Assembly: GCF_000971475.1 (NCBI RefSeq)
Contig: NZ_DF967533.1
Location: 62,001-126,000 of the forward strand
Direction: 5' to 3'
Origin: Sulfuricella sp. T08
GTDB taxonomy: Bacteria > Pseudomonadota > Gammaproteobacteria > Burkholderiales > Sulfuricellaceae
DNA: 64,000 nt
The notes under the pieces were generated by a model. That model was given only the letters and a program-made list of their open reading frames with translations, made no database searches and was not told the DNA's origin. Shown here one piece after another: positions 1 to 64,000 of this stretch (its first letter is position 1; each line of letters starts with the position of its first letter). A program made the translations under genes and the position numbers.

Positions 1-630
1 CACATCGCTTCCACCATGAAGATCGTCGACAGCCAGGCCGAGCAGGATCTGCTCGAAACGCTGCTGGAAGGCAGCAAGCCAGCCCAACCGGCCACCGCCG
101 AGGCGCTCGATTACCTTCTGGCCACACCGTTCCGCTATGGTCCGTTGCGCGGCGGCTCTCGTTTCCGTTCGCTCATCGATCCCGGCGTATTCTACGGCGC
201 GGAGTCGGTACGCACCGCCAGTGCCGAACTGGGCTACTGGCGCTGGAAATTCCTGAAAGATGCAGTCGACCTGGAAAAACTCGAACCCGTCGCGCACACC
301 GCTTTTCGTGCCGATGTCAGCACGCTAGCCGTCGATCTTCGGCAACCACCCTTCAGCGCGGATGCCGCAGCCTGGACGCACCCGACCGACTATAGCGCCA
401 CCCAGGCCTTTGCCCGCGTGGCACGCGAGGCCAACCTCGGTGGCATTGTCTATCAATCCGTCCGCGACCCGCATCCCGCATGGTGCATGGCGCTGCTGAC
501 GCCGCAAGCTTTCGCAAAGCCCAAGCCGCACCCGACGATGCAAACCTGGTGGCTCGCCGTGCATCAGGACCAAGTCATCTGGCGCCGGGAGAACAAGTCC
601 ATGACGTTTTCAGCCGCCCCCTGGGAGTAG
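1..630 (+). CDS. RES-domain toxin (5' end outside window)
   Basis: RES-domain proteins are toxins of RES-Xre toxin-antitoxin pairs; characterised members degrade NAD+. The visible part carries the family's GSRFR motif, a YGAES/E-containing helix and a C-terminal GGIVYQSVRDP motif, with the Arg, Tyr and Glu residues expected of the fold. The first ATG is at 16, but the frame is open from base 1 and reads HIAST before that Met, like the internal part of longer homologues, so the true start probably lies upstream of the window. An Xre antitoxin would be expected just upstream and cannot be seen. The stop is TAG at 628-630. Family call is firm; the N-terminus is missing. Confidence 0.85.
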   Translation, partial: HIASTMKIVDSQAEQDLLETLLEGSKPAQPATAEALDYLLATPFRYGPLRGGSRFRSLIDPGVFYGAESVRTASAELGYWRWKFLKDAVDLEKLEPVAHTAFRADVSTLAVDLRQPPFSADAAAWTHPTDYSATQAFARVAREANLGGIVYQSVRDPHPAWCMALLTPQAFAKPKPHPTMQTWWLAVHQDQVIWRRENKSMTFSAAPWE

Positions 631-684
631 CAGAGAATCGAACCCTGGTTCGCAGAAAAAATGCGAGACAATAAAATTAATCCT

Positions 685-882
685 CAAAATTTGCACTTCT
701 TAAAATCTGTGCTAATTTTTAATTGTGAAGCGCCGATTTGAATTTAAAGAAGCAAACAGATTGCAGGGCGCTCAATAAATACTGCTAAAGCGGAGAAAAT
801 ACAGAAACCCGTTCCGGCGAGAAAAAGCTGAAACGGGTTTCTGCTTTTGGGCCTTCCTGCCCGGCCCGGTCACGGCCGTGAA
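685..882. repeat. 197-bp direct repeat, copy 1
   Basis: This stretch recurs at 1712-1907 in the same orientation with roughly 90% identity by eye. It contains a nested stem (AGCGCC ... GGCGCT around GCAA-acaga-TTGC) and then a perfect 12-bp stem, CAGAAACCCGTT at 802-813 with AACGGGTTTCTG at 832-843, followed by a short T-rich run. This could be a structured RNA ending in a terminator-like hairpin, or a small mobile repeat. No reading frame is conserved between the copies. The remaining bases of 631-1110 hold no supported gene; bases near 890-935 resemble pieces of the CCGCCCCCTTTA palindromic repeat found further on. Confidence 0.8.
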
Positions 883-1110
883 CCGGGGTCGCCGCCCCCT
901 TTAAGAAACATATCGAAGCTGACTCCTTTAGTTGATGGAGCATGACAGAGATACAACTTTTGGGTGATATTGGCGTATTCTGTTGCCCCAATAACCTCAA
1001 CACTGACCAACCGCATGGCCCATCATTTGTGCCGTGATTCAGATGGAACTCGCTGGTCTGAAATGGTCAGTGCCAAAGTAAGCCGAGCCGGTACAATTTG
1101 AGTGATAAAT

Positions 1111-1611
1111 ATGACCACGCTAACCCAACTCCATGCCGATATTGATGTGCGCGTACTAACTATCCGGGAGGGTCATTCCGACTGGCTGTGCGGAAAGGGC
1201 TGCGACAGTTGTTGTCGGCAGCTCGCCGACGTACCTCAACTGACGGTAGCAGAATGGGACTTGCTGCGTGAGGGCTTGGCAACCCTACCACCGGAACGTA
1301 TCCAGGAAATCCGCATAAACATAGCCGCCTTGTCCGGCCAGCGGTCGCGCCCCATCATCTGCCCACTGCTGGATCTTTATACCGGCTCCTGCCCTGTCTA
1401 TGCCCAGCGTCCGGTGGCATGCCGCACCTACGGCTTCTACGTGCAGCGCGACCTGGGGCTTTATTGCCACGACATCGAATCCCTCGTAGCCGAAGGCGCC
1501 TTGGCCGACGTGGTTTGGGGCAATCACGATGCCATTGATCATCGGCTCGCCGGCCTTGGCGAAATTCGCGCGTTGACCGGCTGGATCGAGCGTTGGGATA
1601 GTGGAAAATAA
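1111..1611 (+). CDS. YkgJ-type cysteine-cluster protein
   Basis: Small protein of the YkgJ family (zinc- or iron-chelating CxxCxxCC domain, Pfam PF03692). The N-terminal cluster CGKGCDSCC is followed by an ICPLL motif, a Cys in TGSCPVY, a Cys in PVACRTYGF and one further Cys, the spacing expected for a metal-binding site. Members are thought to bind a metal; their cellular role is unproven. An alternative GTG start lies at 1102 (three residues earlier); neither start has a strong ribosome site, and I prefer the ATG. The gene sits alone between two copies of a ~197-bp direct repeat, so repeat and gene may have moved or been duplicated together. Confidence 0.85.
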   Translation: MTTLTQLHADIDVRVLTIREGHSDWLCGKGCDSCCRQLADVPQLTVAEWDLLREGLATLPPERIQEIRINIAALSGQRSRPIICPLLDLYTGSCPVYAQRPVACRTYGFYVQRDLGLYCHDIESLVAEGALADVVWGNHDAIDHRLAGLGEIRALTGWIERWDSGK

Positions 1612-1711
1612 GTAGCGGGAAATCGTCTTTCGCAGATGCGACGCGAAAGACGAGCACCCCCCCATTTAAAGCAGCCGCCTAGAGACTACTCAACCCGCCA
1701 AATTTTTTTCG

Positions 1712-1907
1712 CAAAATTTGCACTTCTTAAAATTTGTGCTAATTTTTAATTGTGCAGCGCCGATTTGAATTAAAGAAGCAAACAGCTTGCGGGGCGCTTA
1801 ATAAATACTGCTAAAGCGGAATAAACACAGGAACCCGTTCCGGCGAGAAAAAGCTGAAACGGGTTTCTGCTTTTGGGCCTTCCGTCCCGCCCGGTCACGA
1901 TCGTGAA
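1712..1907. repeat. 197-bp direct repeat, copy 2
   Basis: Second copy of the repeat at 685-882, same strand. Differences are scattered substitutions and one- to two-base indels. The terminal hairpin is kept (1828-1839 with 1858-1869, one G:T pair), which favours a conserved structure over chance duplication of spacer. Its right end runs into the last codons of the minus-strand GNAT gene (stop at 1895), so the C-terminal residues of that protein are encoded in repeat sequence. Confidence 0.8.
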
Positions 1908-2398
1908 TAAGGGGGGCACCACTCCATCTGCATGTAAATCCCGCCATCTTGCACCAGCCTGAATCCCAGCCGTTTATACAAACGCATAGCCGGGTTGAGT
2001 TGTTCAACGTGGATTGAAACGCATTTGTCTGTGGAGGCCGCCTCATCCAGTAACTTCTGTAATAAAGCACTGCCAATACCTTGCCCGCGAAACTCGGGCA
2101 ACAGGGTGATATCTATGATGTGGATTTCGTGTTGATGTCGATCAGTGTAGAGACGCCCAATTGCTTCATTGTTCAGCTCAAGAATCTCAAAATGGGCATG
2201 GGGAAATTGTGAAGAGTAATATTGGTGCTGGGCATTAAATTGCATTGTCAGGAATGCCTGCTTCTGCGTGTCATCCAAGTTAAGCAAGTCCATTTCGGCG
2301 GCACGCGTGCTGCCATAGACGTGGTACAGGAACGCACGGTCTTCAGGTTGAATTGGGCGCAACTGAACGGCTTGCGCCAAAGAGCCTGTCACTGGCAT
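1895..2398 (-). CDS. GNAT family N-acetyltransferase
   Basis: Acetyl-CoA-dependent N-acetyltransferase of the GNAT superfamily; the acceptor is unknown. The acetyl-CoA pyrophosphate loop RGQGIGSAL is present about two thirds along, preceded by a strand ending LLPEF and followed by the motif-B segment NPAMRLYKRLGF, giving a normal full-length single domain. An in-frame TTG at 2407 would add three residues; the ATG at 2398 is preferred. It lies just downstream of the three collar-protein genes on the same strand, with a ~57-base gap, so it may be the last gene of that cluster. The final codons fall in repeat copy 2. Confidence 0.85.
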   Translation of the reverse strand: MPVTGSLAQAVQLRPIQPEDRAFLYHVYGSTRAAEMDLLNLDDTQKQAFLTMQFNAQHQYYSSQFPHAHFEILELNNEAIGRLYTDRHQHEIHIIDITLLPEFRGQGIGSALLQKLLDEAASTDKCVSIHVEQLNPAMRLYKRLGFRLVQDGGIYMQMEWCPPYSRS

Positions 2399-2454
2399 CA
2401 AAAACAAAACGGTAGAAAAATCCCGCGCTGCCCCATTCCATTGATATGCCAGTA

Positions 2455-2958
2455 TCAGGACCGAGGGGGAAAAATACCCTGCAATGCAATTACGAAGTTA
2501 AGCACTTCGTAAGGCTGCATGTTGTTATGGGGTTGGCCGCCACCGACCACTTCCCCCATGGGCACCATGTTATTCGCTGCTCCATAGGTGTTAGCGGTCC
2601 CGGCTGCCAGGCTGTTGGCCCCGGACGGGGTACCGGTCGTGGCACTTCCGCTTGCTGGTCTGAGTTCATGGTTATGCTGGGGCATTGTGGCTTGGGACAA
2701 GGTTTCGTTTTTAGTTCCCCCGGTTTCGCCAAGTTGCCTGGGAGTCAGGCCTGGCCCCTGGCTTGGGTGCATGGCGGCGCGCCCCTGAAGGTTGGGCAGT
2801 CCGAAAGTAGAGCGTCCATCTCCTCCATAAGTTGTTCCCAGGAGGGAAAATAGCGCGGTATTTTGTGCGATCGGGAGCAATTGCCCGTTGCACAACGCCC
2901 ACCCTCTTGGCTCGAAATTAAAGCCCACAATTCGAATCTCTCCGACAAACGGGTCCAT
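2455..2958 (-). CDS. Phage tail collar (Mdp-like) protein 1
   Basis: Tail-collar domain protein of the microcystin-dependent-protein (MdpB) type. The N-terminus has the hallmark pattern FVGEIR, GWALCNGQLLPI, LLGTTYGGDG, FGLPNLQGR, and the C-terminus the usual GGGQPHNNMQPY followed by NFVIALQGIFPP. These proteins resemble short phage tail-fibre proteins; their bacterial role is unknown but likely extracellular or part of a tail-like assembly. An AGGAG ribosome site precedes the ATG. It is the third of three paralogues in tandem (2455-4016), each about 170 residues, followed by the GNAT gene. The domain call is firm; the function is open. Confidence 0.9.
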   Translation of the reverse strand: MDPFVGEIRIVGFNFEPRGWALCNGQLLPIAQNTALFSLLGTTYGGDGRSTFGLPNLQGRAAMHPSQGPGLTPRQLGETGGTKNETLSQATMPQHNHELRPASGSATTGTPSGANSLAAGTANTYGAANNMVPMGEVVGGGQPHNNMQPYEVLNFVIALQGIFPPRS

Positions 2959-2970
2959 GGATGTTTCTCC

Positions 2971-3486
2971 TTAGTTCTGGGACGGAAAAATCCCGAACAG
3001 GCTGATAATAAAATTAACGCACTGATAAGGCATCAAGTTGTTGTGGGCCTGACTGCCACCGGCATTCACACTTGCTTCTGGGGCCATGGCGATATTGCCA
3101 GCGCCTGCCCCGTACATTGTCGTCGCACCGGTGTTGGCCACGGCAGCGCCGGTTGGGTCGCCCAACGTCGCAGCATTCCCTGAGGCTAGCCGATGAGTAT
3201 GGGTCGGCAACTGGGCGGTGGTGAGGGTGACCGCCTCCGATCCTCCCTTCTCGCCTATTGTGCGCGGCGATAACGCAGGGCCCTGGCCTTGATGGATCGG
3301 GATGCGGCCGCGCAGGTCGGGCAGGGCGAAGGTGCTTTGGCCGTCTCCGCCGTAGGTAGTGCCAATCAAGGTAAACAAGGTTTCGTTCCCTGAGATGGGC
3401 AGCAGTTGACCGTCGCAGAATGCCCAGCCATTGGGTGCAAAATTTCCCCCAAACATTCGAATTTCACCGACAAAGGGTTGTGACAT
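2971..3486 (-). CDS. Phage tail collar (Mdp-like) protein 2
   Basis: Paralogue of the neighbouring collar proteins: FVGEIRMFGGNF, GWAFCDGQLLPI, LIGTTYGGDG, FALPDLRGR and a C-terminal GGSQAHNNLMPY block are all present. The middle (about residues 85-140) is rich in Ala, Thr and Gly and differs most between the three copies, as expected of a variable exposed region. It ends 12 bases before the start of copy 1 and begins 29 bases after the stop of copy 3, consistent with one transcript. Confidence 0.9.
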   Translation of the reverse strand: MSQPFVGEIRMFGGNFAPNGWAFCDGQLLPISGNETLFTLIGTTYGGDGQSTFALPDLRGRIPIHQGQGPALSPRTIGEKGGSEAVTLTTAQLPTHTHRLASGNAATLGDPTGAAVANTGATTMYGAGAGNIAMAPEASVNAGGSQAHNNLMPYQCVNFIISLFGIFPSQN

Positions 3487-3515
3487 GAGAGACCTCTACT
3501 TTTTTCTGGATACGA

Positions 3516-4016
3516 TCAATTGCGGCTAGGGAATATGCCCTGAAGCGCGATCACAAAATTGAGTGCGAGATACGGCTGCATATTGTCATGCGATTGACCT
3601 CCTCCGGCGGAACCTTGCCCGGCCAGTTGCACCGGGTTTGCGACAGGTACGTACACATTGCTCCCGCGCCGGGGTTTTGCAGCCAGAACGCTGTTGGCCG
3701 GATTGTTTCCGGTTGCCTGGGCAACCGAACCTTGCGAGTGGCTGTGCGCAGGTATCTCGGCAGGGGAAAGGAGATGCGTTTCTTCGCCCCCTGTTTGTCC
3801 TTGAGAGAAAGTCGAGCCGTTATGCAGGGGAGTGCGCCCCCGCAAATCCGGCAAGGCAAAGTTATTTATGCCATTTCCCCCATAAAAGGTGCCCAGCAAT
3901 GCAAACAACGCCTGGTTCGTGCTGATTGACAGCAACTGTCCGTTGCACATGGCCCAGCCCCTTGGCGCAAAATTGAAGCTGGTAACCCTGATTTCCCCCA
4001 GAAATGGTTCTGCCAT
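3516..4016 (-). CDS. Phage tail collar (Mdp-like) protein 3
   Basis: First of the three collar paralogues in transcription order. It has FLGEIRVTSFNFAPRGWAMCNGQLL, LLGTFYGGNG, FALPDLRGRTPLH and the C-terminal GGGQSHDNMQPY block. The frame opens at 4028, but the second Met (4016) has a well-placed GGAGG 7 bases upstream and gives the usual family N-terminus (MAEPFLGEIR), so 4016 is chosen. The Tat-exported DUF6916 gene lies immediately upstream. Confidence 0.9.
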   Translation of the reverse strand: MAEPFLGEIRVTSFNFAPRGWAMCNGQLLSISTNQALFALLGTFYGGNGINNFALPDLRGRTPLHNGSTFSQGQTGGEETHLLSPAEIPAHSHSQGSVAQATGNNPANSVLAAKPRRGSNVYVPVANPVQLAGQGSAGGGQSHDNMQPYLALNFVIALQGIFPSRN

Positions 4017-4053
4017 AGCGGCCTCCAAAAATATCTAAGCTGTTGATCCGCCT

Positions 4054-4446
4054 TCAGGCGAGCAGGTTGAATGTGGCATGGTAGTGCAGCCCTGTGTCAT
4101 TCTTTTGGCCGCGTTCGAGGTAAACCTGAAACCAGCCGTCGCGGGAGTGTTTGACATGGTATAAGCCCGGCGGCAACGGCGCCCCCTGGTCAGCGCGGAA
4201 TACAGTGGTAAATTGATCCAACCCATTGGATTGCGGGCCGTCTGCCACTGCCACCAGTTCCATTCGGACACCTTGCCAACCGTTGTCATCCAGATGAAAT
4301 TGGGTATTCAAAGCCTGCTGGAACCATTGCTTCGTATACTTTGCAGCACCCGATTGCTGGATGGCTGCCGCCATCACGTTGGGTGCAGTGAAGCCGAGAG
4401 CGACACAAGCTGCCGCTCCGGTTGATAGGAATTGACGTCGATCCAT
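4054..4446 (-). CDS. Tat-exported DUF6916-type protein
   Basis: 130-residue protein with a twin-arginine signal (MDRRQFLSTGAAA) and an Ala-rich export region ending near residue 27. The mature part matches the pattern of DUF6916 (FHLDDNG near the start, a central FRADQGAPLPPGLYHV and a C-terminal HATFNLL), a small domain that I recall being found beside collar-domain genes. Function unknown. A strong GGAGG precedes the start. The position between the PEP-CTERM gene and three collar genes suggests all five act in one exported or surface structure; that is inference. Confidence 0.75.
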   Translation of the reverse strand: MDRRQFLSTGAAACVALGFTAPNVMAAAIQQSGAAKYTKQWFQQALNTQFHLDDNGWQGVRMELVAVADGPQSNGLDQFTTVFRADQGAPLPPGLYHVKHSRDGWFQVYLERGQKNDTGLHYHATFNLLA

Positions 4447-4482
4447 GAGGTGACCCTCCGAACAGAATATGTATGAAAGCGC

Positions 4483-5136
4483 TTAGCGGCCGCCGTACCC
4501 AAAGAGCTTGCCCCGGCGCAAGGCCAATGTTGCCAGGCCGAGCCCGAATAAAAGCAGCGTGCCTGGTTCCGGTACAGTTTGTTGCGAGGTCTGGAAGTTG
4601 AGGGCGATTTGACCATGGTCACGGATCGAGGATCCCAGGATGCCCAGGTTGCCAAGGTTGTTCAGAGTGAGCGAGCTGGCAGTGAAAACGACATCTGCAT
4701 TGGTCAGGCCGGTTGCACCGGTCAAAACCAGGTTGATCCCGTTCAGGATGTCTGGCGCGAAGCTGAAGCCGGTGAATTCAATGCGCGCCCCCGGGAACAG
4801 ATCAAAACCCGCATTTGAATAACCGCCTCCCATAGGGGTGCCGCCACCGCTGAGTTGAATAACGATACTGCTTCCATTGATGTCAATGAAGTCGGCAGAG
4901 AACAATATTGCATCGATGACGAGGTTTTTTGTATTGTCGCTGCCTGGTATCTCAACACCTGCTCCGACGGTGACTGTATCGCTACTTGAGAATGGCGTGT
5001 TGTCCAGGTAGGTAGCGGTAACCGATTGACCGATCAGGGTGGCGTGGCTTAATTGTGGCAGAGCGAAAAACAGGGCAATAAAACCTAGAAGAACAGCCTG
5101 TTTTCGCAGGGATTGTGCGGAGAAAAATTTATACAT
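4483..5136 (-). CDS. PEP-CTERM sorting domain protein
   Basis: Exported protein of about 217 residues with an N-terminal signal peptide (hydrophobic stretch to about residue 32, ending LSHA) and a C-terminal PEP-CTERM tripartite signal: VPEPGT, then the hydrophobic helix LLLFGLGLATLAL, then basic RRGK. Such proteins are cut and sorted by exosortase (EpsH/XrtA type), normally in Gram-negative biofilm or EPS-forming bacteria. The middle is a Ser/Thr/Gly-rich beta-type domain that I do not recognise. AGGAG precedes the ATG. It is probably the first gene of the minus-strand cluster that continues to the GNAT gene. Confidence 0.9.
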   Translation of the reverse strand: MYKFFSAQSLRKQAVLLGFIALFFALPQLSHATLIGQSVTATYLDNTPFSSSDTVTVGAGVEIPGSDNTKNLVIDAILFSADFIDINGSSIVIQLSGGGTPMGGGYSNAGFDLFPGARIEFTGFSFAPDILNGINLVLTGATGLTNADVVFTASSLTLNNLGNLGILGSSIRDHGQIALNFQTSQQTVPEPGTLLLFGLGLATLALRRGKLFGYGGR

Positions 5137-5574
5137 GCCTGTTGCTCCTAATGTTTTACTGTCGGTCTCGTTATTATTTCGCTGCCGAACCGAACTTCTG
5201 AATCATGAACATAACATTAATGTTTCTTGCATAAGCAATGTTAATGCCACTTTTTTTTGTTGTTTATAAACAGGTTGTTGTGCCTATTTCTCTTGGAAAA
5301 GCCGGGGTGGGTGTAAAAATTCCCGACGAAATGTTGCGTGTTTTTCGTTCTGGAATACCATGCAAGCAAGTTTTTGATATGCAGCATCAATAACGACGCG
5401 GCAATCGGACGTGTAAAAATAACCGACACCGTTCATGATTATGGCAGGGTGTTGAATGTCTCAAGTTGGCATAACGTATTGAAACACTATGTTTTTATGG
5501 TTCAGAAAAATTTACAGCGTCTTTTGGATCATGCGTCGATCGCGGACATGGGGAACTATGCATTTCACTATTGT
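5137..5574. other. Intergenic region upstream of PEP-CTERM gene
   Basis: No supported gene. The left part is the leader of the PEP-CTERM gene and holds an inverted repeat, TAACATT at about 5213 with AATGTTA at about 5238, which could be an operator. The rest is AT-rich sequence; an open frame on the plus strand from 5338 has no family likeness and overlaps the DUF429 gene antisense. Confidence 0.5.
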
Positions 5575-6195
5575 TCAGGCAGGCACCACGATCAAGCCCT
5601 CCGTAGCGTCGCCGTAGGTCTTGTAGCTACCAGCAAGAAGGGAATGGGCTGCAATGGCGCATAGCGCGGCATCGACGGTGTCGATGTTGGTCAGCGGTGC
5701 CGTGTCGATCCCCGTCTTGCGCAGCAGTTCGCGCCGCACGGCACTCTTTCGTTTTGCGGAAACAACCCTCCCGGCCAGCGCGCAAGCCACTGCCTGGGGG
5801 AAGGTCTCGAAACACACCGGGCCCGATGTTGCGTTGCCCCCGTCAAATAGTGGGTAATGCGCCTCGAGAAGGCGGAACAGCTCGGCGCCATTGATCATCC
5901 AGCGGTAGAAATCCCGGCTTTCCGCCGCTGCGCGGCCGGGTGTGGCAAAGGAGTGTATGCCCTCGGCAGCCAGCGCGCGTTCGGCGGGCCTCGCCCGGCC
6001 AGTCAGGCTCCAACGGCAAGGCGCATCAACGCCGACGGCCCGCGCTTCGATTTGCTGACACCACTCAGCCATCGACGCCGCATCAGGGGTAGCGAACTTC
6101 TCCCAGTAGCGACCCGCATTGAGCGCCACCGCATGAAACCCCTTCTTCGGCCCCCCGACATCGATACCGATGACTATGCTGCTCTCGTCGAACAA
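5575..6195 (-). CDS. DUF429 protein (RNase H-like fold)
   Basis: Member of DUF429 (Pfam PF04250), predicted to adopt an RNase H-like fold; biochemical role unknown. Seen here: an N-terminal GIDVGGPKKGF strand-loop with Asp12, GVDAPC with Asp57 in a second strand, a conserved FRWM/RLLEAHYP-type middle and a C-terminal helix with NIDTVDAALCA that supplies a further Asp pair. At 206 residues it is full length. It is a single gene, convergent with nothing and divergent from the XRE/DUF2075 pair. Confidence 0.8.
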   Translation of the reverse strand: MFDESSIVIGIDVGGPKKGFHAVALNAGRYWEKFATPDAASMAEWCQQIEARAVGVDAPCRWSLTGRARPAERALAAEGIHSFATPGRAAAESRDFYRWMINGAELFRLLEAHYPLFDGGNATSGPVCFETFPQAVACALAGRVVSAKRKSAVRRELLRKTGIDTAPLTNIDTVDAALCAIAAHSLLAGSYKTYGDATEGLIVVPA

Positions 6196-6419
6196 AGGCC
6201 AACTCCTTCAGTCGATAAACAGTTGAGGAATAGCTTCGACAAAGCTGTGTTCCTCCTCATCCCGATCAATAGGGAGTGCACCACAAAGCCTCATCGATAA
6301 TCTTATGGTCAATTTTTCCACTTAAGGCAAATGAATAATCACAACATGTGACCCATAGTCCGTAGACCTATAAGTCACACCAAAGCATGATTAGTCCACA
6401 AAATCACATGGGCTAGCAT

Positions 6420-6641
6420 ATGGCGAATCAATTACTGATTGGCTTTGGACTTCATTTAAAAAAATTACGTTTGGAAAGAGGTCTGAGCCAAGAGCGATTA
6501 GGAATGATTGCTGAACTGGATCGCACCTACATCAGCGGTATAGAGCGCGGCGTCCGTAATGTAAGCCTCACCAACATCTTCCGCATTGCTCAAGCGTTAA
6601 ATGTACCTGCTGCCGAACTATTCCATTCGGACGCTGAATAA
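6420..6641 (+). CDS. XRE-family DNA-binding regulator
   Basis: 73-residue helix-turn-helix protein of the Cro/CI (XRE) class. The helix pair GLSQERLGMIAELDRTYISGIERGVRN is the standard HTH with the recognition helix around residues 33-45. Its stop is two bases before the ATG of the DUF2075 gene, so the two are co-transcribed and probably translationally coupled. It most likely represses its own operon; the 220-base AT-rich leader (6196-6419) would hold the promoter and operators. It is visibly AT-richer than its flanks, as expected of acquired DNA. Confidence 0.9.
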   Translation: MANQLLIGFGLHLKKLRLERGLSQERLGMIAELDRTYISGIERGVRNVSLTNIFRIAQALNVPAAELFHSDAE

Positions 6642-6643
6642 TT

Positions 6644-8611
6644 ATGTCGCATCGCGCCTATTATTCAGCAGAAGTCGTGCACTTTCTCATAGAGCCTGTT
6701 GATTCGATCATTGGTAAAATCACACAAAATCATCCGCAGAGTTTGGAACATTTGCAAACTGGTGCATGGGCACGACAAATTGAAATTTTACAGGATGCTA
6801 TACAGCCGTTGAGAGAAGGTCATATCCTTTTCGAAGTGCAGATTCCCCGAATGGGGAAGCGTGCAGATGCCGTCTTAATCTACAAAAATTTAATCTTTGT
6901 CATTGAATTCAAGGTGGGGGCCAATCGATATCTACCGCAAGATATTCGACAGGCTCATGGCTACGCTATTGATTTACACCATTTTCACGAAGGTAGTCAC
7001 GACAAAACGATCATCCCTATTTTAGTTGCCACAGAAGCTAAGAAAACGGAATTAAAAGCGCCAGTCGAAGTGGATCATGTCTATGAACCCATCACGACCA
7101 ACAAGAACGATTTGTATGCGGCGCTTGAATATTGCGTACGGCACATTCAATCGCGTCAGCCTATCCAGTACGAAGAATGGTTGCATTCTGCGTATAAGCC
7201 AACGCCTACCATCATTGAAGCAGCCCAAGCCCTATATTCAAATCATGGCGTGGATGACATTACTCACAATAATGCCGGCAATCAAAACTTACATATCACT
7301 TCAAAAACCATTCAAGACATCGTTCACGCTGCCCGTATAAATAAACGCAAGACTATCTGCTTTGTTACTGGCGTACCCGGTGCTGGAAAAACTTTGGTTG
7401 GGCTAAATATAGCCACCTCAAATACAAATATATCTGATGACGAACACGCAGTTTTTCTTTCGGGGAATGGCCCTTTAGTTGACGTATTACGTGAAGCCCT
7501 TGCAAGAGACCGGGTCAAACACAATGCAGGCACAACGAAAGCAAAAGCTTTGAGAGACGTTGTACCAATGATCCAAAATATTCATCACTTTAGGGATGAA
7601 TCGCTAAAGAACTTAGATAAAGCGCCTAATGAGAGAGTAGTAATTTTTGACGAAGCGCAACGAGCATGGGATTTGCCGAATACGTCGAAATTTATGATGC
7701 AAAAGAGAGGGCAAAAAAGTTTCAATCAGTCAGAACCAGACTTCCTAATCAGCGTGATGGATAGGCATGAAGACTGGTGCGTTATCGTAGCCCTGATTGG
7801 CGGCGGGCAAGAAATTAACACGGGCGAAGCAGGACTACAGGGTTGGATTGACGCTTTATCCGCTAAATTTTCAGATTGGGATGTGCATTACTCAGACAAA
7901 CTATCCCAGATCGAATATGCGGGCAGTGATGTCCATTTCTCTGATGTTAAGCATGCCTATATGCAGCCGAGTTTGCACTTGGCCACCTCTATGCGGTCTT
8001 TTCGTGCCGAGAAGTTGTCGCATATGATTCACCATCTGATCCACAATCAAGCAAAAGCTGCCGCTGAATACTACCGACAATTCAAGCATAAATTTCCCAT
8101 CAAAATTACCCGAGATCTCAATCAAGCGAAGGCTTGGATAAAAGCGCAAGCCCGCGCCAATGAAACCAAAGGGCTGATTGCATCGTCTGGCGCGATGAGA
8201 CTCAAACCTGAAGGCGTTTTTGTTAAGAATAAGTTGTCGGCGGCAGATTGGTTCTTGAATGATCAAGACGATGTCCGCTCCTGCCATTTCTTAGAAGACG
8301 TTGCCACTGAGTTTGATATTCAGGGCTTGGAGTTAGATTGGTGCTTAGTGGGATGGGATGCGGATTATCGCTATCGGGATGGACAATTTGAACACTGGAA
8401 ATTTACCGGTACAAGTTGGAAACAACGCCATCAAGAAGAGCAAAAGCGCTACCTAGAAAATGCCTATCGAGTTTTATTAACGCGTGCACGCCAAGGAGTG
8501 GTGATATTTTTGCCACATGGCAAAGATGAAGACGCGACACGACAGTCAGCATTTTTTGATGACACCTTCGCCTATTTGGTGAGTTGTGGCATCGAAGGCT
8601 TAAATAGTTGA
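6644..8611 (+). CDS. DUF2075 ATPase with N-terminal nuclease-like domain
   Basis: 655-residue protein. Residues 65-110 show a PD-(D/E)XK-like core: Asp75 in GKRADAVLI, then E88-F-K90 in FVIEFKVG, a nuclease signature. A P-loop ATPase of the DUF2075 (Schlafen/SF1 helicase-related) class follows: Walker A GVPGAGKT at 243-250, Walker B VVIFDEAQ at 332-339, and near the C-terminus a helicase motif-VI-like YRVLLTRARQG. I infer an ATP-driven nuclease or helicase acting on nucleic acid. With a coupled XRE regulator and a neighbouring Mrr-type endonuclease, defence is likely but unproven. Composition is AT-rich relative to surrounding genes. Confidence 0.85.
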   Translation: MSHRAYYSAEVVHFLIEPVDSIIGKITQNHPQSLEHLQTGAWARQIEILQDAIQPLREGHILFEVQIPRMGKRADAVLIYKNLIFVIEFKVGANRYLPQDIRQAHGYAIDLHHFHEGSHDKTIIPILVATEAKKTELKAPVEVDHVYEPITTNKNDLYAALEYCVRHIQSRQPIQYEEWLHSAYKPTPTIIEAAQALYSNHGVDDITHNNAGNQNLHITSKTIQDIVHAARINKRKTICFVTGVPGAGKTLVGLNIATSNTNISDDEHAVFLSGNGPLVDVLREALARDRVKHNAGTTKAKALRDVVPMIQNIHHFRDESLKNLDKAPNERVVIFDEAQRAWDLPNTSKFMMQKRGQKSFNQSEPDFLISVMDRHEDWCVIVALIGGGQEINTGEAGLQGWIDALSAKFSDWDVHYSDKLSQIEYAGSDVHFSDVKHAYMQPSLHLATSMRSFRAEKLSHMIHHLIHNQAKAAAEYYRQFKHKFPIKITRDLNQAKAWIKAQARANETKGLIASSGAMRLKPEGVFVKNKLSAADWFLNDQDDVRSCHFLEDVATEFDIQGLELDWCLVGWDADYRYRDGQFEHWKFTGTSWKQRHQEEQKRYLENAYRVLLTRARQGVVIFLPHGKDEDATRQSAFFDDTFAYLVSCGIEGLNS

Positions 8612-8679
8612 ATAAATCCTAATAGTAGCAAGGAAAAGACCACGGTTTCTTAACGCACAGCTAATATGGAGTAAGCCTC

Positions 8680-9537
8680 ATGGCCAAAAAAAGAAAACAA
8701 AGCCCGTTCGAAGACTTGATCGACATTACCGCCTTGTTCCCATGGTGGGTAGGCGTACTCTTGGCGATCATTATATATTTCGTCCTCCACCACTTTGCAA
8801 CCGCAGTAGTAGCGCCGCCTGTGTCGCCAGGTCAAATGGGCTCTATGGTCGCAAACCAACTCGGCAAGACTCTTGCCCTATTTGGGCAATACCTGATCCC
8901 TCTAGCTTTCTTGATTGGTGCCGGTGTTTCCGCCTATGGGCGGCATAAACGGGCCGCGTTATTCGAAGACGTACAAGAAGGCTCATCCCCTTCTGTACTA
9001 AATGGCATGACTTGGCAGGAATTTGAGATGCTGGTGGGCGAGGCATTTCGACGTGGGGGGTACACGGTTACCGAAACTGGCGGTGGCGGCACCGATGGTG
9101 GCGTTGATCTTGTTCTGAAAAAAGATGGCGAGAAATTTCTGGTCCAATGCAAGCAGTGGAAAGCCTTCAAAGTTGGTGTTACAACAATTCGTGAATTATA
9201 TGGCGTAATGGCCGCCGGGGGCGCTACTGGCGGGTTCGTGGTGACGTCTGGCGTTTTTACGCAGGAAGCAAAATCCTTTGCGGAAGGAAGAAACATTGAC
9301 CTAATCGATGGCGCTGAATTGACGACCATTATCCAGAAAGTACAACAACCCCAAGCCACTGCCGCCATTGCACAGCCCGCGCATCCAAGCTCCCTGACGG
9401 CAACTGCCGACCCAAGCTGCCCGAAGTGTGGCAGCTCCATGGTAAAGCGGACTGCCAAGCAAGGCTCCAATACTGGCAAGGCATTCTGGGGCTGTACCAC
9501 CTTTCCGCAATGCCGCGGGACAGTTCAGATTAACTAA
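8680..9537 (+). CDS. Membrane Mrr-type restriction endonuclease with zinc finger
   Basis: 285 residues with two transmembrane segments (about 22-44 and 66-86), then an Mrr-like PD-(D/E)XK domain (Pfam PF04471): GGGTDGGVDLVL supplies the catalytic Asp and FLVQCKQWK the Q-x-K motif (Gln156, Lys158), followed by the helix TTIRELYGVMAA and GGFVVTSGVFT. The C-terminus is a topoisomerase-type zinc ribbon, CPKCGSSMV ... FWGCTTFPQC. Such proteins are Type IV-like restriction candidates anchored to the inner membrane with the nuclease in the cytoplasm. It follows the DUF2075 gene by 68 bases and may share its transcript, although its composition is closer to the chromosome. Confidence 0.88.
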   Translation: MAKKRKQSPFEDLIDITALFPWWVGVLLAIIIYFVLHHFATAVVAPPVSPGQMGSMVANQLGKTLALFGQYLIPLAFLIGAGVSAYGRHKRAALFEDVQEGSSPSVLNGMTWQEFEMLVGEAFRRGGYTVTETGGGGTDGGVDLVLKKDGEKFLVQCKQWKAFKVGVTTIRELYGVMAAGGATGGFVVTSGVFTQEAKSFAEGRNIDLIDGAELTTIIQKVQQPQATAAIAQPAHPSSLTATADPSCPKCGSSMVKRTAKQGSNTGKAFWGCTTFPQCRGTVQIN

Positions 9538-9540
9538 AGA

Positions 9541-9590
9541 ACCATTTCGTTGCCCCTATGAAAAAATCATTCGAAGCCACTTCCCTTTAG
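9541..9590. repeat. Dispersed palindromic repeat, partial copy A
   Basis: Right half of a repeat found complete at 10820-10904, 12450-12531 and 46783-46864. It has the CATTTCGTTG box, an A-run, and TCGAAGCC followed by a C-rich TTTAG end. The left arm is missing; the copy begins three bases after the endonuclease stop codon. Confidence 0.6.
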
Positions 9591-9678
9591 CTAGCGATAG
9601 CTCGCGCAGGATGTATAGCCTCCCCTTCCCCGTTTCATTCCTATAATGAATTTAGCTCTGCGCTCGGAGGGATGGGCC

Positions 9679-9936
9679 ATGTTCCGGAAAGACCTGATCG
9701 AGCTCCTGTTTCATCACCCCATGGGGCTCTACGATATCGACTAGCCTTTGGGCATCGACCCCAAGGATGTGGAGGACGATATTCGCCATCTCGCCCGCAC
9801 CCTGAAACGCTCCTCCGAATACCGGCTGGTGGTGCACCCGGCGACTTGTCATAAATGCGGCTTTGTTTTTTCTGCCGAGCACCTGCACAAGCCCGGCAAG
9901 TGCCCCCACTGCCGGGAAACGTGGATTATCGCGTAA
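9679..9936 (+). pseudogene. HTH/zinc-ribbon regulator interrupted by amber stop
   Basis: From ATG 9679 (GGAGG eight bases upstream) the frame reads MFRKDLIELLFHHPMGLYDID, then TAG at 9742-9744, then continues in the same frame to TAA at 9934-9936 with GIDPKDVEDDIRHL and a zinc ribbon, CHKCGFVF ... KPGKCPHC. Joined, this is an 85-codon protein of the small predicted transcriptional-regulator family with an N-terminal HTH and a C-terminal zinc ribbon. The stop falls inside the HTH, so the start and ribosome site are intact but the product is cut at 21 residues. A restart at the TTG at 9748 could give only the zinc-ribbon half. Recent decay is the simplest reading; a sequencing error is possible. 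Confidence 0.75.
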
Positions 9937-10128
9937 TAGGGGACGTAGCCCGATTAATCGAGGACTTTCCATAATCCTCATTCCTACGATGGCGCAGCAA
10001 CCTCAAGGGAAAACCGTCATCACCTGGATCTTGGAATTCAGGCAAGATTTCAACTTGGTTACCGTTTTTAAACATTTAGAATCCCTTCGGTTTCTGACAG
10101 GTTTCGATTGTATTTTTTGCCCCAATCA

Positions 10129-10494
10129 CTAAATTTGATAAGGGACACGAACACCGGGTTCGTCCTTCGAAAAATCCTTCGTGTTCCGCGTGACCAGTAT
10201 TCTTTTGTGCACCAGAGCAGTTGCCCACACGATGGCATCAGGTAATTTGATTTTGTGTTTCTTGCGGAGTGCTACGGCCAAATGACTGACCTGCTCATCT
10301 ATAGGCAAATTGACGAAGGCACCCAAAAAATTCTGGATGATTGCCTCGGTCTCTGGCGTTGCTCCCACCATGATTTCCATCCAGGTTATCAGGCTGATGG
10401 CTTTGTCGGTGTACCTGTCCAGTTCAATTTTTGCCTGTTCGATCCCATTGAGGTAGTCGACCAATATATTGGTATCAAATAGCGCGCTTACCAT
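10129..10494 (-). CDS. VapC-like PIN-domain toxin
   Basis: PIN-domain ribonuclease of the VapC type, about 121 residues. Acidic active-site residues are visible: Asp in LFDTNILVDYL near the N-terminus, Glu in WMEIMVGA, Asp in LPDAIVWATA and the following TRNTKDF segment. The frame opens at 10548, but the start at 10494 gives the normal PIN N-terminus and overlaps the stop of the upstream antitoxin gene by seven bases, the usual arrangement for translational coupling. Expected to cleave RNA and to be neutralised by the ribbon-helix-helix partner. Confidence 0.92.
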   Translation of the reverse strand: MVSALFDTNILVDYLNGIEQAKIELDRYTDKAISLITWMEIMVGATPETEAIIQNFLGAFVNLPIDEQVSHLAVALRKKHKIKLPDAIVWATALVHKRILVTRNTKDFSKDEPGVRVPYQI

Positions 10495-10700
10495 TCGGAG
10501 CGTGCCTGCTCTTGATAGGTTAAACCATCTACCTTGCGACCCTTCCAAAGACCGAACGCCTCAGCGACACCCGGCTTTTTCTTTTCCAGGTAATCAGAAA
10601 TTGCCCGACGGACGACTTCAGCACGAGAGACCTTCTCGGCTTCGCATATAGCCGTCAAATCTTTGATCTGCCTGTCTGGGATATCGACCAATGTTCGCAT
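10488..10700 (-). CDS. Ribbon-helix-helix antitoxin (VapB-like)
   Basis: About 70 residues. The N-terminal half (MRTLVDIPDRQIKDL, then SRAEVVRRAISDYLEKKK) is a ribbon-helix-helix DNA-binding fold of the CopG/Arc type; the C-terminal tail with FGLWKGRKVDGL is the likely toxin-binding part. AAGGAAAA precedes the ATG at 10700; the longer frame to 10751 would run through the probable promoter. It should repress the operon together with the toxin, probably at the palindrome just upstream. Confidence 0.9.
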   Translation of the reverse strand: MRTLVDIPDRQIKDLTAICEAEKVSRAEVVRRAISDYLEKKKPGVAEAFGLWKGRKVDGLTYQEQARSEW

Positions 10701-10717
10701 ATCATTTTCCTTGTTGA

Positions 10718-10734
10718 TGATGTTATCTACATCA
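10718..10734. promoter_or_regulatory. Candidate VapBC operator
   Basis: Perfect inverted repeat TGATGT-TATCT-ACATCA, 18-34 bases upstream of the antitoxin start, in AT-rich promoter sequence. Position and symmetry fit autoregulation by a dimeric ribbon-helix-helix protein. Confidence 0.5.
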
Positions 10735-10819
10735 TATATCACTATATGCAATAAATCTACTCAGGCGATTTTTAACTGGAAAGTGCAATACAAATTAGTT
10801 TCTGAGTCTGCAGACAGCC

Positions 10820-10904
10820 AAATGGGTCAGCTTCAGATCGATTTTCTTTGCCGGTTCCATTTCGTTGTCTCCTTTGAAAAAACCATTCGAAGATGGCCCC
10901 TTTG
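10820..10904. repeat. Dispersed palindromic repeat, copy B
   Basis: Starts with AAATGGGTCAGCTTC and ends with the imperfect inverse GAAGATGGCCCCTTTG. The core shares the TTTTCTT, CATTTCGTTG and A-run boxes with copies C and D. It lies between the VapBC-type operon and the DUF4389 gene. Confidence 0.65.
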
Positions 10905-10953
10905 TTCGGCGAACGTCTATATTTTGATATCAAAACGGCGCGCGGAGGCATCG

Positions 10954-11226
10954 ATGACACAACATGGAAACGAGACATCCACGGAAAACAACATCTGGTT
11001 GCGCGGTGGTTTCATGATCCTGCTTGGCATACTCTACAGCTTGGCTGGGACGGTGTTGTTGGTGGTGGCGGTGCTACAGTTCATCTTTGTTTTGCTTGGC
11101 AGCGCGCCCAACACCAGGCTGCTCACCTTTGGTCGCAGCTTGGGAAGCTACGTTCAACAGATTGTTAACTTTCAATCCTTCAATACCGAGGAAAAGCCTT
11201 TTCCTTTCAACGATTGGCCGTCGTAA
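10954..11226 (+). CDS. DUF4389 membrane protein
   Basis: 90-residue inner-membrane protein matching DUF4389: a hydrophobic helix pair (about residues 18-48), then NTRLLTFGRSLGSYVQQIVNF and the family's C-terminal PFPFNDWP motif. Function unknown. The open frame begins far upstream (10663), but the ATG at 10954 has a GGAGG 5-9 bases before it and gives the normal family length, so that start is used. Confidence 0.8.
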   Translation: MTQHGNETSTENNIWLRGGFMILLGILYSLAGTVLLVVAVLQFIFVLLGSAPNTRLLTFGRSLGSYVQQIVNFQSFNTEEKPFPFNDWPS

Positions 11227-11259
11227 CGTCGACCTGTATTACCACCGAATTCACTACTT

Positions 11260-11298
11260 CCCTCTCCCTAACCCTCTCCCGCAGGCGGGCGAGGGGAC
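11260..11298. repeat. Intergenic CCCTCTCCC repeat
   Basis: A CCCTCTCCCTAACCCTCTCC-type element with an imperfect G-rich inverse (GGGCGAGGGGA), a motif often seen between genes in Proteobacteria. A related but perfect hairpin lies at 38221-38267. Possibly REP-like or a terminator after the DUF4389 gene. Confidence 0.5.
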
Positions 11299-11382
11299 TT
11301 ATATGCATGGGGAAGGAACTATTTTATTAACCATAGGTGGCGTACCACGATTATCTTTCACGACAATGCATAAATCTTGATA

Positions 11383-11420
11383 ATTCCCTTAATGGGTATT
11401 ATCATTCCCTATATGGGAAC
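11383..11420. promoter_or_regulatory. Tandem palindromic operators at the HTH-MNT start
   Basis: Two 17-base palindromic boxes, ATTCCCTTAATGGGTAT (11383-11399) and ATTCCCTATATGGGAAC (11404-11420), repeat with a 21-base period, i.e. two helical turns on the same DNA face. The second box contains the ATG at 11413. This is a strong candidate autoregulatory site for the winged-helix domain encoded just downstream. Confidence 0.6.
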
Positions 11421-12042
11421 GACAAAAGCCAGTCTATCAGACGCCTTATTTACAAAAACACAGCAGCGCGTAGTCGGGCTGCTGTTCGGCAATCCGGACA
11501 GAAGTTACTACGCGAATGAAATCGTCCGCTTCGCAGGCGCTGGTACGGGTGCGGTTCAACGGGAACTGGAAAAGCTGACAGCAGCCGGGCTGCTTTCGGT
11601 AACGAAGATCGGCAACCAGAAGCACTACCAGGCTGATCGTCAATCGCCGATTTTCGAGGAGCTGCGCGGCATTGTCTTGAAAACTTTCGGCGTGGCAGAT
11701 GTGCTGCGTGAGGCATTGGCCCCATTGCAAAACAGCATCCGCGCTGCTTTCATTTATGGATCGGTCGCCAAGGGCAGCGATACTGCACGTAGCGATATTG
11801 ACGTGATGGTGATTGGTGAAAATTTGTCCTATGCCGATGTGTTTTCTTGCTTGGCTCAAACGGAAAGCCGAATCGGCCGTGCCATTAACCCGACTGTTTA
11901 TAGTCCGGATGAATTCAAACGCAAACTTTTGGATGGCAGTGATTTTCTGTTACGGACACTGGAACAGCCGAAGATATATTTAATTGGAGCGGATGATGAC
12001 CTCCCAAAACCTGGCGAACCTGGCAAAGACCGGCCAGCTTAA
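11413..12042 (+). CDS. Winged-helix/nucleotidyltransferase (MNT-type) protein
   Basis: About 209 residues. N-terminal winged HTH (LFTKTQQRVVGLLFG, YYANEIVRFAG, VQRELEKLTAAGLLSV), then a minimal nucleotidyltransferase domain with GSVAKGSDTARSDIDVMVIG, carrying the GS and D-x-D residues of the fold. MNT proteins paired with HEPN partners act as antitoxins, in studied cases by adding nucleotides to the HEPN toxin. Alternative starts exist at TTG 11377 and ATG 11392; 11413 gives the typical family N-terminus. The next gene, a HEPN-like protein, overlaps its 3' end. Confidence 0.85.
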   Translation: MGTTKASLSDALFTKTQQRVVGLLFGNPDRSYYANEIVRFAGAGTGAVQRELEKLTAAGLLSVTKIGNQKHYQADRQSPIFEELRGIVLKTFGVADVLREALAPLQNSIRAAFIYGSVAKGSDTARSDIDVMVIGENLSYADVFSCLAQTESRIGRAINPTVYSPDEFKRKLLDGSDFLLRTLEQPKIYLIGADDDLPKPGEPGKDRPA

Positions 12043-12417
12043 AGCGGAAGCACCAAGTCGGAAGGAATTCGAAGGCTTGGTACGTTCCGCCCGCGCTCGG
12101 CTGAAAGATGCGCATATAAAAACGCTATCTATCGAGAGCCGCTTCGATCTGGGCTACAACGCTTCCCATGCACTGGCACTGGCGGCCTTGCGCTGGCATG
12201 GCTACCGCTCGGAGAACCGTTACATTGTTTTTCAATGTCTGCAACATACGCTGGATTTTGCCCTGAGCATTGGCGGATATTGGCGCTGTGCCATGAGCGC
12301 CGCAACCTTGCGGAATACGAAGGACATCTGGAAATCGATGAACAACTGGTAAAGGATCTCGTTCAAGTGGCGGACTTGTTGCTGGAAAAAGTTTTTGCCT
12401 TGGTACCCCTGCCTTAG
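11993..12417 (+). pseudogene. HEPN-like partner gene, frameshifted
   Basis: The 5' part reads MMTSQNLANLAKTGQLKAE through RYIVFQCLQHTLD in one frame; homologous-looking sequence continues one frame earlier as PEHWRILALCHERRNLAEYEG to a TAG at 12415-12417. The switch falls near 12252-12266, in GGATTTTGCCC, and fits loss of one base. The joined product would be a ~140-residue helical HEPN-type protein, with the conserved RN of the HEPN motif in the second frame. The unshifted frame ends at 12352 with an unrelated tail. It overlaps the nucleotidyltransferase gene by about 50 bases. Likely an inactivated toxin half; a sequencing error cannot be excluded. Confidence 0.65.
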
Positions 12418-12418
12418 T

Positions 12419-12531
12419 GAAGCCGCCCCCTTTGGTTCATCACCAATCAAAAGGGGGCGGCTTCGGATTATTTTTCTTGAACAGATTCATTTCGTTGGCC
12501 ATTTGGAAAAAATTTCGAAGCCGCCCCCTTT
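12419..12531. repeat. Dispersed palindromic repeat, copy C with hairpin
   Basis: The 15-mer GAAGCCGCCCCCTTT occurs at 12419-12433, inverted at 12450-12464, and again directly at 12517-12531. The first two form a perfect 15-bp hairpin with a 16-base loop directly after the HEPN-like gene; the last two bound the same core as copies B and D. It could terminate transcription of the MNT/HEPN operon as well as being a mobile repeat. Confidence 0.7.
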
Positions 12532-12554
12532 AGTTGCAACCCCCAACCACTGCC

Positions 12555-13871
12555 TCAGGCAGATTTTTCTTCCGCTCTTTTTCGCTCCAGAGATGCCCGA
12601 ACCAGATTGATGTGCTCGCGCAGGGTATATCGGAGATGAGCATATGCAACGGGAATCGGGCGATTGTTGGCACGGTCTTCCATGCTTTCAATTTGCGCCA
12701 GAAAATTTGCGTAACGGGCGGGTTCATACTGGCTTTTAATCTCGTTTTCCAGCGCCGAGAGTTCTCCATACCACCGATAAATCCGTGAAGTAATGCGCCA
12801 TCGATACAGGGCGGGAATGGCTCGCAGAATGGGGATGAGCACCAGTAACGGCAGGGCCATGACCAAGATGCGGTCTACCAGCACAGCTGCCCAGAATGGC
12901 AGGTAGCGCTGAAGGAAAGGCGGGCCGGATTTATAGTAACGTTCGGCGTCCTTGCTGATTTCAAACGTCACATCCTTAAATGCAGGAAACTCCTTTGCCT
13001 GCTGGAACATCCCTGCCTCGCCATGCACCTGGGACGTGGCTTGAGCCAAAAGGCTAACCAAAGCGGGATGGATATCGTTCCGCGCGACCAGATTGGCGGT
13101 AGCTGCGATCAGCGTTACATCCTGTTCGGGTATATCCCGCACCAGATCCACTGCGCCGCGCGGCAAGGTGACTTGCGAAAGAAAAGGGAAGCGTTTTACG
13201 TAAGCGCCGGCTTGTGCGAAGTGCATGAGGCGGACGCCGTCCATACTCAGCAGTTTGTGTACCACTGCCGAATCGGCTCCAGCAATAATAAAAGCGGCGT
13301 CCACCGTGCCTTGCCGGATGGCTTCTGCGACGGCATCCCCGGCAAGAGGGGCAAGGCTTTCGCCTTCTTTGTTCATGTCATTGGCGGCCAATATTTGCAA
13401 TGCGAGTTTGCGCGTGCCGCTGCCTTCTGCGCCCCCCGCGAGTTTTTTACCCCGGAGTTGGGCTACCCGATCGAGAGGGGCTTTGCTCCTGTAGAACACC
13501 CACAAGGGCTCGTAGTACATGCTGCCCAGTGACATCAGATCTTTGCCGTCTTCAGCCGTGGCGGTTCCGCCCTGAATGAAACCAATGGTAATGTGGCTGC
13601 TGCTGTCTTTCAGGCGCTGCAGGTTTTCCAGCGCACCGGATGAAGTTCGCAGTTCCAGCGTTATGCCGTGACGGGCCAGAATTTCTTTATATTGTTTGGC
13701 ATAGGCATGATACGCGCCACTCTCCGACCCGGTGGTCATGTAGAGCAGTTTGGGGGGCGCCGGTTGCACGAACATGGACGCAATCCAGAACAAGGCGATA
13801 ATCAGCGCAAGGGCGGGCAAAGCAACGACGAGCATTTCCCTGAGCGATTTATTGCTAAATGGATTTTTCAT
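12555..13871 (-). CDS. TAXI-family solute-binding protein, membrane anchored
   Basis: 438 residues. An N-terminal membrane segment (about 13-37) is followed by a TAXI-type (TRAP transporter-associated extracytoplasmic immunogenic) binding domain: YMTTGSESGAYHAYAKQY, TSSGALENLQRL, GFIQGGTA, and the ligand-binding loop GSGTRKLALQILAANDM. After about residue 320 come more hydrophobic segments and a charged C-terminal helix, a layout unlike the freely secreted binding proteins. No TRAP permease gene is nearby, so it may be a membrane-tethered sensor or a transporter part encoded elsewhere. Ligand unknown. Confidence 0.85.
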   Translation of the reverse strand: MKNPFSNKSLREMLVVALPALALIIALFWIASMFVQPAPPKLLYMTTGSESGAYHAYAKQYKEILARHGITLELRTSSGALENLQRLKDSSSHITIGFIQGGTATAEDGKDLMSLGSMYYEPLWVFYRSKAPLDRVAQLRGKKLAGGAEGSGTRKLALQILAANDMNKEGESLAPLAGDAVAEAIRQGTVDAAFIIAGADSAVVHKLLSMDGVRLMHFAQAGAYVKRFPFLSQVTLPRGAVDLVRDIPEQDVTLIAATANLVARNDIHPALVSLLAQATSQVHGEAGMFQQAKEFPAFKDVTFEISKDAERYYKSGPPFLQRYLPFWAAVLVDRILVMALPLLVLIPILRAIPALYRWRITSRIYRWYGELSALENEIKSQYEPARYANFLAQIESMEDRANNRPIPVAYAHLRYTLREHINLVRASLERKRAEEKSA

Positions 13872-13913
13872 ACAGATTCCGTGATGAGCTGCCTGACTCA
13901 GGTGCTAAGGTAT

Positions 13914-14777
13914 TCATAACTCCTGAGTTTTAAAAGTATTGCACTGTTTGGGATCCCCGCTTTCAATACCACGTTTAAACCATCGCACACGTTGTTCAGA
14001 AGTGCCGTGGGTAAACGTTTCAGGCACTGCGTAACCTCTGGCCTGTTTCTGCAATCTGTCATCACCGATGGCGGTGGCCGCAGTCAAGGCCTGTTCGATT
14101 TCCCCCGGTTCAATAATGTGTCTCATGGTGTTGGCACGGTTGCCCCATATCCCTGCATAACAATCGGCTTGCAGTTCGAGACGAACGGACAGCGAATTTG
14201 CTTTGGCCTTGCTGCCCGCTCGTTGCTGGGCAGCATGAACCTTATCCGAAGTGCCGAGTAATTTTTGCACATGGTGGCCCACCTCATGTGCGATCACGTA
14301 GGCTTCTGCAAATTCGCCCGGCGCATGAAAGCGTTCTTTCAGGTCGCGGTAGAAGGCGAGATCAATATAAACTTTCTGATCAAGCGAGCAATAAAACGGC
14401 CCCATGGCGGTGGCGCCGGTGCCGCATGCGGTCGGGGTTGAACCTGTAAACAGGACGAGTTTCGGAACTTTATATTCTTTGCCCGCTTCAGAAAAAACGC
14501 CTGTCCAGGTATCTTCGGTATCTGCCAGCACTTTTGAAACAAACGTCGCCATTTCATCGTTGGCTGGCGGTTTATGGGACTGCACCGACCGGGGTGAAGG
14601 CTGAGTACCATTTGAAAGCAGGCCAAGTACAGCAGATGGGTCTATCCCAAAGAAATAGCTGGCAACCAGTGCCAGCACGACGCCACCTATGCCCAACCTT
14701 CCTGAGCTGAAGCCGCCGCCGTCTGAGCCGCGCCGATCTTCTACATTGTCACTTAATCGTTCATCATCCAGACGCAT
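13914..14777 (-). CDS. Neutral zinc metallopeptidase (YpfJ family)
   Basis: 287 residues of the YpfJ/neutral zinc metallopeptidase family (Pfam PF04228). It has a cytoplasmic N-terminus rich in Asp/Gly, one membrane helix (about 30-46), and a zincin domain with the HEVGHH motif at 164-169 and a downstream ELQADCYAG that supplies the third ligand. CGTGATAMGPFYCSLDQKVYIDL is the family's signature strand region and contains two Cys. Substrate unknown. It ends 43 bases before the TAXI gene on the same strand. Confidence 0.9.
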   Translation of the reverse strand: MRLDDERLSDNVEDRRGSDGGGFSSGRLGIGGVVLALVASYFFGIDPSAVLGLLSNGTQPSPRSVQSHKPPANDEMATFVSKVLADTEDTWTGVFSEAGKEYKVPKLVLFTGSTPTACGTGATAMGPFYCSLDQKVYIDLAFYRDLKERFHAPGEFAEAYVIAHEVGHHVQKLLGTSDKVHAAQQRAGSKAKANSLSVRLELQADCYAGIWGNRANTMRHIIEPGEIEQALTAATAIGDDRLQKQARGYAVPETFTHGTSEQRVRWFKRGIESGDPKQCNTFKTQEL

Positions 14778-14993
14778 AATTATCCTCGTAAAGAAATGAT
14801 CGTGGTTACTGGTGCGGCTGACCGGCAGCCTTCAGCAGACTCGACAAATCATCTGGGGTTAGTGCCGCCGGTTGCGGCCCCTCTATTTTTCCCTGGGTCC
14901 AGTCCACCACCGCACTTGCACCCCATGCCACCAGGTAGGCGAGTACAACACCATTATGCCGCGAGTCATGCCCTTGGGGATGCCATGTTCATC

Positions 14994-15040
14994 GAAAACC
15001 CCATGAAACAAGGTCGCCCCCTTTGGTTCATGGGGTTTTC
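14994..15040. repeat. 14-bp perfect hairpin at a gene end
   Basis: GAAAACCCCATGAA at 14994-15007 and its exact inverse at 15027-15040, loop 19 bases. The right arm includes the stop codon (15028-15030) of the upstream minus-strand gene. The loop holds CGCCCCCTTTGGTTCAT-like sequence shared with copy C of the dispersed repeat. It may act as a terminator. Confidence 0.5.
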
Positions 15041-16359
15041 CAGGGATAGCGGCCCAGCATTCCGCTGCCTTGTTCCATGGTGGTCTTCTGTAGCAGCAGA
15101 ACATTGAACAGAAGATGATGAACTGATGTGCCGACTTTTTCCCAGCCGGTAGTCAAGAAACCCACGTTGCCATATTGGCCGGGGATGTTTTCCGGTGGGT
15201 CTGCGCGTGTTCGGTCATCCTGCAGGTAGAGGTGGACTTCGACCGGCAGGGGTTTTTCCATTTCAAGCTGCACCAGAAGCAGCCCGTAGGCATTTTCAAC
15301 GGCAAAACGCTGGCCGGCCACTTTGTTGAACCGTTCTTTTTCCGGGGTCATGTGGCCGTCGACGGCAAGCCCCTTGGGTGTGTCACCGCCATGAATGCGT
15401 AACCCGGGCAAGGCGGGATCGTCATTCCAGTCTATGCTGGTAAAGGTCTTTATGTCGGAAAAGAACCAACCCAAGGGGAAGGGAAAGTCGATGGTGGTGT
15501 CCATCTGAAAACCATTGGCGTAAGCCACGTAATCGACTGTCACTGAAGGGCTCTGCAAATAGCCGATGACGCGCACTGAATTGACTGTTCGTCGAATGAT
15601 GCGTACATGGCCCTCTTTGACAGCGACGATGCGCGACACATAATCGTCCTGGGTACGGGTGAAGCCGATGTTGCCGAAGAGTTTTCCATGGTGGCGGATC
15701 TTCATGGTGTCGAGCAGGTTCGGGCTCCATTTACTTGCTTCGCCGGTATGCCATTGCAGGCTGCTGACCATGAAAGGGTGATCGCTTGAAAAGCCGATCC
15801 GGTAGGCATTGGTTTCAATGACATCACGGAGGGGATCGTAAGCTACATAGTACTTGCTTGGTGGGGTCGGCAGGTTTTGTGCGCTATTTGTTACCAGCAG
15901 ATAGACCCACTTCTGCGCCCCGCTTTTCGGGTCAACCAGGGCAATTTCAACGGCGGGTTGCTGTGCGTATTGTTCAGGTATGAGTGTGATGCGCTCCCCC
16001 GCGTCGGCGGTCATGAATACACACTCGTCGGCAGCCCCGAGCATTGAGGTGTTAACGGTAACATTCCTGGCTAGTTCATAGCTGCCGTTGGCATCTTTTC
16101 GGTCGATCTGAAAGGGTATTGCTTCCAGCGCATTGCCATGCCGGGCTATCGCACGTATTTTTGCAGCGGGTACGCCCAGCAATGTTTTGACTTCGGCTCC
16201 GCGAACGATGACGGGATAGTACGGAGATGACAGCGAGACTTTGACGGTCATTTTCGGGATCGCAACGGTCTCGGCAGCGCGAGCCGGGGAGGCGCAGAGG
16301 GCTATTGCCAGCAAGACAATATTTGCACACCGGGGGAACGCATGAGGTGATGTTTTCAT
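15028..16359 (-). CDS. Secreted protein of unknown function
   Basis: 443 residues from the ATG at 16359 (AGGAAA before it; the frame is open for 21 further codons with no better start). A signal peptide is clear: a hydrophobic stretch then CASPARAAET near residue 30. The mature protein is beta-rich, with repeated hydrophobic-aromatic strands (SSPYYPVIVRGAE, EAIPFQIDRKDANGSYEL, WHTGEASKW, FPFPLGWFFSDIKTF) and no catalytic motif that I recognise. Periplasmic or outer-membrane location is likely. I cannot name a family. Its stop lies inside a hairpin. Confidence 0.75.
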   Translation of the reverse strand: MKTSPHAFPRCANIVLLAIALCASPARAAETVAIPKMTVKVSLSSPYYPVIVRGAEVKTLLGVPAAKIRAIARHGNALEAIPFQIDRKDANGSYELARNVTVNTSMLGAADECVFMTADAGERITLIPEQYAQQPAVEIALVDPKSGAQKWVYLLVTNSAQNLPTPPSKYYVAYDPLRDVIETNAYRIGFSSDHPFMVSSLQWHTGEASKWSPNLLDTMKIRHHGKLFGNIGFTRTQDDYVSRIVAVKEGHVRIIRRTVNSVRVIGYLQSPSVTVDYVAYANGFQMDTTIDFPFPLGWFFSDIKTFTSIDWNDDPALPGLRIHGGDTPKGLAVDGHMTPEKERFNKVAGQRFAVENAYGLLLVQLEMEKPLPVEVHLYLQDDRTRADPPENIPGQYGNVGFLTTGWEKVGTSVHHLLFNVLLLQKTTMEQGSGMLGRYPWKTP

Positions 16360-16537
16360 TTTTTCCTGGATTTTTACGCGCCGAATCGGATCAAACATAA
16401 AGTAGTTAGTCTGCGAAAGCAAAGGAATCAGCGGACCCCTTCAGTTTAATTCGTTTGTTCTAACGGTCCAGGTAGTCATTCAGGGTGATCTCTGGCGCCA
16501 CTTTTGGGTGTGAATGGGTATGCTATTGCTTACCAGT

Positions 16538-16565
16538 AAAAAAGAAGCCGCCATCCGGCGGCTTC
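16538..16565 (-). terminator. Rho-independent terminator of the NTF2-like gene
   Basis: Stem GAAGCCGCC/GGCGGCTTC with an ATCC loop (16544-16565), followed on the minus strand by a run of six T. It lies 40 bases after the stop of the minus-strand gene at 16606. Confidence 0.75.
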
Positions 16566-16605
16566 ACTTCAACACGATTTATTGCGACTCTGGCCCTGAA
16601 GGTGG

Positions 16606-17100
16606 TTACTTTTTCTCGCTGGGCTGACTTTCAAGCGCCGCACCGGGAACGGTGAATCGACGATCTCCTGCCGGGCTCGCGTAGCGCGCGGAAAGTTTCC
16701 ATGCATCACCCGACTTGCCCCAGACATCCACGATAAAAACATCGTGTCGCGCCCCCCGCTTCCACAAGTAGCTGACAACAGCGGCAGATCCATAGTCATG
16801 CACCGCCATTTGTTCAATCGGCGCTGCCGCTTGTCCGTGCGAGCGCCGCAACCACTCGGCGCGCGGCGTCGGAGTGCCCGGCATGGCGCCGCTACGCAGT
16901 TCGAAGTCATCAGCCAGCATTTTGTCGATTGCGGTTGTATCCCCCTTTTGCAGCGCTGCCATCAACTCGCTTTCCAGCGTGCTGAAGAGCTGCACCAGCC
17001 GCGTGACTGTTGGAATCCGCTGCTGCTGATCTCCGGCCGCCTGGGCCGGCGCCGACAGGCTGGCTATCAGTGTAAGCAGCGGAAGCAGGCGTGTTTTCAT
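16606..17100 (-). CDS. Exported NTF2-like (DUF4440) protein
   Basis: 164 residues from ATG 17100; the longer frame to 17262 reads through the end of the neighbouring gene and is rejected. A signal peptide (MKTRLLPLLTLIASLSAPAQA) leads to a SnoaL/DUF4440-type alpha+beta barrel: LESELMAALQKGDTTAIDKMLADDFELR is the typical first helix and strand, and VSYLWKRG, DVFIVDVWGKSGDAWKLSARY the closing strands. Role unknown; many relatives are periplasmic ligand-binding or orphan domains. It follows the PHI-1-like gene by 23 bases and has its own terminator. Confidence 0.8.
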   Translation of the reverse strand: MKTRLLPLLTLIASLSAPAQAAGDQQQRIPTVTRLVQLFSTLESELMAALQKGDTTAIDKMLADDFELRSGAMPGTPTPRAEWLRRSHGQAAAPIEQMAVHDYGSAAVVSYLWKRGARHDVFIVDVWGKSGDAWKLSARYASPAGDRRFTVPGAALESQPSEKK

Positions 17101-17123
17101 ATCGCCCCTGGAAAGCCCATTGC

Positions 17124-18179
17124 TCAAGGATAAGACAAGGTGCAAGAACCGCCGTTGGCATTCACCCAGTTCTGCTGTATCAGGTAATCCATGCCGCCGA
17201 GTTTCATGTTGGCCTGTGCGCCATTGGGGGTGGTATAGGTGGCGCCGAACTTCCATGAACATTTATCGGCGTTTTCCATCCCCTGGCTATCGTACCAGGC
17301 GTTAAGATTAGGGTCTGTCACTGCTTCTGCCAATTCATGGGCAATAACGCTGGCCATGCCACCAGCGCCGGCATTCCCGCTTGGGCTGGTTGTCTGGGCA
17401 GAGCAGGCGCTGGGGCAGCGGTCCGGGTTGCCGACAAAGGAATATTTGATATTCGCTCCGGCGATGCTGCCATAGGTATGCCAACCGCAGTACTGGGTGC
17501 AAAAGCCGGAGGTCTCATTCACGTCAGCAGAAGTCAGCACGAAATAGACGGCATTCGTATCGCGAGGCAGCGCGCCCGAGCTGATTTGATTGGCAACGAT
17601 GGTTTTTACGCTGGCATCAGTTAATGCCGCGCCTTGGGAATAGTTGTCCGTTGCAGCACCCATGAACTGGACAGCATTGGTCACATAACGCTTTTGGCCG
17701 TCGTAGTAGGTCGTGTTGATGCCGTAATAAGGCGAGCCACCAATCGAAGAGGCCAGGTTATTGAGGATGGAAGGGGCTGTATTCCCGCTCCAGTTTCCGT
17801 ACCAGATATAGTAAACATTCGTGGTGCCAAGAATCAGCGGGCCATTGTGATAATTGATGCCATTTGTGTACTTGGTGGTTCTGCTCGGGCCCGCCTTACC
17901 ATTTACCGGGCGTTGCCCCCATCCCTTCCCGCTGGGCATCAACTCAGTCGCATCGATGGGAGGCATTGATTCAACCGTCATGCCGCTTTCATCACGCGCC
18001 GCATCTGAAGGGCGATGGCCCCACCCCTTTCCGCTGGGCACCGGATCAGTCACATCGACGCGAGGCGTTGGCTCAACCGCCTTGCCCTTTCCATCGTGCA
18101 CCACACCGGCCTGGGATGTTGCAACGAACATCACATTGATCACACATAGCAACAGCACAAGCTTGGTCTTGAAATACAT
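17124..18179 (-). CDS. PHI-1/EXORDIUM-like secreted protein
   Basis: 351 residues from ATG 18179 with a signal peptide (about 1-24). The body matches the phosphate-induced protein 1/EXORDIUM family (Pfam PF04674): YHNGPLILGTTNVYYIWYGNW, LTSADVNETSGFCTQYCGWHTY, and HELAEAVTDPNLNAWYD, a metzincin-like His/Glu region, plus paired Cys. The family is best known from plants, where it is extracellular; the bacterial role is unknown. The linker after the signal peptide holds two imperfect ~34-residue repeats, each ending PSGKGWGHRP or PSGKGWGQRP. Convincing family match; the enzyme activity is not established. Confidence 0.82.
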   Translation of the reverse strand: MYFKTKLVLLLCVINVMFVATSQAGVVHDGKGKAVEPTPRVDVTDPVPSGKGWGHRPSDAARDESGMTVESMPPIDATELMPSGKGWGQRPVNGKAGPSRTTKYTNGINYHNGPLILGTTNVYYIWYGNWSGNTAPSILNNLASSIGGSPYYGINTTYYDGQKRYVTNAVQFMGAATDNYSQGAALTDASVKTIVANQISSGALPRDTNAVYFVLTSADVNETSGFCTQYCGWHTYGSIAGANIKYSFVGNPDRCPSACSAQTTSPSGNAGAGGMASVIAHELAEAVTDPNLNAWYDSQGMENADKCSWKFGATYTTPNGAQANMKLGGMDYLIQQNWVNANGGSCTLSYP

Positions 18180-18789
18180 AGTTGTTCCCCCCGTTTTTCT
18201 CTGATTGGCAGACTCAAGATTTTTTATAACTTCTAACTTGTAGCGCACCGCATTTGTCTGTCTTCTGCGATGAATGGCTCTGACTGATTTTTCTATCTAG
18301 ATTAAATTTTAAGAGAAATCCCTGAAAATAATAAGCAATAATCATGCTTGTTGTGGGTTTTTACCATAAAACCTGTCACCAGCTTGGCTTTCATGGGTGC
18401 GCAGAAAAAGACTCGGGAGATTGAAGGCCAGGAAAATGTAAAGTTTTCCGTCTTGCTTGTTCGGGTGAGCCGGTTGCCATGGACGCCCCTGCACTCATGC
18501 CTCTACTCTCCAAGCCTGCATTTTCAGGCCATTCCGGAGCATCTGGCGGCACAATATGCTCTGCACCCAGTCAGAAAAATGGGGAATAAAGCGCTAATTT
18601 CAGGAACAATTGCCTGTAAAGATTGCCGACAAATATCAATGTTTTTCATAATCAGAAGCTTGAATGCCTAAAATTGGCATGGTGATGGCGCTACGATGGC
18701 CGCACCCTGATACACGAGAGTAGACTTGGCACGCCCGGCATCTGGCCGCTGATCCAGATGCCGGGCGTAACCGGCTCCAATAGCTCAGA
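18180..18789. other. Intergenic region with 15-bp hairpin
   Basis: No supported gene. The left part is the AT-rich promoter region of the PHI-1-like gene. A perfect 15-bp stem at 18731-18745/18754-18768 (ACGCCCGGCATCTGG and its inverse, loop 8) sits 22 bases after the autotransporter stop and probably ends that transcript, although there is no T-run. An open frame at 18348-18671 (plus) has no family likeness. Confidence 0.55.
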
Positions 18790-21700
18790 CTAGAAATTGA
18801 TGCGCAATTCCCCGAACATCGCGTGAGCCCGATAACCCTCCCGTATTTCCCCCTGATATCGGAGTGAGGCCGTCATCCCATGCTGGTCGACGTAACTGAG
18901 CCCTGCTCCGAAGGTGGCACCGTTGCGTTTGACGTTCTTCCCTTGTAAGGCGAAGGAGGTACCTGGCGCCCCTGCATAGGCGGCAGTGATCACCCGGTTG
19001 TCGATGTCGAAATCGTGAGTCCAGGCAGCGTTCAACTCGGTGACGAGGTCTCCGTTGTGCCATTTCACGCTATGCAAAGCGCGCAAGCCCAACTCTGCAC
19101 TCAGGCTATTCGTGCTTTTCGACCCCACCAGCATATCCACCCCTCCCGCCCCGGTTTCGCGGAAATTTTCTTCGTCGATCCGGGCATAGTTCAAGGTGGC
19201 GTACGGGCCTTGGCTCCATTCGCCCGATTGGGACATGAAGCCGCCTGACAAGGATGTCGCCAGGACATTGCCACCGTGATTGCTGACGGCTAGACGGTCG
19301 ATACCTCCCACAACCACCCTGCGCTGCTGGTCGTAGTGGTTGCGGCCATAGGACAGAATTCCCTGCGCATAGGTGCCGTCCTTATTCCAGCTGCCATACA
19401 GCGACAGGTAACGCCCGTTGATGTCGCCATTTCCTCGTGCCGCGTCGAAATCAATATCCGTCAGGCTGTAACCCAGGGCGGCGCCGACCACCCAGTTGTC
19501 CCCAAATTCACGGTCATAGCCCAGGGTGATGCCAGCCGTCCGGTAGTCGAAACCGGTATAGCCATCAGCATCGCCCCCCTGATCCCCATTTTTGCCGAAG
19601 GCTTGGAGCCAGAGACCATGCTTGCCTGACAGCGTCTTCTCCCCGTCGAACAGGCTGGCAAGCGATTGGCTGTCTCCTCCATAAGCCAAGTGAACCGGCG
19701 CGAAACTGGATGCCCTGCTGCCGGATATCTGGTTACTCGCGCGCAACGCGCCGAGCCGGGTGAACAACTGTGCTGTCTGGGCTGCCGTAGCGACGGATGC
19801 GGCTCGGGTAAGGCCATCGAAGGATTCGGGACTGAGACTGGTGAATGCGGCGGCAAGGTCGGAGTGGGTGGCCAAGGACTGGATTTCAGCCAGCACGTCG
19901 GCAAGATCTCCGGTGGCACTGGAAGCAATCTTGTCCAGATGCAGCGCCACGGTTTTGCCTACAGGATGCATGGCGACCGAACCGAAACCGGCCACGAGAG
20001 TCTTCAACTGTACGGTGTCGGGCTGGTAGGCCAGGCTATAGTTGAGCAGTACCGAACGAGGCAATGTTTCGGTAGTGAACACGCCGCTGACGCCTTCGGC
20101 AGCTGTGAGGATACCGATCCCATAGGTGCCGGGTAGGAGCAGCCCGCGCCTGAAGATGCTGACCTCGGCCTCGCCAGAAAGTGTGGCCATGTTGGAGAAG
20201 GCGACATGGTCTGCGGCGAGGCTGCGGGTATCGACATCGACCCTGTATTTGCCCGAAGCGATTTGTTCCAGGCCGCCGATCACATTCGTGTTCTGCAGCG
20301 CACCGGCGCCGCCAGGCGAGAGGATGCCCGCATTGCTGAGCAGTTTGCCGTTACCCAGCACGACAGTCTCACCGCTGTTGAACTGGCCACCGGGCCGGTT
20401 GTTAAAGGCATTGCTGCCACCCCCCAGATCCACGTTGCCCGTGACGATGCCATAATTGTTCACCGTCTCGCTGCCGACCCCACCCACGATGGCCGTCTTG
20501 CTCAACGCCATAATCGTGCCGTTGTTGGTCAGGACATTAGCCGCCCCGTCGATGAAACGCACCCCGGCTCCCGAGGCGGAACCGCCGCGTACCCTGCCTC
20601 CGGCAACATCGATGCGGATGTTGTCTGCGCCATCGATGCCGATGCTTTGCGCGAGAATCCCGTCAGCATCGGCGCCGCCCACGATAATATTGCCATTAAG
20701 TTTGACCGTGACCTTACCACCGACGCCCAAATAGCTGACCCCGCCGGCGTCATCCAGTTTCTTGCCGCCGGCGCTTTGCGCAAACAGGCCGTGGGACGCA
20801 TAGCCGTAAGTGATAATATCACCGGTGTGAGTGACATCGACCGTGCCGCCCGAACCATGGCCGCCGACGCTGCCGGCTAGACCGATGAGCGGCATGATCA
20901 GATCGGGCAAGGTGCTCAGGCTGCTGGCCATCCCGCCACCGCCACCCACGCTCTGCGCCAATATGCCGTAAGCGTCGGCGCCACGCGTGACGATGCCACC
21001 GGCGCTGGTCACGAACACTGCCCCGCCATTGCCCGCGCCGCCACCGCTTTGGCCAAAATCGAGCCCCAGGCCGATGTTCAGGGATTTCGACAGCGCCCGA
21101 TCGACATTGCCTGCAATACCGCCACCACCTCCTACACTTTGCGCGAAGATGCCATGAGCCGCATCGCCATAAGTGTTGATCAGGGCATTGCTGTTGACAC
21201 GTACTTCGCCACCGTTGCCAGCTGCACCGCCGGCACCGCCGATGGCAATCTTTCCGAATGCGCCCCCTACCGCCCTGCCCCCGGCATCTTCACCGCTGGC
21301 GAAGCTCTGGGCCTCGCCGCCTCCGCCACCGACGCTTTGCGCCAGGATGGCCGTGGCCCCGTAGCCATAGGTTGTGATGTTGCCGGCGTTGTCGACCTTT
21401 ACGGAGTTACCGTGACCCTGGCTGCCGGCACTGCCCCCCACGGCGACAGAGAGATTGCGCAACTGCCCCTTGAGGAACTTCGTAATCACGTTACCTCCTC
21501 CTCCCGGGTCTTCCAGGAGCGTCGCCAGAAGCAGGTAATCATCGGCGGCCGTTCCGGTACCGAGAATGCCATCCCCACCGCTTCCACCGCCGCCGCCGAT
21601 ACTCTGGGCGTAAATACCGCGTGACAGAGCCCCCATGGTAACGATATTGCCATCGTTGATTGCATGAACTATGCCACCATCGTTGCCGTTGCCGCCATCG

Positions 21701-24700
21701 CCGCCGACGACGATCTGGGTTTTGACATTGGTGCCGGCGGTCTGGTCTTTCTCCAGCTTCGCGCTTCCGGCCTTGAACAGATAGTTGATGGCACGAGCGG
21801 AGCCCCCGCTCCCGCCGCCGCCGCCGATGCTTTGCGCCCGGATGCCGTCGGATATGTCACCGTAGGTCAGTATCGCGCCATGGTTGTCCACATCGACCTT
21901 GCCTCCCAAGTTCCCGCTTCCGCCATGGCCGCCAACCGAGAGGTTACCGTTGAAGCTGCGACCCTCATTGGCGGCGCCCAGGCCGACCGTCGCGGTGAAG
22001 CTGCCCCCCCCGGCACCTCCGCTGCCCCCCACGCTCTGGGCAAAGATGGCATGGGAGTCGTTTTCCCGCGTGGTAACCTTGCTTTCATTGGTTATGCTGA
22101 CCACACCACCGATGTTGCCCGTGCCGCCGGAACCGCCGACGGCGATCGCGCTGTTCACATTCCAGGTGTCTTTCGCGCCACCGAAACCGGCACCCACCGA
22201 GACGCTGGTTCCACCCGTGCCACCGCCGCCACCGATACTCTGGGCGAAGATGCCGTAAGCATTGTAGGTCGCGTAACGCTCGATCAGGAGTGCCTCGGGT
22301 TGGTCAGGAAGTTCGGGAGGCAGCGGCGGTTCCGGCAATGGCGGAAGGTCCGACGCATTCAGTGCCAGCAGACCCGGCGTACCCATCGACAGCATGGTTA
22401 CCTTGCTCGGAGGAACCAATCCAGTCTCGATCACGCCGGTATTCATCACGGTCACATTCTGGCCCTTGCCACCGGCGCCGCCAAAACCGCCCACTGAAAC
22501 GGCCAGATCCTTGGCCTGAGCGCCAGCAAAGGAACCGGCAAAGGAGAAACCACCGTTGCCGCCGCCACCACCCAGGCTCTGGGCGACGATGCCGCTGGCG
22601 CTTGCGCCCTGGGCGTGGATAGCATTACTGTTGGACACATTCACGTTCCCGGCATCACCGCCGGCGCCGCCGAAACCGCCCACGCTGACGGACAGATCCT
22701 TGGTATTGGTGCCCTTGGCCAGCACGCCGGTGGCGCTGAAGCCGCCATTGCCACCGCCGCCACCGACGCTCTGGGCGACGATACCGTGCGCTTTCGCTCC
22801 GGTAGTGGTGATTTCACCGGCGTTGTCGACGGTCACCAGGCTGCTCTTGCCAGCGGCACCGCCAAAGCCCCCCACGGAGACGGCCAGGTTCGCGGCACCG
22901 TCATGTTTCCCGAGCGCGACGGCCAGACTGCCGCCGCCATCGCCTCCGCCCCCGCCGAGGCTTTGCGCGAACAGGCCATAGGCGGCTGTACCATCCGTGA
23001 ACAGGGCGGCATCGTTTTCAAGATTGACGCTTCCCGCATCGCCCGCGGTGCCGCCGAAGCCGCCGACCGAGATCCCGACATTGGGCTTGCTGCCCGCACT
23101 GGCGCTGAGAGAGCCGCTGAACCCACCAGAACCACCTCCGCCCCCGATGCTCTGGGCCACGAGCGCGTGGGCGTCACCTGAGGTCGTGCTCACGCCGCCG
23201 TGGTTGACCAGATCCACGTGCCCACCATTGCCCCCCGTGCCGCCAAAGCCACCGACACTGGCATTCACGGTGAAACCCTCCGTCGTCACCCCACCGGAGA
23301 AACTGAAGCCGCCGGCTCCGCCGCCACCGCCCACGCTCTGGGCGATGACGCCAAAGGACCGCATGCCATAGGTGGTGACAGACTCGTCGTTGTGCACGCT
23401 GACCGAGCCAGCAGCGCCTCCATCACCCCCACCGCCACCGAGGCTCAAGCTGACGGAACCGGACTTCGCGCCGCTGCCGACGATGCTGAAGCCACCGGTG
23501 CCACCGCCGCCTCCCACACTCTGGGCGAACAGGCCGGCAGCCCCTGCGCCGTAGGTGTAGATCTTGCCGCTATTGGTGGCCGTCACCGCCTTGCCGTCAC
23601 CCCCGCCACCAGCGAAGCCGCCGATACCCAAGCTGCCGGCACCGGTTCCAGCTCCACTGCCGGTGATACTGAAGCCGCCGTTGCCACCGCCGCCACCCAC
23701 GCTCTGGGCGAGCAGGCCATAGGCATACTGGCCTTGGGTGACGATGCGCCCGGCATTGTCCACGGTGACGATATCCGCGTTGCCGCCACCCGCACCAAAT
23801 CCGCCCAGGTTCAAGGTGCCCGCCCCGGTGCCCGCGCCGCTGCCGGCCAGACTGAAGCCGCCGTTCCCGCCGCCACCGCCTACACTCTGGGCGAACAGAC
23901 CGACGGCACGGTCACCCTCGGTGTCGATCGCCCCGTCGTTGGTCACGTCAACACTCTTGCCATCACCGCCACCGGCCCCAAATCCGCCAATGCCCAAGCT
24001 GCCGGCCCCAGTGCCGGCGCCGCTGCCGGTGATGCTGAAGCCGCCGCTGCCACCGCCGCCGCCAACGCTCTGGGCCACCATGCCGTAGGCGTCTTCGCCG
24101 CGGGTGTGGAGGTTGCCGTAGTTATTCACCGTGACGATGGCAGCCTTCCCGCCGCCGTTGCCGGCACCACCCACACTGATGGTGGCCGCACCCGTGCCCG
24201 CGCCGGCGCCGGTGATGACGAAGCCGCCGCTACCGCCGCCACCCCCCACGCTCTGGGCGAACAGACCCACGGCGCGATTTCCCCAAGTATCAATTGCGCC
24301 ATGGTTAATTACGTCCACATTTTCACTGTCGCCGGCATGACCGCCGGCGCCACCGACGCCGATGGCGGCGGCCCCCGTGCCGGCGCCAGCCGCAGCAATG
24401 CTGAATCCGCCGTTGCCGCCGCCGCCTCCCACGCTCTGGGCAAGCAGCCCGTGGGCATCGTCCCCTTTGGTGTCGATTCCGCCCTGGTTTTCGACATACA
24501 CGGTTGCCGCCTTGCCACCGCTGCCGCCGACCCCACCGACGCCGAGCGTGAAAGCGCCAAGGCCAGCCCCTGAACCGGCGATACTGAATCCGCCGCTGCC
24601 GCCGCCGCCACCCACGCTCTGCGCCTGCAGCCCGATGGAGCGGTTGCCGCTAATCAGCTTACCAGTCAGATCGACGACGCCAGTCTCTATAGTTCCAAAA

Positions 24701-27618
24701 TTGCGCACATCCACCGCCTTGCCATCCCCACCGCTCCCGCCCTTGCCACCGAAGTTGAAGGTAATGGCCACCCCATCGCTGGCCGCGCCGGATATGGCAA
24801 ACCCACCCGTGCCGCCACCGCCGCCAATGCTCTCGGCGAAGACTCCATCGGCATCGTTGCCCTTGGTCACGATATGGCTGTGGCTGACCACGTTGACCAA
24901 CCCGGAATCACCTCCGCCGCCAGCGGCGCCACCAACGCCAATGGAGAGAGAACCACCGACCCCGGCCGAAGCCGAGACGGCAAATCCGCCGTCACCCCCG
25001 CCACCCCCGATGCTTTGCGCGAAGATGCCATAGGAACGATCGCCGGACGTCAGAATTTGGCCAGAAAGGCTGTCGACGCTCACATTGTCACCCTTGCCAC
25101 CCGCTGCCCCGCTGCCGCCAATCGCCAGACTGACGAAGGCACCCACCGCGACACTGTTCCCACCCTTGCCGCCCCCGCCGCCCACGCTCTGGGCAAAGAC
25201 GGCGCTGGCATCAGCCGCGGCAGTCTGAAGCTTCGTGCCGCTGTTGTTCACCACGACCTGACCCGCGTTGCCGCCGCCACCGCCCGTGCCGCCGATAGAG
25301 AACCAGCCCGTGCTTGAGCCACCGCTGCCACCCCCGCCACCGATGCTCTGCGCGAAGATGGCGTTGGCACCGATGCTTGCCGTATCGATCACGCCGCTGT
25401 TGGTAACGGTCACGTTCCCGCCGTCGCTGGTGCCGCTGCCACCTCCGCCCACGGCGACCAACCCCGCTGAATTGCCGCCATCGCCGCCGCCCCCGCCGAC
25501 GCTTTGCGCGTAGATACCGCGGGCACTTTCGCCGTAAGTCTGGATCAGGCCGGCGTTGTCGACCTCGACTGTGCCGCCGAAACCGCCGGCCGCACCGCTG
25601 CCGCCTACGCCCACGATGCCGGCTCCCCCGCCGCCGGCCCCGCCGCCGCCGCCGACGCTCTGCGCGTACACGGCGTGGGCACCTGTGCCGTGGGTGATGA
25701 CCTCGCCGCCGCTTAGGTTGGCGACTGAGACCGTGCCGCCGCTGCCGGCGCTGCTGCCATTGCCGCCGCGTGAATAGAAGATGCTGCCGCCACTGCCACC
25801 GCTGCCGCCGAATCCGCCCACACTCTGGGCGAAAAGGCCGTAGGCATCGCTGCCCCAGGTCGTGATCGCACCTCCGCTGATCAGCGTGACGGGGCCACCG
25901 TCGGTGGCCTGGCCACCCGGAGCCGGAGCGCCCGCCAGCCAGCCACCGCTGCCACCGGTGCCGGCGTTGCCGCCCATGCTCTTCGCCCAGATGCCGTGTG
26001 CATTGTTACCCCGGGTCGTGATATCCCAGTTGCCATCGACGTACACAGTGCCACCTTTGCCGCCAAAACCGCCAGCTCCACCACCAGTCACGTCGGCGCC
26101 ATCGCCACCGTTGCCGCCGTTGCCTCCTTCACTCAACGCGAGAATCCCGCTGGTGTAATGGCCATAGGTATTGATGACGGCGTTGCCGAATACTTCCACT
26201 AGGCCGCCGTCACCGCCGGTGCCGCCGCGCCGGCCATAGTAATAAGTGCCACCGTTGCCGCCGCGCCCGCCGTTACCGCCCGAACTTATGGCGAAAACAC
26301 CGATGCTGGCCTTATTCATCTGTTCAATCTGCTTGTAGTACTGATCAAGCGGATCAAACGGGTTGAACGGAATGAGCGGATTTATCGAAATGAAATTCGG
26401 TAGAAATTCGGTGGTGATGTTCCCGTCGACATGAACGGTCACGTGACCGCCCGAGTTGCCATCGCCACCTTGGGTGGGTTTTTTGGAACCAAAGGACCAG
26501 AAACCGCCACCATTCTTCCCGTTAGCGCCCACTCTGCCCTGGCTCTCCGCAAATACGCCATGGGAAGACGCGCCCGTGGTGGTGATCGTTCCCGCACGGT
26601 GATAAACCTCAACACTGTTGCCGGAGCCACCAGCCCCCTTGGCCTCGTCGACCAGCCCCGCCACGTAGCTATTGAGATCGGGCAATGCCTTGCCATCTGT
26701 CTGCGGCTTTGCGCTATCTCCGAAATCCTCGAAAAAGGCCGACTTCACGACTGCCAGGCCGCTATCTGTCCTGGTCACCTGGGCGATCAACTCGCCTTGC
26801 ACGCCGCTGCGTTTCAGGACGTTATTCCGATATCCGTCCAGGACATAGTTCACGGAGACGATGCGCGATCCGCCGACGGCCAGATCGTTAAAGCCCGTGC
26901 CCGGGTCGAAGCTGACGGTGCCATCCTGGCTGATCGTGAAGCTCCCGGCTTCGCCGGCATAACCGTCGAAGATCTTCAATCCATCCGCCCCTTCATGAAC
27001 CACCGCTATCCGCGCGCTCACCGAAGTATTCAGGCCCCCTTCAGTGCCATCCGGTTTTTTCACCGAGGTCACCTTGAAACTGATGCCGGCATCGGAGAAG
27101 CTTTCCAGCGCGGTGATGACCGAGCCTGGGTAGCCAGTGGTATTGCTTTTAGCATAAATGCCATGAGCGTTCGTACCACCGGTAGTGATGTCGCTATAGC
27201 TATCGACTCGCACGACACCACCGGAAACCCCGGGATTGCCGGGGATGGGAATGTTCAGCAACGGGTCGTTCTGAGGGCTGGGCGGCGATCCCTGGCTCGA
27301 CACGGCAATGCCCGGGGCCTGCTGCGTTTCAATGCTGACATTGACCTGACTGCTACCGCTGTTGATGATGAGATCCGAACCGCCATCGCTGTTCAGGCGT
27401 ATCCCTGATGTTCCCGACAAAGGATGAATCGGACCCGACAGGTTGTAGACATTCAGAGTACTCGGCGGCGCGGTGATGTTTATTCCCGCCGATTGATTGC
27501 CCTGGCAATCGCCACCGGGACAAGCATCTGGCCCGGAAATCGCCACTTGGGGGAGTGCTGCAAGAAGGAATAGGAGTTTTGTGATCAGATACCGCTGATC
27601 TGGTGTGAGAGTAAACAT
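18790..27618 (-). CDS. Giant glycine-rich autotransporter
   Basis: 2,942 residues, a type V secretion autotransporter. Signal peptide at about 1-28. The passenger contains about 32 imperfect repeats of roughly 55-70 residues, each built as a V-x-N-x-G strand, a GxxAxGIFAQSVGGGGG core and a GG-rich turn; copies near the N-terminus carry variants (AESQGR, AISSGGN, ALSEGGN). This fits a long parallel beta-helix. Two unrelated inserts interrupt it: residues ~170-330 (beta-sandwich-like) and a Pro-rich loop near residue 1750 (LPPLPEPPLPPELPDQPE). Residues from about 2660 form the beta-barrel (HGLWLQAFGKNGDQ to the terminal RINF ending in Phe). Probably an adhesin or surface-layer protein. It stands alone with its own leader. 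Confidence 0.93.
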   Translation of the reverse strand: MFTLTPDQRYLITKLLFLLAALPQVAISGPDACPGGDCQGNQSAGINITAPPSTLNVYNLSGPIHPLSGTSGIRLNSDGGSDLIINSGSSQVNVSIETQQAPGIAVSSQGSPPSPQNDPLLNIPIPGNPGVSGGVVRVDSYSDITTGGTNAHGIYAKSNTTGYPGSVITALESFSDAGISFKVTSVKKPDGTEGGLNTSVSARIAVVHEGADGLKIFDGYAGEAGSFTISQDGTVSFDPGTGFNDLAVGGSRIVSVNYVLDGYRNNVLKRSGVQGELIAQVTRTDSGLAVVKSAFFEDFGDSAKPQTDGKALPDLNSYVAGLVDEAKGAGGSGNSVEVYHRAGTITTTGASSHGVFAESQGRVGANGKNGGGFWSFGSKKPTQGGDGNSGGHVTVHVDGNITTEFLPNFISINPLIPFNPFDPLDQYYKQIEQMNKASIGVFAISSGGNGGRGGNGGTYYYGRRGGTGGDGGLVEVFGNAVINTYGHYTSGILALSEGGNGGNGGDGADVTGGGAGGFGGKGGTVYVDGNWDITTRGNNAHGIWAKSMGGNAGTGGSGGWLAGAPAPGGQATDGGPVTLISGGAITTWGSDAYGLFAQSVGGFGGSGGSGGSIFYSRGGNGSSAGSGGTVSVANLSGGEVITHGTGAHAVYAQSVGGGGGAGGGGAGIVGVGGSGAAGGFGGTVEVDNAGLIQTYGESARGIYAQSVGGGGGDGGNSAGLVAVGGGGSGTSDGGNVTVTNSGVIDTASIGANAIFAQSIGGGGGSGGSSTGWFSIGGTGGGGGNAGQVVVNNSGTKLQTAAADASAVFAQSVGGGGGKGGNSVAVGAFVSLAIGGSGAAGGKGDNVSVDSLSGQILTSGDRSYGIFAQSIGGGGGDGGFAVSASAGVGGSLSIGVGGAAGGGGDSGLVNVVSHSHIVTKGNDADGVFAESIGGGGGTGGFAISGAASDGVAITFNFGGKGGSGGDGKAVDVRNFGTIETGVVDLTGKLISGNRSIGLQAQSVGGGGGSGGFSIAGSGAGLGAFTLGVGGVGGSGGKAATVYVENQGGIDTKGDDAHGLLAQSVGGGGGNGGFSIAAAGAGTGAAAIGVGGAGGHAGDSENVDVINHGAIDTWGNRAVGLFAQSVGGGGGSGGFVITGAGAGTGAATISVGGAGNGGGKAAIVTVNNYGNLHTRGEDAYGMVAQSVGGGGGSGGFSITGSGAGTGAGSLGIGGFGAGGGDGKSVDVTNDGAIDTEGDRAVGLFAQSVGGGGGNGGFSLAGSGAGTGAGTLNLGGFGAGGGNADIVTVDNAGRIVTQGQYAYGLLAQSVGGGGGNGGFSITGSGAGTGAGSLGIGGFAGGGGDGKAVTATNSGKIYTYGAGAAGLFAQSVGGGGGTGGFSIVGSGAKSGSVSLSLGGGGGDGGAAGSVSVHNDESVTTYGMRSFGVIAQSVGGGGGAGGFSFSGGVTTEGFTVNASVGGFGGTGGNGGHVDLVNHGGVSTTSGDAHALVAQSIGGGGGSGGFSGSLSASAGSKPNVGISVGGFGGTAGDAGSVNLENDAALFTDGTAAYGLFAQSLGGGGGDGGGSLAVALGKHDGAANLAVSVGGFGGAAGKSSLVTVDNAGEITTTGAKAHGIVAQSVGGGGGNGGFSATGVLAKGTNTKDLSVSVGGFGGAGGDAGNVNVSNSNAIHAQGASASGIVAQSLGGGGGNGGFSFAGSFAGAQAKDLAVSVGGFGGAGGKGQNVTVMNTGVIETGLVPPSKVTMLSMGTPGLLALNASDLPPLPEPPLPPELPDQPEALLIERYATYNAYGIFAQSIGGGGGTGGTSVSVGAGFGGAKDTWNVNSAIAVGGSGGTGNIGGVVSITNESKVTTRENDSHAIFAQSVGGSGGAGGGSFTATVGLGAANEGRSFNGNLSVGGHGGSGNLGGKVDVDNHGAILTYGDISDGIRAQSIGGGGGSGGSARAINYLFKAGSAKLEKDQTAGTNVKTQIVVGGDGGNGNDGGIVHAINDGNIVTMGALSRGIYAQSIGGGGGSGGDGILGTGTAADDYLLLATLLEDPGGGGNVITKFLKGQLRNLSVAVGGSAGSQGHGNSVKVDNAGNITTYGYGATAILAQSVGGGGGEAQSFASGEDAGGRAVGGAFGKIAIGGAGGAAGNGGEVRVNSNALINTYGDAAHGIFAQSVGGGGGIAGNVDRALSKSLNIGLGLDFGQSGGGAGNGGAVFVTSAGGIVTRGADAYGILAQSVGGGGGMASSLSTLPDLIMPLIGLAGSVGGHGSGGTVDVTHTGDIITYGYASHGLFAQSAGGKKLDDAGGVSYLGVGGKVTVKLNGNIIVGGADADGILAQSIGIDGADNIRIDVAGGRVRGGSASGAGVRFIDGAANVLTNNGTIMALSKTAIVGGVGSETVNNYGIVTGNVDLGGGSNAFNNRPGGQFNSGETVVLGNGKLLSNAGILSPGGAGALQNTNVIGGLEQIASGKYRVDVDTRSLAADHVAFSNMATLSGEAEVSIFRRGLLLPGTYGIGILTAAEGVSGVFTTETLPRSVLLNYSLAYQPDTVQLKTLVAGFGSVAMHPVGKTVALHLDKIASSATGDLADVLAEIQSLATHSDLAAAFTSLSPESFDGLTRAASVATAAQTAQLFTRLGALRASNQISGSRASSFAPVHLAYGGDSQSLASLFDGEKTLSGKHGLWLQAFGKNGDQGGDADGYTGFDYRTAGITLGYDREFGDNWVVGAALGYSLTDIDFDAARGNGDINGRYLSLYGSWNKDGTYAQGILSYGRNHYDQQRRVVVGGIDRLAVSNHGGNVLATSLSGGFMSQSGEWSQGPYATLNYARIDEENFRETGAGGVDMLVGSKSTNSLSAELGLRALHSVKWHNGDLVTELNAAWTHDFDIDNRVITAAYAGAPGTSFALQGKNVKRNGATFGAGLSYVDQHGMTASLRYQGEIREGYRAHAMFGELRINF

Positions 27619-27845
27619 GGCGACGCCTTCCAGTTTAAAATTTCGGCGATTCCAAAACTTTAAATACTCTTGTCACCGCAATATTTGGATGCCGTTATCT
27701 TTTTATAGCCCACCAATCATTAAATACAACGCTAATCCACATTGACACCGTAGATAGACCAACTGCTTAGTGGTAAAAGAGGAAAACAATCTGAAGATCA
27801 ATCACCAAAATCAGAACCATCACACAGAGCTTCATCTCGCTTTAT

Positions 27846-28127
27846 TCAGTGTTTGGCACGCCGAATCCGGTTGGTGCGGTAGCCCACCGTGATCACCTCG
27901 TTTTGCAAGTCAAGCACGGCGTACATATCCGCCCAGCGGTCGATCTGCTTTGGCGGCAGCGATTTGGACAGTGCGGCCTTCCCCACGCTGCTGAAATACA
28001 CCACCCGACTGCCGTGAGGCGCATGCTCGATCCGGCCATAGGCGAACAGCGTTTCCAGGGCCTGGGGCGGGATGCCACGGCGCTTCATGCTCATTCTGGC
28101 GTGGCTGCTGACGATGCCTAGTTTCAT
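27846..28127 (-). CDS. Small DUF4258-like protein
   Basis: 93 residues from ATG 28127, which has AGGAG just upstream; the longer frame to 28286 reads through the preceding gene. The pattern MSMKRRGIPPQALETLFAYGR, then a beta-rich VVYFSSVGKAAL and VITVGYRTNRIRR resembles DUF4258/RelE-like folds, in which an N-terminal helix precedes a small sheet. That likeness is weak. Second gene of a two-gene operon transcribed away from the WYL regulator. Confidence 0.6.
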   Translation of the reverse strand: MKLGIVSSHARMSMKRRGIPPQALETLFAYGRIEHAPHGSRVVYFSSVGKAALSKSLPPKQIDRWADMYAVLDLQNEVITVGYRTNRIRRAKH

Positions 28128-28155
28128 TTTTTTCTCCTTGCTCAATGCTACGGTG

Positions 28156-28347
28156 TCAAAACAGGCTTGCGGTGTAAGCCTTTTCGGATAGCCCGGCTTT
28201 GAGGGTTTTGCGCATCCGGCTGATCTGCTTGTCCATCTGGCGCAGCGTAGCCGGGCGCACGGTGGTTTTTCCTTCCGCTGCCGCACGGTTGCAGATCCGG
28301 CGTATCGCCATCATCAGTTTCAGTCCGTTATGGTTTTCCATTTCCAT
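28156..28347 (-). CDS. Small basic hypothetical protein
   Basis: 63 residues, basic and helical (LMMAIRRICNRAAAEG, LRQMDKQISRMRKTLKAG). No family recognised. The start at 28347 has AAAGGG seven bases upstream; a second Met follows two codons on. Its stop is 28 bases before the next gene, so the two form an operon. It diverges from the WYL regulator across a 116-base region containing a palindromic site. Confidence 0.55.
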   Translation of the reverse strand: MEMENHNGLKLMMAIRRICNRAAAEGKTTVRPATLRQMDKQISRMRKTLKAGLSEKAYTASLF

Positions 28348-28419
28348 GCCCTTTCAAGTCAAGTTGTGCAGTTTTTCAGATAGGTGCTCTCGTTCTTTCA
28401 TGCATTGTGAGGTATAGTG

Positions 28420-28438
28420 TGGCTCACAGAATGAGCCA
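28420..28438. promoter_or_regulatory. Palindromic operator upstream of WYL regulator
   Basis: TGGCTCA-CAGAA-TGAGCCA, perfect 7-bp arms with 5-base spacing, lying 26 bases before the regulator start and just after a TATAGT -10-like hexamer, where a bound protein would block transcription. The same geometry recurs at 34450-34468. Confidence 0.6.
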
Positions 28439-28463
28439 CTAGAAATTCATTTCAGGAAATTTC

Positions 28464-29468
28464 ATGGACCGCACGGAACGCTTCTATCGCATCGACCAGC
28501 TGCTGAATGAACGCAGGATTGTTCCCATTGAGGTTTTTCTTGGCGAACTGGAAATTTCACGCGCCACGTTCAAGCGCGATATCGAATACCTGCGGGACAG
28601 GCTGAATGCGCCCATCGTCTGGGACCGGGAAGCCGGGGGATACCGCTTCGACAAGCCGATGGCCGGGAATAAGTACGAGCTGCCCGGCCTGTGGTTCAAT
28701 GCTTCGGAAATTCATGCGCTGCTGACCATGCAGCACCTGCTGCAGAACTTGGGGCCGGGACTGCTTTCTCCCCATGTTGACCCGCTGCTCACCCGCTTGA
28801 AACTGCTGCTGGAGTCGGCCGATATCCCGATGGATTCGGTCGAAAAGCGCATCCGCATCCTGCGCGTCAACGCCCGCTCCTACGAACCCGAACATTTCTC
28901 CCCGATCGCGACTGCCGTCCTCCAGCGCAAGAAGCTGGAGATCAGCTACTACACCCGCAGCCGGGACGAAACACAGGATCGGCTGCTGTCGCCCCAACGT
29001 CTGACGCATTACCGGGACAACTGGTATCTGGATGCCTGGTGCCACCTGCGCAACGGCATCCGCAGCTTTTCGCTTGACGCCATCCGCAAGGTGCGGCTGA
29101 TCAACGAGCAGGCGCTGGATGTCAGCGAACAGGAGCTCGATGAGATATTAGGCACTGGCTATGGGATTTTCTCCGGCAAGGAGGTGAAGTGGGCGGAACT
29201 GCGTTTCACGCCGCAACGTGCGCGCTGGGTGAGCCGAGAAGCCTGGCACCCGGAGCAGAAATCGCACTTCGACGATCAGGGCCGCTATTGTTTAAGCGTG
29301 CCATACAGCGACGACCGAGAACTGGTGATGGATATCCTGAAATTCGGCCCGGAGGTGGAAGTGCTGGGGCCTGATACGCTACGCCGCAGGATCATCGATC
29401 TGGTCAACCAGACAGCCGGTATTTACGGCGGCACAGGCTCAAGCCGTGCTAGGATAGAGCATCAATAA
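28464..29468 (+). CDS. WYL-domain transcriptional regulator
   Basis: 334 residues: an N-terminal DeoR/HTH_11 winged helix (RFYRIDQLLNERRIVPI, ISRATFKRDIEYLRDRLNAPI, GGYRFD), then a WYL domain (LEISYYTRSRDE, RLLSPQRLTHYRDNWYLDAWCH, IRSFSLDAIRKVRL) and a C-terminal WCX extension ending VDLVNQTAG-like. WYL regulators sense nucleic acid or other ligands, and several (BrxR, CapW) control defence loci. Here it diverges from a two-gene operon of small unknown proteins and precedes an 80-residue acidic protein. Autoregulation at the upstream palindrome is likely. Confidence 0.92.
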   Translation: MDRTERFYRIDQLLNERRIVPIEVFLGELEISRATFKRDIEYLRDRLNAPIVWDREAGGYRFDKPMAGNKYELPGLWFNASEIHALLTMQHLLQNLGPGLLSPHVDPLLTRLKLLLESADIPMDSVEKRIRILRVNARSYEPEHFSPIATAVLQRKKLEISYYTRSRDETQDRLLSPQRLTHYRDNWYLDAWCHLRNGIRSFSLDAIRKVRLINEQALDVSEQELDEILGTGYGIFSGKEVKWAELRFTPQRARWVSREAWHPEQKSHFDDQGRYCLSVPYSDDRELVMDILKFGPEVEVLGPDTLRRRIIDLVNQTAGIYGGTGSSRARIEHQ

Positions 29469-29486
29469 ACGACAGGAAATGCCACC

Positions 29487-29729
29487 ATGAAAAAACTGAC
29501 CGTCCGCATCCATGCAGAGCTGGAAATTCCGGACGACTGGGAGGTTGTCGAACACAAGTCGGGCATACAGGCGCTGAAAATCGGCGATCGGTTCATCGAT
29601 TTCGACATCGTGCCGCTGGCAACCGAGGAAAATGACATGGATGCGACCTGGACCGACGAGGACGAGGAATTGACCAACGATATCCTCATGACCGTGACCG
29701 GGCTGGATACCACGCTGGAAACCGGCTGA
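29487..29729 (+). CDS. Small acidic hypothetical protein
   Basis: 80 residues, strongly acidic in the C-terminal half (ENDMDATWTDEDEELTND). The first 50 residues look like a small beta domain (KKLTVRIHAELEIPDDWEVVEHKSGIQALKIG). No family recognised. It starts 18 bases after the WYL regulator and is probably co-transcribed. The stop codon lies in a 16-base perfect palindrome (29722-29737, CCGGCTGATCAGCCGG), a possible terminator stem. Confidence 0.6.
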   Translation: MKKLTVRIHAELEIPDDWEVVEHKSGIQALKIGDRFIDFDIVPLATEENDMDATWTDEDEELTNDILMTVTGLDTTLETG

Positions 29730-29767
29730 TCAGCCGGCAGGGCTGGCCGGCCGAAGCTTAGAGACGC

Positions 29768-30016
29768 CTAAAGATGCTTCAAGCCTTCCCAATCGGTTAA
29801 GACCGACTCATCCTGAGTTTCCGTAACAACCTGGGTGTGACTTTTGCCCATTAATGCCTCCCATTCTTCCAAAGAACCTTCAGCCACTTCTGGCTGCCGT
29901 TTCTCGGTGGAAAGGCGACGCTCCTTCCAGCCAGGAGGTGGGCCTGATTCTTTGTTTCGCCGGCTTTTAGCACGCCGGTCTTCCCCATTTCCTGGCTTGG
30001 TGTTTTTATTGCTCAT
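29768..30016 (-). CDS. Small charged hypothetical protein
   Basis: 82 residues, very hydrophilic, with a basic N-terminal half (EDRRAKSRRNKESG, WKERRLSTEKR) and an acidic C-terminal half (EGSLEEWEALMG). Probably disordered. No family recognised. An in-frame GTG at 30019 is one codon earlier; the ATG is preferred. Convergent with the acidic protein gene. Confidence 0.5.
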   Translation of the reverse strand: MSNKNTKPGNGEDRRAKSRRNKESGPPPGWKERRLSTEKRQPEVAEGSLEEWEALMGKSHTQVVTETQDESVLTDWEGLKHL

Positions 30017-30162
30017 CACATATCCATGTATCCACTAAAGGCATTCACTATTTATTACGAAGCCCGCCAATTGTCAAATACGCCCTACCAGGTCAGCCCT
30101 TGATTGATACATCAGGAAAGCCGCTTTTGAAGCTGCGGAAGCCAAGGCATCGCGGACCCTGA

Positions 30163-30831
30163 CTATGCTACAGCAGCCATGCGCCGCGCGAGCTCGGAGT
30201 CACGGCTTTTAATGAAATTCATGAGTTTCTGCGGGTAGTCGGCAGCTACCGCATTCCTGACTGAAGGGCGCATCGCCAGGGCTTGCCGCCATGCGCGCAC
30301 CTTGGGCGTGTTGGCAAATACACCAAAGTCGGCAATACCGTCATACACGTCGAAATAGCGGAAGATCGGGCCAAAAGCCGCATCGACCAGCGAGAAGTTC
30401 TTGCCGGCGAAATAAGGCCCTTCCTGCAAAACATTTTCAATCATTTCGAACCGGGATTGCAGCTCCTTGCGCTTTTCCTCGAAGACTTCCGCGTCTTTTG
30501 TGGTATTGAACTCCCAGATCGTGCCCAGGAGCACCGAGCCGAACTCGATCCATGCACGGTGCTGCGCGCGCTTCAGCGGATCTTCAGGATGCAGGCGCGG
30601 AGCAATCGTTTCGTCCAGGTATTCGCAGATGACGGCGGATTCGAAAATGACCTCGTCGTCGACCTGAAGCAGCGGCACCTTGCCGAGCGGAGAAATTTTG
30701 CCAAACCAGTCCGGCTTGTTGTTGAAGTCGATATTGGTGCGCTCATACGGGGCGTTCTTTTCGATTAGCGCGATGGCTGCACGTTGTGCATACGGGCAAA
30801 TTTCATGGCTTACCAGATGTAATTTCGGCAT
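30163..30831 (-). CDS. Glutathione S-transferase
   Basis: 222 residues: an N-terminal thioredoxin-like domain with Cys12-Pro-Tyr in HEICPYAQR and the glutathione-binding GKVPLLQVDDEVIFESAVICEYLD (cis-Pro and ES signature), then an all-helical C-terminal domain with the NFSLVDAAFGPIFRYF N-capping motif. The active-site Cys instead of Ser/Tyr points to an omega/beta-like, glutaredoxin-type activity. A single gene on the minus strand 79 bases downstream of the MarR regulator and possibly co-transcribed with it. Confidence 0.9.
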   Translation of the reverse strand: MPKLHLVSHEICPYAQRAAIALIEKNAPYERTNIDFNNKPDWFGKISPLGKVPLLQVDDEVIFESAVICEYLDETIAPRLHPEDPLKRAQHRAWIEFGSVLLGTIWEFNTTKDAEVFEEKRKELQSRFEMIENVLQEGPYFAGKNFSLVDAAFGPIFRYFDVYDGIADFGVFANTPKVRAWRQALAMRPSVRNAVAADYPQKLMNFIKSRDSELARRMAAVA

Positions 30832-30910
30832 GACCTTAATCTCCTGTCAGGGTTGGCGGCAACTCGCCTAAACAAAAGCACGGTTGCTCAGTAATATTAA
30901 AATATTCATG

Positions 30911-31366
30911 TCAGGCGGATTGCTCAGGGGTCGCCTTCTCGGTCGCACCATCCCCTTCAAGATCTTGAACGCCGGGCACCCGGAAGATGCCCTGCAGCTT
31001 CAGCAGTTCATCGCGGTGCAGGCGAGCGAGCTTCTCCACTGTTTTTTCACCCTTAGGGGTGAGATGCACTTCCACCTCGCGCCGGTCCACCTTGCCTTGC
31101 TCACGGTATACCAAGTCCAGTTTCTCGCAGCGCGACACCAGGGAAACAACACCGTGATGATGTGACTGCAGCCGTTCGGCCAGTTCTCCGATGGTCGCCC
31201 ATTCCCGGCCCTGATAGCCTTTGATGTGGAGTAGCAGGAGGTATTGAAGATGGGTAATGCCATCGCCGTGTGTCACCTCCTCGCTGAAGCGCAGGAAACG
31301 GCGCAGCTGGTACCTGAAATGGGAGAGGGTTTCAAATTCTCTCTTGCTGAGAACGTCTTTAGCCAT
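30911..31366 (-). CDS. MarR-family regulator
   Basis: 151 residues with the MarR winged helix: YLLLLHIKGYQG, ATIGELAERLQSHHHGVVSLVSRCEKLDLVYRE (HTH), and a wing KVDRREVEVHLTPKGEKTVEKL. MarR proteins act as dimers on palindromic operators and often respond to phenolics, oxidants or persulfides. A 6-5-6 palindrome lies in the 111-base region shared with the divergent DsrC-like gene, so control of itself and of that gene is likely. Confidence 0.9.
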   Translation of the reverse strand: MAKDVLSKREFETLSHFRYQLRRFLRFSEEVTHGDGITHLQYLLLLHIKGYQGREWATIGELAERLQSHHHGVVSLVSRCEKLDLVYREQGKVDRREVEVHLTPKGEKTVEKLARLHRDELLKLQGIFRVPGVQDLEGDGATEKATPEQSA

Positions 31367-31417
31367 AAGGTAATACTACCCGTTTTATTAACACCCACAA
31401 AATAGCATGTTGTGATA

Positions 31418-31434
31418 ATATCAAACTGTGATAT
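31418..31434. promoter_or_regulatory. Candidate MarR operator
   Basis: ATATCA-AACTG-TGATAT, a perfect inverted repeat midway between the divergent MarR and DsrC-like genes, within AT-rich promoter sequence. MarR dimers bind sites of this kind. Confidence 0.55.
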
Positions 31435-31477
31435 ATAATTCCTCTGGGCATTTGATTCCTTTTTTTCATAGAGGTGA

Positions 31478-31807
31478 ATGATGGATGCATTTGTACAATT
31501 ACCGGCCATCGATGACGAGGGTTATTTGATTGACCCGCAGGACTGGAGCGAGGAACTGGCGGAAGAATTTGCCCGCCAGGAAAACATCCAGTTGACGGAA
31601 GACCACTGGGACGTGATCCGCTTTATGCGCGGGTTTTACGAGGAGCGCCAGATCGCGCCCGACGCCCGCTATGTGATCAAGCATCTGGCGGAGCGGTTGG
31701 GAACGGCGTCGCGCAACAAACTGTTCGAGATGTTTCCCTACGGTTATGTGAAGCAGGCATGCAAGATCGCTGGCATGAAGCGGCCGCGGGGCTGGAGTAC
31801 GGGCTGA
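31478..31807 (+). CDS. TusE/DsrC-family sulfur-relay protein, C-terminal Cys missing
   Basis: 109 residues of the TusE/DsrC/DsvC family, sulfur carriers in tRNA thiolation or in dissimilatory sulfur metabolism. The core is typical: DDEGYLIDPQDWSEELAEEFA, LTEDHWDVIRFMRGFYEE, and a C-terminal arm KQACKIAGMKRPRGW. The arm keeps the upstream Cys (C95) found in DsrC, but the almost invariant Cys eleven residues later is Trp106, and the tail is extended by STG. TusE shows the opposite pattern. So this is neither a normal TusE nor a normal DsrC and may bind sulfur or a partner through one Cys, or act as a regulator. GAGGTGA precedes the start. Confidence 0.88.
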   Translation: MMDAFVQLPAIDDEGYLIDPQDWSEELAEEFARQENIQLTEDHWDVIRFMRGFYEERQIAPDARYVIKHLAERLGTASRNKLFEMFPYGYVKQACKIAGMKRPRGWSTG

Positions 31808-32145
31808 TTGGCTGGTTGGTTCCGTCGGGTTGCGGCTACAGGCATTTTGTTCCAGACGGTTGTTCCGGCCGGTCGATTCTGGCGTCAATCGCGACGCGCA
31901 AGCACCCGAAGGCGTCCTGATCGGTTGCAATGAGATTGCCTAGGCCGACGCTCTTACTCAGATTGGTTCGATCCATCGAACCAAACGGGTTCAGCTTCGA
32001 TTTGTTATCAGTTCTCTCTCCATCTCCATCCCTCCCTCAAAACCAAAAATCCATTTGTGTTCCGCTTCGTCCTGATATCACTATCCCGGCCAGAAGGCTC
32101 AAGGTATGATTCCGTCTGAAATTATTGCCATTCAACAGGATATGC
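31808..32145. other. Intergenic region with perfect hairpin
   Basis: No gene supported. It contains the palindrome TTGGTTCGAT-CC-ATCGAACCAA at 31963-31984, a probable hairpin ending the DsrC-like transcript although no T-run follows. The last 40 bases are the leader of the exonuclease gene, with CAGGA before its start. Confidence 0.5.
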
Positions 32146-32766
32146 ATGGAGACCGTAGCGGTCATCGACTTTGAAACAACGGGGCTATCGCCTGCCATGG
32201 GAGACCGGGCGACCGAGGTCGCGGTGGTTATCGTGGATGACGGCAAGATCGTCGATCGCTACCAAAGCCTGATGAATACAGGTGCGCGCATTCCTGCGTT
32301 CATCGAAGCGCTGACCGGGATATCCAACGCCATGATCCGCAAGGCACCGCCGGCAACTGAGGTGATGGGTGCGCTGGCGGAGTTTGTCGGCGACGTGCCC
32401 CTGGTGGCGCACAATGCTTCGTTCGACAGCCGGTTTCTGGATGCCGAGTGGTTGAGGATCAACCAGCGGCGGCGACAGGAGTTTGCCTGTTCGATGTTGC
32501 TGGCTCGCCGGATTTATCCGGCTGCGCCTGATCACAAGCTGGGAACGCTGGTCAGGCATCTGGGGTTACCCTCGGCGGCCCGCCATCACCGTGCCCTGGC
32601 TGACGCGGAAATGACCGCCCATCTGTGGGTAAAAATGGTGTCGGATATCCAGCAGCAATACAGCCTGAGCGCCGTTCCGCACGAATTTTTGCGTGCGCTG
32701 CAGAAGGCGCCGAAGGCGCAGATGAATAGCTGCGTTGAGCGCGCCAAATGCAGGCTCGGCCTGTAA
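32146..32766 (+). CDS. DnaQ-like 3'-5' exonuclease
   Basis: 206 residues of the DEDDh exonuclease family (DNA polymerase III epsilon-like). Motifs: Exo I VIDFETTGL (D-x-E), Exo II LVAHNASFDSRFLD, Exo III HRALADAEMTAHLW with the His and Asp. The start at 32146 follows CAGGA and puts Exo I at the N-terminus as usual; the longer frame from 32125 adds seven residues. It lacks the tau-binding tail of true epsilon, so it is more likely a stand-alone DNA or RNA proofreading or repair nuclease. Confidence 0.88.
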   Translation: METVAVIDFETTGLSPAMGDRATEVAVVIVDDGKIVDRYQSLMNTGARIPAFIEALTGISNAMIRKAPPATEVMGALAEFVGDVPLVAHNASFDSRFLDAEWLRINQRRRQEFACSMLLARRIYPAAPDHKLGTLVRHLGLPSAARHHRALADAEMTAHLWVKMVSDIQQQYSLSAVPHEFLRALQKAPKAQMNSCVERAKCRLGL

Positions 32767-32793
32767 TCAGCTATCAGGTTTGACCAAGGGCCA

Positions 32794-33171
32794 TCACCCC
32801 TTCTTCCCTTCCAGCTTCGCTTTCAGGTCGGCAAATGGATTATGGGTTGCCACGGACGCCTGATCTCCGGAGTTTCTCCCCCTGACTGCCTCATCCATAA
32901 CGCGGGAATGCTCGTTGTCGTGGCAATACAGGCAGAGCAATTCCCAGTTGCTGCCATCCAGCGGATTGTTGTCGTGATTGTGGTCTTTGTGGTGCACCGT
33001 CAATTCTTTCAGGCGCACCCCGGCAAATTCTCGACCACACCGCCCGCAAATCCATGGAAATAATTTGAGTGCCCGCTCGCGATAAGTAGCCTCACGCTCG
33101 CTGCTGTGCCGGCGGGCTTCGGCGATAACGCGGTCGAGCCGCGCGTGATCCGGAATAGTATGTTTGGTCAT
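32794..33171 (-). CDS. yajD: YajD-type HNH nuclease
   Basis: 125 residues. The zinc-stabilised HNH fold is visible: CGRCGREF, ELTVHHKDHNHDNNPLDGSNWELLCLYCHDNEHS, i.e. Cys pairs around the His-Asn-His core. The family is small, widespread and of unknown biological role; nuclease activity is predicted from the fold. Its 3' end faces the exonuclease gene. Confidence 0.9.
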   Translation of the reverse strand: MTKHTIPDHARLDRVIAEARRHSSEREATYRERALKLFPWICGRCGREFAGVRLKELTVHHKDHNHDNNPLDGSNWELLCLYCHDNEHSRVMDEAVRGRNSGDQASVATHNPFADLKAKLEGKKG

Positions 33172-33216
33172 GGCTGTTGGCTGGCTGAATTGTTGGCTGA
33201 AACTATATCAGCAATA

Positions 33217-33750
33217 TCAGTTGCCCTTCAATCGGGTCAGGTCGTCCACGATCTCCCCGGAATGGCGGGAAGTGTCGACCTTGAGGTAGCTCCTGGCGAC
33301 CCTGCCCTGCGTATCGATCAAGAAAGTGTAGCGCCTGGCAAACTTGATCAGGCCAAGATTCCACAGAGCGCCGTAACTGTTGGCGACTCTGCCGTCCTTG
33401 TCGGCAAGCAGCGGAAACGGCAAATGGTATTTCCTGGCGAATTCAGCGTGCGAGGCGCTGTCGTCAACACTCACGCCGATGACCTGCGCCCCGAGTGCGG
33501 TGAGCTTGTGAAGATCGTCACGAAACTCGCAAGCTTCTTGCGTGCACCCCGGCGTATCGTCCTTGGGATAAAAATAGAGCACCAGCCAGCGCCCCTTGTA
33601 ATCGTCCAGCGTATGCACCTTGCCGTTCTGGTCGGGAAGGCTGAACAAGGGGGCAGGCTGTCCAACCTGAGGCAGTTCGCCCGCGTAAGCAAAGCGCATC
33701 CACAACACGACAACTGCAAGCAATGCCAGTGAAACAGCAAGTATTTTCAC
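33217..33750 (-). CDS. Peroxiredoxin (Bcp/PrxQ type), exported
   Basis: 177 residues. An N-terminal hydrophobic signal (KILAVSLALLAVVVLWMRFAYA) precedes a thioredoxin fold peroxiredoxin: YFYPKDDTPGCTQEACEF carries the peroxidatic Cys69 and, five residues on, Cys74, the PrxQ/Bcp two-Cys spacing. It should reduce peroxides using a thioredoxin-like donor. Unlike classical Bcp it is directed to the periplasm or membrane. Confidence 0.9.
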   Translation of the reverse strand: MKILAVSLALLAVVVLWMRFAYAGELPQVGQPAPLFSLPDQNGKVHTLDDYKGRWLVLYFYPKDDTPGCTQEACEFRDDLHKLTALGAQVIGVSVDDSASHAEFARKYHLPFPLLADKDGRVANSYGALWNLGLIKFARRYTFLIDTQGRVARSYLKVDTSRHSGEIVDDLTRLKGN

Positions 33751-33837
33751 AGAAATTCTCCATAACCAGGCTCAATTACTTAAGATTGTAGATCAGTACG
33801 CGTAAGGTGGAGCACCCCATTGCGCAAGCCGCAGAGA

Positions 33838-34398
33838 TCAGGAACTCGCGCCCCCAAGGCCAGACCGCCTGGCACCTGTGTACATCCGCTCAAACTCCCT
33901 GATGAATTCCTGCTTGGCCACATCCGGCGGCATGGGCAATATCGCCTCCTCCATTGGCTCCACCCCGATCAGATTAGCCCATTCTTCAACGGAATACGGC
34001 ATCAGGTCGCGTTTTTCCGTGGCCAGCGCGATCAGGTCGGCTTTCTTGACGACGGGATTGTGGTTCAGGTCGACCCCGAAGCGCTCGCCGATGATGCGGC
34101 TGACGTTATCCTCGATTTCCGAAAAGGCGGGCAACAGCACCTTGAGCGGCTTCACCATGTCCCCGAGGTAGGCCTCGGCGGAGTCATGGAGCAAGGCGGC
34201 GAAGCGCAGCTTTTCCGGCACCAGCGAGGCGACGATCAGGCTGTGCTGGGCGACCGAATAGAAGGCTTTGGTCTGGCCGTTGAAACGGCACTGGTAGGCG
34301 AGGCCGTGCGCGATGTCTTCGATATCCACATCGTCGATGCGCGGCTCCAGCGGATAGAACCGGTTGCCCAGGTAGGTCGAGACGTAAAGTTTGCTCAT
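33838..34398 (-). CDS. HD-domain phosphohydrolase (YfbR-like)
   Basis: 186 residues of the HD superfamily, close in size and layout to YfbR-type 5'-deoxynucleotidases. Metal-binding residues: His31 (DIAHGLAYQCRF), His71-Asp72 (AALLHDSAEAYLGD), and a late Asp in VKKADLIALATE. The N-terminal SVAQHSLIVA helix also fits. Probable substrate: a (deoxy)nucleoside monophosphate, by family. A palindrome lies 52 bases upstream, between it and the divergent exporter. Confidence 0.85.
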   Translation of the reverse strand: MSKLYVSTYLGNRFYPLEPRIDDVDIEDIAHGLAYQCRFNGQTKAFYSVAQHSLIVASLVPEKLRFAALLHDSAEAYLGDMVKPLKVLLPAFSEIEDNVSRIIGERFGVDLNHNPVVKKADLIALATEKRDLMPYSVEEWANLIGVEPMEEAILPMPPDVAKQEFIREFERMYTGARRSGLGGASS

Positions 34399-34449
34399 TG
34401 ATAATCCAGGTGGTGGCTATTCGATTTAATTTAAAGTATGCCACTCTTC

Positions 34450-34468
34450 AGGCTCACCACGTGAGCCA
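34450..34468. promoter_or_regulatory. Palindromic site between HD and MFS genes
   Basis: AGGCTCA-CCACG-TGAGCCA: six perfectly paired bases per arm with 5-base spacing, and the half-site GGCTCA/TGAGCC is identical to the palindrome at 28420-28438 before the WYL regulator. It may be a second site of the same regulator. Confidence 0.5.
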
Positions 34469-34577
34469 CAAGGGGGCTGATCGATGGATAGCCAGAAAAG
34501 GCCAGGTTGGATTAATCTATATATAGTAAATAACAGAGTGCGCGGTACGGCATGGCTGCAACTGCAATCCAGATACG

Positions 34578-36206
34578 ATGAGCACCCACATTAAAAAAAT
34601 CCCGGCAGCAACCCCATGGGCGCCGCTGCAGCACCGAGTGTACCGGATGCTGTGGATAGCCTCGGTTTTCTCCAACACTGGTTCGTGGATGCACGAAGTC
34701 GGTGCCGGCTGGCTGATGACATCGCTCGCACCCACTCCCCTGATGGTGGCACTGGTTCAGGCAGCCACGGCAGCGCCGGTATTCCTGCTGGCGCTGCCCG
34801 CAGGTGCGCTTGCAGATATCGTCGACCGGCGGCGCTACCTGATCGCAACACAGGTCTGGATGATGATCGTTGCGGCAATTCTGGGTGCACTGACCTTGGC
34901 CGGATTGACGACTGCACCCCTGCTGCTGGTTTTTACTTTCGCGCTTGGAATAGGCTCCGCAATGATGATGCCGGCATGGGGTGCGATCACGCCGGAACTG
35001 GTTCCGCGTGCCGAACTCCACGCCGCTATCAGCCTCAACACCATCGGCATGAACCTGTCCCGATCCGTCGGCCCGGCGCTGGCCGGGTTGATCGTTGCCG
35101 TAGCCGGGTCTGGATTCGTCTTTATCCTGAATGCGATTTCATTCCTCGCCACCATAGCCGCACTGAAAAGCTGGCAGCGCCCGACCAGGGAAAGCGAATT
35201 ACCCGCAGAACGACTCATCGGCGCGATCCGCGCCGGATTGCGCTATGCGCGACATTCCCCGGAATTGCAGGCGGTGCTCGCTCGGGGTATTGCCTTTTTT
35301 GTGTTCGCCAGCGCTTCCTGGGCGTTATTGCCCCTGATCGTTCGACAGGAGTTGAACAGCGGCCCCGGTACTTACGGGCTGTTCCTGGCTTGCGTGGGCG
35401 TAGGCGCCATCGGCGGCGGGTTGCTGCTGCCGCATCTTCATGGACGTGCATCACGGGACAGGATCGTGGCAGGCGCCACCGTGCTTTATACGGTTGCCAT
35501 GCTGGCCCTTGCCCACAGTGGAAACGTGGTTGCAGCCGGGGCTGCCATGCTGATTACGGGCGTATCCTGGATCAGTATCGTTTCGTCGCTGATGACGGCA
35601 ACCCAGACCGCCCTGCCGGGGTGGGTGCGGGCGCGCGGACTGGCTTTCTTCTGGGTCGTATTCACGGGAGGCATGGCGGTGGGTAGCGCACTCTGGGGGC
35701 AGGTTGCCTCGTGGATCGGCATTCCAGAAACTCTGACGGTGGCAGCCATCGGAGCGCTGGCCGGGATCGGCGCAACGTGGCGATACCGAATCGGCCTGCA
35801 CGATGTCGCTGACCTTACGCCGTCGATGCACTGGGCTACGCCGATGATGGCCGATGACCTGGAACTGGATCGCGGGCCGGTGATGGTGACGGTGGAATAC
35901 CAGATCGATCCGGCAAGAACGCATGAGTTCACGCCTGTCATGCAGCAAATGCGCAGGATCCGGCGACGCGACGGTGCATTCATGTGGGAGCTATTCAACG
36001 ACATCGAAGACCCAGGACGCTTCGTTGAATGCTTCATGGTCGAATCATGGCTTGAACATTTGCGCCAGCACGAGCGGGTGACCGTTGCAGATCGGGATAT
36101 CAGCGAGAAGGCGCGGGTGTTTCATATCGGCGCCGAACCTCCCAAGGTGACTCACCTGGTTGCAGGGAATGCATGGCCACGACGAACAGCCGATATACTT
36201 TCCTGA
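34578..36206 (+). CDS. MFS exporter with C-terminal monooxygenase-like domain
   Basis: 542 residues. About 400 residues form a 12-helix major-facilitator transporter of the MFS_3/EntS-like type (start MYRMLWIASVFSNTGSWMHEVGAGW-like, ADIVDRRRYLI loop between helices 2 and 3). After about residue 430 comes a soluble alpha+beta domain (GPVMVTVEYQIDPARTHEF, FMWELFNDIEDPGRFVECFMVESW, HERVT) like the antibiotic biosynthesis monooxygenase (ABM) dimer fold, a fusion known in this MFS group. Export substrate unknown. Divergent from the HD gene across the palindrome at 34450. Confidence 0.9.
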   Translation: MSTHIKKIPAATPWAPLQHRVYRMLWIASVFSNTGSWMHEVGAGWLMTSLAPTPLMVALVQAATAAPVFLLALPAGALADIVDRRRYLIATQVWMMIVAAILGALTLAGLTTAPLLLVFTFALGIGSAMMMPAWGAITPELVPRAELHAAISLNTIGMNLSRSVGPALAGLIVAVAGSGFVFILNAISFLATIAALKSWQRPTRESELPAERLIGAIRAGLRYARHSPELQAVLARGIAFFVFASASWALLPLIVRQELNSGPGTYGLFLACVGVGAIGGGLLLPHLHGRASRDRIVAGATVLYTVAMLALAHSGNVVAAGAAMLITGVSWISIVSSLMTATQTALPGWVRARGLAFFWVVFTGGMAVGSALWGQVASWIGIPETLTVAAIGALAGIGATWRYRIGLHDVADLTPSMHWATPMMADDLELDRGPVMVTVEYQIDPARTHEFTPVMQQMRRIRRRDGAFMWELFNDIEDPGRFVECFMVESWLEHLRQHERVTVADRDISEKARVFHIGAEPPKVTHLVAGNAWPRRTADILS

Positions 36207-36396
36207 ACAATCATCAGGGCAAGGTTGCCAGGGTTTAATCTTATGGTAAACACTTCGCGCCATTCCGGAGGAAGGTGGTGGACGATCTCATGAAGCTGGC
36301 AAAAAGAGGACCTTATAACCTTACCGGTGCTTCCAGCCGAATAGACACGGCGACAGCACTGCAAAAAGTATCACTTCAGCATTTTTTCAATGACGA

Positions 36397-36425
36397 TTGG
36401 CTTGCTGTCAAATTTCCCCTACAAT
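36397..36425 (+). promoter_or_regulatory. Sigma70 promoter of the HU gene
   Basis: TTGGCT, 17-base spacer, TACAAT, ending 37 bases before the HU start. Close to consensus, as expected for an abundant protein. It lies in the 256-base gap after the MFS gene; nothing else was seen there. Confidence 0.65.
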
Positions 36426-36462
36426 GTGTTTGCTTTAATCAACCACAACGGGAGCTAACACC

Positions 36463-36756
36463 ATGAACAAAGCAGAACTGATCGATGCCGTAGCAAAATC
36501 CACCAAACAAACCAAGGCCCAGACCGAAGACACCCTGAACGCACTGATGGCCACTGTCCAGAGTGCCATGGCCAAGGGCAACAATGTCCAGCTGATCGGC
36601 TTCGGCACCTTTGCCGTTGAAGAGCGCGCCGCACGCACTGGCCGCAACCCTGCCACCGGCAAGGAACTGAAGATTCCTGCAAAGAAAGTCGCCAAATTCA
36701 AGGTTGGCAGCAAGCTGAAAGATGCTGTTGCCGGCGTCAAAGCCAAGAAGAAGTAA
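36463..36756 (+). CDS. hupB: HU-family nucleoid protein
   Basis: 97 residues, HU/IHF fold: MNKAELIDAVAKSTKQTKAQ, LIGFGTFAVEERAARTGRNPATGKELKIPAKKVAKFKVG with the DNA-intercalating RNPATG loop. The C-terminus has a short lysine tail (VKAKKK), slightly longer than classic HU. A good promoter lies upstream and a terminator hairpin 16 bases after the stop, so it is monocistronic. Confidence 0.95.
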   Translation: MNKAELIDAVAKSTKQTKAQTEDTLNALMATVQSAMAKGNNVQLIGFGTFAVEERAARTGRNPATGKELKIPAKKVAKFKVGSKLKDAVAGVKAKKK

Positions 36757-36771
36757 TAAAAAGTGTTCATG

Positions 36772-36794
36772 AGGGCGGCCTCTTCGGCCGCCCT
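36772..36794 (+). terminator. Terminator of the HU gene
   Basis: Stem AGGGCGGCC/GGCCGCCCT with a 5-base loop, followed by TCTTCTTTC, 16 bases after the HU stop. Confidence 0.75.
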
Positions 36795-36946
36795 TCTTCT
36801 TTCAGCAACACCCCTCTTGCGCAGCATCTCCGCAACCCGCGTTACCCGATCATGCCGCTTCAAAACGCAGTAACAAGTACAGAATCCAGCCGTTTCGACT
36901 TCACGGCAACAGCATTCTCCCTATCGCTTCAACCATTTCGCCTTCC

Positions 36947-38152
36947 ATGCGCTTCGATGTCATCGTAATCGGCGCCGGTGCCGCCGGCATGATGTGTGCC
37001 GCACAGGCCGGACGCCGTGGCCGGCGTGTATTGATCATCGACCACTCGGCCAAACTCGGCGAGCGCATCCGTATTTCCGGCGGCGGGCGCTGCAATTTCA
37101 CCAACCGCAACGTCGGCGCAGAGAATTATCTCTCGCAGAACCCGCATTTCTGCCGCTCGGCGCTCGCCCGTTTTTCGCAGCGCGACTTCATTACGATGAT
37201 TGAAAAGCGCCGCATCGCTTACCACGAGAGGGAGCACGGCCAGCTTTTCTGCGACGAGTCGGCGCAAGACATCATAGCCATGCTCAAGGACGGCTGCGAC
37301 GACGCGGGGGTACAGTGGGCGATGCCGTGCGCAGTGCTCCACATCGAGCGCATCGAAAACCATGAGGAAGGCTTGCGCTTTGCGGTCGCCACCGAACTCG
37401 GCAGCTTTCGCTGCCAGTCGCTGGTTATCGCCACCGGCGGCCTCGCCGCCCCGAAAATCGGTGCCAGCCCCTTCGGCTACAAGATCGCGGAACAATTCGG
37501 CCTGCGCGTGGTGCCTCCCAAGCCCGCGCTGGTGCCGCTGGCGCTCGCGCCGGAGACGCTGGGCCCGCTCAAGCCGCTTGCCGGCGCATCGCTTGATGCC
37601 GGCACCCACTGCGCCGGCGGCTCATTCCGTGAAAATGTGCTGATCACGCACCGCGGCCTATCCGGCCCGGCCATCCTGCAGATTTCGAGCTACTGGCAGA
37701 TGCAGGAATATGGCGGCGGAAAGAAGCAGCCGGTTGAAATCGACCTGCTGCCGGATCTCGACGCGGCTGCCTGGCTGGCGGAGCATCACCGCAGCAAGGC
37801 GTTGCTGTCCAATCTGCTTGCTGAACGGCTGCCGCGCCGCTTTGCGCATGAATGGTGCGCGCTGTTCGGCTGGGCCAAGCCGGTGAACGAACTTTCCCAG
37901 CGTGAACTCGATGCCGCCGCGCAGGCCCTTAAGGGATGGGCGCTGCTGCCATCCGGCACGCTGGGCTACGCCAAGGCCGAAGTCACGCTGGGCGGCGTAG
38001 ACACCGTCGAACTTTCGTCGAAAACCATGGAGGCCAAGCCGGCGCCAGGGCTCTATTTCATCGGCGAAGTGGTTGACGTCACCGGCTGGCTAGGCGGCTA
38101 CAACTTCCAGTGGGCGTGGTCTTCGGGCTGGGTGGCGGGCCAAGTTGCGTAG
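36947..38152 (+). CDS. BaiN/HI0933-type flavoprotein
   Basis: 401-residue NAD(P)/FAD-dependent oxidoreductase of the HI0933/YhiN/BaiN family. Motifs: N-terminal FAD dinucleotide fold VIVIGAGAAGMMCAAQAG, GERIRISGGGRCNFTNR, the second strand LVIATGGLAAPKIGAS and the C-terminal FAD site FIGEVVDVTGWLGGYNFQWAWSSG. Substrate unknown in most bacteria. Single gene followed by an unusual 22-bp hairpin. Confidence 0.92.
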   Translation: MRFDVIVIGAGAAGMMCAAQAGRRGRRVLIIDHSAKLGERIRISGGGRCNFTNRNVGAENYLSQNPHFCRSALARFSQRDFITMIEKRRIAYHEREHGQLFCDESAQDIIAMLKDGCDDAGVQWAMPCAVLHIERIENHEEGLRFAVATELGSFRCQSLVIATGGLAAPKIGASPFGYKIAEQFGLRVVPPKPALVPLALAPETLGPLKPLAGASLDAGTHCAGGSFRENVLITHRGLSGPAILQISSYWQMQEYGGGKKQPVEIDLLPDLDAAAWLAEHHRSKALLSNLLAERLPRRFAHEWCALFGWAKPVNELSQRELDAAAQALKGWALLPSGTLGYAKAEVTLGGVDTVELSSKTMEAKPAPGLYFIGEVVDVTGWLGGYNFQWAWSSGWVAGQVA

Positions 38153-38220
38153 TAAATTACGCGCACCGGAATGAACATGCGATAAGATAATGAATAATGT
38201 CATTCAGACTATGACCCTTT

Positions 38221-38267
38221 CCCTCTCTCCTAGCTCTCTCCCGGAGGGAGAGAGCTAGGAGAGAGGG
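38221..38267. repeat. 22-bp perfect hairpin
   Basis: Arm CCCTCTCTCC... (38221-38242), loop GGA, exact inverse 38246-38267. Pyrimidine/purine-rich and related to the CCCTCTCCC element at 11260. It lies between the flavoprotein and mlaF; with no T-run on the plus strand it is more like a REP/mobile hairpin than a standard terminator. Confidence 0.6.
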
Positions 38268-38318
38268 ACGAAGTCTCGCTTCGCGAGTTTCAAATTAGCC
38301 AGCAAGGAGGCGAAAGTT

Positions 38319-39137
38319 TTGGAGCAATCCCCGGAAAACCTGGTCGAGATCAGCGATCTCCATTTCGCATACGGCAGCAGACCGATACTTAAAGGCATCA
38401 ACCTCACCATTCCGCGCGGAAAAATCGTCGCCATTCTGGGGGTGAGCGGGTGCGGCAAGTCCACGCTGCTTCGCCATGTCGGCGGGCAGCTCAGGCCATC
38501 GAGCGGCAGTGTCAAGGTTGAAGGCAAGGTCATCCACGAACTCGACAATGATGGTCTGTACGCCATGCGCCGGGAAATGGGCATGATGTTCCAGGTGAGC
38601 GGGCTATTCAGCGATCTGTCGGTTTTCGACAATATTGCGTTCCCGATGCGCGAACACACTGATCTCCCGGAGGGGGTGATCCGCGATCTGGTGTTGATGA
38701 AACTCCATGCAGTCGGCCTGCGCGGCGCTCACGCCCTGATGCCGAGCGAGTTGTCGGGCGGAATGGAGCGGCGTGTGGCTCTGGCGCGCGCAATCGCCCT
38801 GGACCCGACGCTGATCATTTACGACGAGCCCTTCGCCGGCCTCGACCCGATCTCGCTCAACACCATCGCAAACCTGATCCGGCGCCTGAACGATGCGCTG
38901 GGCGTAACCTCGGTAGTGGTGACCTACGACGTATCGGAATCCCTGAAGGTCGTCGACTACGTCTACTTCATCAATGACGGCGTGGTGGTGGCCGAGGGTG
39001 CGGCGGCAGAAATGCTGGCTTCTACCGACCCGTTCGTCCACCAGTTCGTCCATGCGGAACCGGACGGACCCGTCGGCTTCCAGTACCCGAGCAGCCCTTA
39101 CTCCAAGGATCTGGAGTTCAAGAATAAAGGCGCTTGA
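38319..39137 (+). CDS. mlaF: MlaF-like ABC ATPase, orphan
   Basis: 272 residues. ATPase of the Mla phospholipid-transport type: Walker A GVSGCGKST, signature SELSGGMERRVALARA, Walker B LIIYDEPFAGLDP, and the MlaF-like tail DPFVHQFVHAEPDGPVGFQYP. The switch-loop His is Tyr here (VVVTYDVSES). The start is TTG, fixed by AAGGAGG eight bases before it. The gene is followed at once by convergent ABC-importer genes; no mlaE, mlaD, mlaC or mlaB is present on either side. In most genomes mlaF and mlaE overlap, so this copy is displaced or a paralogue. Inner-membrane location via an MlaE partner encoded elsewhere is inferred. Confidence 0.88.
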   Translation: MEQSPENLVEISDLHFAYGSRPILKGINLTIPRGKIVAILGVSGCGKSTLLRHVGGQLRPSSGSVKVEGKVIHELDNDGLYAMRREMGMMFQVSGLFSDLSVFDNIAFPMREHTDLPEGVIRDLVLMKLHAVGLRGAHALMPSELSGGMERRVALARAIALDPTLIIYDEPFAGLDPISLNTIANLIRRLNDALGVTSVVVTYDVSESLKVVDYVYFINDGVVVAEGAAAEMLASTDPFVHQFVHAEPDGPVGFQYPSSPYSKDLEFKNKGA

Positions 39138-39155
39138 GACAATACATCCGGCTCA

Positions 39156-39950
39156 TCAGTCGGCGGTGGGTGCCTTGATTTCTTCCTGGTTGTGCCGGCT
39201 TTGCTCTTCCATCACCAGCAGCGACAGTTCTTTCTTCAGCTCGTTGAACTCGGCTGAACTGGGGTCGCGCGAGCGCGGCATGGCGACGCTGACATCCTTC
39301 TTGATCTTGCCGGGGCGATAAGTCATGACGACGATCCGGTCGGCAAGGTAGATGGATTCCTCGATGCTGTGGGTGACGAAGATGATGGTCTTCTTGTATT
39401 CCGTCCAGATCCGCAGCAGCTCATCCTGGAGATTGCGCCGGGTGAGCGAGTCAAGCGCGCCGAACGGCTCGTCCATCAGCATGATCGGCGAATCCAGCGC
39501 CAGCACGCGGGCGATCGCGACGCGCTGGCGCATGCCGCCGGACAGGTCTTTCGGGTAGCGGTCGCGGAAGTCCTGCAATTTCAGCATTTCCAGAAGCGCC
39601 CCCACTTTCTCCCTGATCTGCGCCTTGGGCTTCTTCTTGATCTCGAGGCCGAAGGCGATATTCTTCTCCACCGTCATCCACGGGAACAGGGCATATTCCT
39701 GAAACACCATGCCGCGATCCGGCCCAGGCGCCTGCACCGGCTCGCCATCGACGAGGATGGTGCCGGTGGTGGGCGGCGAAAAGCCGGCGACAGCGTTGAG
39801 CAGGGTGGACTTGCCGCAGCCGGAAGGCCCGAGCAGGCAAACGAACTCCCCGCGCCGGACATCCAGGTTGATGTCGTCCAGCGCCACCACTTCGCGGTCG
39901 CCGGTGCTGAATACCTTGCTTACTTTGCCGATCTGGATATGGGGTTGCAT
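39156..39950 (-). CDS. ABC importer ATPase (SsuB/TauB type)
   Basis: 264 residues from ATG 39950, two bases after the permease stop. Walker A GPSGCGKST, signature LSGGMRQRVAIARVL, Walker B PIMLMDEPFGALD, and the switch His in THSIEES are intact. It pairs with the permease and binding protein of the nitrate/sulfonate/taurine class. Substrate cannot be read from the sequence. Last gene of a three-gene operon. Confidence 0.92.
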   Translation of the reverse strand: MQPHIQIGKVSKVFSTGDREVVALDDINLDVRRGEFVCLLGPSGCGKSTLLNAVAGFSPPTTGTILVDGEPVQAPGPDRGMVFQEYALFPWMTVEKNIAFGLEIKKKPKAQIREKVGALLEMLKLQDFRDRYPKDLSGGMRQRVAIARVLALDSPIMLMDEPFGALDSLTRRNLQDELLRIWTEYKKTIIFVTHSIEESIYLADRIVVMTYRPGKIKKDVSVAMPRSRDPSSAEFNELKKELSLLVMEEQSRHNQEEIKAPTAD

Positions 39951-39952
39951 GG

Positions 39953-40786
39953 TCAGTTGCTTTCGATACCCCGGTGCCACTTGAGCAGATAATTATTGAG
40001 ACGGTTCATGCCGGTGTCGATGGCCAGCCCGAGCAGGCCGATACTGAACATGCCGGCGATGATCTTGTCCGACCAGAAGAACTCGCGCGCTTCCAGAATC
40101 CGGTAGCCGAGGCCATTGTTGACGGCGATCATTTCCGCCACGATCACCACGATAAAGGCGGTGCCGACGCCGATCCGGGCTCCGGTCAGGATGTAGGGCG
40201 TGGCGGCCGGCAGCATCACGCGCAGGAACATGGTGGTCTGGCTAGCGCCCAGGCTGCGCGCGGCGCGGATGTAGATGCCGTCGACATGGCGCACACCGGC
40301 GATGGTGTTCATCAGGATCGGGAAAAATGCGCCGATGACAATGAGGAAAATCGCCGGCGGGTTGCCCAGACCGAACCACAGGATCGACAGCGGGATGAAA
40401 GCAATCGGCGGAATCGGCCGAAACACCTGGATCAGAGGATTGAACAGCTTGTAGATGCGGTCGTTCGCACCCATCATGAGACCCAGAGGCAACGCCAGAA
40501 CAGCGCCGACAAGAAACCCCACCACCACGCGGTAGAGGCTGGCGTAGGCGTCACGGATCAGCTCGCCGGAAAATAACCATGCCAGATAGCTCGATTGTGC
40601 CGGATCGAAAAGCTCCTGTGGCTTCAGATATTCCCACCACTTCGCCAGCACCGCAGTGGGTGCTGGCAGAATTTGTGGATTGACGATCGCTTGCGTCGAC
40701 AGCCACTGCCACAACGCCAGCAACACGATAGGCACCAGGAAGCCTTGCAGGGTCTCGAACATTTTTGCCTGAAAGGAATTTTTCAT
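39953..40786 (-). CDS. ABC importer permease (SsuC/TauC type)
   Basis: 277 residues with about six transmembrane helices and the ATPase-contact loop SLGASQTTMFLRVMLPAATPYILTG (EAA-like). The first ATG of the frame is at 40801; the Met at 40786 begins a more usual N-terminus (MKNSFQAKMFETLQG). Inner-membrane channel of the importer; overlaps nothing and is two bases from the ATPase start. Confidence 0.92.
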   Translation of the reverse strand: MKNSFQAKMFETLQGFLVPIVLLALWQWLSTQAIVNPQILPAPTAVLAKWWEYLKPQELFDPAQSSYLAWLFSGELIRDAYASLYRVVVGFLVGAVLALPLGLMMGANDRIYKLFNPLIQVFRPIPPIAFIPLSILWFGLGNPPAIFLIVIGAFFPILMNTIAGVRHVDGIYIRAARSLGASQTTMFLRVMLPAATPYILTGARIGVGTAFIVVIVAEMIAVNNGLGYRILEAREFFWSDKIIAGMFSIGLLGLAIDTGMNRLNNYLLKWHRGIESN

Positions 40787-40802
40787 CGTTGCCCGCACCA
40801 CC

Positions 40803-41774
40803 TTATTTTACCTTCAACTCTTTCTTCGCCTTGTCGAGCAGATCGAGCCGCACCCAGTCCTTCGCCAGCGGCGGATTGGCCATCCTGCCGACGCCGTATT
40901 TTTTCATCAGGTCGGTAGTAATCTGGACGTGGTCGAGGCTGATATCATAAGTGAAGGAAGCATTGCTCATGGCGTCCTGGTAGTCTTCGCTGCTGATCTG
41001 ATTCTTGAACATCTGCTCGCGCACGTATTTTTCCGCCAGCTTGGGGTTGTCCAGGAAAGTCCGGGTCGCTTCCACGAACAGCTTGAGGACCCGCTCGGCG
41101 ATGTCGCGCTTCTCGTTATACATCTTCTCGGTCATCACCAGCGCTCGCACCGGCTCGCCCATGGCCGTGTCGTAAGGCTTCAGCACTTCCACCCCGTAAC
41201 CCTTGTTGATGGCCTGGGAGGATTGCGGCTCGGACTGGCACATGGCGTCAATATTTTTCTGCATCAGAGCCTGGTTCAGGTCGGCGAACGGCATGAAGAA
41301 TATCTGCACGTCCTTGCCAGGCTGATCGGACCAGGTCAAATTGTGCTTGGCCAACTCGGCTGCCAGCAGCAGTTCCTGCGCCCCGCCACGCGCCACGCCC
41401 ACCTTCTTGCCCTTGAGGTCAACCACCGACTTGATGTTCAGGTCGGGGCGGGCGACGATACGCGCCCCACCCTTGGCAAATCCCGCCACCACGTATATCG
41501 GCACGCCACTAGAACGGCCGGCGACGGCCGCATCCAGCGCGCTCGCCGCAATGTCGATCTCGCCGGCGATGGTTGCCGGCAGGATGTCCAGACCCTTGGC
41601 AAATACCCGCTCCTCGATCTTCAGGTTGTATTTCGGCGCCAGTTCCTTCATGTAGGAAACCGCCCCATAATGGGCGAACTTGAGATTGCCGAGCCTGACC
41701 ACATCCGGCGCGGCCTGCGCGCCGAGCGCGAAAAACAGGGTGCATGCCAGCAGAATTAATTTCGATAATTTCAT
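40803..41774 (-). CDS. ABC importer substrate-binding protein
   Basis: 323 residues from ATG 41774, with a signal peptide (MKLSKLILLACTLFFALGAQA). The mature protein is of the NMT1/SsuA class: RLGNLKFAHYGAVSYMKELAPKYNLKIEERVF, DLKGKKVGVARGGAQELLLAAEL, and two alpha/beta lobes. First gene of the operon with permease and ATPase. Ligands of this class include sulfonates, nitrate and pyrimidine precursors; none can be assigned here. Confidence 0.9.
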   Translation of the reverse strand: MKLSKLILLACTLFFALGAQAAPDVVRLGNLKFAHYGAVSYMKELAPKYNLKIEERVFAKGLDILPATIAGEIDIAASALDAAVAGRSSGVPIYVVAGFAKGGARIVARPDLNIKSVVDLKGKKVGVARGGAQELLLAAELAKHNLTWSDQPGKDVQIFFMPFADLNQALMQKNIDAMCQSEPQSSQAINKGYGVEVLKPYDTAMGEPVRALVMTEKMYNEKRDIAERVLKLFVEATRTFLDNPKLAEKYVREQMFKNQISSEDYQDAMSNASFTYDISLDHVQITTDLMKKYGVGRMANPPLAKDWVRLDLLDKAKKELKVK

Positions 41775-41867
41775 GTATACCCCCTCACAAATTTGAAACA
41801 AAAGCGCGCCGCGCCGCCAATAAAGATTATACCCTCAGCCATCCTTCTCGCCCTAGCAGGGGACTTA

Positions 41868-42935
41868 TTACGCCGGCCTGGCCCGTTCATATTGCAACGG
41901 CCACGGCACTTCCGCCCCCAGTTTGCGCGCCGCATGCAGCGGCCAGTAGGGGTCGCGCAGCAGTTCGCGGGCGAGGAAAACCACGTCGGCCAGGCCGGTC
42001 GCCACGATTTGCTCGGCCTGTTCGGGCGCGGTGATGAGACCGACAGCCCCGACAGCGATCCCCGCTTCCTGCCGGATGGCGGCCGCGAAAGGAGCCTGAA
42101 AGCCGGGGCCGGCCGGAATTCTGGCATCAGGAGTCAAGCCGCCGCTGGAGCAGTCGATCAGGTCGATACCCTCCTCTTTCAGCCAGCGGCAAAGCTGCTG
42201 CGACTGGGCCAAGTCCCAGCCGCCCTCCACCCAGTCGGTCGCGGAAATGCGCACGAACAGCGGCAGATCCTGCGGCCACGCCGCGCGCACCGCCTGCGCT
42301 ACCCGCAATGGCAAGCGGGCGCGGTTTTCCAGGCTGCCGCCGTAGGCATCGTCGCGGCGATTGCTGAGTGGCGACAGGAATTGGTGCAACAGGTAGCCAT
42401 GCGCCATATGGATTTCAGCTACCTTGAAGCCCGCTTCCAGAGCGCGGCTGGCGGCATCGACGAAATACGTCACGATCCCGCTCAGTTCAGCTTCCGCCAA
42501 CTCGCGCGGCAACGGCGAGCCGGGCGCAAAAGGAATGGCGCTGGGAGCAACCACCTGCCAGCCGCCCTGTTCCGGCCCGAGCGGACTGCGGCTGAGCCAG
42601 GGCGCATCGGTCGACGCCTTGCGCCCGGCATGGGCAAGCTGGATGGCGGGTGCCGCGCCCTGCTCGCGGATGAATCGTGCGATCGGCGCGAGCGCCTCGG
42701 CATGGTGCTCTGACCAGAGGCCAAGATCGTAGGGCGAGATGCGCCCCTCGGGCGCGATTGCGCTGGCCTCCACCATCACCAGGCCGGCCCCGCCGACGGC
42801 GCGGCTGCCCAGATGAACCAGATGCCAGGTATCCGCCATGCCGTCCTGCGCCGAATACTGGCACATAGGGGAAACGAAAATCCGGTTTTTAAACTCCAAA
42901 CCGCGCAACTTGAAGCGCGAGAATAACTTGCTCAT
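41868..42935 (-). CDS. Old Yellow Enzyme family oxidoreductase (YqjM-like)
   Basis: 355-residue FMN enzyme, YqjM/NamA class: [10 protein letters not shown] with Cys25 and Tyr27 near the flavin, [10 protein letters not shown], the conserved [15 protein letters not shown], and the phosphate site of FMN in [16 protein letters not shown] and [16 protein letters not shown]. Reduces activated C=C bonds with NAD(P)H; physiological substrate unknown, oxidative-stress roles known in relatives. Single gene. Confidence 0.92.
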
Positions 42936-42956
42936 TTTTGCACTCCTGAAAGCGAC

Positions 42957-42978
42957 AAGCCAGGCAACAGCCTGGCTT
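42957..42978 (-). terminator. Terminator of the aldolase gene
   Basis: Stem AAGCCAGGC/GCCTGGCTT with an AACA loop, 26 bases after the stop of the minus-strand aldolase gene. The following bases are only moderately T-rich. Confidence 0.55.
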
Positions 42979-43004
42979 TGTCCGTGACCGCCCTTGTCCA
43001 GCGA

Positions 43005-44054
43005 TCAGGCAATGGACACATCCCCGGACAAGTATACGTCCTGTATCGCGTTGAGCAACATCACGCCATCCTGCATCGGCTTCTGGAACGCCTTGCGGCC
43101 GGAGATCATCCCCATGCCGCCGGCACGCTTGTTGATCACCGCGGTGCGCACCGCCTGACCCAGGTCGTTCTCGCCCGAAGCGCCGCCGGAGTTGATCATG
43201 CCCGCCCGGCCCAGATAGCAGTTGGCGACCTGGTAGCGTACCAAGTCGATGGGGTGGTCGCTGGTCAGCTCGGAGTAAACCTTGGGATGGGTTTTGCCGA
43301 ACTTGATTGCGGTATAGCCGCCGTTGTTCTCGGCCTGCTTCTGCTTGATGATATCGGCCTCGATGGTGGCGGCGAGATGGTTGGCCTGGCCGGTCAGGTC
43401 GGCACTGGTGTGGTAATCCACCCCGTCCTTCTTGAAGCCTGAATTGCGCAGGTAAGCCCACAGCACCGTGGCCATGCCGAGTTCGTGCGCATGCGCAAAG
43501 GCCTCGCTGATCTCGATGATCTGCCGCCGCGACTCGACCGAGCCGTAATACACCGTAGCACCCACCGCCATCGCGCCCATGTCGAAAGCCTGGTCAACGC
43601 TGGCGAACAGGGTCTGGTCGTGGATCTCCGGGTAGGTAAGCATCTCACTGTGGTTGATTTTGACGATGAACGGGATCTTGTGCGCATACCTGCGCGCCAC
43701 TGATCCCAGCACGCCCAGGGTCGAAGCCACCGCGTTGCAGCCGCCCTCGATGGCCAGCCTGACGATATTTTCCGGGTCGAAGTAGATCGGGTTGGGGGCG
43801 AAAGAGGCACCGCCCGAATGCTCCACCCCCTGATCAACAGGCAGGATCGACATATAGCCCGTCCCGGCCAGCCGGCCATGGTCGAACAGCGTCTGCAGAG
43901 CGCGCAACACACCGGGCTTCCGGTCCTTCTGTGCCACTACCCGATCGACATAGTCCGGCCCCGGCAGGTGCAGCATGTCCCTGGGAATTCCCTTGCACTG
44001 GTAGGCCAGCAAACTCTCCGCTTCGTTGCCCAGCAACTTGATGATATCGGTCAT
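43005..44054 (-). CDS. fbaB: Class I fructose-bisphosphate aldolase
   Basis: 349 residues of the FbaB/DhnA class I aldolase family, (beta/alpha)8 fold. Blocks [30 protein letters not shown], the Schiff-base lysine region ADIIKQK (Lys237), [21 protein letters not shown] and the phosphate-binding end [17 protein letters not shown] are present. It cleaves or forms fructose 1,6-bisphosphate in glycolysis, gluconeogenesis or the Calvin cycle. Single gene with its own terminator; an upstream 150-base gap holds its promoter. Confidence 0.95.
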
Positions 44055-44209
44055 TTTCGTTTTCCTTACTGATCAAAGTGATTAAGGTTCATCGTTTTTA
44101 AATATAGCAGTAACGATCGACCATCCCCGAAATGCCCGCTTAAGCTGGCGAATCGGCATGAATTTCGGCAAAATGCATGAATACCAATTCAAAACAATGA
44201 GGAACTGCC

Positions 44210-44779
44210 ATGGGATTTCTTGTCCTGCTTGCCATTCTGGCTGTCGTCGCGATTTATTTCATCATGCTCTACAACGGCCTGGTCAACCTCAAACACAACG
44301 TCGCTAAGGCCTGGGCCAACATCGACGTACTCCTCAAGCAGCGCCACGATGAGTTGCCCAAGCTGGTGGAAACCTGCAAGCAGTACATGAAATTCGAGCA
44401 GGAAACCCTGGAAAAAGTGATGAAGGCGCGCTCCCAGGTCGCTGCCGCCAGCGCGAGCCACAACATGGGCGCGCTGGGTGCCGCAGAAGGCACGCTGCGC
44501 GGGCTGCTCGGCAACCTGTTCGCGGTGGCCGAGGCCTACCCCGAACTGAAAGCCAACGAGAATTTCCAGCACTTGCAGGGGCGCATCACCGGCCTGGAAA
44601 ACGCCATCGCTGACCGGCGCGAGTTCTACAACGACAGCGTCAACCTCAACAACGTGCGCATCGAGCAGTTCCCAGACGTGGTCGTGGCGCGCATGTTCAA
44701 TTTTCAGCCTGCCGATCTGCTCGAATTCGATGCCGCGGAATTAACCGACGTCAACGTCAAACAGCTGTTCAATAGCTGA
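44210..44779 (+). CDS. lemA: LemA family protein
   Basis: 189 residues: an N-terminal membrane helix (LVLLAILAVVAIYFIMLY) and a LemA-type four-helix coiled domain (LVNLKHNVAKAWANIDVLLKQRHDELPKLVETCKQYM, YNDSVNLNNVRIEQFPDVVVARMFNFQPADLLEF). AGGAACTGCC-type ribosome site upstream. Function poorly known; commonly beside GIDE or TPM-domain proteins, as here. Sixteen bases separate it from the next gene, so they form an operon. Confidence 0.92.
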   Translation: MGFLVLLAILAVVAIYFIMLYNGLVNLKHNVAKAWANIDVLLKQRHDELPKLVETCKQYMKFEQETLEKVMKARSQVAAASASHNMGALGAAEGTLRGLLGNLFAVAEAYPELKANENFQHLQGRITGLENAIADRREFYNDSVNLNNVRIEQFPDVVVARMFNFQPADLLEFDAAELTDVNVKQLFNS

Positions 44780-44795
44780 GCCCCCAGCCGGTCCG

Positions 44796-45692
44796 ATGTT
44801 CGAAGGACTGAAGCAACACTACGTCAACCTGCTGACTTCTGGCGGGCATTTGGTGCTGCTCTTCGCCGGCTGGCAAATCGACAGCAGGGAAGCGTGGCCC
44901 ATCATACTGGGGCTGATCAGTGCCATCAGCTTTTTCGCCTGGGTCGGCAACCAGCGCCGCAGCCGCCTGATTCTCGACACTCCCACTTCCCGAATTGTTT
45001 CAGCCGCCCAGGGCTATGTCGAACTTACTGGCAGAGCCAAACAGGCGCATGACGTCCCGCTGCTAAGCAAACTAACCCTGCTGCCCTGCGTGTGGTACCG
45101 CTATATCATCGAGCAGGAGCGCAACGACGACAAGGGATACGAAATCGTGGAGCGGGGCTCGAGCGACGACACCATCCTGATCGACGACGGCAGCGGCCAG
45201 TGCTTCATCGATCCGGACTACGCAGAGATCATCACCAGCCACAAACAGGTGTGGAAAAAAGGCGACTACCGCTACACTGAATACCTGCTCTCCCCGCTCG
45301 ACACCCTATATGCCATCGGTGAATTCACCACCCTGGGCGGGCCAAACAGCGATCTTGATTTCAAGGGCGACCTCAGCGCCCTGCTCACCGAGTGGAAGCG
45401 CGACAAGGCGAGCCTGCATGAGCGTTTCGACCTCAACAATGACGGCCAGATCGATCCGCGCGAGTGGGAACTGGCTGTACTCGCAGCCAAGCGCGAAGTG
45501 GCGAAGCAGCATGGCGAAATTCGCCTCAAGGACGGCGTACACCTCTTGCGCAAGCCGAAGGACGGCAGGCTGTTCCTGCTTTCCAACCTGCCGGAAGAAC
45601 GCCTGGCAAGGAAATACGTGCTGTGGGGCTGGTTCCACCTGCTGACATTCGTGGGAGCCACAGGCGGCACGGCCTACTGGCTGGGTGTCTGA
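44796..45692 (+). CDS. GIDE-domain membrane protein with EF-hand
   Basis: 298 residues: an N-terminal membrane segment (about 32-48), a GIDE-type domain (Pfam PF12483, first defined in mitochondrial E3 ligase MULAN) with PCVWYRYIIEQ, DDGSGQCFIDPDYAEII, and a C-terminal membrane helix (FHLLTFVGATGGTAYWLGV). An EF-hand-like loop, DLNNDGQIDPREWE (D-x-N-x-D-G-x-I-x-x-x-E), sits before the C-terminal segment, suggesting calcium binding. No RING domain is present. Coupled to lemA; inferred to act with it at the inner membrane. Confidence 0.85.
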   Translation: MFEGLKQHYVNLLTSGGHLVLLFAGWQIDSREAWPIILGLISAISFFAWVGNQRRSRLILDTPTSRIVSAAQGYVELTGRAKQAHDVPLLSKLTLLPCVWYRYIIEQERNDDKGYEIVERGSSDDTILIDDGSGQCFIDPDYAEIITSHKQVWKKGDYRYTEYLLSPLDTLYAIGEFTTLGGPNSDLDFKGDLSALLTEWKRDKASLHERFDLNNDGQIDPREWELAVLAAKREVAKQHGEIRLKDGVHLLRKPKDGRLFLLSNLPEERLARKYVLWGWFHLLTFVGATGGTAYWLGV

Positions 45693-45843
45693 GTCAGCTC
45701 GAGGCACATTTTCAACATTACGAATGACTTAAAAGTGCCAATTCTGTCGAAAAACTCAAATTTATTGAAACGCTGAAATCTTGCCCAAGAGGCTTAAGTT
45801 TTTTCAAGCACACCATGAAAGGTGAACCGGCGGAAAGCAAGGA

Positions 45844-46527
45844 CTATGGAATGAGCCCGGTTGGCTTGTCGGCAGGCAAGGTGGAGACGTAAAAATAGTG
45901 CGGTTCTTCGTCGATGAAGCGATCGATCACGGCGGATTGAGAACGGCTTTCTCCGGAAGCGAGGTCAGCACGACCGGCGACCTCGGCGCTGCCTATCTGG
46001 ACGCCGTAGCGATCGAACAAAAATATTCTGGCTGCGGGGCGGACCGTTCTGGCCGTACTGTTTTCCATCACCAGCTTGTATTCGTAGCTCTTCGCGCCGT
46101 TTTGATTCAGTACCGTGAAGACGATGTTCTTGAGGTAGGGGCCATTGATCCGGAGCACCTTATCCGGCACCAGGTCGAGCAGGTGCGGAAGCCGCCCTTT
46201 CGTCATCTCCGATATATTCTTCCTGGTTCGCTCCAGTTCAGGACCCGTTAGGCTCAGCTCCAGCCGGGTCTTGGTGAGTTCGGCTTGCAGCGCGTCGTTT
46301 GTCTCCACAAGGCCGTCGATTCGTATGACGGAGAATATAATTACGAAAAGCAGCACCAACAGGGAAACAGAAAGGGCGACCGTCAGCGCCAGCCTACGAC
46401 TCACCTTGTGAAGCTCCGAGCTCGAACGGTATGAACGACTACGCGCAGAATGGCGCGCGCCGGGCGCGCGCGAGGAATCGGGCCACGCGTCTTCAACGAC
46501 GGGTTTATCGATCGTTTTGTCATCCAT
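45844..46527 (-). CDS. Membrane protein with coiled coil, unknown
   Basis: 227 residues. A basic, Ser/Arg-rich cytoplasmic N-terminus (about 1-45), one transmembrane helix (ALTVALSVSLLVLLFVIIFSVI), then a coiled coil (TNDALQAELTKTRLELSLTGPELERTRKNISEM) and a beta-rich C-terminal domain (DKVLRINGPYLKNIVFTVLNQNG, ARIFLFDRYGVQIGSAEV). I do not recognise a family. Likely inner-membrane, C-terminus in the periplasm. Convergent with the GIDE gene. Confidence 0.65.
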   Translation of the reverse strand: MDDKTIDKPVVEDAWPDSSRAPGARHSARSRSYRSSSELHKVSRRLALTVALSVSLLVLLFVIIFSVIRIDGLVETNDALQAELTKTRLELSLTGPELERTRKNISEMTKGRLPHLLDLVPDKVLRINGPYLKNIVFTVLNQNGAKSYEYKLVMENSTARTVRPAARIFLFDRYGVQIGSAEVAGRADLASGESRSQSAVIDRFIDEEPHYFYVSTLPADKPTGLIP

Positions 46528-46974
46528 TGCCCAGCCTCAGTGTCAAAGAAAGTCCTGTTACCGCCCGAGCAGCTACGGGGCCGCTTGCAAAATACGGATC
46601 GCTTCCACTCTAGCGTTGCCGGTTTTTAGTCTAGCACATGCCTGCCGCATGTGCCCGTCACGCCCCGGCGAACAATATCAGGGGGACTGATTTATTTTAC
46701 CAGACCTTGCCAATATTCCTTCCCTTCTCTGACCCACTTTTACGCGGCCTTCCGGAACCGTGCCGCTCTACCCTGCATGGTCAAATGAGTGAGATTCGGA
46801 TTGCTTTTCCTGGACTCTTTCATTGCGTTGGCTCATAGGGAAATATTTTTCGAAGCTACCCCCTCGAATCCGCCCCCCATTTAGTCCTCTTCAGAACTGG
46901 CAATTCGCATGTAGAATCCCTGTAACCGCATTTAATCTGTATGGTTCTTTACAAAAATCACAACAGAGGCAATC
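46528..46974. other. Intergenic region with dispersed repeat copy D
   Basis: No gene supported. It holds a copy of the dispersed palindromic repeat at 46783-46864 (AAATGAGTGAGATTC ... GAAGCTACCCCCT), and the leader of the diguanylate cyclase gene with an AGAGG site just before 46975. Confidence 0.6.
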
Positions 46975-47889
46975 ATGAAAAAAATGATCGATCAACACTT
47001 ATCAACCCCGCAAGATGCCATGCAGATGCTCAGAGATCTGGACACCGGCATCATGAACCATATGACCTGGATGAAGACACTGCACCGCGCCCTGATCTGC
47101 GAGGAAAAGCCTGAACCGTTCGATTTATCTGAAGAAGCGCATTGTCACTGCAAATTTGGCCGCTGGTATTACCAAGGCAATAATTATCCCGCGTTGCGCG
47201 AAAATCCGGTGTTCCTGAAAATCGGCGCACTGCACAAGATGATGCATGACGATGCCAGAGCCCTGTTGCAGGCAAAAGCCGCTGGGAACGAAATCGGACT
47301 TGCCGAATACGATAAATTCATGGACGGCGCCATCAGCTTCAAATGGGAAGTTCGCTGTTTGCAGTTCGAAATCGTGAATACTATCTGCACCACTGATTAC
47401 CTGACCGGTGCCTGGAACCGCCAATCGATGATGTCAAAACTCACCGCGGAAATGGAGCGCATGACCAGAAGCGGGCAACCCTGCTGCATCTGCATGATGG
47501 ATATCGATCACTTCAAAGAGGTCAACGACAACCACGGCCACTCAGTCGGAGATCAGGTGCTGCAGGAGTCGGTGCAGTTCATCGCTGACCGCTTGCGCAA
47601 ATACGATTCCATCTTCCGCTATGGCGGCGAGGAATTCCTGATCTGTCTGCCTGAAACCCAGCTGGATGAAGCAGAATTGATTCTGAACCGGATACGCACC
47701 GAACTCTCAGAACATACCATCCCATTGCAGAGCGGAAATTCGACAGTATCTATAGCGGCCTCTTTCGGGGTCGCCATCATGACCACGGAAATGTCCATTC
47801 AGGACGCCATCAACATGGCTGACCATGCGTTGCTATGCGCCAAGGCCACCGGCCGAAATCGGGTCTGTCTATGGCGGATCGGCGATTAA
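46975..47889 (+). CDS. Diguanylate cyclase with zinc-binding CZB domain
   Basis: 304 residues. N-terminal CZB (chemoreceptor zinc-binding) domain with His29 (HMTWMKTLHRAL), Cys59 (CKFGRWYY), His87 and His91 (ALHKMMHDDARALL), the four ligands expected; then a GGDEF domain with DYLTGAWNR, MMDIDHFKEVND and the active site YGGEEF. This is the layout of E. coli DgcZ (YdeH), a zinc-inhibited c-di-GMP synthase. Its last 80 bases overlap the convergent NosD gene. Confidence 0.9.
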   Translation: MKKMIDQHLSTPQDAMQMLRDLDTGIMNHMTWMKTLHRALICEEKPEPFDLSEEAHCHCKFGRWYYQGNNYPALRENPVFLKIGALHKMMHDDARALLQAKAAGNEIGLAEYDKFMDGAISFKWEVRCLQFEIVNTICTTDYLTGAWNRQSMMSKLTAEMERMTRSGQPCCICMMDIDHFKEVNDNHGHSVGDQVLQESVQFIADRLRKYDSIFRYGGEEFLICLPETQLDEAELILNRIRTELSEHTIPLQSGNSTVSIAASFGVAIMTTEMSIQDAINMADHALLCAKATGRNRVCLWRIGD

Positions 47890-49117
47890 CCGGGGGATGG
47901 GTAACCGGCTTGTTAAACAGTGGCGCAGGATCGCGCAGGAGCATGTCCGGCGCGGAAAATGGCGCCAGCCGTTCGAGAAAATCCAGCAGCTCCAGCACCG
48001 GCGAATTGCGGAAAAACCTGGCTTGGGGAATCTCCATCCAGATGCGGTCGGCATAAGCGTAAATGTCATAGGGGGTATCACCGATGCCGTCATGGTTGCG
48101 GTCGAAACCCTGATAGTCGTCCCAGTAGTTGCCGCGCCAGTCGTTTTTTCCCGCATCGCCGCTGCCAAACATCATCGCAACATGGGTAAGATTGCTCTCG
48201 AAGCTGTTGCCATGCAGAACATGTCCGCCCCGCTCTCCGGTGAACTGGATGCCGATAGCATTGTGAGCAAAGCGGTTGCCTCGCAATATGGTCTTGTCAG
48301 CCGGTTCGATGGGCGAGTCGGCCAGCACACCCACCGCACAGTGGACAACTTCATTACCCTCCGCCAGTCCTTCAGCGCTCATCTTGAAAGCCAGCCCCGC
48401 CCCGCTTACTCCCAGGGAATGAAAAATCCGGTTACGCAGAAGCTTCACCCGGTCTGAATTCAGCACAATGACGCCGGTGGCATTGTGGTCGAGGTGGTTG
48501 CTCTCGACCACGCTGTCCGGCGAAAAAAACAGGTGGATGCCATAGCGGCTGTTGCGGATGAGGTTACCGATGAGGCGATTGCGTGGCGAATTCATCAGGG
48601 TGACGTCGCGCGCCTGGTCGATGTCGTTGCCTTCGACCAGATTGTCCATGCTGTACCACAGGCGGATCGCCTCGCCCCGCATCGCCAGCTCCGCCGGTTT
48701 GGAGCGGATCCGATTACGCCGCAAAGTGTTCTGATTGGCCTGCTTCAGGCTGATGCCGAAGAGCGTGCCGTCAATCACGTTGTCCTCGATACTGTTGCCG
48801 TTACCGGTCAGCGCGATGCCGGAATCCAACCGATCATGGGAGCTACCCGAGTTCGTCAACCGTAGCCCCCTCACCACCGCCCCGTTGGCGTTAATGACCA
48901 GCACCGAGCCGGTGCCGCCGCCATCCACTGTGACCTTGCTGCCGCCATCAACAATGATCTGGCGCGAAATCAGCGCTGGCCCGGCATATACGCCTGGCTT
49001 GGGATGCAAGGTTCCCCCGGTCGGTGTGGCGTCGATCAGGGTCTGAAAGGAAGGATAGGCGGCAGACACAGCCAGGGAACACGCCAGCAGAAGCAGGAAA
49101 AGGAAAATTCGGGTCAC
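47810..49117 (-). CDS. nosD: NosD-like right-handed beta-helix protein
   Basis: 435 residues, signal peptide (FLFLLLLACSLAVSA) and a CASH/PbH1 right-handed beta-helix: repeated N-x-I-x-x-N units (GNSIEDNVIDG, NTLRRNRIRS, NRLIGNLIRNSRYGIHLFFS) and the family's late GNYWDDYQGFDRNHDGIGDTPYDI. NosD is a periplasmic protein needed to mature the copper centre of nitrous oxide reductase. No nosZ, nosF, nosY or nosL is nearby, so this copy is displaced or has another carbohydrate/copper role. The C-terminus overlaps the diguanylate cyclase gene tail-to-tail. Confidence 0.88.
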   Translation of the reverse strand: MTRIFLFLLLLACSLAVSAAYPSFQTLIDATPTGGTLHPKPGVYAGPALISRQIIVDGGSKVTVDGGGTGSVLVINANGAVVRGLRLTNSGSSHDRLDSGIALTGNGNSIEDNVIDGTLFGISLKQANQNTLRRNRIRSKPAELAMRGEAIRLWYSMDNLVEGNDIDQARDVTLMNSPRNRLIGNLIRNSRYGIHLFFSPDSVVESNHLDHNATGVIVLNSDRVKLLRNRIFHSLGVSGAGLAFKMSAEGLAEGNEVVHCAVGVLADSPIEPADKTILRGNRFAHNAIGIQFTGERGGHVLHGNSFESNLTHVAMMFGSGDAGKNDWRGNYWDDYQGFDRNHDGIGDTPYDIYAYADRIWMEIPQARFFRNSPVLELLDFLERLAPFSAPDMLLRDPAPLFNKPVTHPPVNRRSAIDRPDFGRWPWRIATHGQPC

Positions 49118-49203
49118 AAGTGAGCACGCATTAAACGATCTTCGCTATGTAACAATAATTTCCCTGCGCTGGCAATGCGCTATATCAATAGGCACGCAAA
49201 ACT

Positions 49204-49231
49204 CGTCATTCCGGCGAAAGCCAGAATGACG
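49204..49231. repeat. CGTCATTCCGGC intergenic hairpin
   Basis: CGTCATTCCGGC-GAAA-GCCAGAATGACG, 12-base arms with one mismatch, a motif common between genes of many Proteobacteria. It lies after the uup stop on the minus strand and may also end that transcript. Confidence 0.55.
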
Positions 49232-49274
49232 GCTTCTATCTTTTCCGACTATTTCAACCGCCTCTCAATTCAAC

Positions 49275-51173
49275 TCATTCCTTCTTCGCTTCCAGCTCTT
49301 CCCAGCGCACCATGACGCTCAGCAGCGCCTCCTCGATCTCGGCGTTACGCGCCTGCAGACGCTTCACCTCATCGGGATCGACGCGATAGAGTTCACCGTC
49401 CGCCAGCTTTCCGCCGAGTGTGGACTGCTCCTGCTCCAGCGCCTCGATCTGCCCCGGCAAGGTTTCCAGTTCGCGCATTTCCTTGAACGAAAGCTTGGTC
49501 TTGGTCGCCGGCTTTTCCTGCGCCGGTTTCGGTTTGGCCGCAGCCGCCTTCTTCTCAGCTTCCGATTCAGGGCGGGGACGGTAGCGCAGCCAGTCCTCGT
49601 AGCCGCCGGCATACTCGGCCAGTCGACCATCGCCTTCGAAGGCGATGGTCGATGTCACCACGTTGTCGAGGAAAGTCCGGTCATGGCTGACCAGAAACAG
49701 GGTGCCGGAATATTCCAGCAGCAGTTCTTCAAGCAGTTCCAGGGTTTCGATATCGAGATCGTTGGTCGGTTCGTCCAGCACCAGCACGTTGGCGGGGCGG
49801 GTGAACAGACGCGCTAGCAGCAAACGGTTGCGTTCGCCGCCGCTGAGTGAAGAAACCTTGGCGCGTGCACGTTGCGGCGGAAAGAGGAAATCGCCGAGAT
49901 AGCTGATGACGTGTTTCTTCACCTCGCCGATTTCGACGAAGTCGTTACCCTGGCTGATGGTGTCGATCAGGGTCGCCTCCTCGTCAAGCTGCTCGCGCAT
50001 CTGGTCGAAATAGGCCACGGCGAGCTTGGTGCCGCTCTTCACCGTGCCGGAATCGGGCTGCAACTCGCCCAGAATGAGCTTGAGCAGAGTAGTTTTCCCG
50101 GCTCCGTTCGGGCCGATCAGGCCGATGCGATCGCCACGCATGATGCGCGTAGTGAAATCGTGGATGATGACCTTGTCGCCGAAAGACTTGGATACATGCT
50201 CCAGTTCCGCCACCAGCTTGCCGGAACGATCACCCGCGTCGACCGCCAACCGGGCCTTGCCGGTCTGGTTGATGCGCGCCGTATGCTCGCGGCGCAGCTG
50301 TTCCAGCCGCCGCACGCGGCCTTCGTTACGGGTACGCCTGGCTTTGATACCCTGGCGTATCCACACCTCTTCCTGGGCCAGTACCTTATCGAATTTTGCG
50401 TTCAGCACCTCTTCAGCTTCGAGCATCTCCTGCTTTCTGCGCTGAAAAGCGGAGAAATTGCCGGGAAAACTTGCCAGCTGCCCGCGATCCAGTTCAATGA
50501 TGCGGGTGGCGACATTGTCTAGAAAACGCCGGTCGTGGGTAACGAACAGTACGCCGCCGCCAAAGGATTTGAGCAGCTCTTCCAGCCACTCGATGGCAGC
50601 CAGGTCGAGGTGATTGGTGGGCTCGTCCAGCACCAGCACATCCGGCTCGGCAACCAGCGCCCTGGCCAGCGCAACGCGCTTCTTCCAGCCGCCGGAAAGC
50701 GATGAAACCAGCGCATCTTCAGGCAGTGCCAGACGGGTCATCACCGCATCGATACGGCTCTGCTGGCGCCAGCCATCGCGCGCTTCAAGTTCAGTCTGCA
50801 AGTGCTGCATCTGGTCCAGCAGCGCATCGGTATCCGCACCTTCCTCCCCCAGCGCATGGGAAACGGCATGGTAGTCGATCAGCAGCTGGCTCAAGCCCAC
50901 TAGTCCCTCCGCCACCGCCTCGAATACGGTGTGATCGGGATCGATCTGCGGCTCCTGCGGCACATAGGCCAGATTCAGCCCGGGCGCGCGCCAGACCTTG
51001 CCGTCATCGGGCATAGCCACGCCGGCAATGATTTTCAGCAGACTGGATTTTCCGCCGCCGTTGCGACCGATCAGGCCCACCCGCTCGCCGGGGTCGAGCT
51101 GTAAATCCGCCTGATCCAGCAAGGGATGGTGGCCATAGGCGAGAGAGAGTTTTTCCAGGGTAATGAGGGGCAT
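49275..51173 (-). CDS. uup: ABC-F ATPase Uup
   Basis: 632 residues, two ABC domains (Walker A GRNGGGKSS and GPNGAGKTT; signatures VSSLSGGWKKRVALAR and VSSLSGGERNRLLLAR), joined by a charged linker, with a C-terminal Lys/Glu-rich coiled coil (SEAEKKAAAAKPKPAQEK). The C-terminal coil marks Uup among ABC-F proteins; it acts on ribosomes or branched DNA intermediates and influences transposon excision. Cytoplasmic, no membrane segment. Single gene. Confidence 0.93.
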   Translation of the reverse strand: MPLITLEKLSLAYGHHPLLDQADLQLDPGERVGLIGRNGGGKSSLLKIIAGVAMPDDGKVWRAPGLNLAYVPQEPQIDPDHTVFEAVAEGLVGLSQLLIDYHAVSHALGEEGADTDALLDQMQHLQTELEARDGWRQQSRIDAVMTRLALPEDALVSSLSGGWKKRVALARALVAEPDVLVLDEPTNHLDLAAIEWLEELLKSFGGGVLFVTHDRRFLDNVATRIIELDRGQLASFPGNFSAFQRRKQEMLEAEEVLNAKFDKVLAQEEVWIRQGIKARRTRNEGRVRRLEQLRREHTARINQTGKARLAVDAGDRSGKLVAELEHVSKSFGDKVIIHDFTTRIMRGDRIGLIGPNGAGKTTLLKLILGELQPDSGTVKSGTKLAVAYFDQMREQLDEEATLIDTISQGNDFVEIGEVKKHVISYLGDFLFPPQRARAKVSSLSGGERNRLLLARLFTRPANVLVLDEPTNDLDIETLELLEELLLEYSGTLFLVSHDRTFLDNVVTSTIAFEGDGRLAEYAGGYEDWLRYRPRPESEAEKKAAAAKPKPAQEKPATKTKLSFKEMRELETLPGQIEALEQEQSTLGGKLADGELYRVDPDEVKRLQARNAEIEEALLSVMVRWEELEAKKE

Positions 51174-51308
51174 AATCGAATAGCGGGGAGATTTTAACGA
51201 AAGGCGGATTTTACACTGTGCAGGTCGAACCGGGCGATTTAACCCGGATATTTCAAAGACTTTAGCTTAAAGGCTTGGAGACACGCCCATTCCAGCCGTC
51301 TTTGGGGC

Positions 51309-52916
51309 TCAATGGAGTTTTTCAGGCTTGAACAGGCTAACGATTTCTTCGGGCGGGATCGGGCGGCTGAAATGGTAGCCCTGATATTCGTCGCATTTCT
51401 GTACACCCAGAAATTCAAGCTGATCTTGGGTTTCCACCCCTTCGGCGATCACACTCAGACCCAGGCTGCGCCCCAAGCTGATGACAGCCACGGCGATTGC
51501 CGCGTCGTTCGAATCGGTAATAATGTCCTGCACAAAAGACCGGTCGATCTTGAGGCGGTCGATCGGAAAACGTTTAAGGTAGCTGAGCGAGGAATAGCCA
51601 GTACCGAAATCGTCGATGGCCACCAGCACACCGCGAATCTTGAGTTGTCCCAAAATCAGGCTGGTTTCGCTGATGTTTTCCATCAGCAAGCCCTCAGTCA
51701 GCTCAAGCTCCAGCAGCTTGGGGCTGATCCCCGTTTCCCGCAAAATGCTATCGATCATTTCCACCAGGTTATCCTGGCGGAACTGGCGAGCGGATAAATT
51801 CACCGCCATGCGCAGTGGCGGCAGCCCGGCATCCTGCCAGGCCCGGCACTGGGCGCAGGCGGTGCGCAAGACCCACTCGCCAACGGGAATGATCAGGTTG
51901 TTCTCTTCCAGCAACGGGATGAATTCGCCGGGCGGAACCAGGCCGCGCTCGGGATGATTCCAGCGCAGCAGCGCTTCCACACCGATCACCTGTCCACTTT
52001 TTATGTCCACCTGGGGCTGGTAGTGGAGTGTAAACTCTTCTCGCTCCATGGCTCGCCGCAGCGCGCCTTCCATGGCAAAACGCTCAATCGCGAGCGCATT
52101 CATGTCCGTGGTGTAAAAACGGAAATGGTTGCGCCCGTATTCCTTGGCACTATACATCGCGGCATCGGCATTCTTGAGCAGGCTATCGCTGTCGCGGCCG
52201 TCCATGGGGTAGATGGTGATTCCCATGCTGGGCGTGACATAAATCTCCTGGCTGGAGGGCGTAAAGGGCAGGGAAAAAATATCCACGATTTTCTTTGCAA
52301 TTAACGCGATTTCCTCAATCTCCGACACCCCTTCCAGAACCATGGCAAATTCATCACCACCAATCCGCGCCAGGGTGTCATCCTCCCGCACACAGCGGCG
52401 AAGGCGATCCGCGATATCCTGCAGCAGCAGGTCGCCATGGGTGTGCCCAAGGGTATCGTTAATGTTCTTGAAATTGTCTATATCGAGCAGCATCACCGCG
52501 ATCATCCGGTGGCTGCGGGCAGACTGGCTGATCGCATGCCCAAGACGATCGAGAAACAAGAAGCGGTTCGGCAGCCCCGTCAGCACATCGTAGTTGGTCA
52601 CCTGGACCAGGTTCTGCTCCGCCTCTTTATGATGGCCGAGAATACTGGTTATCTTGAGGGATTTTCCCGACAACTCTTTTTCGGTTTCCCGCAAAACGCT
52701 GACCAGATAATAGAGGAAGGGAACCATGGCCGTTGTGGCGATAACAGCCGTGATCATGCTGACCCAGAAATTATCGGCCGATCCGTTACCGGTGAGCACA
52801 ATGATGGATTCCGTCAAAAGCACGGAGACCAGAACCGGCAGCACGACGAAAACCCATAGCCTTCCGGATTTGGCCTTTTCAGCCAAGTGCGCTGCGGCCG
52901 ACTTGATCAATTCCAA
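51309..52916 (-). CDS. GGDEF-EAL c-di-GMP enzyme
   Basis: 535 residues. Two membrane helices (about 20-40 and 50-72), a GGDEF domain with YDVLTGLPNRFLFLDRL and the intact RIGGDEFAMVLEG active site, then an EAL domain: EALLRWNHPERG, NLSARQFRQDNL, ELTEGLLMENI, AIDDFGTGYSSLSYLKRFPIDRLKIDRSFV, GVETQDQLEFL. Both halves look catalytically complete. Inner-membrane anchored regulator of biofilm versus motility. Followed 14 bases later by the DksA-like gene on the same strand. Confidence 0.93.
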   Translation of the reverse strand: MELIKSAAAHLAEKAKSGRLWVFVVLPVLVSVLLTESIIVLTGNGSADNFWVSMITAVIATTAMVPFLYYLVSVLRETEKELSGKSLKITSILGHHKEAEQNLVQVTNYDVLTGLPNRFLFLDRLGHAISQSARSHRMIAVMLLDIDNFKNINDTLGHTHGDLLLQDIADRLRRCVREDDTLARIGGDEFAMVLEGVSEIEEIALIAKKIVDIFSLPFTPSSQEIYVTPSMGITIYPMDGRDSDSLLKNADAAMYSAKEYGRNHFRFYTTDMNALAIERFAMEGALRRAMEREEFTLHYQPQVDIKSGQVIGVEALLRWNHPERGLVPPGEFIPLLEENNLIIPVGEWVLRTACAQCRAWQDAGLPPLRMAVNLSARQFRQDNLVEMIDSILRETGISPKLLELELTEGLLMENISETSLILGQLKIRGVLVAIDDFGTGYSSLSYLKRFPIDRLKIDRSFVQDIITDSNDAAIAVAVISLGRSLGLSVIAEGVETQDQLEFLGVQKCDEYQGYHFSRPIPPEEIVSLFKPEKLH

Positions 52917-52930
52917 CCTGTCACCTGGGC

Positions 52931-53326
52931 TTAAAGGGTGGGACGTCCTTCATGAGCATAGGCAAGCTCATGAATGGACTGGCATGAAATGCAACGCGCA
53001 GCGGTCGGGTAAACCCGTAGCCGCTCTAGTGGAATATCCGCTCCGCAGTCGACACAGGCACCATAATCCCCTGCAGCGAGACGCTTGAGCGCCACCTCGA
53101 TAGCACGCACCTCAATAACTTGCCGGTCGACCATCGCAGCGCCCAAGTCGGCCAGCATGTCCGCCACCGACTCATCGCCCAGATCGGTAACGCGCCCGGC
53201 AAAATCAACATAATGCTGCTCACCCGAACGGGCCAGCTCGTCGCGAATTTCTTCAAGCAGTAGCTGGCGGCGCTTCTCCAGGCTCTGCTTGAGTTGCGCA
53301 GCTTCGTCAGCAGTAAAAGCAGCCAT
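52931..53326 (-). CDS. DksA/TraR zinc-finger protein
   Basis: 131 residues, a DksA/TraR family member with an N-terminal coiled coil (AAQLKQSLEKRRQLLLEEIRDELA) and a four-Cys zinc finger (C91, C94, C112, C115). The tip of the coiled coil lacks the DxxDxA of true DksA (DESVADMLAD in its place), so it may not potentiate ppGpp. Likely binds RNA polymerase. Confidence 0.88.
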   Translation of the reverse strand: MAAFTADEAAQLKQSLEKRRQLLLEEIRDELARSGEQHYVDFAGRVTDLGDESVADMLADLGAAMVDRQVIEVRAIEVALKRLAAGDYGACVDCGADIPLERLRVYPTAARCISCQSIHELAYAHEGRPTL

Positions 53327-53417
53327 GATTCAGACTCCTCGTAAAAAAAATCGGCAGAACAAAATGGCAATTCTATCACAGGATATGGAGATCCTGTTTT
53401 AACGATTATTCATCAAG

Positions 53418-54251
53418 CTACTCTACTTCAGCACTCAGATTTCTCTGTGCCCGCTTCACAATATAGCAGCAAGCGCTGTTGTCCTTGTAACTCTGGAACC
53501 ACCCCCGGCATACTTCCCTGACCCATTCCGGCCGGCTCCTGGCAGCGTCATTCAGCCAGTTGGCAACAGAATCCTGTACATATCGGCTTTCGTCGCGGCA
53601 GCATGGCTCAAGCAATTTCAGGCCATGCCAGGGTTCGGCCTGCAACGGAGCAACGTGTTTCGCCCACACCCCGCGTGGCCGCGTAATCTCGACGGCAAAC
53701 CAGCGCAAATTGGCATCCGGCTCGGACACCCATCCCTGCAACAGGGCAATCGCCTCGAACGGTGCGATCACGACAACCGGACGCAACGCCAGCCAGGCCC
53801 ATTCGCGCACGCCGAAATGACGGTCCGCGGCAAGCGGCCTCATCGCCATGAATTTATCGGCGAACCCCAACTCCGGATGCAAAGCAATAGCAAAGCAGGC
53901 AAACCCGCGCACCGTATCAGCGGGATGAACGATGAGCTGCTGCAATGCCTCCACATCGTCAAATGCACCATGCCGGCCCACCATCCTCCCGGCCAGCTCC
54001 ATGCGCTTTACCAGTCCATGCCCGGAAAAATCCTGGCGCGCAGCTTCCTGCGCCAGTCCTGCCGCGCTTCCAGACCAGCCATCCAGCGTGCCGAGCAACA
54101 CAGCGAAATCCATCGACGTCTGCTCGGTCAGGGTGGCGGTTTCCGTTTCACCGCGGTTGAGAAGATCGGTCAGATCAGGCGGGATATCGCGCAGCCGGAC
54201 ATAGCCTTTACGTTTCGGCATAAACCGGCTGCCACAATCGATTTTATCCAT
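53418..54251 (-). CDS. AlkD-like DNA alkylation repair protein
   Basis: 277 residues, an all-helical HEAT-repeat protein of the AlkD/AlkC superfamily: GLVKRMELAGRMVGRHGAF, VREWAWLALRPVVVIAP, RWFAVEITRPRGVW and a C-terminal DESRYVQDSVANWLNDAARSRPEWVREVC repeat. Such proteins excise alkylated bases without base flipping. The N-terminal 40 residues are extra and polar. Active-site assignment is not certain by eye. Confidence 0.82.
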   Translation of the reverse strand: MDKIDCGSRFMPKRKGYVRLRDIPPDLTDLLNRGETETATLTEQTSMDFAVLLGTLDGWSGSAAGLAQEAARQDFSGHGLVKRMELAGRMVGRHGAFDDVEALQQLIVHPADTVRGFACFAIALHPELGFADKFMAMRPLAADRHFGVREWAWLALRPVVVIAPFEAIALLQGWVSEPDANLRWFAVEITRPRGVWAKHVAPLQAEPWHGLKLLEPCCRDESRYVQDSVANWLNDAARSRPEWVREVCRGWFQSYKDNSACCYIVKRAQRNLSAEVE

Positions 54252-54281
54252 CCATGAATTTTAGCGTAAAATGGCGACCTC

Positions 54282-54357
54282 GCCCCAGTAGCTCAGTGGA
54301 TAGAGCGCCCCCCTCCTAAGGGGTAGGTCGGACGTTCGATTCGTCTCTGGGGCACCA
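54282..54357 (+). tRNA. tRNA-Arg (anticodon CCT)
   Basis: 76 bases with CCA encoded. Acceptor GCCCCAG/CTGGGGC, D-stem GCTC/GAGC, anticodon loop CTCCTAA (anticodon CCT at 54315-54317), T-arm with GTTCGATTC. It reads AGG codons. The first base pair of the anticodon stem is a mismatch as written. Free-standing between the AlkD-like and the following minus-strand gene. Confidence 0.93.
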
Positions 54358-54412
54358 CTACTTATTCACAATCACCGGCTCCCCCACTGCGATATGCCAC
54401 TTATTTCTGGGG

Positions 54413-55033
54413 CTATCCTTTACTGGCATCCGCAGCCGGTTTGGGCAAGGTTCCAGATGGCTTGAGAATTGGCAAGGACCGTGGAGGAGCCTTGACAGGA
54501 TTTCCTGGCGCTACGGCTTTAGCCTTGTCGCCAGATATTATGTTCTTGGCCGATATGTCGGCGGTTTTAGCCGCTTCCTTCGATTTTCCGCTCTCCTTCC
54601 TGGTTACGGCGACAAGCTTCTTTTCCTCTGGCTTTTTATACTGGCAGGCGTGCTCGAATTTTTGTTCGCCTTCAGTATCGGGAATCACGTAATTCGGCTT
54701 GCCATAGTAACTGGCGGTAATGGTGGTAATCTCGCTGCCATCCTCAGCGTAATACACCTTCATCAGCAGATCTGCGGTGCGGCCGCTGCAGTTGTAGCGC
54801 ATCAGGGATTTTGCCGACTTGAAGTAGAAATCGCCTGGCCGCGCCTGCTCCAGCGCAGAGTAAACTTCCCGGTCCCAGGCCGTCACGATGTCCCCCTGAC
54901 GCAGCAAACTGGCCAGATCGATCTCGGCATGCATTTGTGCGTTGGATATTACCGACGACCACATGGCCGCCTCGGTTCCAGGCGGGAATATCAAAAACGC
55001 TACCGTCAGCACAAATCGCAATGGTGTTTTCAT
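54413..55033 (-). CDS. Exported surface-adhesin-E-like protein
   Basis: 206 residues from ATG 55033, with a signal peptide (MKTPLRFVLTVAFLIFPPGTEA). Residues 35-125 resemble the Adhesin_E domain: DIVTAWDREVYSALEQ, KSAKSLMRYNCSGRTADLLMKVYYAEDG, where the Cys pairs with a later one (FEHACQYKKP). A long Lys/Ala/Pro-rich tail follows, probably disordered. The earlier in-frame ATG at 55054 would put seven residues before the signal and is not chosen. Periplasmic or surface location expected. Confidence 0.75.
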   Translation of the reverse strand: MKTPLRFVLTVAFLIFPPGTEAAMWSSVISNAQMHAEIDLASLLRQGDIVTAWDREVYSALEQARPGDFYFKSAKSLMRYNCSGRTADLLMKVYYAEDGSEITTITASYYGKPNYVIPDTEGEQKFEHACQYKKPEEKKLVAVTRKESGKSKEAAKTADISAKNIISGDKAKAVAPGNPVKAPPRSLPILKPSGTLPKPAADASKG

Positions 55034-55481
55034 GCATCTCTTCAATATGGGCATATCCTGCGGACAAGGATATTTTTATTATCATGGAACGCCAGAGAAC
55101 CTGATGCATATCAATTCAGCTGACCATTCCATGGTTATCGGCCGTAATCGTGATAAGTTTAATTCCGCAAAAAAACATTTACCAATTAAGAAGTTGTCGA
55201 TGACGGGAACATCCTCTTTACCTACGATTAATTCACACTTTGCAGAGGATGGATGCGCATTGGCGACTAAACCCATGATGTCAGTATCTATTTACATATA
55301 GCATTGATTTTATACATTTAATTTTTAGTTGAATTATTGAGCTTCACAACAAAATCCCTTACCCTCAAGACACTTAAAGATGATTAAAACAAGTTCTCCA
55401 CAAAGTTATCCACAGAAAATGTGCAGAAGCCGTAGGAACTAACCTCTATCCATTCGCTGCTTTTTTTGGTAACTTTCAGTG
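55034..55481. other. Intergenic region upstream of the Nudix gene
   Basis: AT-rich, with no supported gene. The right part is the leader of the Nudix gene. Open frames here (for example 54942-55301 plus) lack any family likeness and overlap the exported protein antisense. Confidence 0.45.
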
Positions 55482-56048
55482 ATGAATTATTGCAGCCATT
55501 GCGGCGCCAAAGTGGAGCTGAGAATTCCACCCGGAGAGCATCTGCCGCGCCACATGTGCGGCATCTGCGGCGCCATCCATTACGAAAATCCGAAAATGGT
55601 CGTCGGTGCGATCCCCGAATGGGAGGACAAGATTCTATTGTGTCGTCGTGCCATTGAACCACGCTACGGGCTGTGGACCTTGCCTGCGGGGTTCATGGAA
55701 AACAACGAAACAACGGCCCAGGCGGCGATGCGCGAAACCGCGGAGGAAGCGCATGCCCGCGTGGAAATCGTCGCGCTCTATACGCTCTATAATCTGCCGC
55801 ACATCAGCCAGGTGCATCTATTCTTCCGCAGCCGCCTGCTCGACCTCAACTTCATGCCGGGCAGCGAAAGCCTGGAAGTTGCACTATTCAGCGAAGCAAC
55901 AATCCCTTGGGAGAAACTGGCCTTTTCCAGCGTCCGCAGCACCCTGCGGCATTTCTTCGAAGACAAGCGCAAGGGTGAGTTCGCCCTGCACTTCGGCGAC
56001 ATCACCCTGCCTCTTGACGAGAAAAAAGGCGCACAAGGCGCCCCTTAA
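55482..56048 (+). CDS. Nudix hydrolase with zinc ribbon
   Basis: 188 residues. N-terminal zinc ribbon (Cys pairs in YCSHCGA and HMCGICGA), then a Nudix domain with a Nudix box GFMENNETTAQAAMRETAEEAHA whose consensus G-x5-E-x7-RE-x2-EE is kept. A GTG one codon earlier is possible. The architecture matches the NudC/MutT-like group that hydrolyses NADH, ADP-ribose or similar; the substrate is not determinable here. Convergent with htpG, 24 bases apart. Confidence 0.9.
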   Translation: MNYCSHCGAKVELRIPPGEHLPRHMCGICGAIHYENPKMVVGAIPEWEDKILLCRRAIEPRYGLWTLPAGFMENNETTAQAAMRETAEEAHARVEIVALYTLYNLPHISQVHLFFRSRLLDLNFMPGSESLEVALFSEATIPWEKLAFSSVRSTLRHFFEDKRKGEFALHFGDITLPLDEKKGAQGAP

Positions 56049-56071
56049 CTCCGAGCCAGCAGCAGGGGTGG

Positions 56072-57982
56072 CTAACTTCCCGCCATCGCCAGCAACAGGC
56101 CATTAAGACGCTGCACGAAGGCTGCAGGATCGTCCAGCTGGCCACCTTCGGCCAGCAAAGCCTGGTCGAACAGGATGTGGCTCCAGTCGCCGAAGCGCTC
56201 GCTCCCCGCCTCGCCCTTGAGTTTCTGCACGATCGGATGGTGCGGATTGATCTCCAGGATCGGCTTAGTCTGGGGCGCTTCCTGCCCCATCGATTTCAGC
56301 ATCCTGGCCAGATTCCCACCCAAGTCGTGGGCATCGGCTACCAGACATGCTGGGGAGTTGGTCAGGCGGTGGGTGATACGCACTTCCTTGACCTTGTCGC
56401 CGAGCACTTCCTTGACCTGGTCGATCAGCTCCTTGAACTCGCCGGCTTCCTTTTCCTGCTCCTGCTTCTCGGCCTCGTCCTCCAGCTTGCCCAGGTCGAG
56501 CTCGCCCTTCGCCACCGACTGCAGCAGCTTGCCATCGAACTCGGTGAGGTGCGACACCATCCACTCGTCCACTCGATCCGCAAGCAGCAGCACTTCGATG
56601 CCCTTTTTCCGGAAAATTTCCAGATGTGGGCTGTTCTTCGCGGCGGCAAAGCTGTCGGCGGTAACGTAGTAAATTTTGTCCTGGCCCTCCTTCATGCGGC
56701 CGATATAGTCTGCAAAGGAAACACTCTGCTCGGCAGTATCGGCATGGGTTGAGGCAAAGCGCAGCAGCTTGGCAATGCGCTCCTTGTTGGCGTGATCCTC
56801 GCCGACACCCTCCTTGATCGCCTTGCCAAACTCGCCCCAGAACTTGGCGAATTTTTCCTTGTCGTTCTCAGCCAAGTCGTCGAGCAGGCCGAGCACTTTC
56901 TTCACCGAACCGGCACGGATCGAGTCGATATCCTTGCTGTGCTGGAGAATCTCGCGCGAGACGTTGAGCGGCAGATCGTTGGAATCGATCACCCCGCGCA
57001 CGAAACGCAGGTAGCGCGGCATCAGCTGCTCGGCGTCGTCCATGATGAACACCCGACGCACGTACAGCTTGATTCCATGACGTACTTCACGGTCCCACAG
57101 GTCGAACGGGGCGCGTGCCGGGATGTAGAGCAGCTGGGTGTACTCCTGCTTGCCCTCCACCTTGCTGTGGGTGTAGGCCAGCGGCGCTTCAAAATCATGC
57201 GCCACATGCTTGTAGAACTCCTCGTATTCCTCGGCGGTCACTTCGTTTTTCGGCCTCGCCCATAAAGCACTGGCGCGGTTCACCGTTTCATCCTCTTCGG
57301 TGAGCCGGCTTTCCTGCTTGTCGGCATCCCACTCTTCCTTCTGCATCAGGATGGGCAGCGTGATGTGGTCGGAATACTTCTTGATGATGCTCTTGATGCG
57401 CCAGCTGTCGAGCAGATCGTCCTCGCCCTCTCGCAGATGCAGGATAACATCGGTGCCACGACCGGCCTTCTCCACTGTTTCCAGGGTGTAGTCGCCCTCG
57501 CCAGCGGATTCCCAGCGCACGCCGTGCTCGGCGGTCAGCCCGGCGCGGCGGGTGATCAGCGTGACCTTGTCGGCCACGATAAAAGCGGAATAGAAGCCCA
57601 CGCCGAACTGGCCAATGAGGTTGGCATCCTTGGCCTGGTCGCCGCTCAACGCCTCAAAAAACTGGCGCGTGCCGGACTTGGCGATGGTGCCGATATGCTC
57701 GATCACCTCCTGGCGCGACATGCCAATGCCGTTGTCGGAAATGGTGATGGTGCGCGCCGCCTTGTCCTGGCTGACGCGTATCCTCAAACTGGAATCGCCT
57801 TCGAACATCGCATCGTCGGCGAGTGCTTCAAAACGCAGCTTGTCAGCGGCATCCGAGGCATTGGAAATCAGCTCGCGCAGGCAAATTTCCTTGTTGCTGT
57901 AGAGGGAATGGATCATCAGCTTCAGCAGCTGACGGACTTCAGTCTGGAAACCCAGTGTTTCCTTGTGTGCTTCTACGGTCAT
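56072..57982 (-). CDS. htpG: Chaperone HtpG (Hsp90)
   Basis: 636 residues of the bacterial Hsp90 HtpG: N-terminal ATPase GHKL fold ([61 protein letters not shown]), middle domain, and C-terminal dimerisation region ending AMAGS. Length is normal. Cytoplasmic ATP-dependent chaperone. It marks the left side of the defence island that follows. Confidence 0.96.
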
Positions 57983-58081
57983 GTTGTTTTTTCTCCAGTT
58001 GCGAAAACCCTATACTGAATAGGGGCTGACGCAGGAAATTCAAGAGGGCAATCTACCTAAAAACGGCGATTGACCGCTCAT

Positions 58082-58193
58082 GTTTCGATACGGCCTTCGG
58101 CCGACTCAACACGAACGGCCATTATGCGGCATCACCATCTGGGTGAAATCCGTTCGTCCTGAGTGGCGCGGTTTCTCGCGCGTATCGAAGGAT
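58082..58193. repeat. Imperfect inverted repeat at the island edge
   Basis: TTTCGATACGGCC... near 58084 and its near-inverse ending GCGTATCGAAGG near 58192 each contain the CGAACGG/CCGTTCG box. This is a CCGTTCGT-type intergenic repeat common in Betaproteobacteria. It lies between htpG and the first island gene. Confidence 0.5.
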
Positions 58194-58225
58194 GTGGGTT
58201 GATCGGTTCGTGTAAACGATCCGAT

Positions 58226-58732
58226 TTAGGTTTTAATGAGGTTAAGCAATGCGTCGATAGTCAGCTCATGCGAGCGACCCGCTTGCAGGCGTTCAGGGCT
58301 GAAATGGTTGGCGTAGTTCTGACTTTGCGTTGCGTCGTTATTAACGAAGGGGGCGAACTGCTTTTTCAGCGCTTGGGCATTGCCGTTGGGGTTTTCCTCC
58401 AACACGCGCAGCATCAGAGCCTCAAAGCAGGGTTCCGATGTGAGCACCTGAATTTTCTTTTTCTTTGCCAGCTTTCCAACGGCAGGCGACCAATCGACAT
58501 CAGTGTCTAGCAGGGCGGCAACCTTATCATAATCAGCGATGGCCATTTGCCGTGCAGTCCACTCGACCACATGCTTTGCACCCTTGCCCTGTGCATTTTT
58601 GATCTTTACCGATAACCCGCAACCACGCGGCACATATAACTGCTTAACATGGTTGAGAAACGCCACTTCATCGGCACCTTCCCCCACGATTAGCAGCGTA
58701 CGCTTTGCTTGCCGGATAGCCATGGGTGCCAA
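58226..58732 (-). CDS. RloB-like TOPRIM protein
   Basis: 168 residues, TOPRIM-like fold as in RloB/OLD-type nucleases. The N-terminal strand ends LIVGEGADEVAF with Glu18, the second strand is VAALLDTDVDW with Asp76, Asp78, Asp80, and SEPCFEALMLRVLEENP follows as in RloB. TOPRIM nucleases cut nucleic acid with metal; here the ATPase partner is the gene directly upstream. The frame starts TTG one base after the ATPase stop, with an ATG at 58723 that may be the true start. Inferred defence function. Confidence 0.8.
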   Translation of the reverse strand: MAPMAIRQAKRTLLIVGEGADEVAFLNHVKQLYVPRGCGLSVKIKNAQGKGAKHVVEWTARQMAIADYDKVAALLDTDVDWSPAVGKLAKKKKIQVLTSEPCFEALMLRVLEENPNGNAQALKKQFAPFVNNDATQSQNYANHFSPERLQAGRSHELTIDALLNLIKT

Positions 58733-59914
58733 TTAGATTTGCGGCACAGCGCCATAGGCACCTGCCATGTATTTTGCGTAGAGATTATCGTCGTTGCGGA
58801 TACCTGCAACAGCATCCAAACGAATTGCCGAACTCTCGCAGTTAGAATCCTTCTGCACCAACATCACCTGAGACTTGTGAATCACGTTCAACACTTCAAC
58901 AGCATGGCAAGTAAACAAGAGTTGTGCCTGGTGCGGGTTGCTGGAAGGGTTGGCGAACAAGTCGAGGATGGGTTCCAGCATGTGCGGGTGCAGGTCATTC
59001 TCGAACTCGTCTATGATTGCGAGGCCACCAATCTCCAAGGCGTTTAGCAGACGCGACAACAGCACGAATGCACCCTGCGTGCCGCTCGATTCCATGACAA
59101 AAGGCAAGCTGAATTCAGTCTCCCGGTCTTTGTGCTTGCCGAAGGGCACCCATACTTTCTCATCGGGCTTCTGAGGGTTATTGGTAGGCATTTCATGCAA
59201 TTCAACGCCGGACAGTCCTAAATCCCATGCCGCCAGCAGTTGATCCATCCGCTCACGCTGATTGGGATAAACCGAGAAATGCTGAGCGGCTGATGATACG
59301 TCCTGCGCTCCTATCGGTATCCTGCCCAGCACATTGACGTTGGTGACGACATAAGGCATCACCATGCGTGTCGCCAGCGGCACGCCGAACTGCGCCGCCC
59401 ATGAAATCAGCGAAACATTCGGACGCACCTTGCGTGCCTCCTGTGCCGCCAAACCAAAATCTTGCTGCTTCACTGCATAGGTGTTGGTTGCCGCGTTCCA
59501 ATCACGAACGAAGACATAGCTGAAACGCTCACGTTTCTGGTAAAGCGCCTCATGGAGCACCCGCTCCGGCGTGCATCGCAGCACATACCGCCACAGCTTG
59601 CCGTCAAAATCCAACATGCACTCGAAGTCGGTTGGCTCGTGGTGGGCTGCGGCGTGTGGGGTCAGTGGAATAAGTGCATCTGGCTGATTCTGAAATGAAT
59701 GCGCAACAAACCAGCTCAGAAAAGCCATGGGTTTAAGCAAAGCCGTCTTGCCGCTGCCATTAGGGCCAACAACGGCCATCAGCTTGGACACGCGCTCGCC
59801 CGTGGCCGCCTCGTCCATCCAATTCGTCAAAGGTACCTTGCGGCTCAACGTCAGATCAACCTCGGTCCGCTCCCGAAAAGACTGGAAGTTGGAAAACGCA
59901 TAACTATGGAGCAT
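58733..59914 (-). CDS. RloA-like AAA ATPase (SMC/ABC type)
   Basis: 393 residues of the AAA_21/OLD-type ATPase class: Walker A GPNGSGKT (50-57), a long insert in the coiled-arm region, the ABC signature-like SSGTQGAFVLLSRL, Walker B GLAIIDEFENDLHPHM and a C-terminal SQVMLVQKD block. AAGGAG precedes the ATG. With the TOPRIM protein (adjacent stop and start) this resembles RloA/RloB pairs found within type I restriction loci and other ATPase-TOPRIM defence systems such as PARIS. A perfect 14-bp inverted repeat sits immediately upstream. Confidence 0.85.
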   Translation of the reverse strand: MLHSYAFSNFQSFRERTEVDLTLSRKVPLTNWMDEAATGERVSKLMAVVGPNGSGKTALLKPMAFLSWFVAHSFQNQPDALIPLTPHAAAHHEPTDFECMLDFDGKLWRYVLRCTPERVLHEALYQKRERFSYVFVRDWNAATNTYAVKQQDFGLAAQEARKVRPNVSLISWAAQFGVPLATRMVMPYVVTNVNVLGRIPIGAQDVSSAAQHFSVYPNQRERMDQLLAAWDLGLSGVELHEMPTNNPQKPDEKVWVPFGKHKDRETEFSLPFVMESSGTQGAFVLLSRLLNALEIGGLAIIDEFENDLHPHMLEPILDLFANPSSNPHQAQLLFTCHAVEVLNVIHKSQVMLVQKDSNCESSAIRLDAVAGIRNDDNLYAKYMAGAYGAVPQI

Positions 59915-59925
59915 AGATGTCTCCT

Positions 59926-59969
59926 TTAACTCATATAATAAACAAAATAATGTTCATTATATGAGTTAA
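59926..59969. promoter_or_regulatory. 14-bp inverted repeat upstream of the RloA-like gene
   Basis: TTAACTCATATAAT at 59926-59939 and its exact inverse at 59956-59969, loop 16 bases, AT-rich. It lies in the gap between the 513-residue nuclease-like gene and the ATPase; it could be an operator or a hairpin separating two transcripts. Confidence 0.55.
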
Positions 59970-60005
59970 TTAAAAATAATCCAGTAAATATGTTGGGGCT
60001 GGCAG

Positions 60006-61532
60006 TCATTCTGTCGAATCCTGTTCAGTTTCCAATGCCAGCTCTCCTTGCCCAACATCGCGCACATTTGATGCCGATGGTTTATTGCTGGCACACGCAT
60101 CGATCAAGACGACATCACGGCGACCGGTCAGGCCAAGTTCTGTCAGAATAGTCTGCACCCTGCGGAATTCAGTGTCGGCGAAATAGAGAATGGCCTTGAT
60201 TGATTTAGCCGTATCATTCGCTGCTTCATATACACCCACTTGGTGTTTCAGGTTTTGTTTCAGTTTCGAGTTCGATGCCAGTTTGAACTCAATCAGCGTC
60301 TTGTCGCGACTACCATTGGAAACCTTGAAATCAACCGGGCCACGCCCGTTATTGACCTCGCGATTGACATCGTAAGTGGTGGCGCACCAAGTTAGCAGAT
60401 ACATAATTTGCAAGTCTGCCTCGCGCTGAATCGGCTTGCCTTTGTGGTAGAAAATCCGGTAGCCATCCTGATCCTCAATCACGGATTTCAGGAAATGTAG
60501 GCGACGCAGAGATTCTTCATAGCCGTCGCTTGCCTCATCATAGAACGGGGTGCCAAGCAGCTTTTCATCAACCAGTGCTCGAATCTGAGTAATGAACTGC
60601 TCCTCTGTATCGCGAACCTTCAAGCCACTAACCTTGTGCGCTTCATCGCCCGTCTTTTCTTTGTGGCGGATGTAGTAGTCAAGCACCTGTGGAAATTGTT
60701 CGATGGTTGAGGCGGCGGCTTCACGAATTTCCTCCTCCTTGGCATCCTCGGACAGGCGGCGCAGAAAATAGTCATTCACCTGTGCTCGCAACTGCTCATC
60801 AGGCACCGCTTGATAGATGTCCTGGAAATGATCGATAAGGTCGCCTCGATTGATCCACGCTTCATCCTTGGTCAGGATGTCTCTGGGCGAGAGAAGAACA
60901 AAGTCATTGCCGATAGTCGGCAATTCATACTTGGCACCCTTCCAGCGGCGAGCGGCATAGTCAAAGCGTACCTTCTCTATCGCAAATTCACGCCGCAACG
61001 ATGCGTCGATATGCTTCCTTGCAAATTCCTGCGTGTATTCGAGTAAATAGGGTTTGATCAGATTCGTGGTGAAGTCGCTCAAATGGTCACGACCTACGCC
61101 ATCCGCCATCAAACACAGTTTTTCTAGGTGACTGCCCTGAGTAATGGTCTCGTCACCGAAATTCTTGAACACCCGATGTAGATTGCGATGCAGCGTCTCG
61201 GCAAACTTGTTGCCCAGCCCGCTTCCTTTATTACCAGTGCGGCTAAACCCCAGCCAGTTCTGGCCGACTTCCGGGAAACGGAACCAGTTGCCGAGCAACC
61301 CCTTGTTGATCGAGGCGTCAGTCGAAATATCGCGCAGAAACTTAACATAGCGAATGATCTCTTCGTGAAGATCGTGGTATTCCGGCTTGTTGCTATCAAA
61401 AAGCAGGAAGGGATCGACAAACAAGGGCAGATCATTGATCAGAGAAACATTGAATGCGCCGTAGTCTTTCAGCACTTCCGGCGATACCTCGAAGAAATCA
61501 GTGAAGTATATTTTCGCGGTCTTCGAGGTCAT
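60006..61532 (-). CDS. Unknown protein with PD-(D/E)XK-like C-terminus
   Basis: 508 residues from ATG 61532 (TTG at 61547 five codons earlier is possible). Helical N-terminal part (KIYFTDFFEVSPEVLKDYGAFNVSLINDLPLF; HDLHEEIIRYVKFL), a middle with HLSDFTTNLIKPYLLEYTQEFARKHI, and near the C-terminus a nuclease-like strand pair: GRGPVDFKV, then KTLIEFKLASNSKLKQNLKHQ, where Asp, E-x-K and a downstream Lys/Gln fit PD-(D/E)XK. I do not recognise the family. It begins 12 bases after the stop of the short HsdS-like tail and is co-oriented with the whole island. Confidence 0.75.
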   Translation of the reverse strand: MTSKTAKIYFTDFFEVSPEVLKDYGAFNVSLINDLPLFVDPFLLFDSNKPEYHDLHEEIIRYVKFLRDISTDASINKGLLGNWFRFPEVGQNWLGFSRTGNKGSGLGNKFAETLHRNLHRVFKNFGDETITQGSHLEKLCLMADGVGRDHLSDFTTNLIKPYLLEYTQEFARKHIDASLRREFAIEKVRFDYAARRWKGAKYELPTIGNDFVLLSPRDILTKDEAWINRGDLIDHFQDIYQAVPDEQLRAQVNDYFLRRLSEDAKEEEIREAAASTIEQFPQVLDYYIRHKEKTGDEAHKVSGLKVRDTEEQFITQIRALVDEKLLGTPFYDEASDGYEESLRRLHFLKSVIEDQDGYRIFYHKGKPIQREADLQIMYLLTWCATTYDVNREVNNGRGPVDFKVSNGSRDKTLIEFKLASNSKLKQNLKHQVGVYEAANDTAKSIKAILYFADTEFRRVQTILTELGLTGRRDVVLIDACASNKPSASNVRDVGQGELALETEQDSTE

Positions 61533-61543
61533 GTTTTCTCCGA

Positions 61544-61636
61544 TCAAATTGCGACGCTGAAAGCCTGTGCCAGCAGCATGTCGGTGGCGGTCTTGACCTT
61601 CTGCATGGTGTGTTGGGATCTGCGCTTTTCCACCTG
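61544..61636 (-). pseudogene. Short HsdS-like C-terminal remnant
   Basis: A frame on the minus strand reads QVEKRRSQHTMQKVKTATDM then LLAQAFSVAI and stops at 61544. Its end matches the tail entering from the right edge (KAKATFDALLAQVFS) in 9 of 16 positions, and both resemble the C-terminal helix of type I specificity subunits. No start or upstream domain is attached: a TAG precedes it in frame. Seen directly: the tail similarity. Inferred: a fragment left by insertion or recombination. Confidence 0.5.
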
Positions 61637-61637
61637 G

Positions 61638-62159
61638 CTATTTCTTCGTGATATCTACCAGTTTATAGACTTGAACGAGTTTTTTCTGGACATGGCGCAC
61701 CATCCATCGCAGGTTAGTCCAGTCCTGAAGAAACTCATCATGACTTGGGAATTCCGCCTGCCGCTGAAATGGCGGTAAAGTCTTATCGCTTTCGTTCTCC
61801 CACCAGTGGCGATATTGTCCATGCCATTTTTCGAGAAAAGGCCGCAATACATCCTGCATCATTCGGAAGATCAACGCTCCTAGATGATTCTGTTGATCGG
61901 CACTGAGCCGCCCAACGGGAAATTTCCGCATGATCGCCCGTGCTTCCTGAAAAAACCGATATAGTGAGTCCAGGCTCTCGACATAGATTTCGCCAGTGAA
62001 GTCCTTGCATTTCGGATCACTCAGGCGACCAGTGATAGCCCGCCGTGTCGAAAGCTCTGTATACAGTTCCCACGCACACTGACGGTCGAGGTCTGACAAG
62101 TCAGCCTTCAATTTGATCAGTTTCAAATCCAACTCGAACGAACCTCTTTCCAGAATCAT
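61638..62159 (-). CDS. Unknown protein of the two-TIR operon (183-residue frame)
   Basis: 173 residues from ATG 62159, four bases after the TIR gene stop (the frame is open from 62189 with a Met overlapping that gene). Helical and charged: LERGSFELDLKLIKLKADLSDLDRQCAWELYTELSTRRAITG, YRFFQEARAIMRKFPVGRL, and a Trp-rich stretch KWHGQYRHWWENESDK. No family recognised and no nuclease or NADase motif. It shares the transcript with the TIR genes and is therefore likely a functional partner of them. Confidence 0.75.
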   Translation of the reverse strand: MILERGSFELDLKLIKLKADLSDLDRQCAWELYTELSTRRAITGRLSDPKCKDFTGEIYVESLDSLYRFFQEARAIMRKFPVGRLSADQQNHLGALIFRMMQDVLRPFLEKWHGQYRHWWENESDKTLPPFQRQAEFPSHDEFLQDWTNLRWMVRHVQKKLVQVYKLVDITKK

Positions 62160-62163
62160 GGCA

Positions 62164-62712
62164 TCACCCGTTACGTTGCTTAATATCAAATGGATTGTCG
62201 ATCAGCGCTTTCGACAAGTTCGTGGCAGCGTTAACCATCTGGGTTAGTCGCTGCGCGGTCAGATTGTCCCAATGCTCAAATGATGCATAGCGGGAGCAAA
62301 CATTGCGATGAAATCGTTCAGGCACAACAATCTTGCCGTCGTTAGTTTTTTGGTGATTGGGCAACACGATGCCAACCAAGCCATGTTGCTTATCCAGCGT
62401 TGCCTTGATCTCCCAATCCACATACTTCCGTTGGTGCGTCTGTGCACCAATCAGCACGACCGTGCAGGATGTGCCCGTAATGTGCTTATCTCGGATGCGT
62501 TGCATCACATATTGAGCATTACCACTATCAATGCCACGATCAAGGGAGTTGTCGAACACCGCCTCATATTGATCATGGAAGAAGCGCGAAAACCCATCGT
62601 AATAGGCTTGGTCATTGCCATGGTGATAACTGACGAATATTTTCCGACGCACCGGCTGCATCATTGATGACAGCAGGCCGTTCATGTTTGAGTTACCAAA
62701 GTAGTCAGCCAT
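62164..62712 (-). CDS. ThsB-like TIR protein (TIR_like/DUF1863)
   Basis: 182 residues. After ~20 polar residues comes a TIR-like fold: RKIFVSYHHGNDQAYYDGFSRFF, a variable loop, TSCTVVLIGAQTHQRKYVDWEIKATLDKQHGLVGIVLPNH. The Glu of the RKYVDWEI motif (E101) matches the catalytic position of TIR NADases. This subclass (PF08937) includes ThsB, which makes a cADPR-type signal in Thoeris. It lies three bases after the TIR-TM gene. Whether it senses phage and signals to the TIR-TM protein is inference. Confidence 0.85.
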   Translation of the reverse strand: MADYFGNSNMNGLLSSMMQPVRRKIFVSYHHGNDQAYYDGFSRFFHDQYEAVFDNSLDRGIDSGNAQYVMQRIRDKHITGTSCTVVLIGAQTHQRKYVDWEIKATLDKQHGLVGIVLPNHQKTNDGKIVVPERFHRNVCSRYASFEHWDNLTAQRLTQMVNAATNLSKALIDNPFDIKQRNG

Positions 62713-62715
62713 CGC

Positions 62716-63171
62716 CTACTTACCAAACAAGGCAAGACCGGCGACCAACAGGCCCAGAATGAACAGCCCCTTTTGCTTTTCCGACTTGATAGTCTCGGCA
62801 ATTCGTCCTATGGCAGCCGCAGCTTCCTGCTGGCTCACACCGCCAAGATTGACTGCCTGATATTGGCGCATCCAGCCTGGCAACGATTCGGGCGGTTGAT
62901 CCCATACAATGGGCACCAGTTTCTTGTTAGCACCAATAGCCACTCCCATCTCCTGCATGACCCACTTTGACTCGCTCGCGGCACGGCTGGCAAGGCACAA
63001 CACCCAAGTTGATGCGCGCAGATTCTCCATAATTGCAGGCATCCACTGTTCACCCGGCTGTATCGACATCGAGGCAAGATACACGCTCAACCCTTCTTGT
63101 GACATATGGCGGTGCAGGAACTCCGCTAACGGGAGGTCTGCCTTTGCGTGGGAAATAAAAACATCCGGCAT
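62716..63171 (-). CDS. TIR-domain protein with C-terminal membrane helix
   Basis: 151 residues: TIR domain PDVFISHAKADLPLAEFLHRHM, LASMSIQPGEQW, STWVLCLASRAASESKWVMQEMGVAIG with Glu74, and a hydrophobic tail GLFILGLLVAGLALF near 134-150 that reads as a membrane anchor. TIR domains of this type cleave NAD+ or act as adaptors. The start overlaps the stop of the 258-residue gene by one base (TAATG). A TIR domain fused to one C-terminal helix is unusual; it could be a membrane-located effector. Confidence 0.85.
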   Translation of the reverse strand: MPDVFISHAKADLPLAEFLHRHMSQEGLSVYLASMSIQPGEQWMPAIMENLRASTWVLCLASRAASESKWVMQEMGVAIGANKKLVPIVWDQPPESLPGWMRQYQAVNLGGVSQQEAAAAIGRIAETIKSEKQKGLFILGLLVAGLALFGK

Positions 63172-63947
63172 TAGAAAAGTTTCCTTAACTCATCAATCTG
63201 TTTAAGGCCGATGGCGGCGATTTCTGGGTCTCTGTATTTCCCGAACCAAGTATTGATTGCATCGAGAAATCCAACGCTGTTTTTCATTTGATTGAGCGAA
63301 AGGCCCTTGTGATGTATCAGACAAACCAGCACCGGATGAGAGAAATGCAAAGCACCATCGTTCAGTATTCCCGTCAGCAGTTTCTCGCTCATGAATGGCC
63401 CGATCGTGAAACGCTTTTCGGTTACGACCAGTTCAAAGCCTTTGAAAGTCGCGTGTGTGCCATAGGTCGATAGGAACTTATATCTTTCACCTCGTCCTTT
63501 TTCCTCGAAACCGTCTCGCTTGTCGAGAACGCCCCGAATTTTGTAGGGCTTGAACTCATCGACCTCGCCATTGCGCCACGCCGCAATACTTTGGGGGCTA
63601 TAATCAAAATAATCGAGTAAGAAGCCAACCTCAACAACATCGCGCAGGAAGGAAACGGATCCCTGGTAATAGCCACTAAGTAGCAATTTCAAAAAACATG
63701 ATCCGGAGTTGAAAAGGCGGATGCCGAGACCGTAGATAACCTGCTCGTCGTCTGACAGTTTTTTGGGTGCATTGACGTGTGCGGCGTGGAGCATATCAAG
63801 GCAGGAATGCATCATCTCCACATGGTCTTTCAGCGATTCACTTGTATTGATGCAGAGCGACGATTCCGTTCGGATGCGCTCCTCTTCCCCATGAAGACCT
63901 TGGAGGTTTTCTGGAAGATATGGCGTGATAATCAGGCTGTCCGTCAT
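63171..63947 (-). CDS. Unknown helical protein of the two-TIR operon
   Basis: 258 residues, mainly helical (ESLKDHVEMMHSCLDMLHAAH, DDEQVIYGLGIRLFNSGSCFLKLLLSGYYQGSVSFLRDVVEVGFLLDYFDYSPQSIAAW) with a central positively charged region (RGVLDKRDGFEEKGRGERYKF). The first part resembles the layout of DUF5677/HEPN-like proteins, but I see no firm match. Its start overlaps the HsdS-like stop (TGATG), and its stop overlaps the next start, so translation is coupled along the whole set. Likely a partner of the TIR proteins. Confidence 0.75.
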   Translation of the reverse strand: MTDSLIITPYLPENLQGLHGEEERIRTESSLCINTSESLKDHVEMMHSCLDMLHAAHVNAPKKLSDDEQVIYGLGIRLFNSGSCFLKLLLSGYYQGSVSFLRDVVEVGFLLDYFDYSPQSIAAWRNGEVDEFKPYKIRGVLDKRDGFEEKGRGERYKFLSTYGTHATFKGFELVVTEKRFTIGPFMSEKLLTGILNDGALHFSHPVLVCLIHHKGLSLNQMKNSVGFLDAINTWFGKYRDPEIAAIGLKQIDELRKLF

Positions 63948-64000
63948 CAGGAAAATACCTGTGCCAGCAAGGCATCAAAGGTGGCTTTGGCCTTGTCGGT
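63947..64000 (-). CDS. HsdS-like C-terminus (partial, cut by window edge)
   Basis: Only the last 17 codons are visible: TDKAKATFDALLAQVFS then TGA at 63949-63947. The Leu-rich end is like the C-terminal coiled helix of type I restriction specificity subunits; a full hsdS, hsdM and hsdR would be expected beyond the right edge. The call rests on a very short segment and on the presence of the related tail at 61544. Confidence 0.45.
   Translation of the reverse strand, partial: TDKAKATFDALLAQVFS

Follow-up and report, generated by a model that had tools for sequence, protein, structure and literature searches.

A widespread group of DsrC relatives in sulfur oxidisers with a tryptophan in place of the sulfur-carrying cysteine and a conserved MarR-type operator

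The 64,000-nucleotide stretch of the Sulfuricella sp. T08 genome analysed here (the window) encodes a 109-residue DsrC-family protein that ends in a tryptophan-containing tail. Comparison of sequences makes us highly confident that it belongs to a group of DsrC relatives, stable and widespread among sulfur oxidisers, in which a fixed tryptophan stands in for the carrier cysteine and which is accompanied by a conserved operator. An earlier, sequence-only reading of the locus had suggested a sulfur- or redox-responsive variant; the comparative sequence evidence points instead to genes concerned with nitrate, nitrite and NO. The fuller reading, a non-carrying DsrC that would engage DsrC partners in the presence of nitrate, nitrite or NO, is one that we hold with about even confidence. 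The features of the locus are as follows.

31478 to 31807 (start at 31478 or 31481), plus strand: Trp-tailed DsrC-family protein, 109 aa (PF04358 / TIGR03342).
30911 to 31366, minus strand: MarR-family regulator of 151 aa, divergent from the DsrC-family gene; its RCE motif contains a Cys (PF12802, 40.7 bits against a cut-off of 27).
31418 to 31434, no strand: predicted main operator ATATCA-N4-RTGATAT, exact match, ATATCAAACTGTGATAT; from conservation across genomes.
31402 to 31418, no strand: predicted second operator copy, degenerate with 2 mismatches and arranged in tandem with the main operator; from a pattern scan of the window.
31410 to 31439, plus strand: putative sigma-70-like promoter TTGTGA-N18-TATAAT, overlapped by the operators; a consensus match only.
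30163 to 30831, minus strand: GST-like protein behind marR (PF13409); found at this position only in G005, a close relative.

Profile searches place the 109-residue protein in the DsrC family (PF04358, 117.8 bits against a cut-off of 24.9; TIGR03342, 105.6 bits against 53.5), and its membership of the PF04358 superfamily is given by profile score and fold together. The AF2 model (pLDDT 86.4, with a flexible end whose last block is at about 60) had as its top Foldseek matches 1yx3 (E 2e-7) and 1sau, both DsrC, with LexA and PerR ranking below them as weak matches (E > 1). Relatives of solved structure found by sequence comprised eight distinct chains, all of them by name DsrC/TusE-family, sulfurtransferase or sulfite reductase subunits. 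The cysteines of the DsrC tail are named CysA and CysB; here CysB is kept as C95 (codon TGC, 31760-31762), and W106 (codon TGG, 31793-31795) sits at the column of the sulfur-binding cysteine of DsrC and TusE. Only S-T-G lies between W106 and the stop codon at 31805-31807, and where DsrC proper has C-x10-C near its end the window protein has C-x10-W-STG. The codons thus bear out the earlier statement that C95 is kept and that the terminal cysteine is Trp106. A later cysteine or a frameshift restoring the tail had been named as grounds for abandoning that statement; the ORF at 31478-31807 holds neither, and 28 of the 29 loci fetched from this and related genomes retain the cysteine and end in WSTG or WSSG, the remaining one (L070) having lost its tail.

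The same reading had called the arrangement the reverse of TusE, and this is indeed what E. coli TusE displays, with a T at the C95 column and a Cys near the W106 column. That the protein is a TusE-like relay for tRNA thiolation, as the family model TIGR03342 common to both might suggest, is extremely improbable, given that the cysteine kept by TusE is absent, that the TusE equivalog NF008562 scores 83 bits against a cut-off of 191, and that the type is nearly confined to genomes with dsrA (below). TusE identity was rejected on the opposite cysteine and the equivalog score.

Across 137 non-redundant loci (149 before deduplication by the last 100 residues) C95 and W106 are kept in 136, L070 again being the exception, and the tail of the group has the signature FPYGYxxQxCxxxGMxxPRxWSxG. 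Mean column identity is 94% over the last 24 residues against 66% for residues 10-85, in an alignment limited to rows ending in WS[TSV]G, which excludes L070 alone and has 137 rows for 136 loci, the window sequence standing in it twice; L070 was left out of the conservation figures and of the tree below. A search in which one of two patterns contained the Trp tail supplied 69 of the 137 loci, and whole-protein comparison supplied the other 68, of which 67 have both C95 and W106. The 80 loci of the genome_contigs set were found partly with the Trp-containing pattern, and so are no proof that the Trp is invariant. Among 150 related genomes 44 had a match, and 26 of these are Trp-tailed, counting G090, which carries the tail-less L070. 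A class-wide draw of 369 genomes contained 43 with the Trp-tailed type, the Sulfuricella genome included; outside that genome the draw held 45 Trp-tailed places, and all 40 that were read have the C...W arrangement. Related genomes are not independent of one another in any of the Trp-tailed counts given here.

The Sulfuricella genome contains six DsrC-family genes. The five beyond that of the window (C59:93996, C59:88555, C13:137320, C57:50303 and C35:25040; L001 and L003-L006) have differing tails: one is a true DsrC near dsrA, one retains CysB only (GLPLPAYSTDPHFGSVM), one retains CysA only, and two are free of Cys at both places. Such multiplicity, together with the lost tail of the orthologue L070 and a match in G307 that has an internal stop, might be taken to mean that the gene is a functionless relic of a duplicated dsrC. 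We find this hardly credible, since the tail is conserved above the body of the protein over 136 loci, and operator and regulator recur. A relic or frameshift was rejected on the intact ORF tail in relatives and on the conservation of the tail.

In a tree of 88 DsrC-family rows from which the tail columns were omitted, the 27 Trp-tailed rows cluster, with two as the fewest changes, and in 66% of bootstrap trees a single branch separates them from all other rows. The tree has many weak forks because the protein is short. The neighbour of the Trp-tailed rows is a CysB-only clade with another tail, KxxLD[VIL], found in wider-class genomes (L305-L307, L309-L313, L317-L319 and L322), and in some other tail clades part of the members have Ser or Thr at CysB. 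The phrase "kept the wrong cysteine", by which the protein was first characterised, is therefore apt in describing a real DsrC variant but not in implying a one-off: there is a whole group with a near-invariant tail, and other CysB-only tails exist. A phage-borne origin was rejected after a pattern-limited scan of viral contigs, where none of the 18 stretches fitting the peptide pattern codes for a relative.

The palindromic site and divergent MarR gene also noted at the outset are both present, the site being exact at 31418-31434 and the gene running from 30911 to 31366 on the minus strand; judged by sequence, this is a MarR-family gene with a palindromic operator at a divergent promoter. The RCE motif occurs in 54 of 54 distinct MarR sequences. 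MarR is adjacent to and divergent from the Trp-tailed gene at 15 of the 29 loci from own and related genomes and at 36 of the 80 genome_contigs loci (the sets overlap); at nine more of the 80, of Thiobacillus type, a YIP1-like gene lies between the two and the site precedes YIP1. MarR is absent from 9 of the 26 Trp-tailed genomes among the relatives, and was seen near the Trp-tailed gene at none of 40 class-sample loci.

Alignment of marR upstream regions yielded the inverted repeat ATATCA-N4-RTGATATAT from 46 sites (of 54 distinct regions, six scoring below 13 of 16 and two at an edge were left out). The best site before the Trp-tailed gene scores 19.9-33.6 bits at 55 of 108 loci, shuffled sequences (one per locus) reaching at most 5.6, and these loci include all 36 MarR-adjacent ones of the 80-locus set. 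Because the matrix for the operator derives from MarR loci, scores there are not independent; sites are also found at L059, L060, L061 and L156, which have no MarR next to the Trp-tailed gene, and the scores of L060 and L156 are independent. In the window, a scan allowing up to two mismatches returned four rows (one place on both strands) against 0.49 expected, a number reached by 1 of 100 shuffles. In the whole genome, with up to one mismatch, the pattern occurs at one place only; since the pattern read backwards matches twice, that scan alone proves nothing, and it is because the operator is conserved in other genomes that we take it to be beyond chance. In L083 and L084 the sequence allows a tandem pair to be read that matches better than the window's. 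The promoter scan gave two overlapping matches against 0.6 expected. Because the operators overlap the promoter TTGTGA-N18-TATAAT, MarR would be expected to act as a repressor, and we infer that it represses the Trp-tailed DsrC gene.

The GST-like gene behind marR stands outside the conserved pair of MarR and Trp-tailed DsrC genes. GST, exonuclease and peroxiredoxin neighbours were rejected as partners, their same places being found only in G005, the exceptions being a WYL gene near the Trp-tailed gene and, at a distance of 6 kb, a GST homologue in G006. Elsewhere in the window, a glycine-rich repeat ORF of 2942 aa, which by eye looks like an autotransporter, occupies positions 18790-27618 of the minus strand, in a stretch whose GC content reaches 69%.

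The exact 18-base operator pattern is present in 24 of the 150 relatives, namely 18 of 31 genomes with MarR (many of which count the MarR locus that supplied the pattern) and 6 of 119 without it; read backwards it is found in 2 of 150. Of fourteen loci fetched with MarR relatives outside Trp-tailed loci, 11 carry a site scoring 18-32 bits; no operator site lies near L161 or L171, and at L173 the MarR was not located by the script. At these loci the operator precedes ClC, or MarR and then ClC, in L163, L165, L167 and L174 (by Pfam for L163, by eye for the others), and a YIP1 gene in L166, L170 and L172 (Pfam Yip1 for L166 and L172, by eye for L170). At L164 it stands before a gene that by eye resembles a Cys/Met lyase, a placement that would fit a link to sulfur instead of to nitrogen oxides.

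Genomes with both MarR and dsrA contain seven further exact sites away from the gap between marR and the Trp-tailed gene. In L331 one such site is found some 55 bases upstream of a NarK-type gene that narG follows, and beyond the site in the other direction are another NarK-type gene and one resembling NarX/NarQ; another site lies about 75 bases before an HPP-CBS gene (L334), HPP being a nitrite-transporter family. A third is about 55 bases before YIP1, behind which are a Crp/Fnr gene and, in the opposite direction, a cytochrome d1 gene, and on the other side of the site is a molybdopterin oxidoreductase (L329). The others are in the gap that separates ClC from an NsrR-like gene (L333), some 50 bases upstream of a multicopper oxidase gene, not clearly a nitrite reductase, with a score of 103 against a nitrite-reductase cut-off of 296 (L332), at a DGC-domain gene (L330), and at a YIP1 gene 0.6 kb from the Trp-tailed gene (L051). 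Curated cut-offs are not reached by either NarK-type gene, by the genes resembling NarX/NarQ and NsrR, by NirB or by a partial NarG. At six sites in MarR-less genomes (L335-L340) no adjacent gene was recognised as a nitrogen-oxide gene; near the site in L336 ends a gene that by eye is persulfide-dioxygenase-like.

The Trp-tailed type co-occurs with dsr genes, one of the associations that the sequence-only reading had proposed to look for: dsrA is present in 25 of the 26 Trp-tailed genomes among the 150 relatives against 17 of the 124 others, and in the class draw in 41 of 43 against 76 of 326. Co-occurrence with dsrAB is judged here from dsrA, the gene covered by the genome-by-genome search. 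The dsrA-less exceptions, G465, G417 and G010, are 79, 90 and 74% complete. The Trp-tailed gene starts 167 bases behind dsrA-dsrB on the same strand in L213, and lies 0.9 kb behind dsrA-dsrB, also on the same strand, in L222. The Sulfuricella genome itself has two dsrA-like regions (C13:145026-146365 and C59:90313-91624), each in two pieces and under the family cut-off.

Relatives of NnrS, hemerythrin, DUF2249, HPP, Rrf2, NarG or NirB lie within 6 kb of 52 of the 137 Trp-tailed loci, compared with 1 of 40 loci drawn at random from 20 contigs of the same genomes; the Trp-tailed count is 55 of 137 when two Pfam-less clusters (representatives L111 and L139) and NrtA/NrtB assigned by eye are included. 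The families were chosen after the neighbourhoods had been inspected, and each name rests on one representative. Restricting the set to NnrS, NarG and NirB leaves 24 of the 137 Trp-tailed loci and none of the 40 random ones. In the class sample the seven families are near 13 of 40 Trp-tailed loci and NnrS, NarG or NirB near 8 of 40, and NnrS or hemerythrin alone is unenriched there (2 of 40 against 1 of 40). GGDEF genes were rejected as neighbours, being no commoner near Trp-tailed loci (15 of 137) than near random ones (4 of 40). The Trp-tailed gene stands behind narGHJI in L151, L206 and L231, curated narH, narJ and narI models having been run for the last. Among the dsrA-bearing genomes, narG is found in 16 of 41 with the Trp-tailed gene against 11 of 76 without it (p 0.005, uncorrected for kinship).

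Control regions give a second line of evidence. Exact boxes of the FNR type, TTGAY-N4-RTCAA, the consensus bound by FNR, precede 17 of the 137 Trp-tailed genes against 0.2 expected from shuffles, and at 10 of 40 class-sample loci a LysR gene is directly divergent within 200 bases; in many MarR-less lineages one or the other of these is upstream of the Trp-tailed gene. The window itself offers only the MarR/Trp-tailed pair and its operator, and none of the ten genes around was seen to be a nitrogen-oxide gene beside the Trp-tailed one; the link to nitrogen oxides rests on other genomes. NapA and NnrS are present in the Sulfuricella genome, in which NarG had no match at E 1e-100. Control of the Trp-tailed DsrC gene is probably linked to nitrogen oxides, and in no fewer than two unrelated ways, through MarR sites and through FNR-type boxes.

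We propose that in this and related Betaproteobacteria MarR would be a regulator linked to nitrate and nitrite, with the Trp-tailed gene as its most regular target and repression lifted once nitrate, nitrite or NO appears, and that in other lineages FNR-type boxes or a LysR gene would take its place. The Trp-tailed DsrC would then bind at sites meant for DsrC, on DsrAB in the first place or on DsrEFH, DsrMK or DsrL; that it docks on a Dsr partner we find evenly balanced. Once bound and unable to carry sulfur, it might tune or shield the rDsr pathway, and such blocking or shielding is possible, though we incline against it. A non-carrying DsrC is the simplest account because the arm is the most constrained part of the protein, the type is nearly confined to genomes with dsrA, and its control appears tied to nitrogen oxides. 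Nitrite and NO react with siroheme, and a more specific version would have the arm enter the DsrC channel of DsrAB, where the Trp would plug it and keep nitrite and NO off the siroheme during denitrification; we think this guard unlikely. If it were true, MarR, FNR-type regulators and LysR would be independent switches of one guard, and sulfur oxidation and denitrification would be in cross-talk.

Two other functions were weighed against a non-carrying partner of the Dsr proteins. A DNA-binding or otherwise regulatory protein needs no sulfur-carrying cysteine, an idea modelled on RspA, which is said to have been described by Venceslau and co-workers in 2014 as a DsrC-family member that requires no conserved cysteine and has a role in gene expression. 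The lost carrier cysteine, the regulator genes adjoining the Trp-tailed gene at many loci, and the weak fold matches to LexA and PerR would all suit it; yet those matches have E > 1, C95 is invariant in the 136 tail-bearing loci, which a Cys-independent role would leave unexplained, and the gene occurs within dsrAB and narGHJI runs, and we regard this as improbable. C95 might alternatively be the sole working thiol of a single-Cys sensor or carrier (as a persulfide, S-nitrosothiol or mixed disulfide), with the Trp tail giving partner specificity. Its presence in all 136 loci with the tail and the NO-related neighbours at some loci (NnrS, hemerythrin and Rrf2 genes) favour this second reading, but Ser or Thr replaces CysB in parts of other tail clades, so that the cysteine may be dispensable or structural in the family, and in the part of the A. 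vinosum DsrC study considered here (PMC3397948) sulfur is bound and transferred only at the penultimate cysteine; we consider it rather unlikely. By the same study the Trp-tailed DsrC, lacking the sulfur-carrying cysteine, should not relay sulfur. MarR is also a candidate regulator of nitrogen-oxide genes in these bacteria. With the signature, the promoter and operator, and a putative regulon containing nitrate/nitrite genes in hand, the role of the extra DsrC paralogues becomes testable in cultured Thiobacillus and Sulfuricella.

Among known systems, RspA as reportedly defined is alike in being a DsrC-family protein without the carrier cysteine in sulfur-metabolising bacteria, and differs in that the Trp-tailed protein keeps C95 throughout. 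TusE has the family model in common with it, keeps the opposite cysteine, and has an equivalog cut-off that the Trp-tailed protein does not reach. The CysB-only sister clade, with the tail QQACKIAG[MT]RxPxKxxLD[VIL], shares the FPYGY..QACKIAGMR core and CysB, but has another tail and no Trp. Some viral DsrC-like proteins likewise have no second Cys motif: the portions of two reports considered here describe such proteins without the second C-terminal cysteine (PMC4164917) and one sequence with the first motif only (PMC8190135), and our pattern-limited viral-contig scan contained no Trp-tailed relative. The part of a third report considered here lists four DsrC paralogues of A. vinosum besides dsrC and leaves their roles open (PMC3368242), and in the abstract beginnings and passages of the open-access literature that we searched no description of the Trp tail or operator was found. 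DsrC itself is the closest comparison: it shares with the Trp-tailed protein PF04358/TIGR03342, the fold, the flexible end, CysB and co-occurrence with dsrA, whereas the Trp-tailed protein has W followed by STG (MxRPRxWSTG in place of LPKPTGC[IV]; in full, tails of the window type end in CKIAGMxRPRxWSTG) and regulators of its own.
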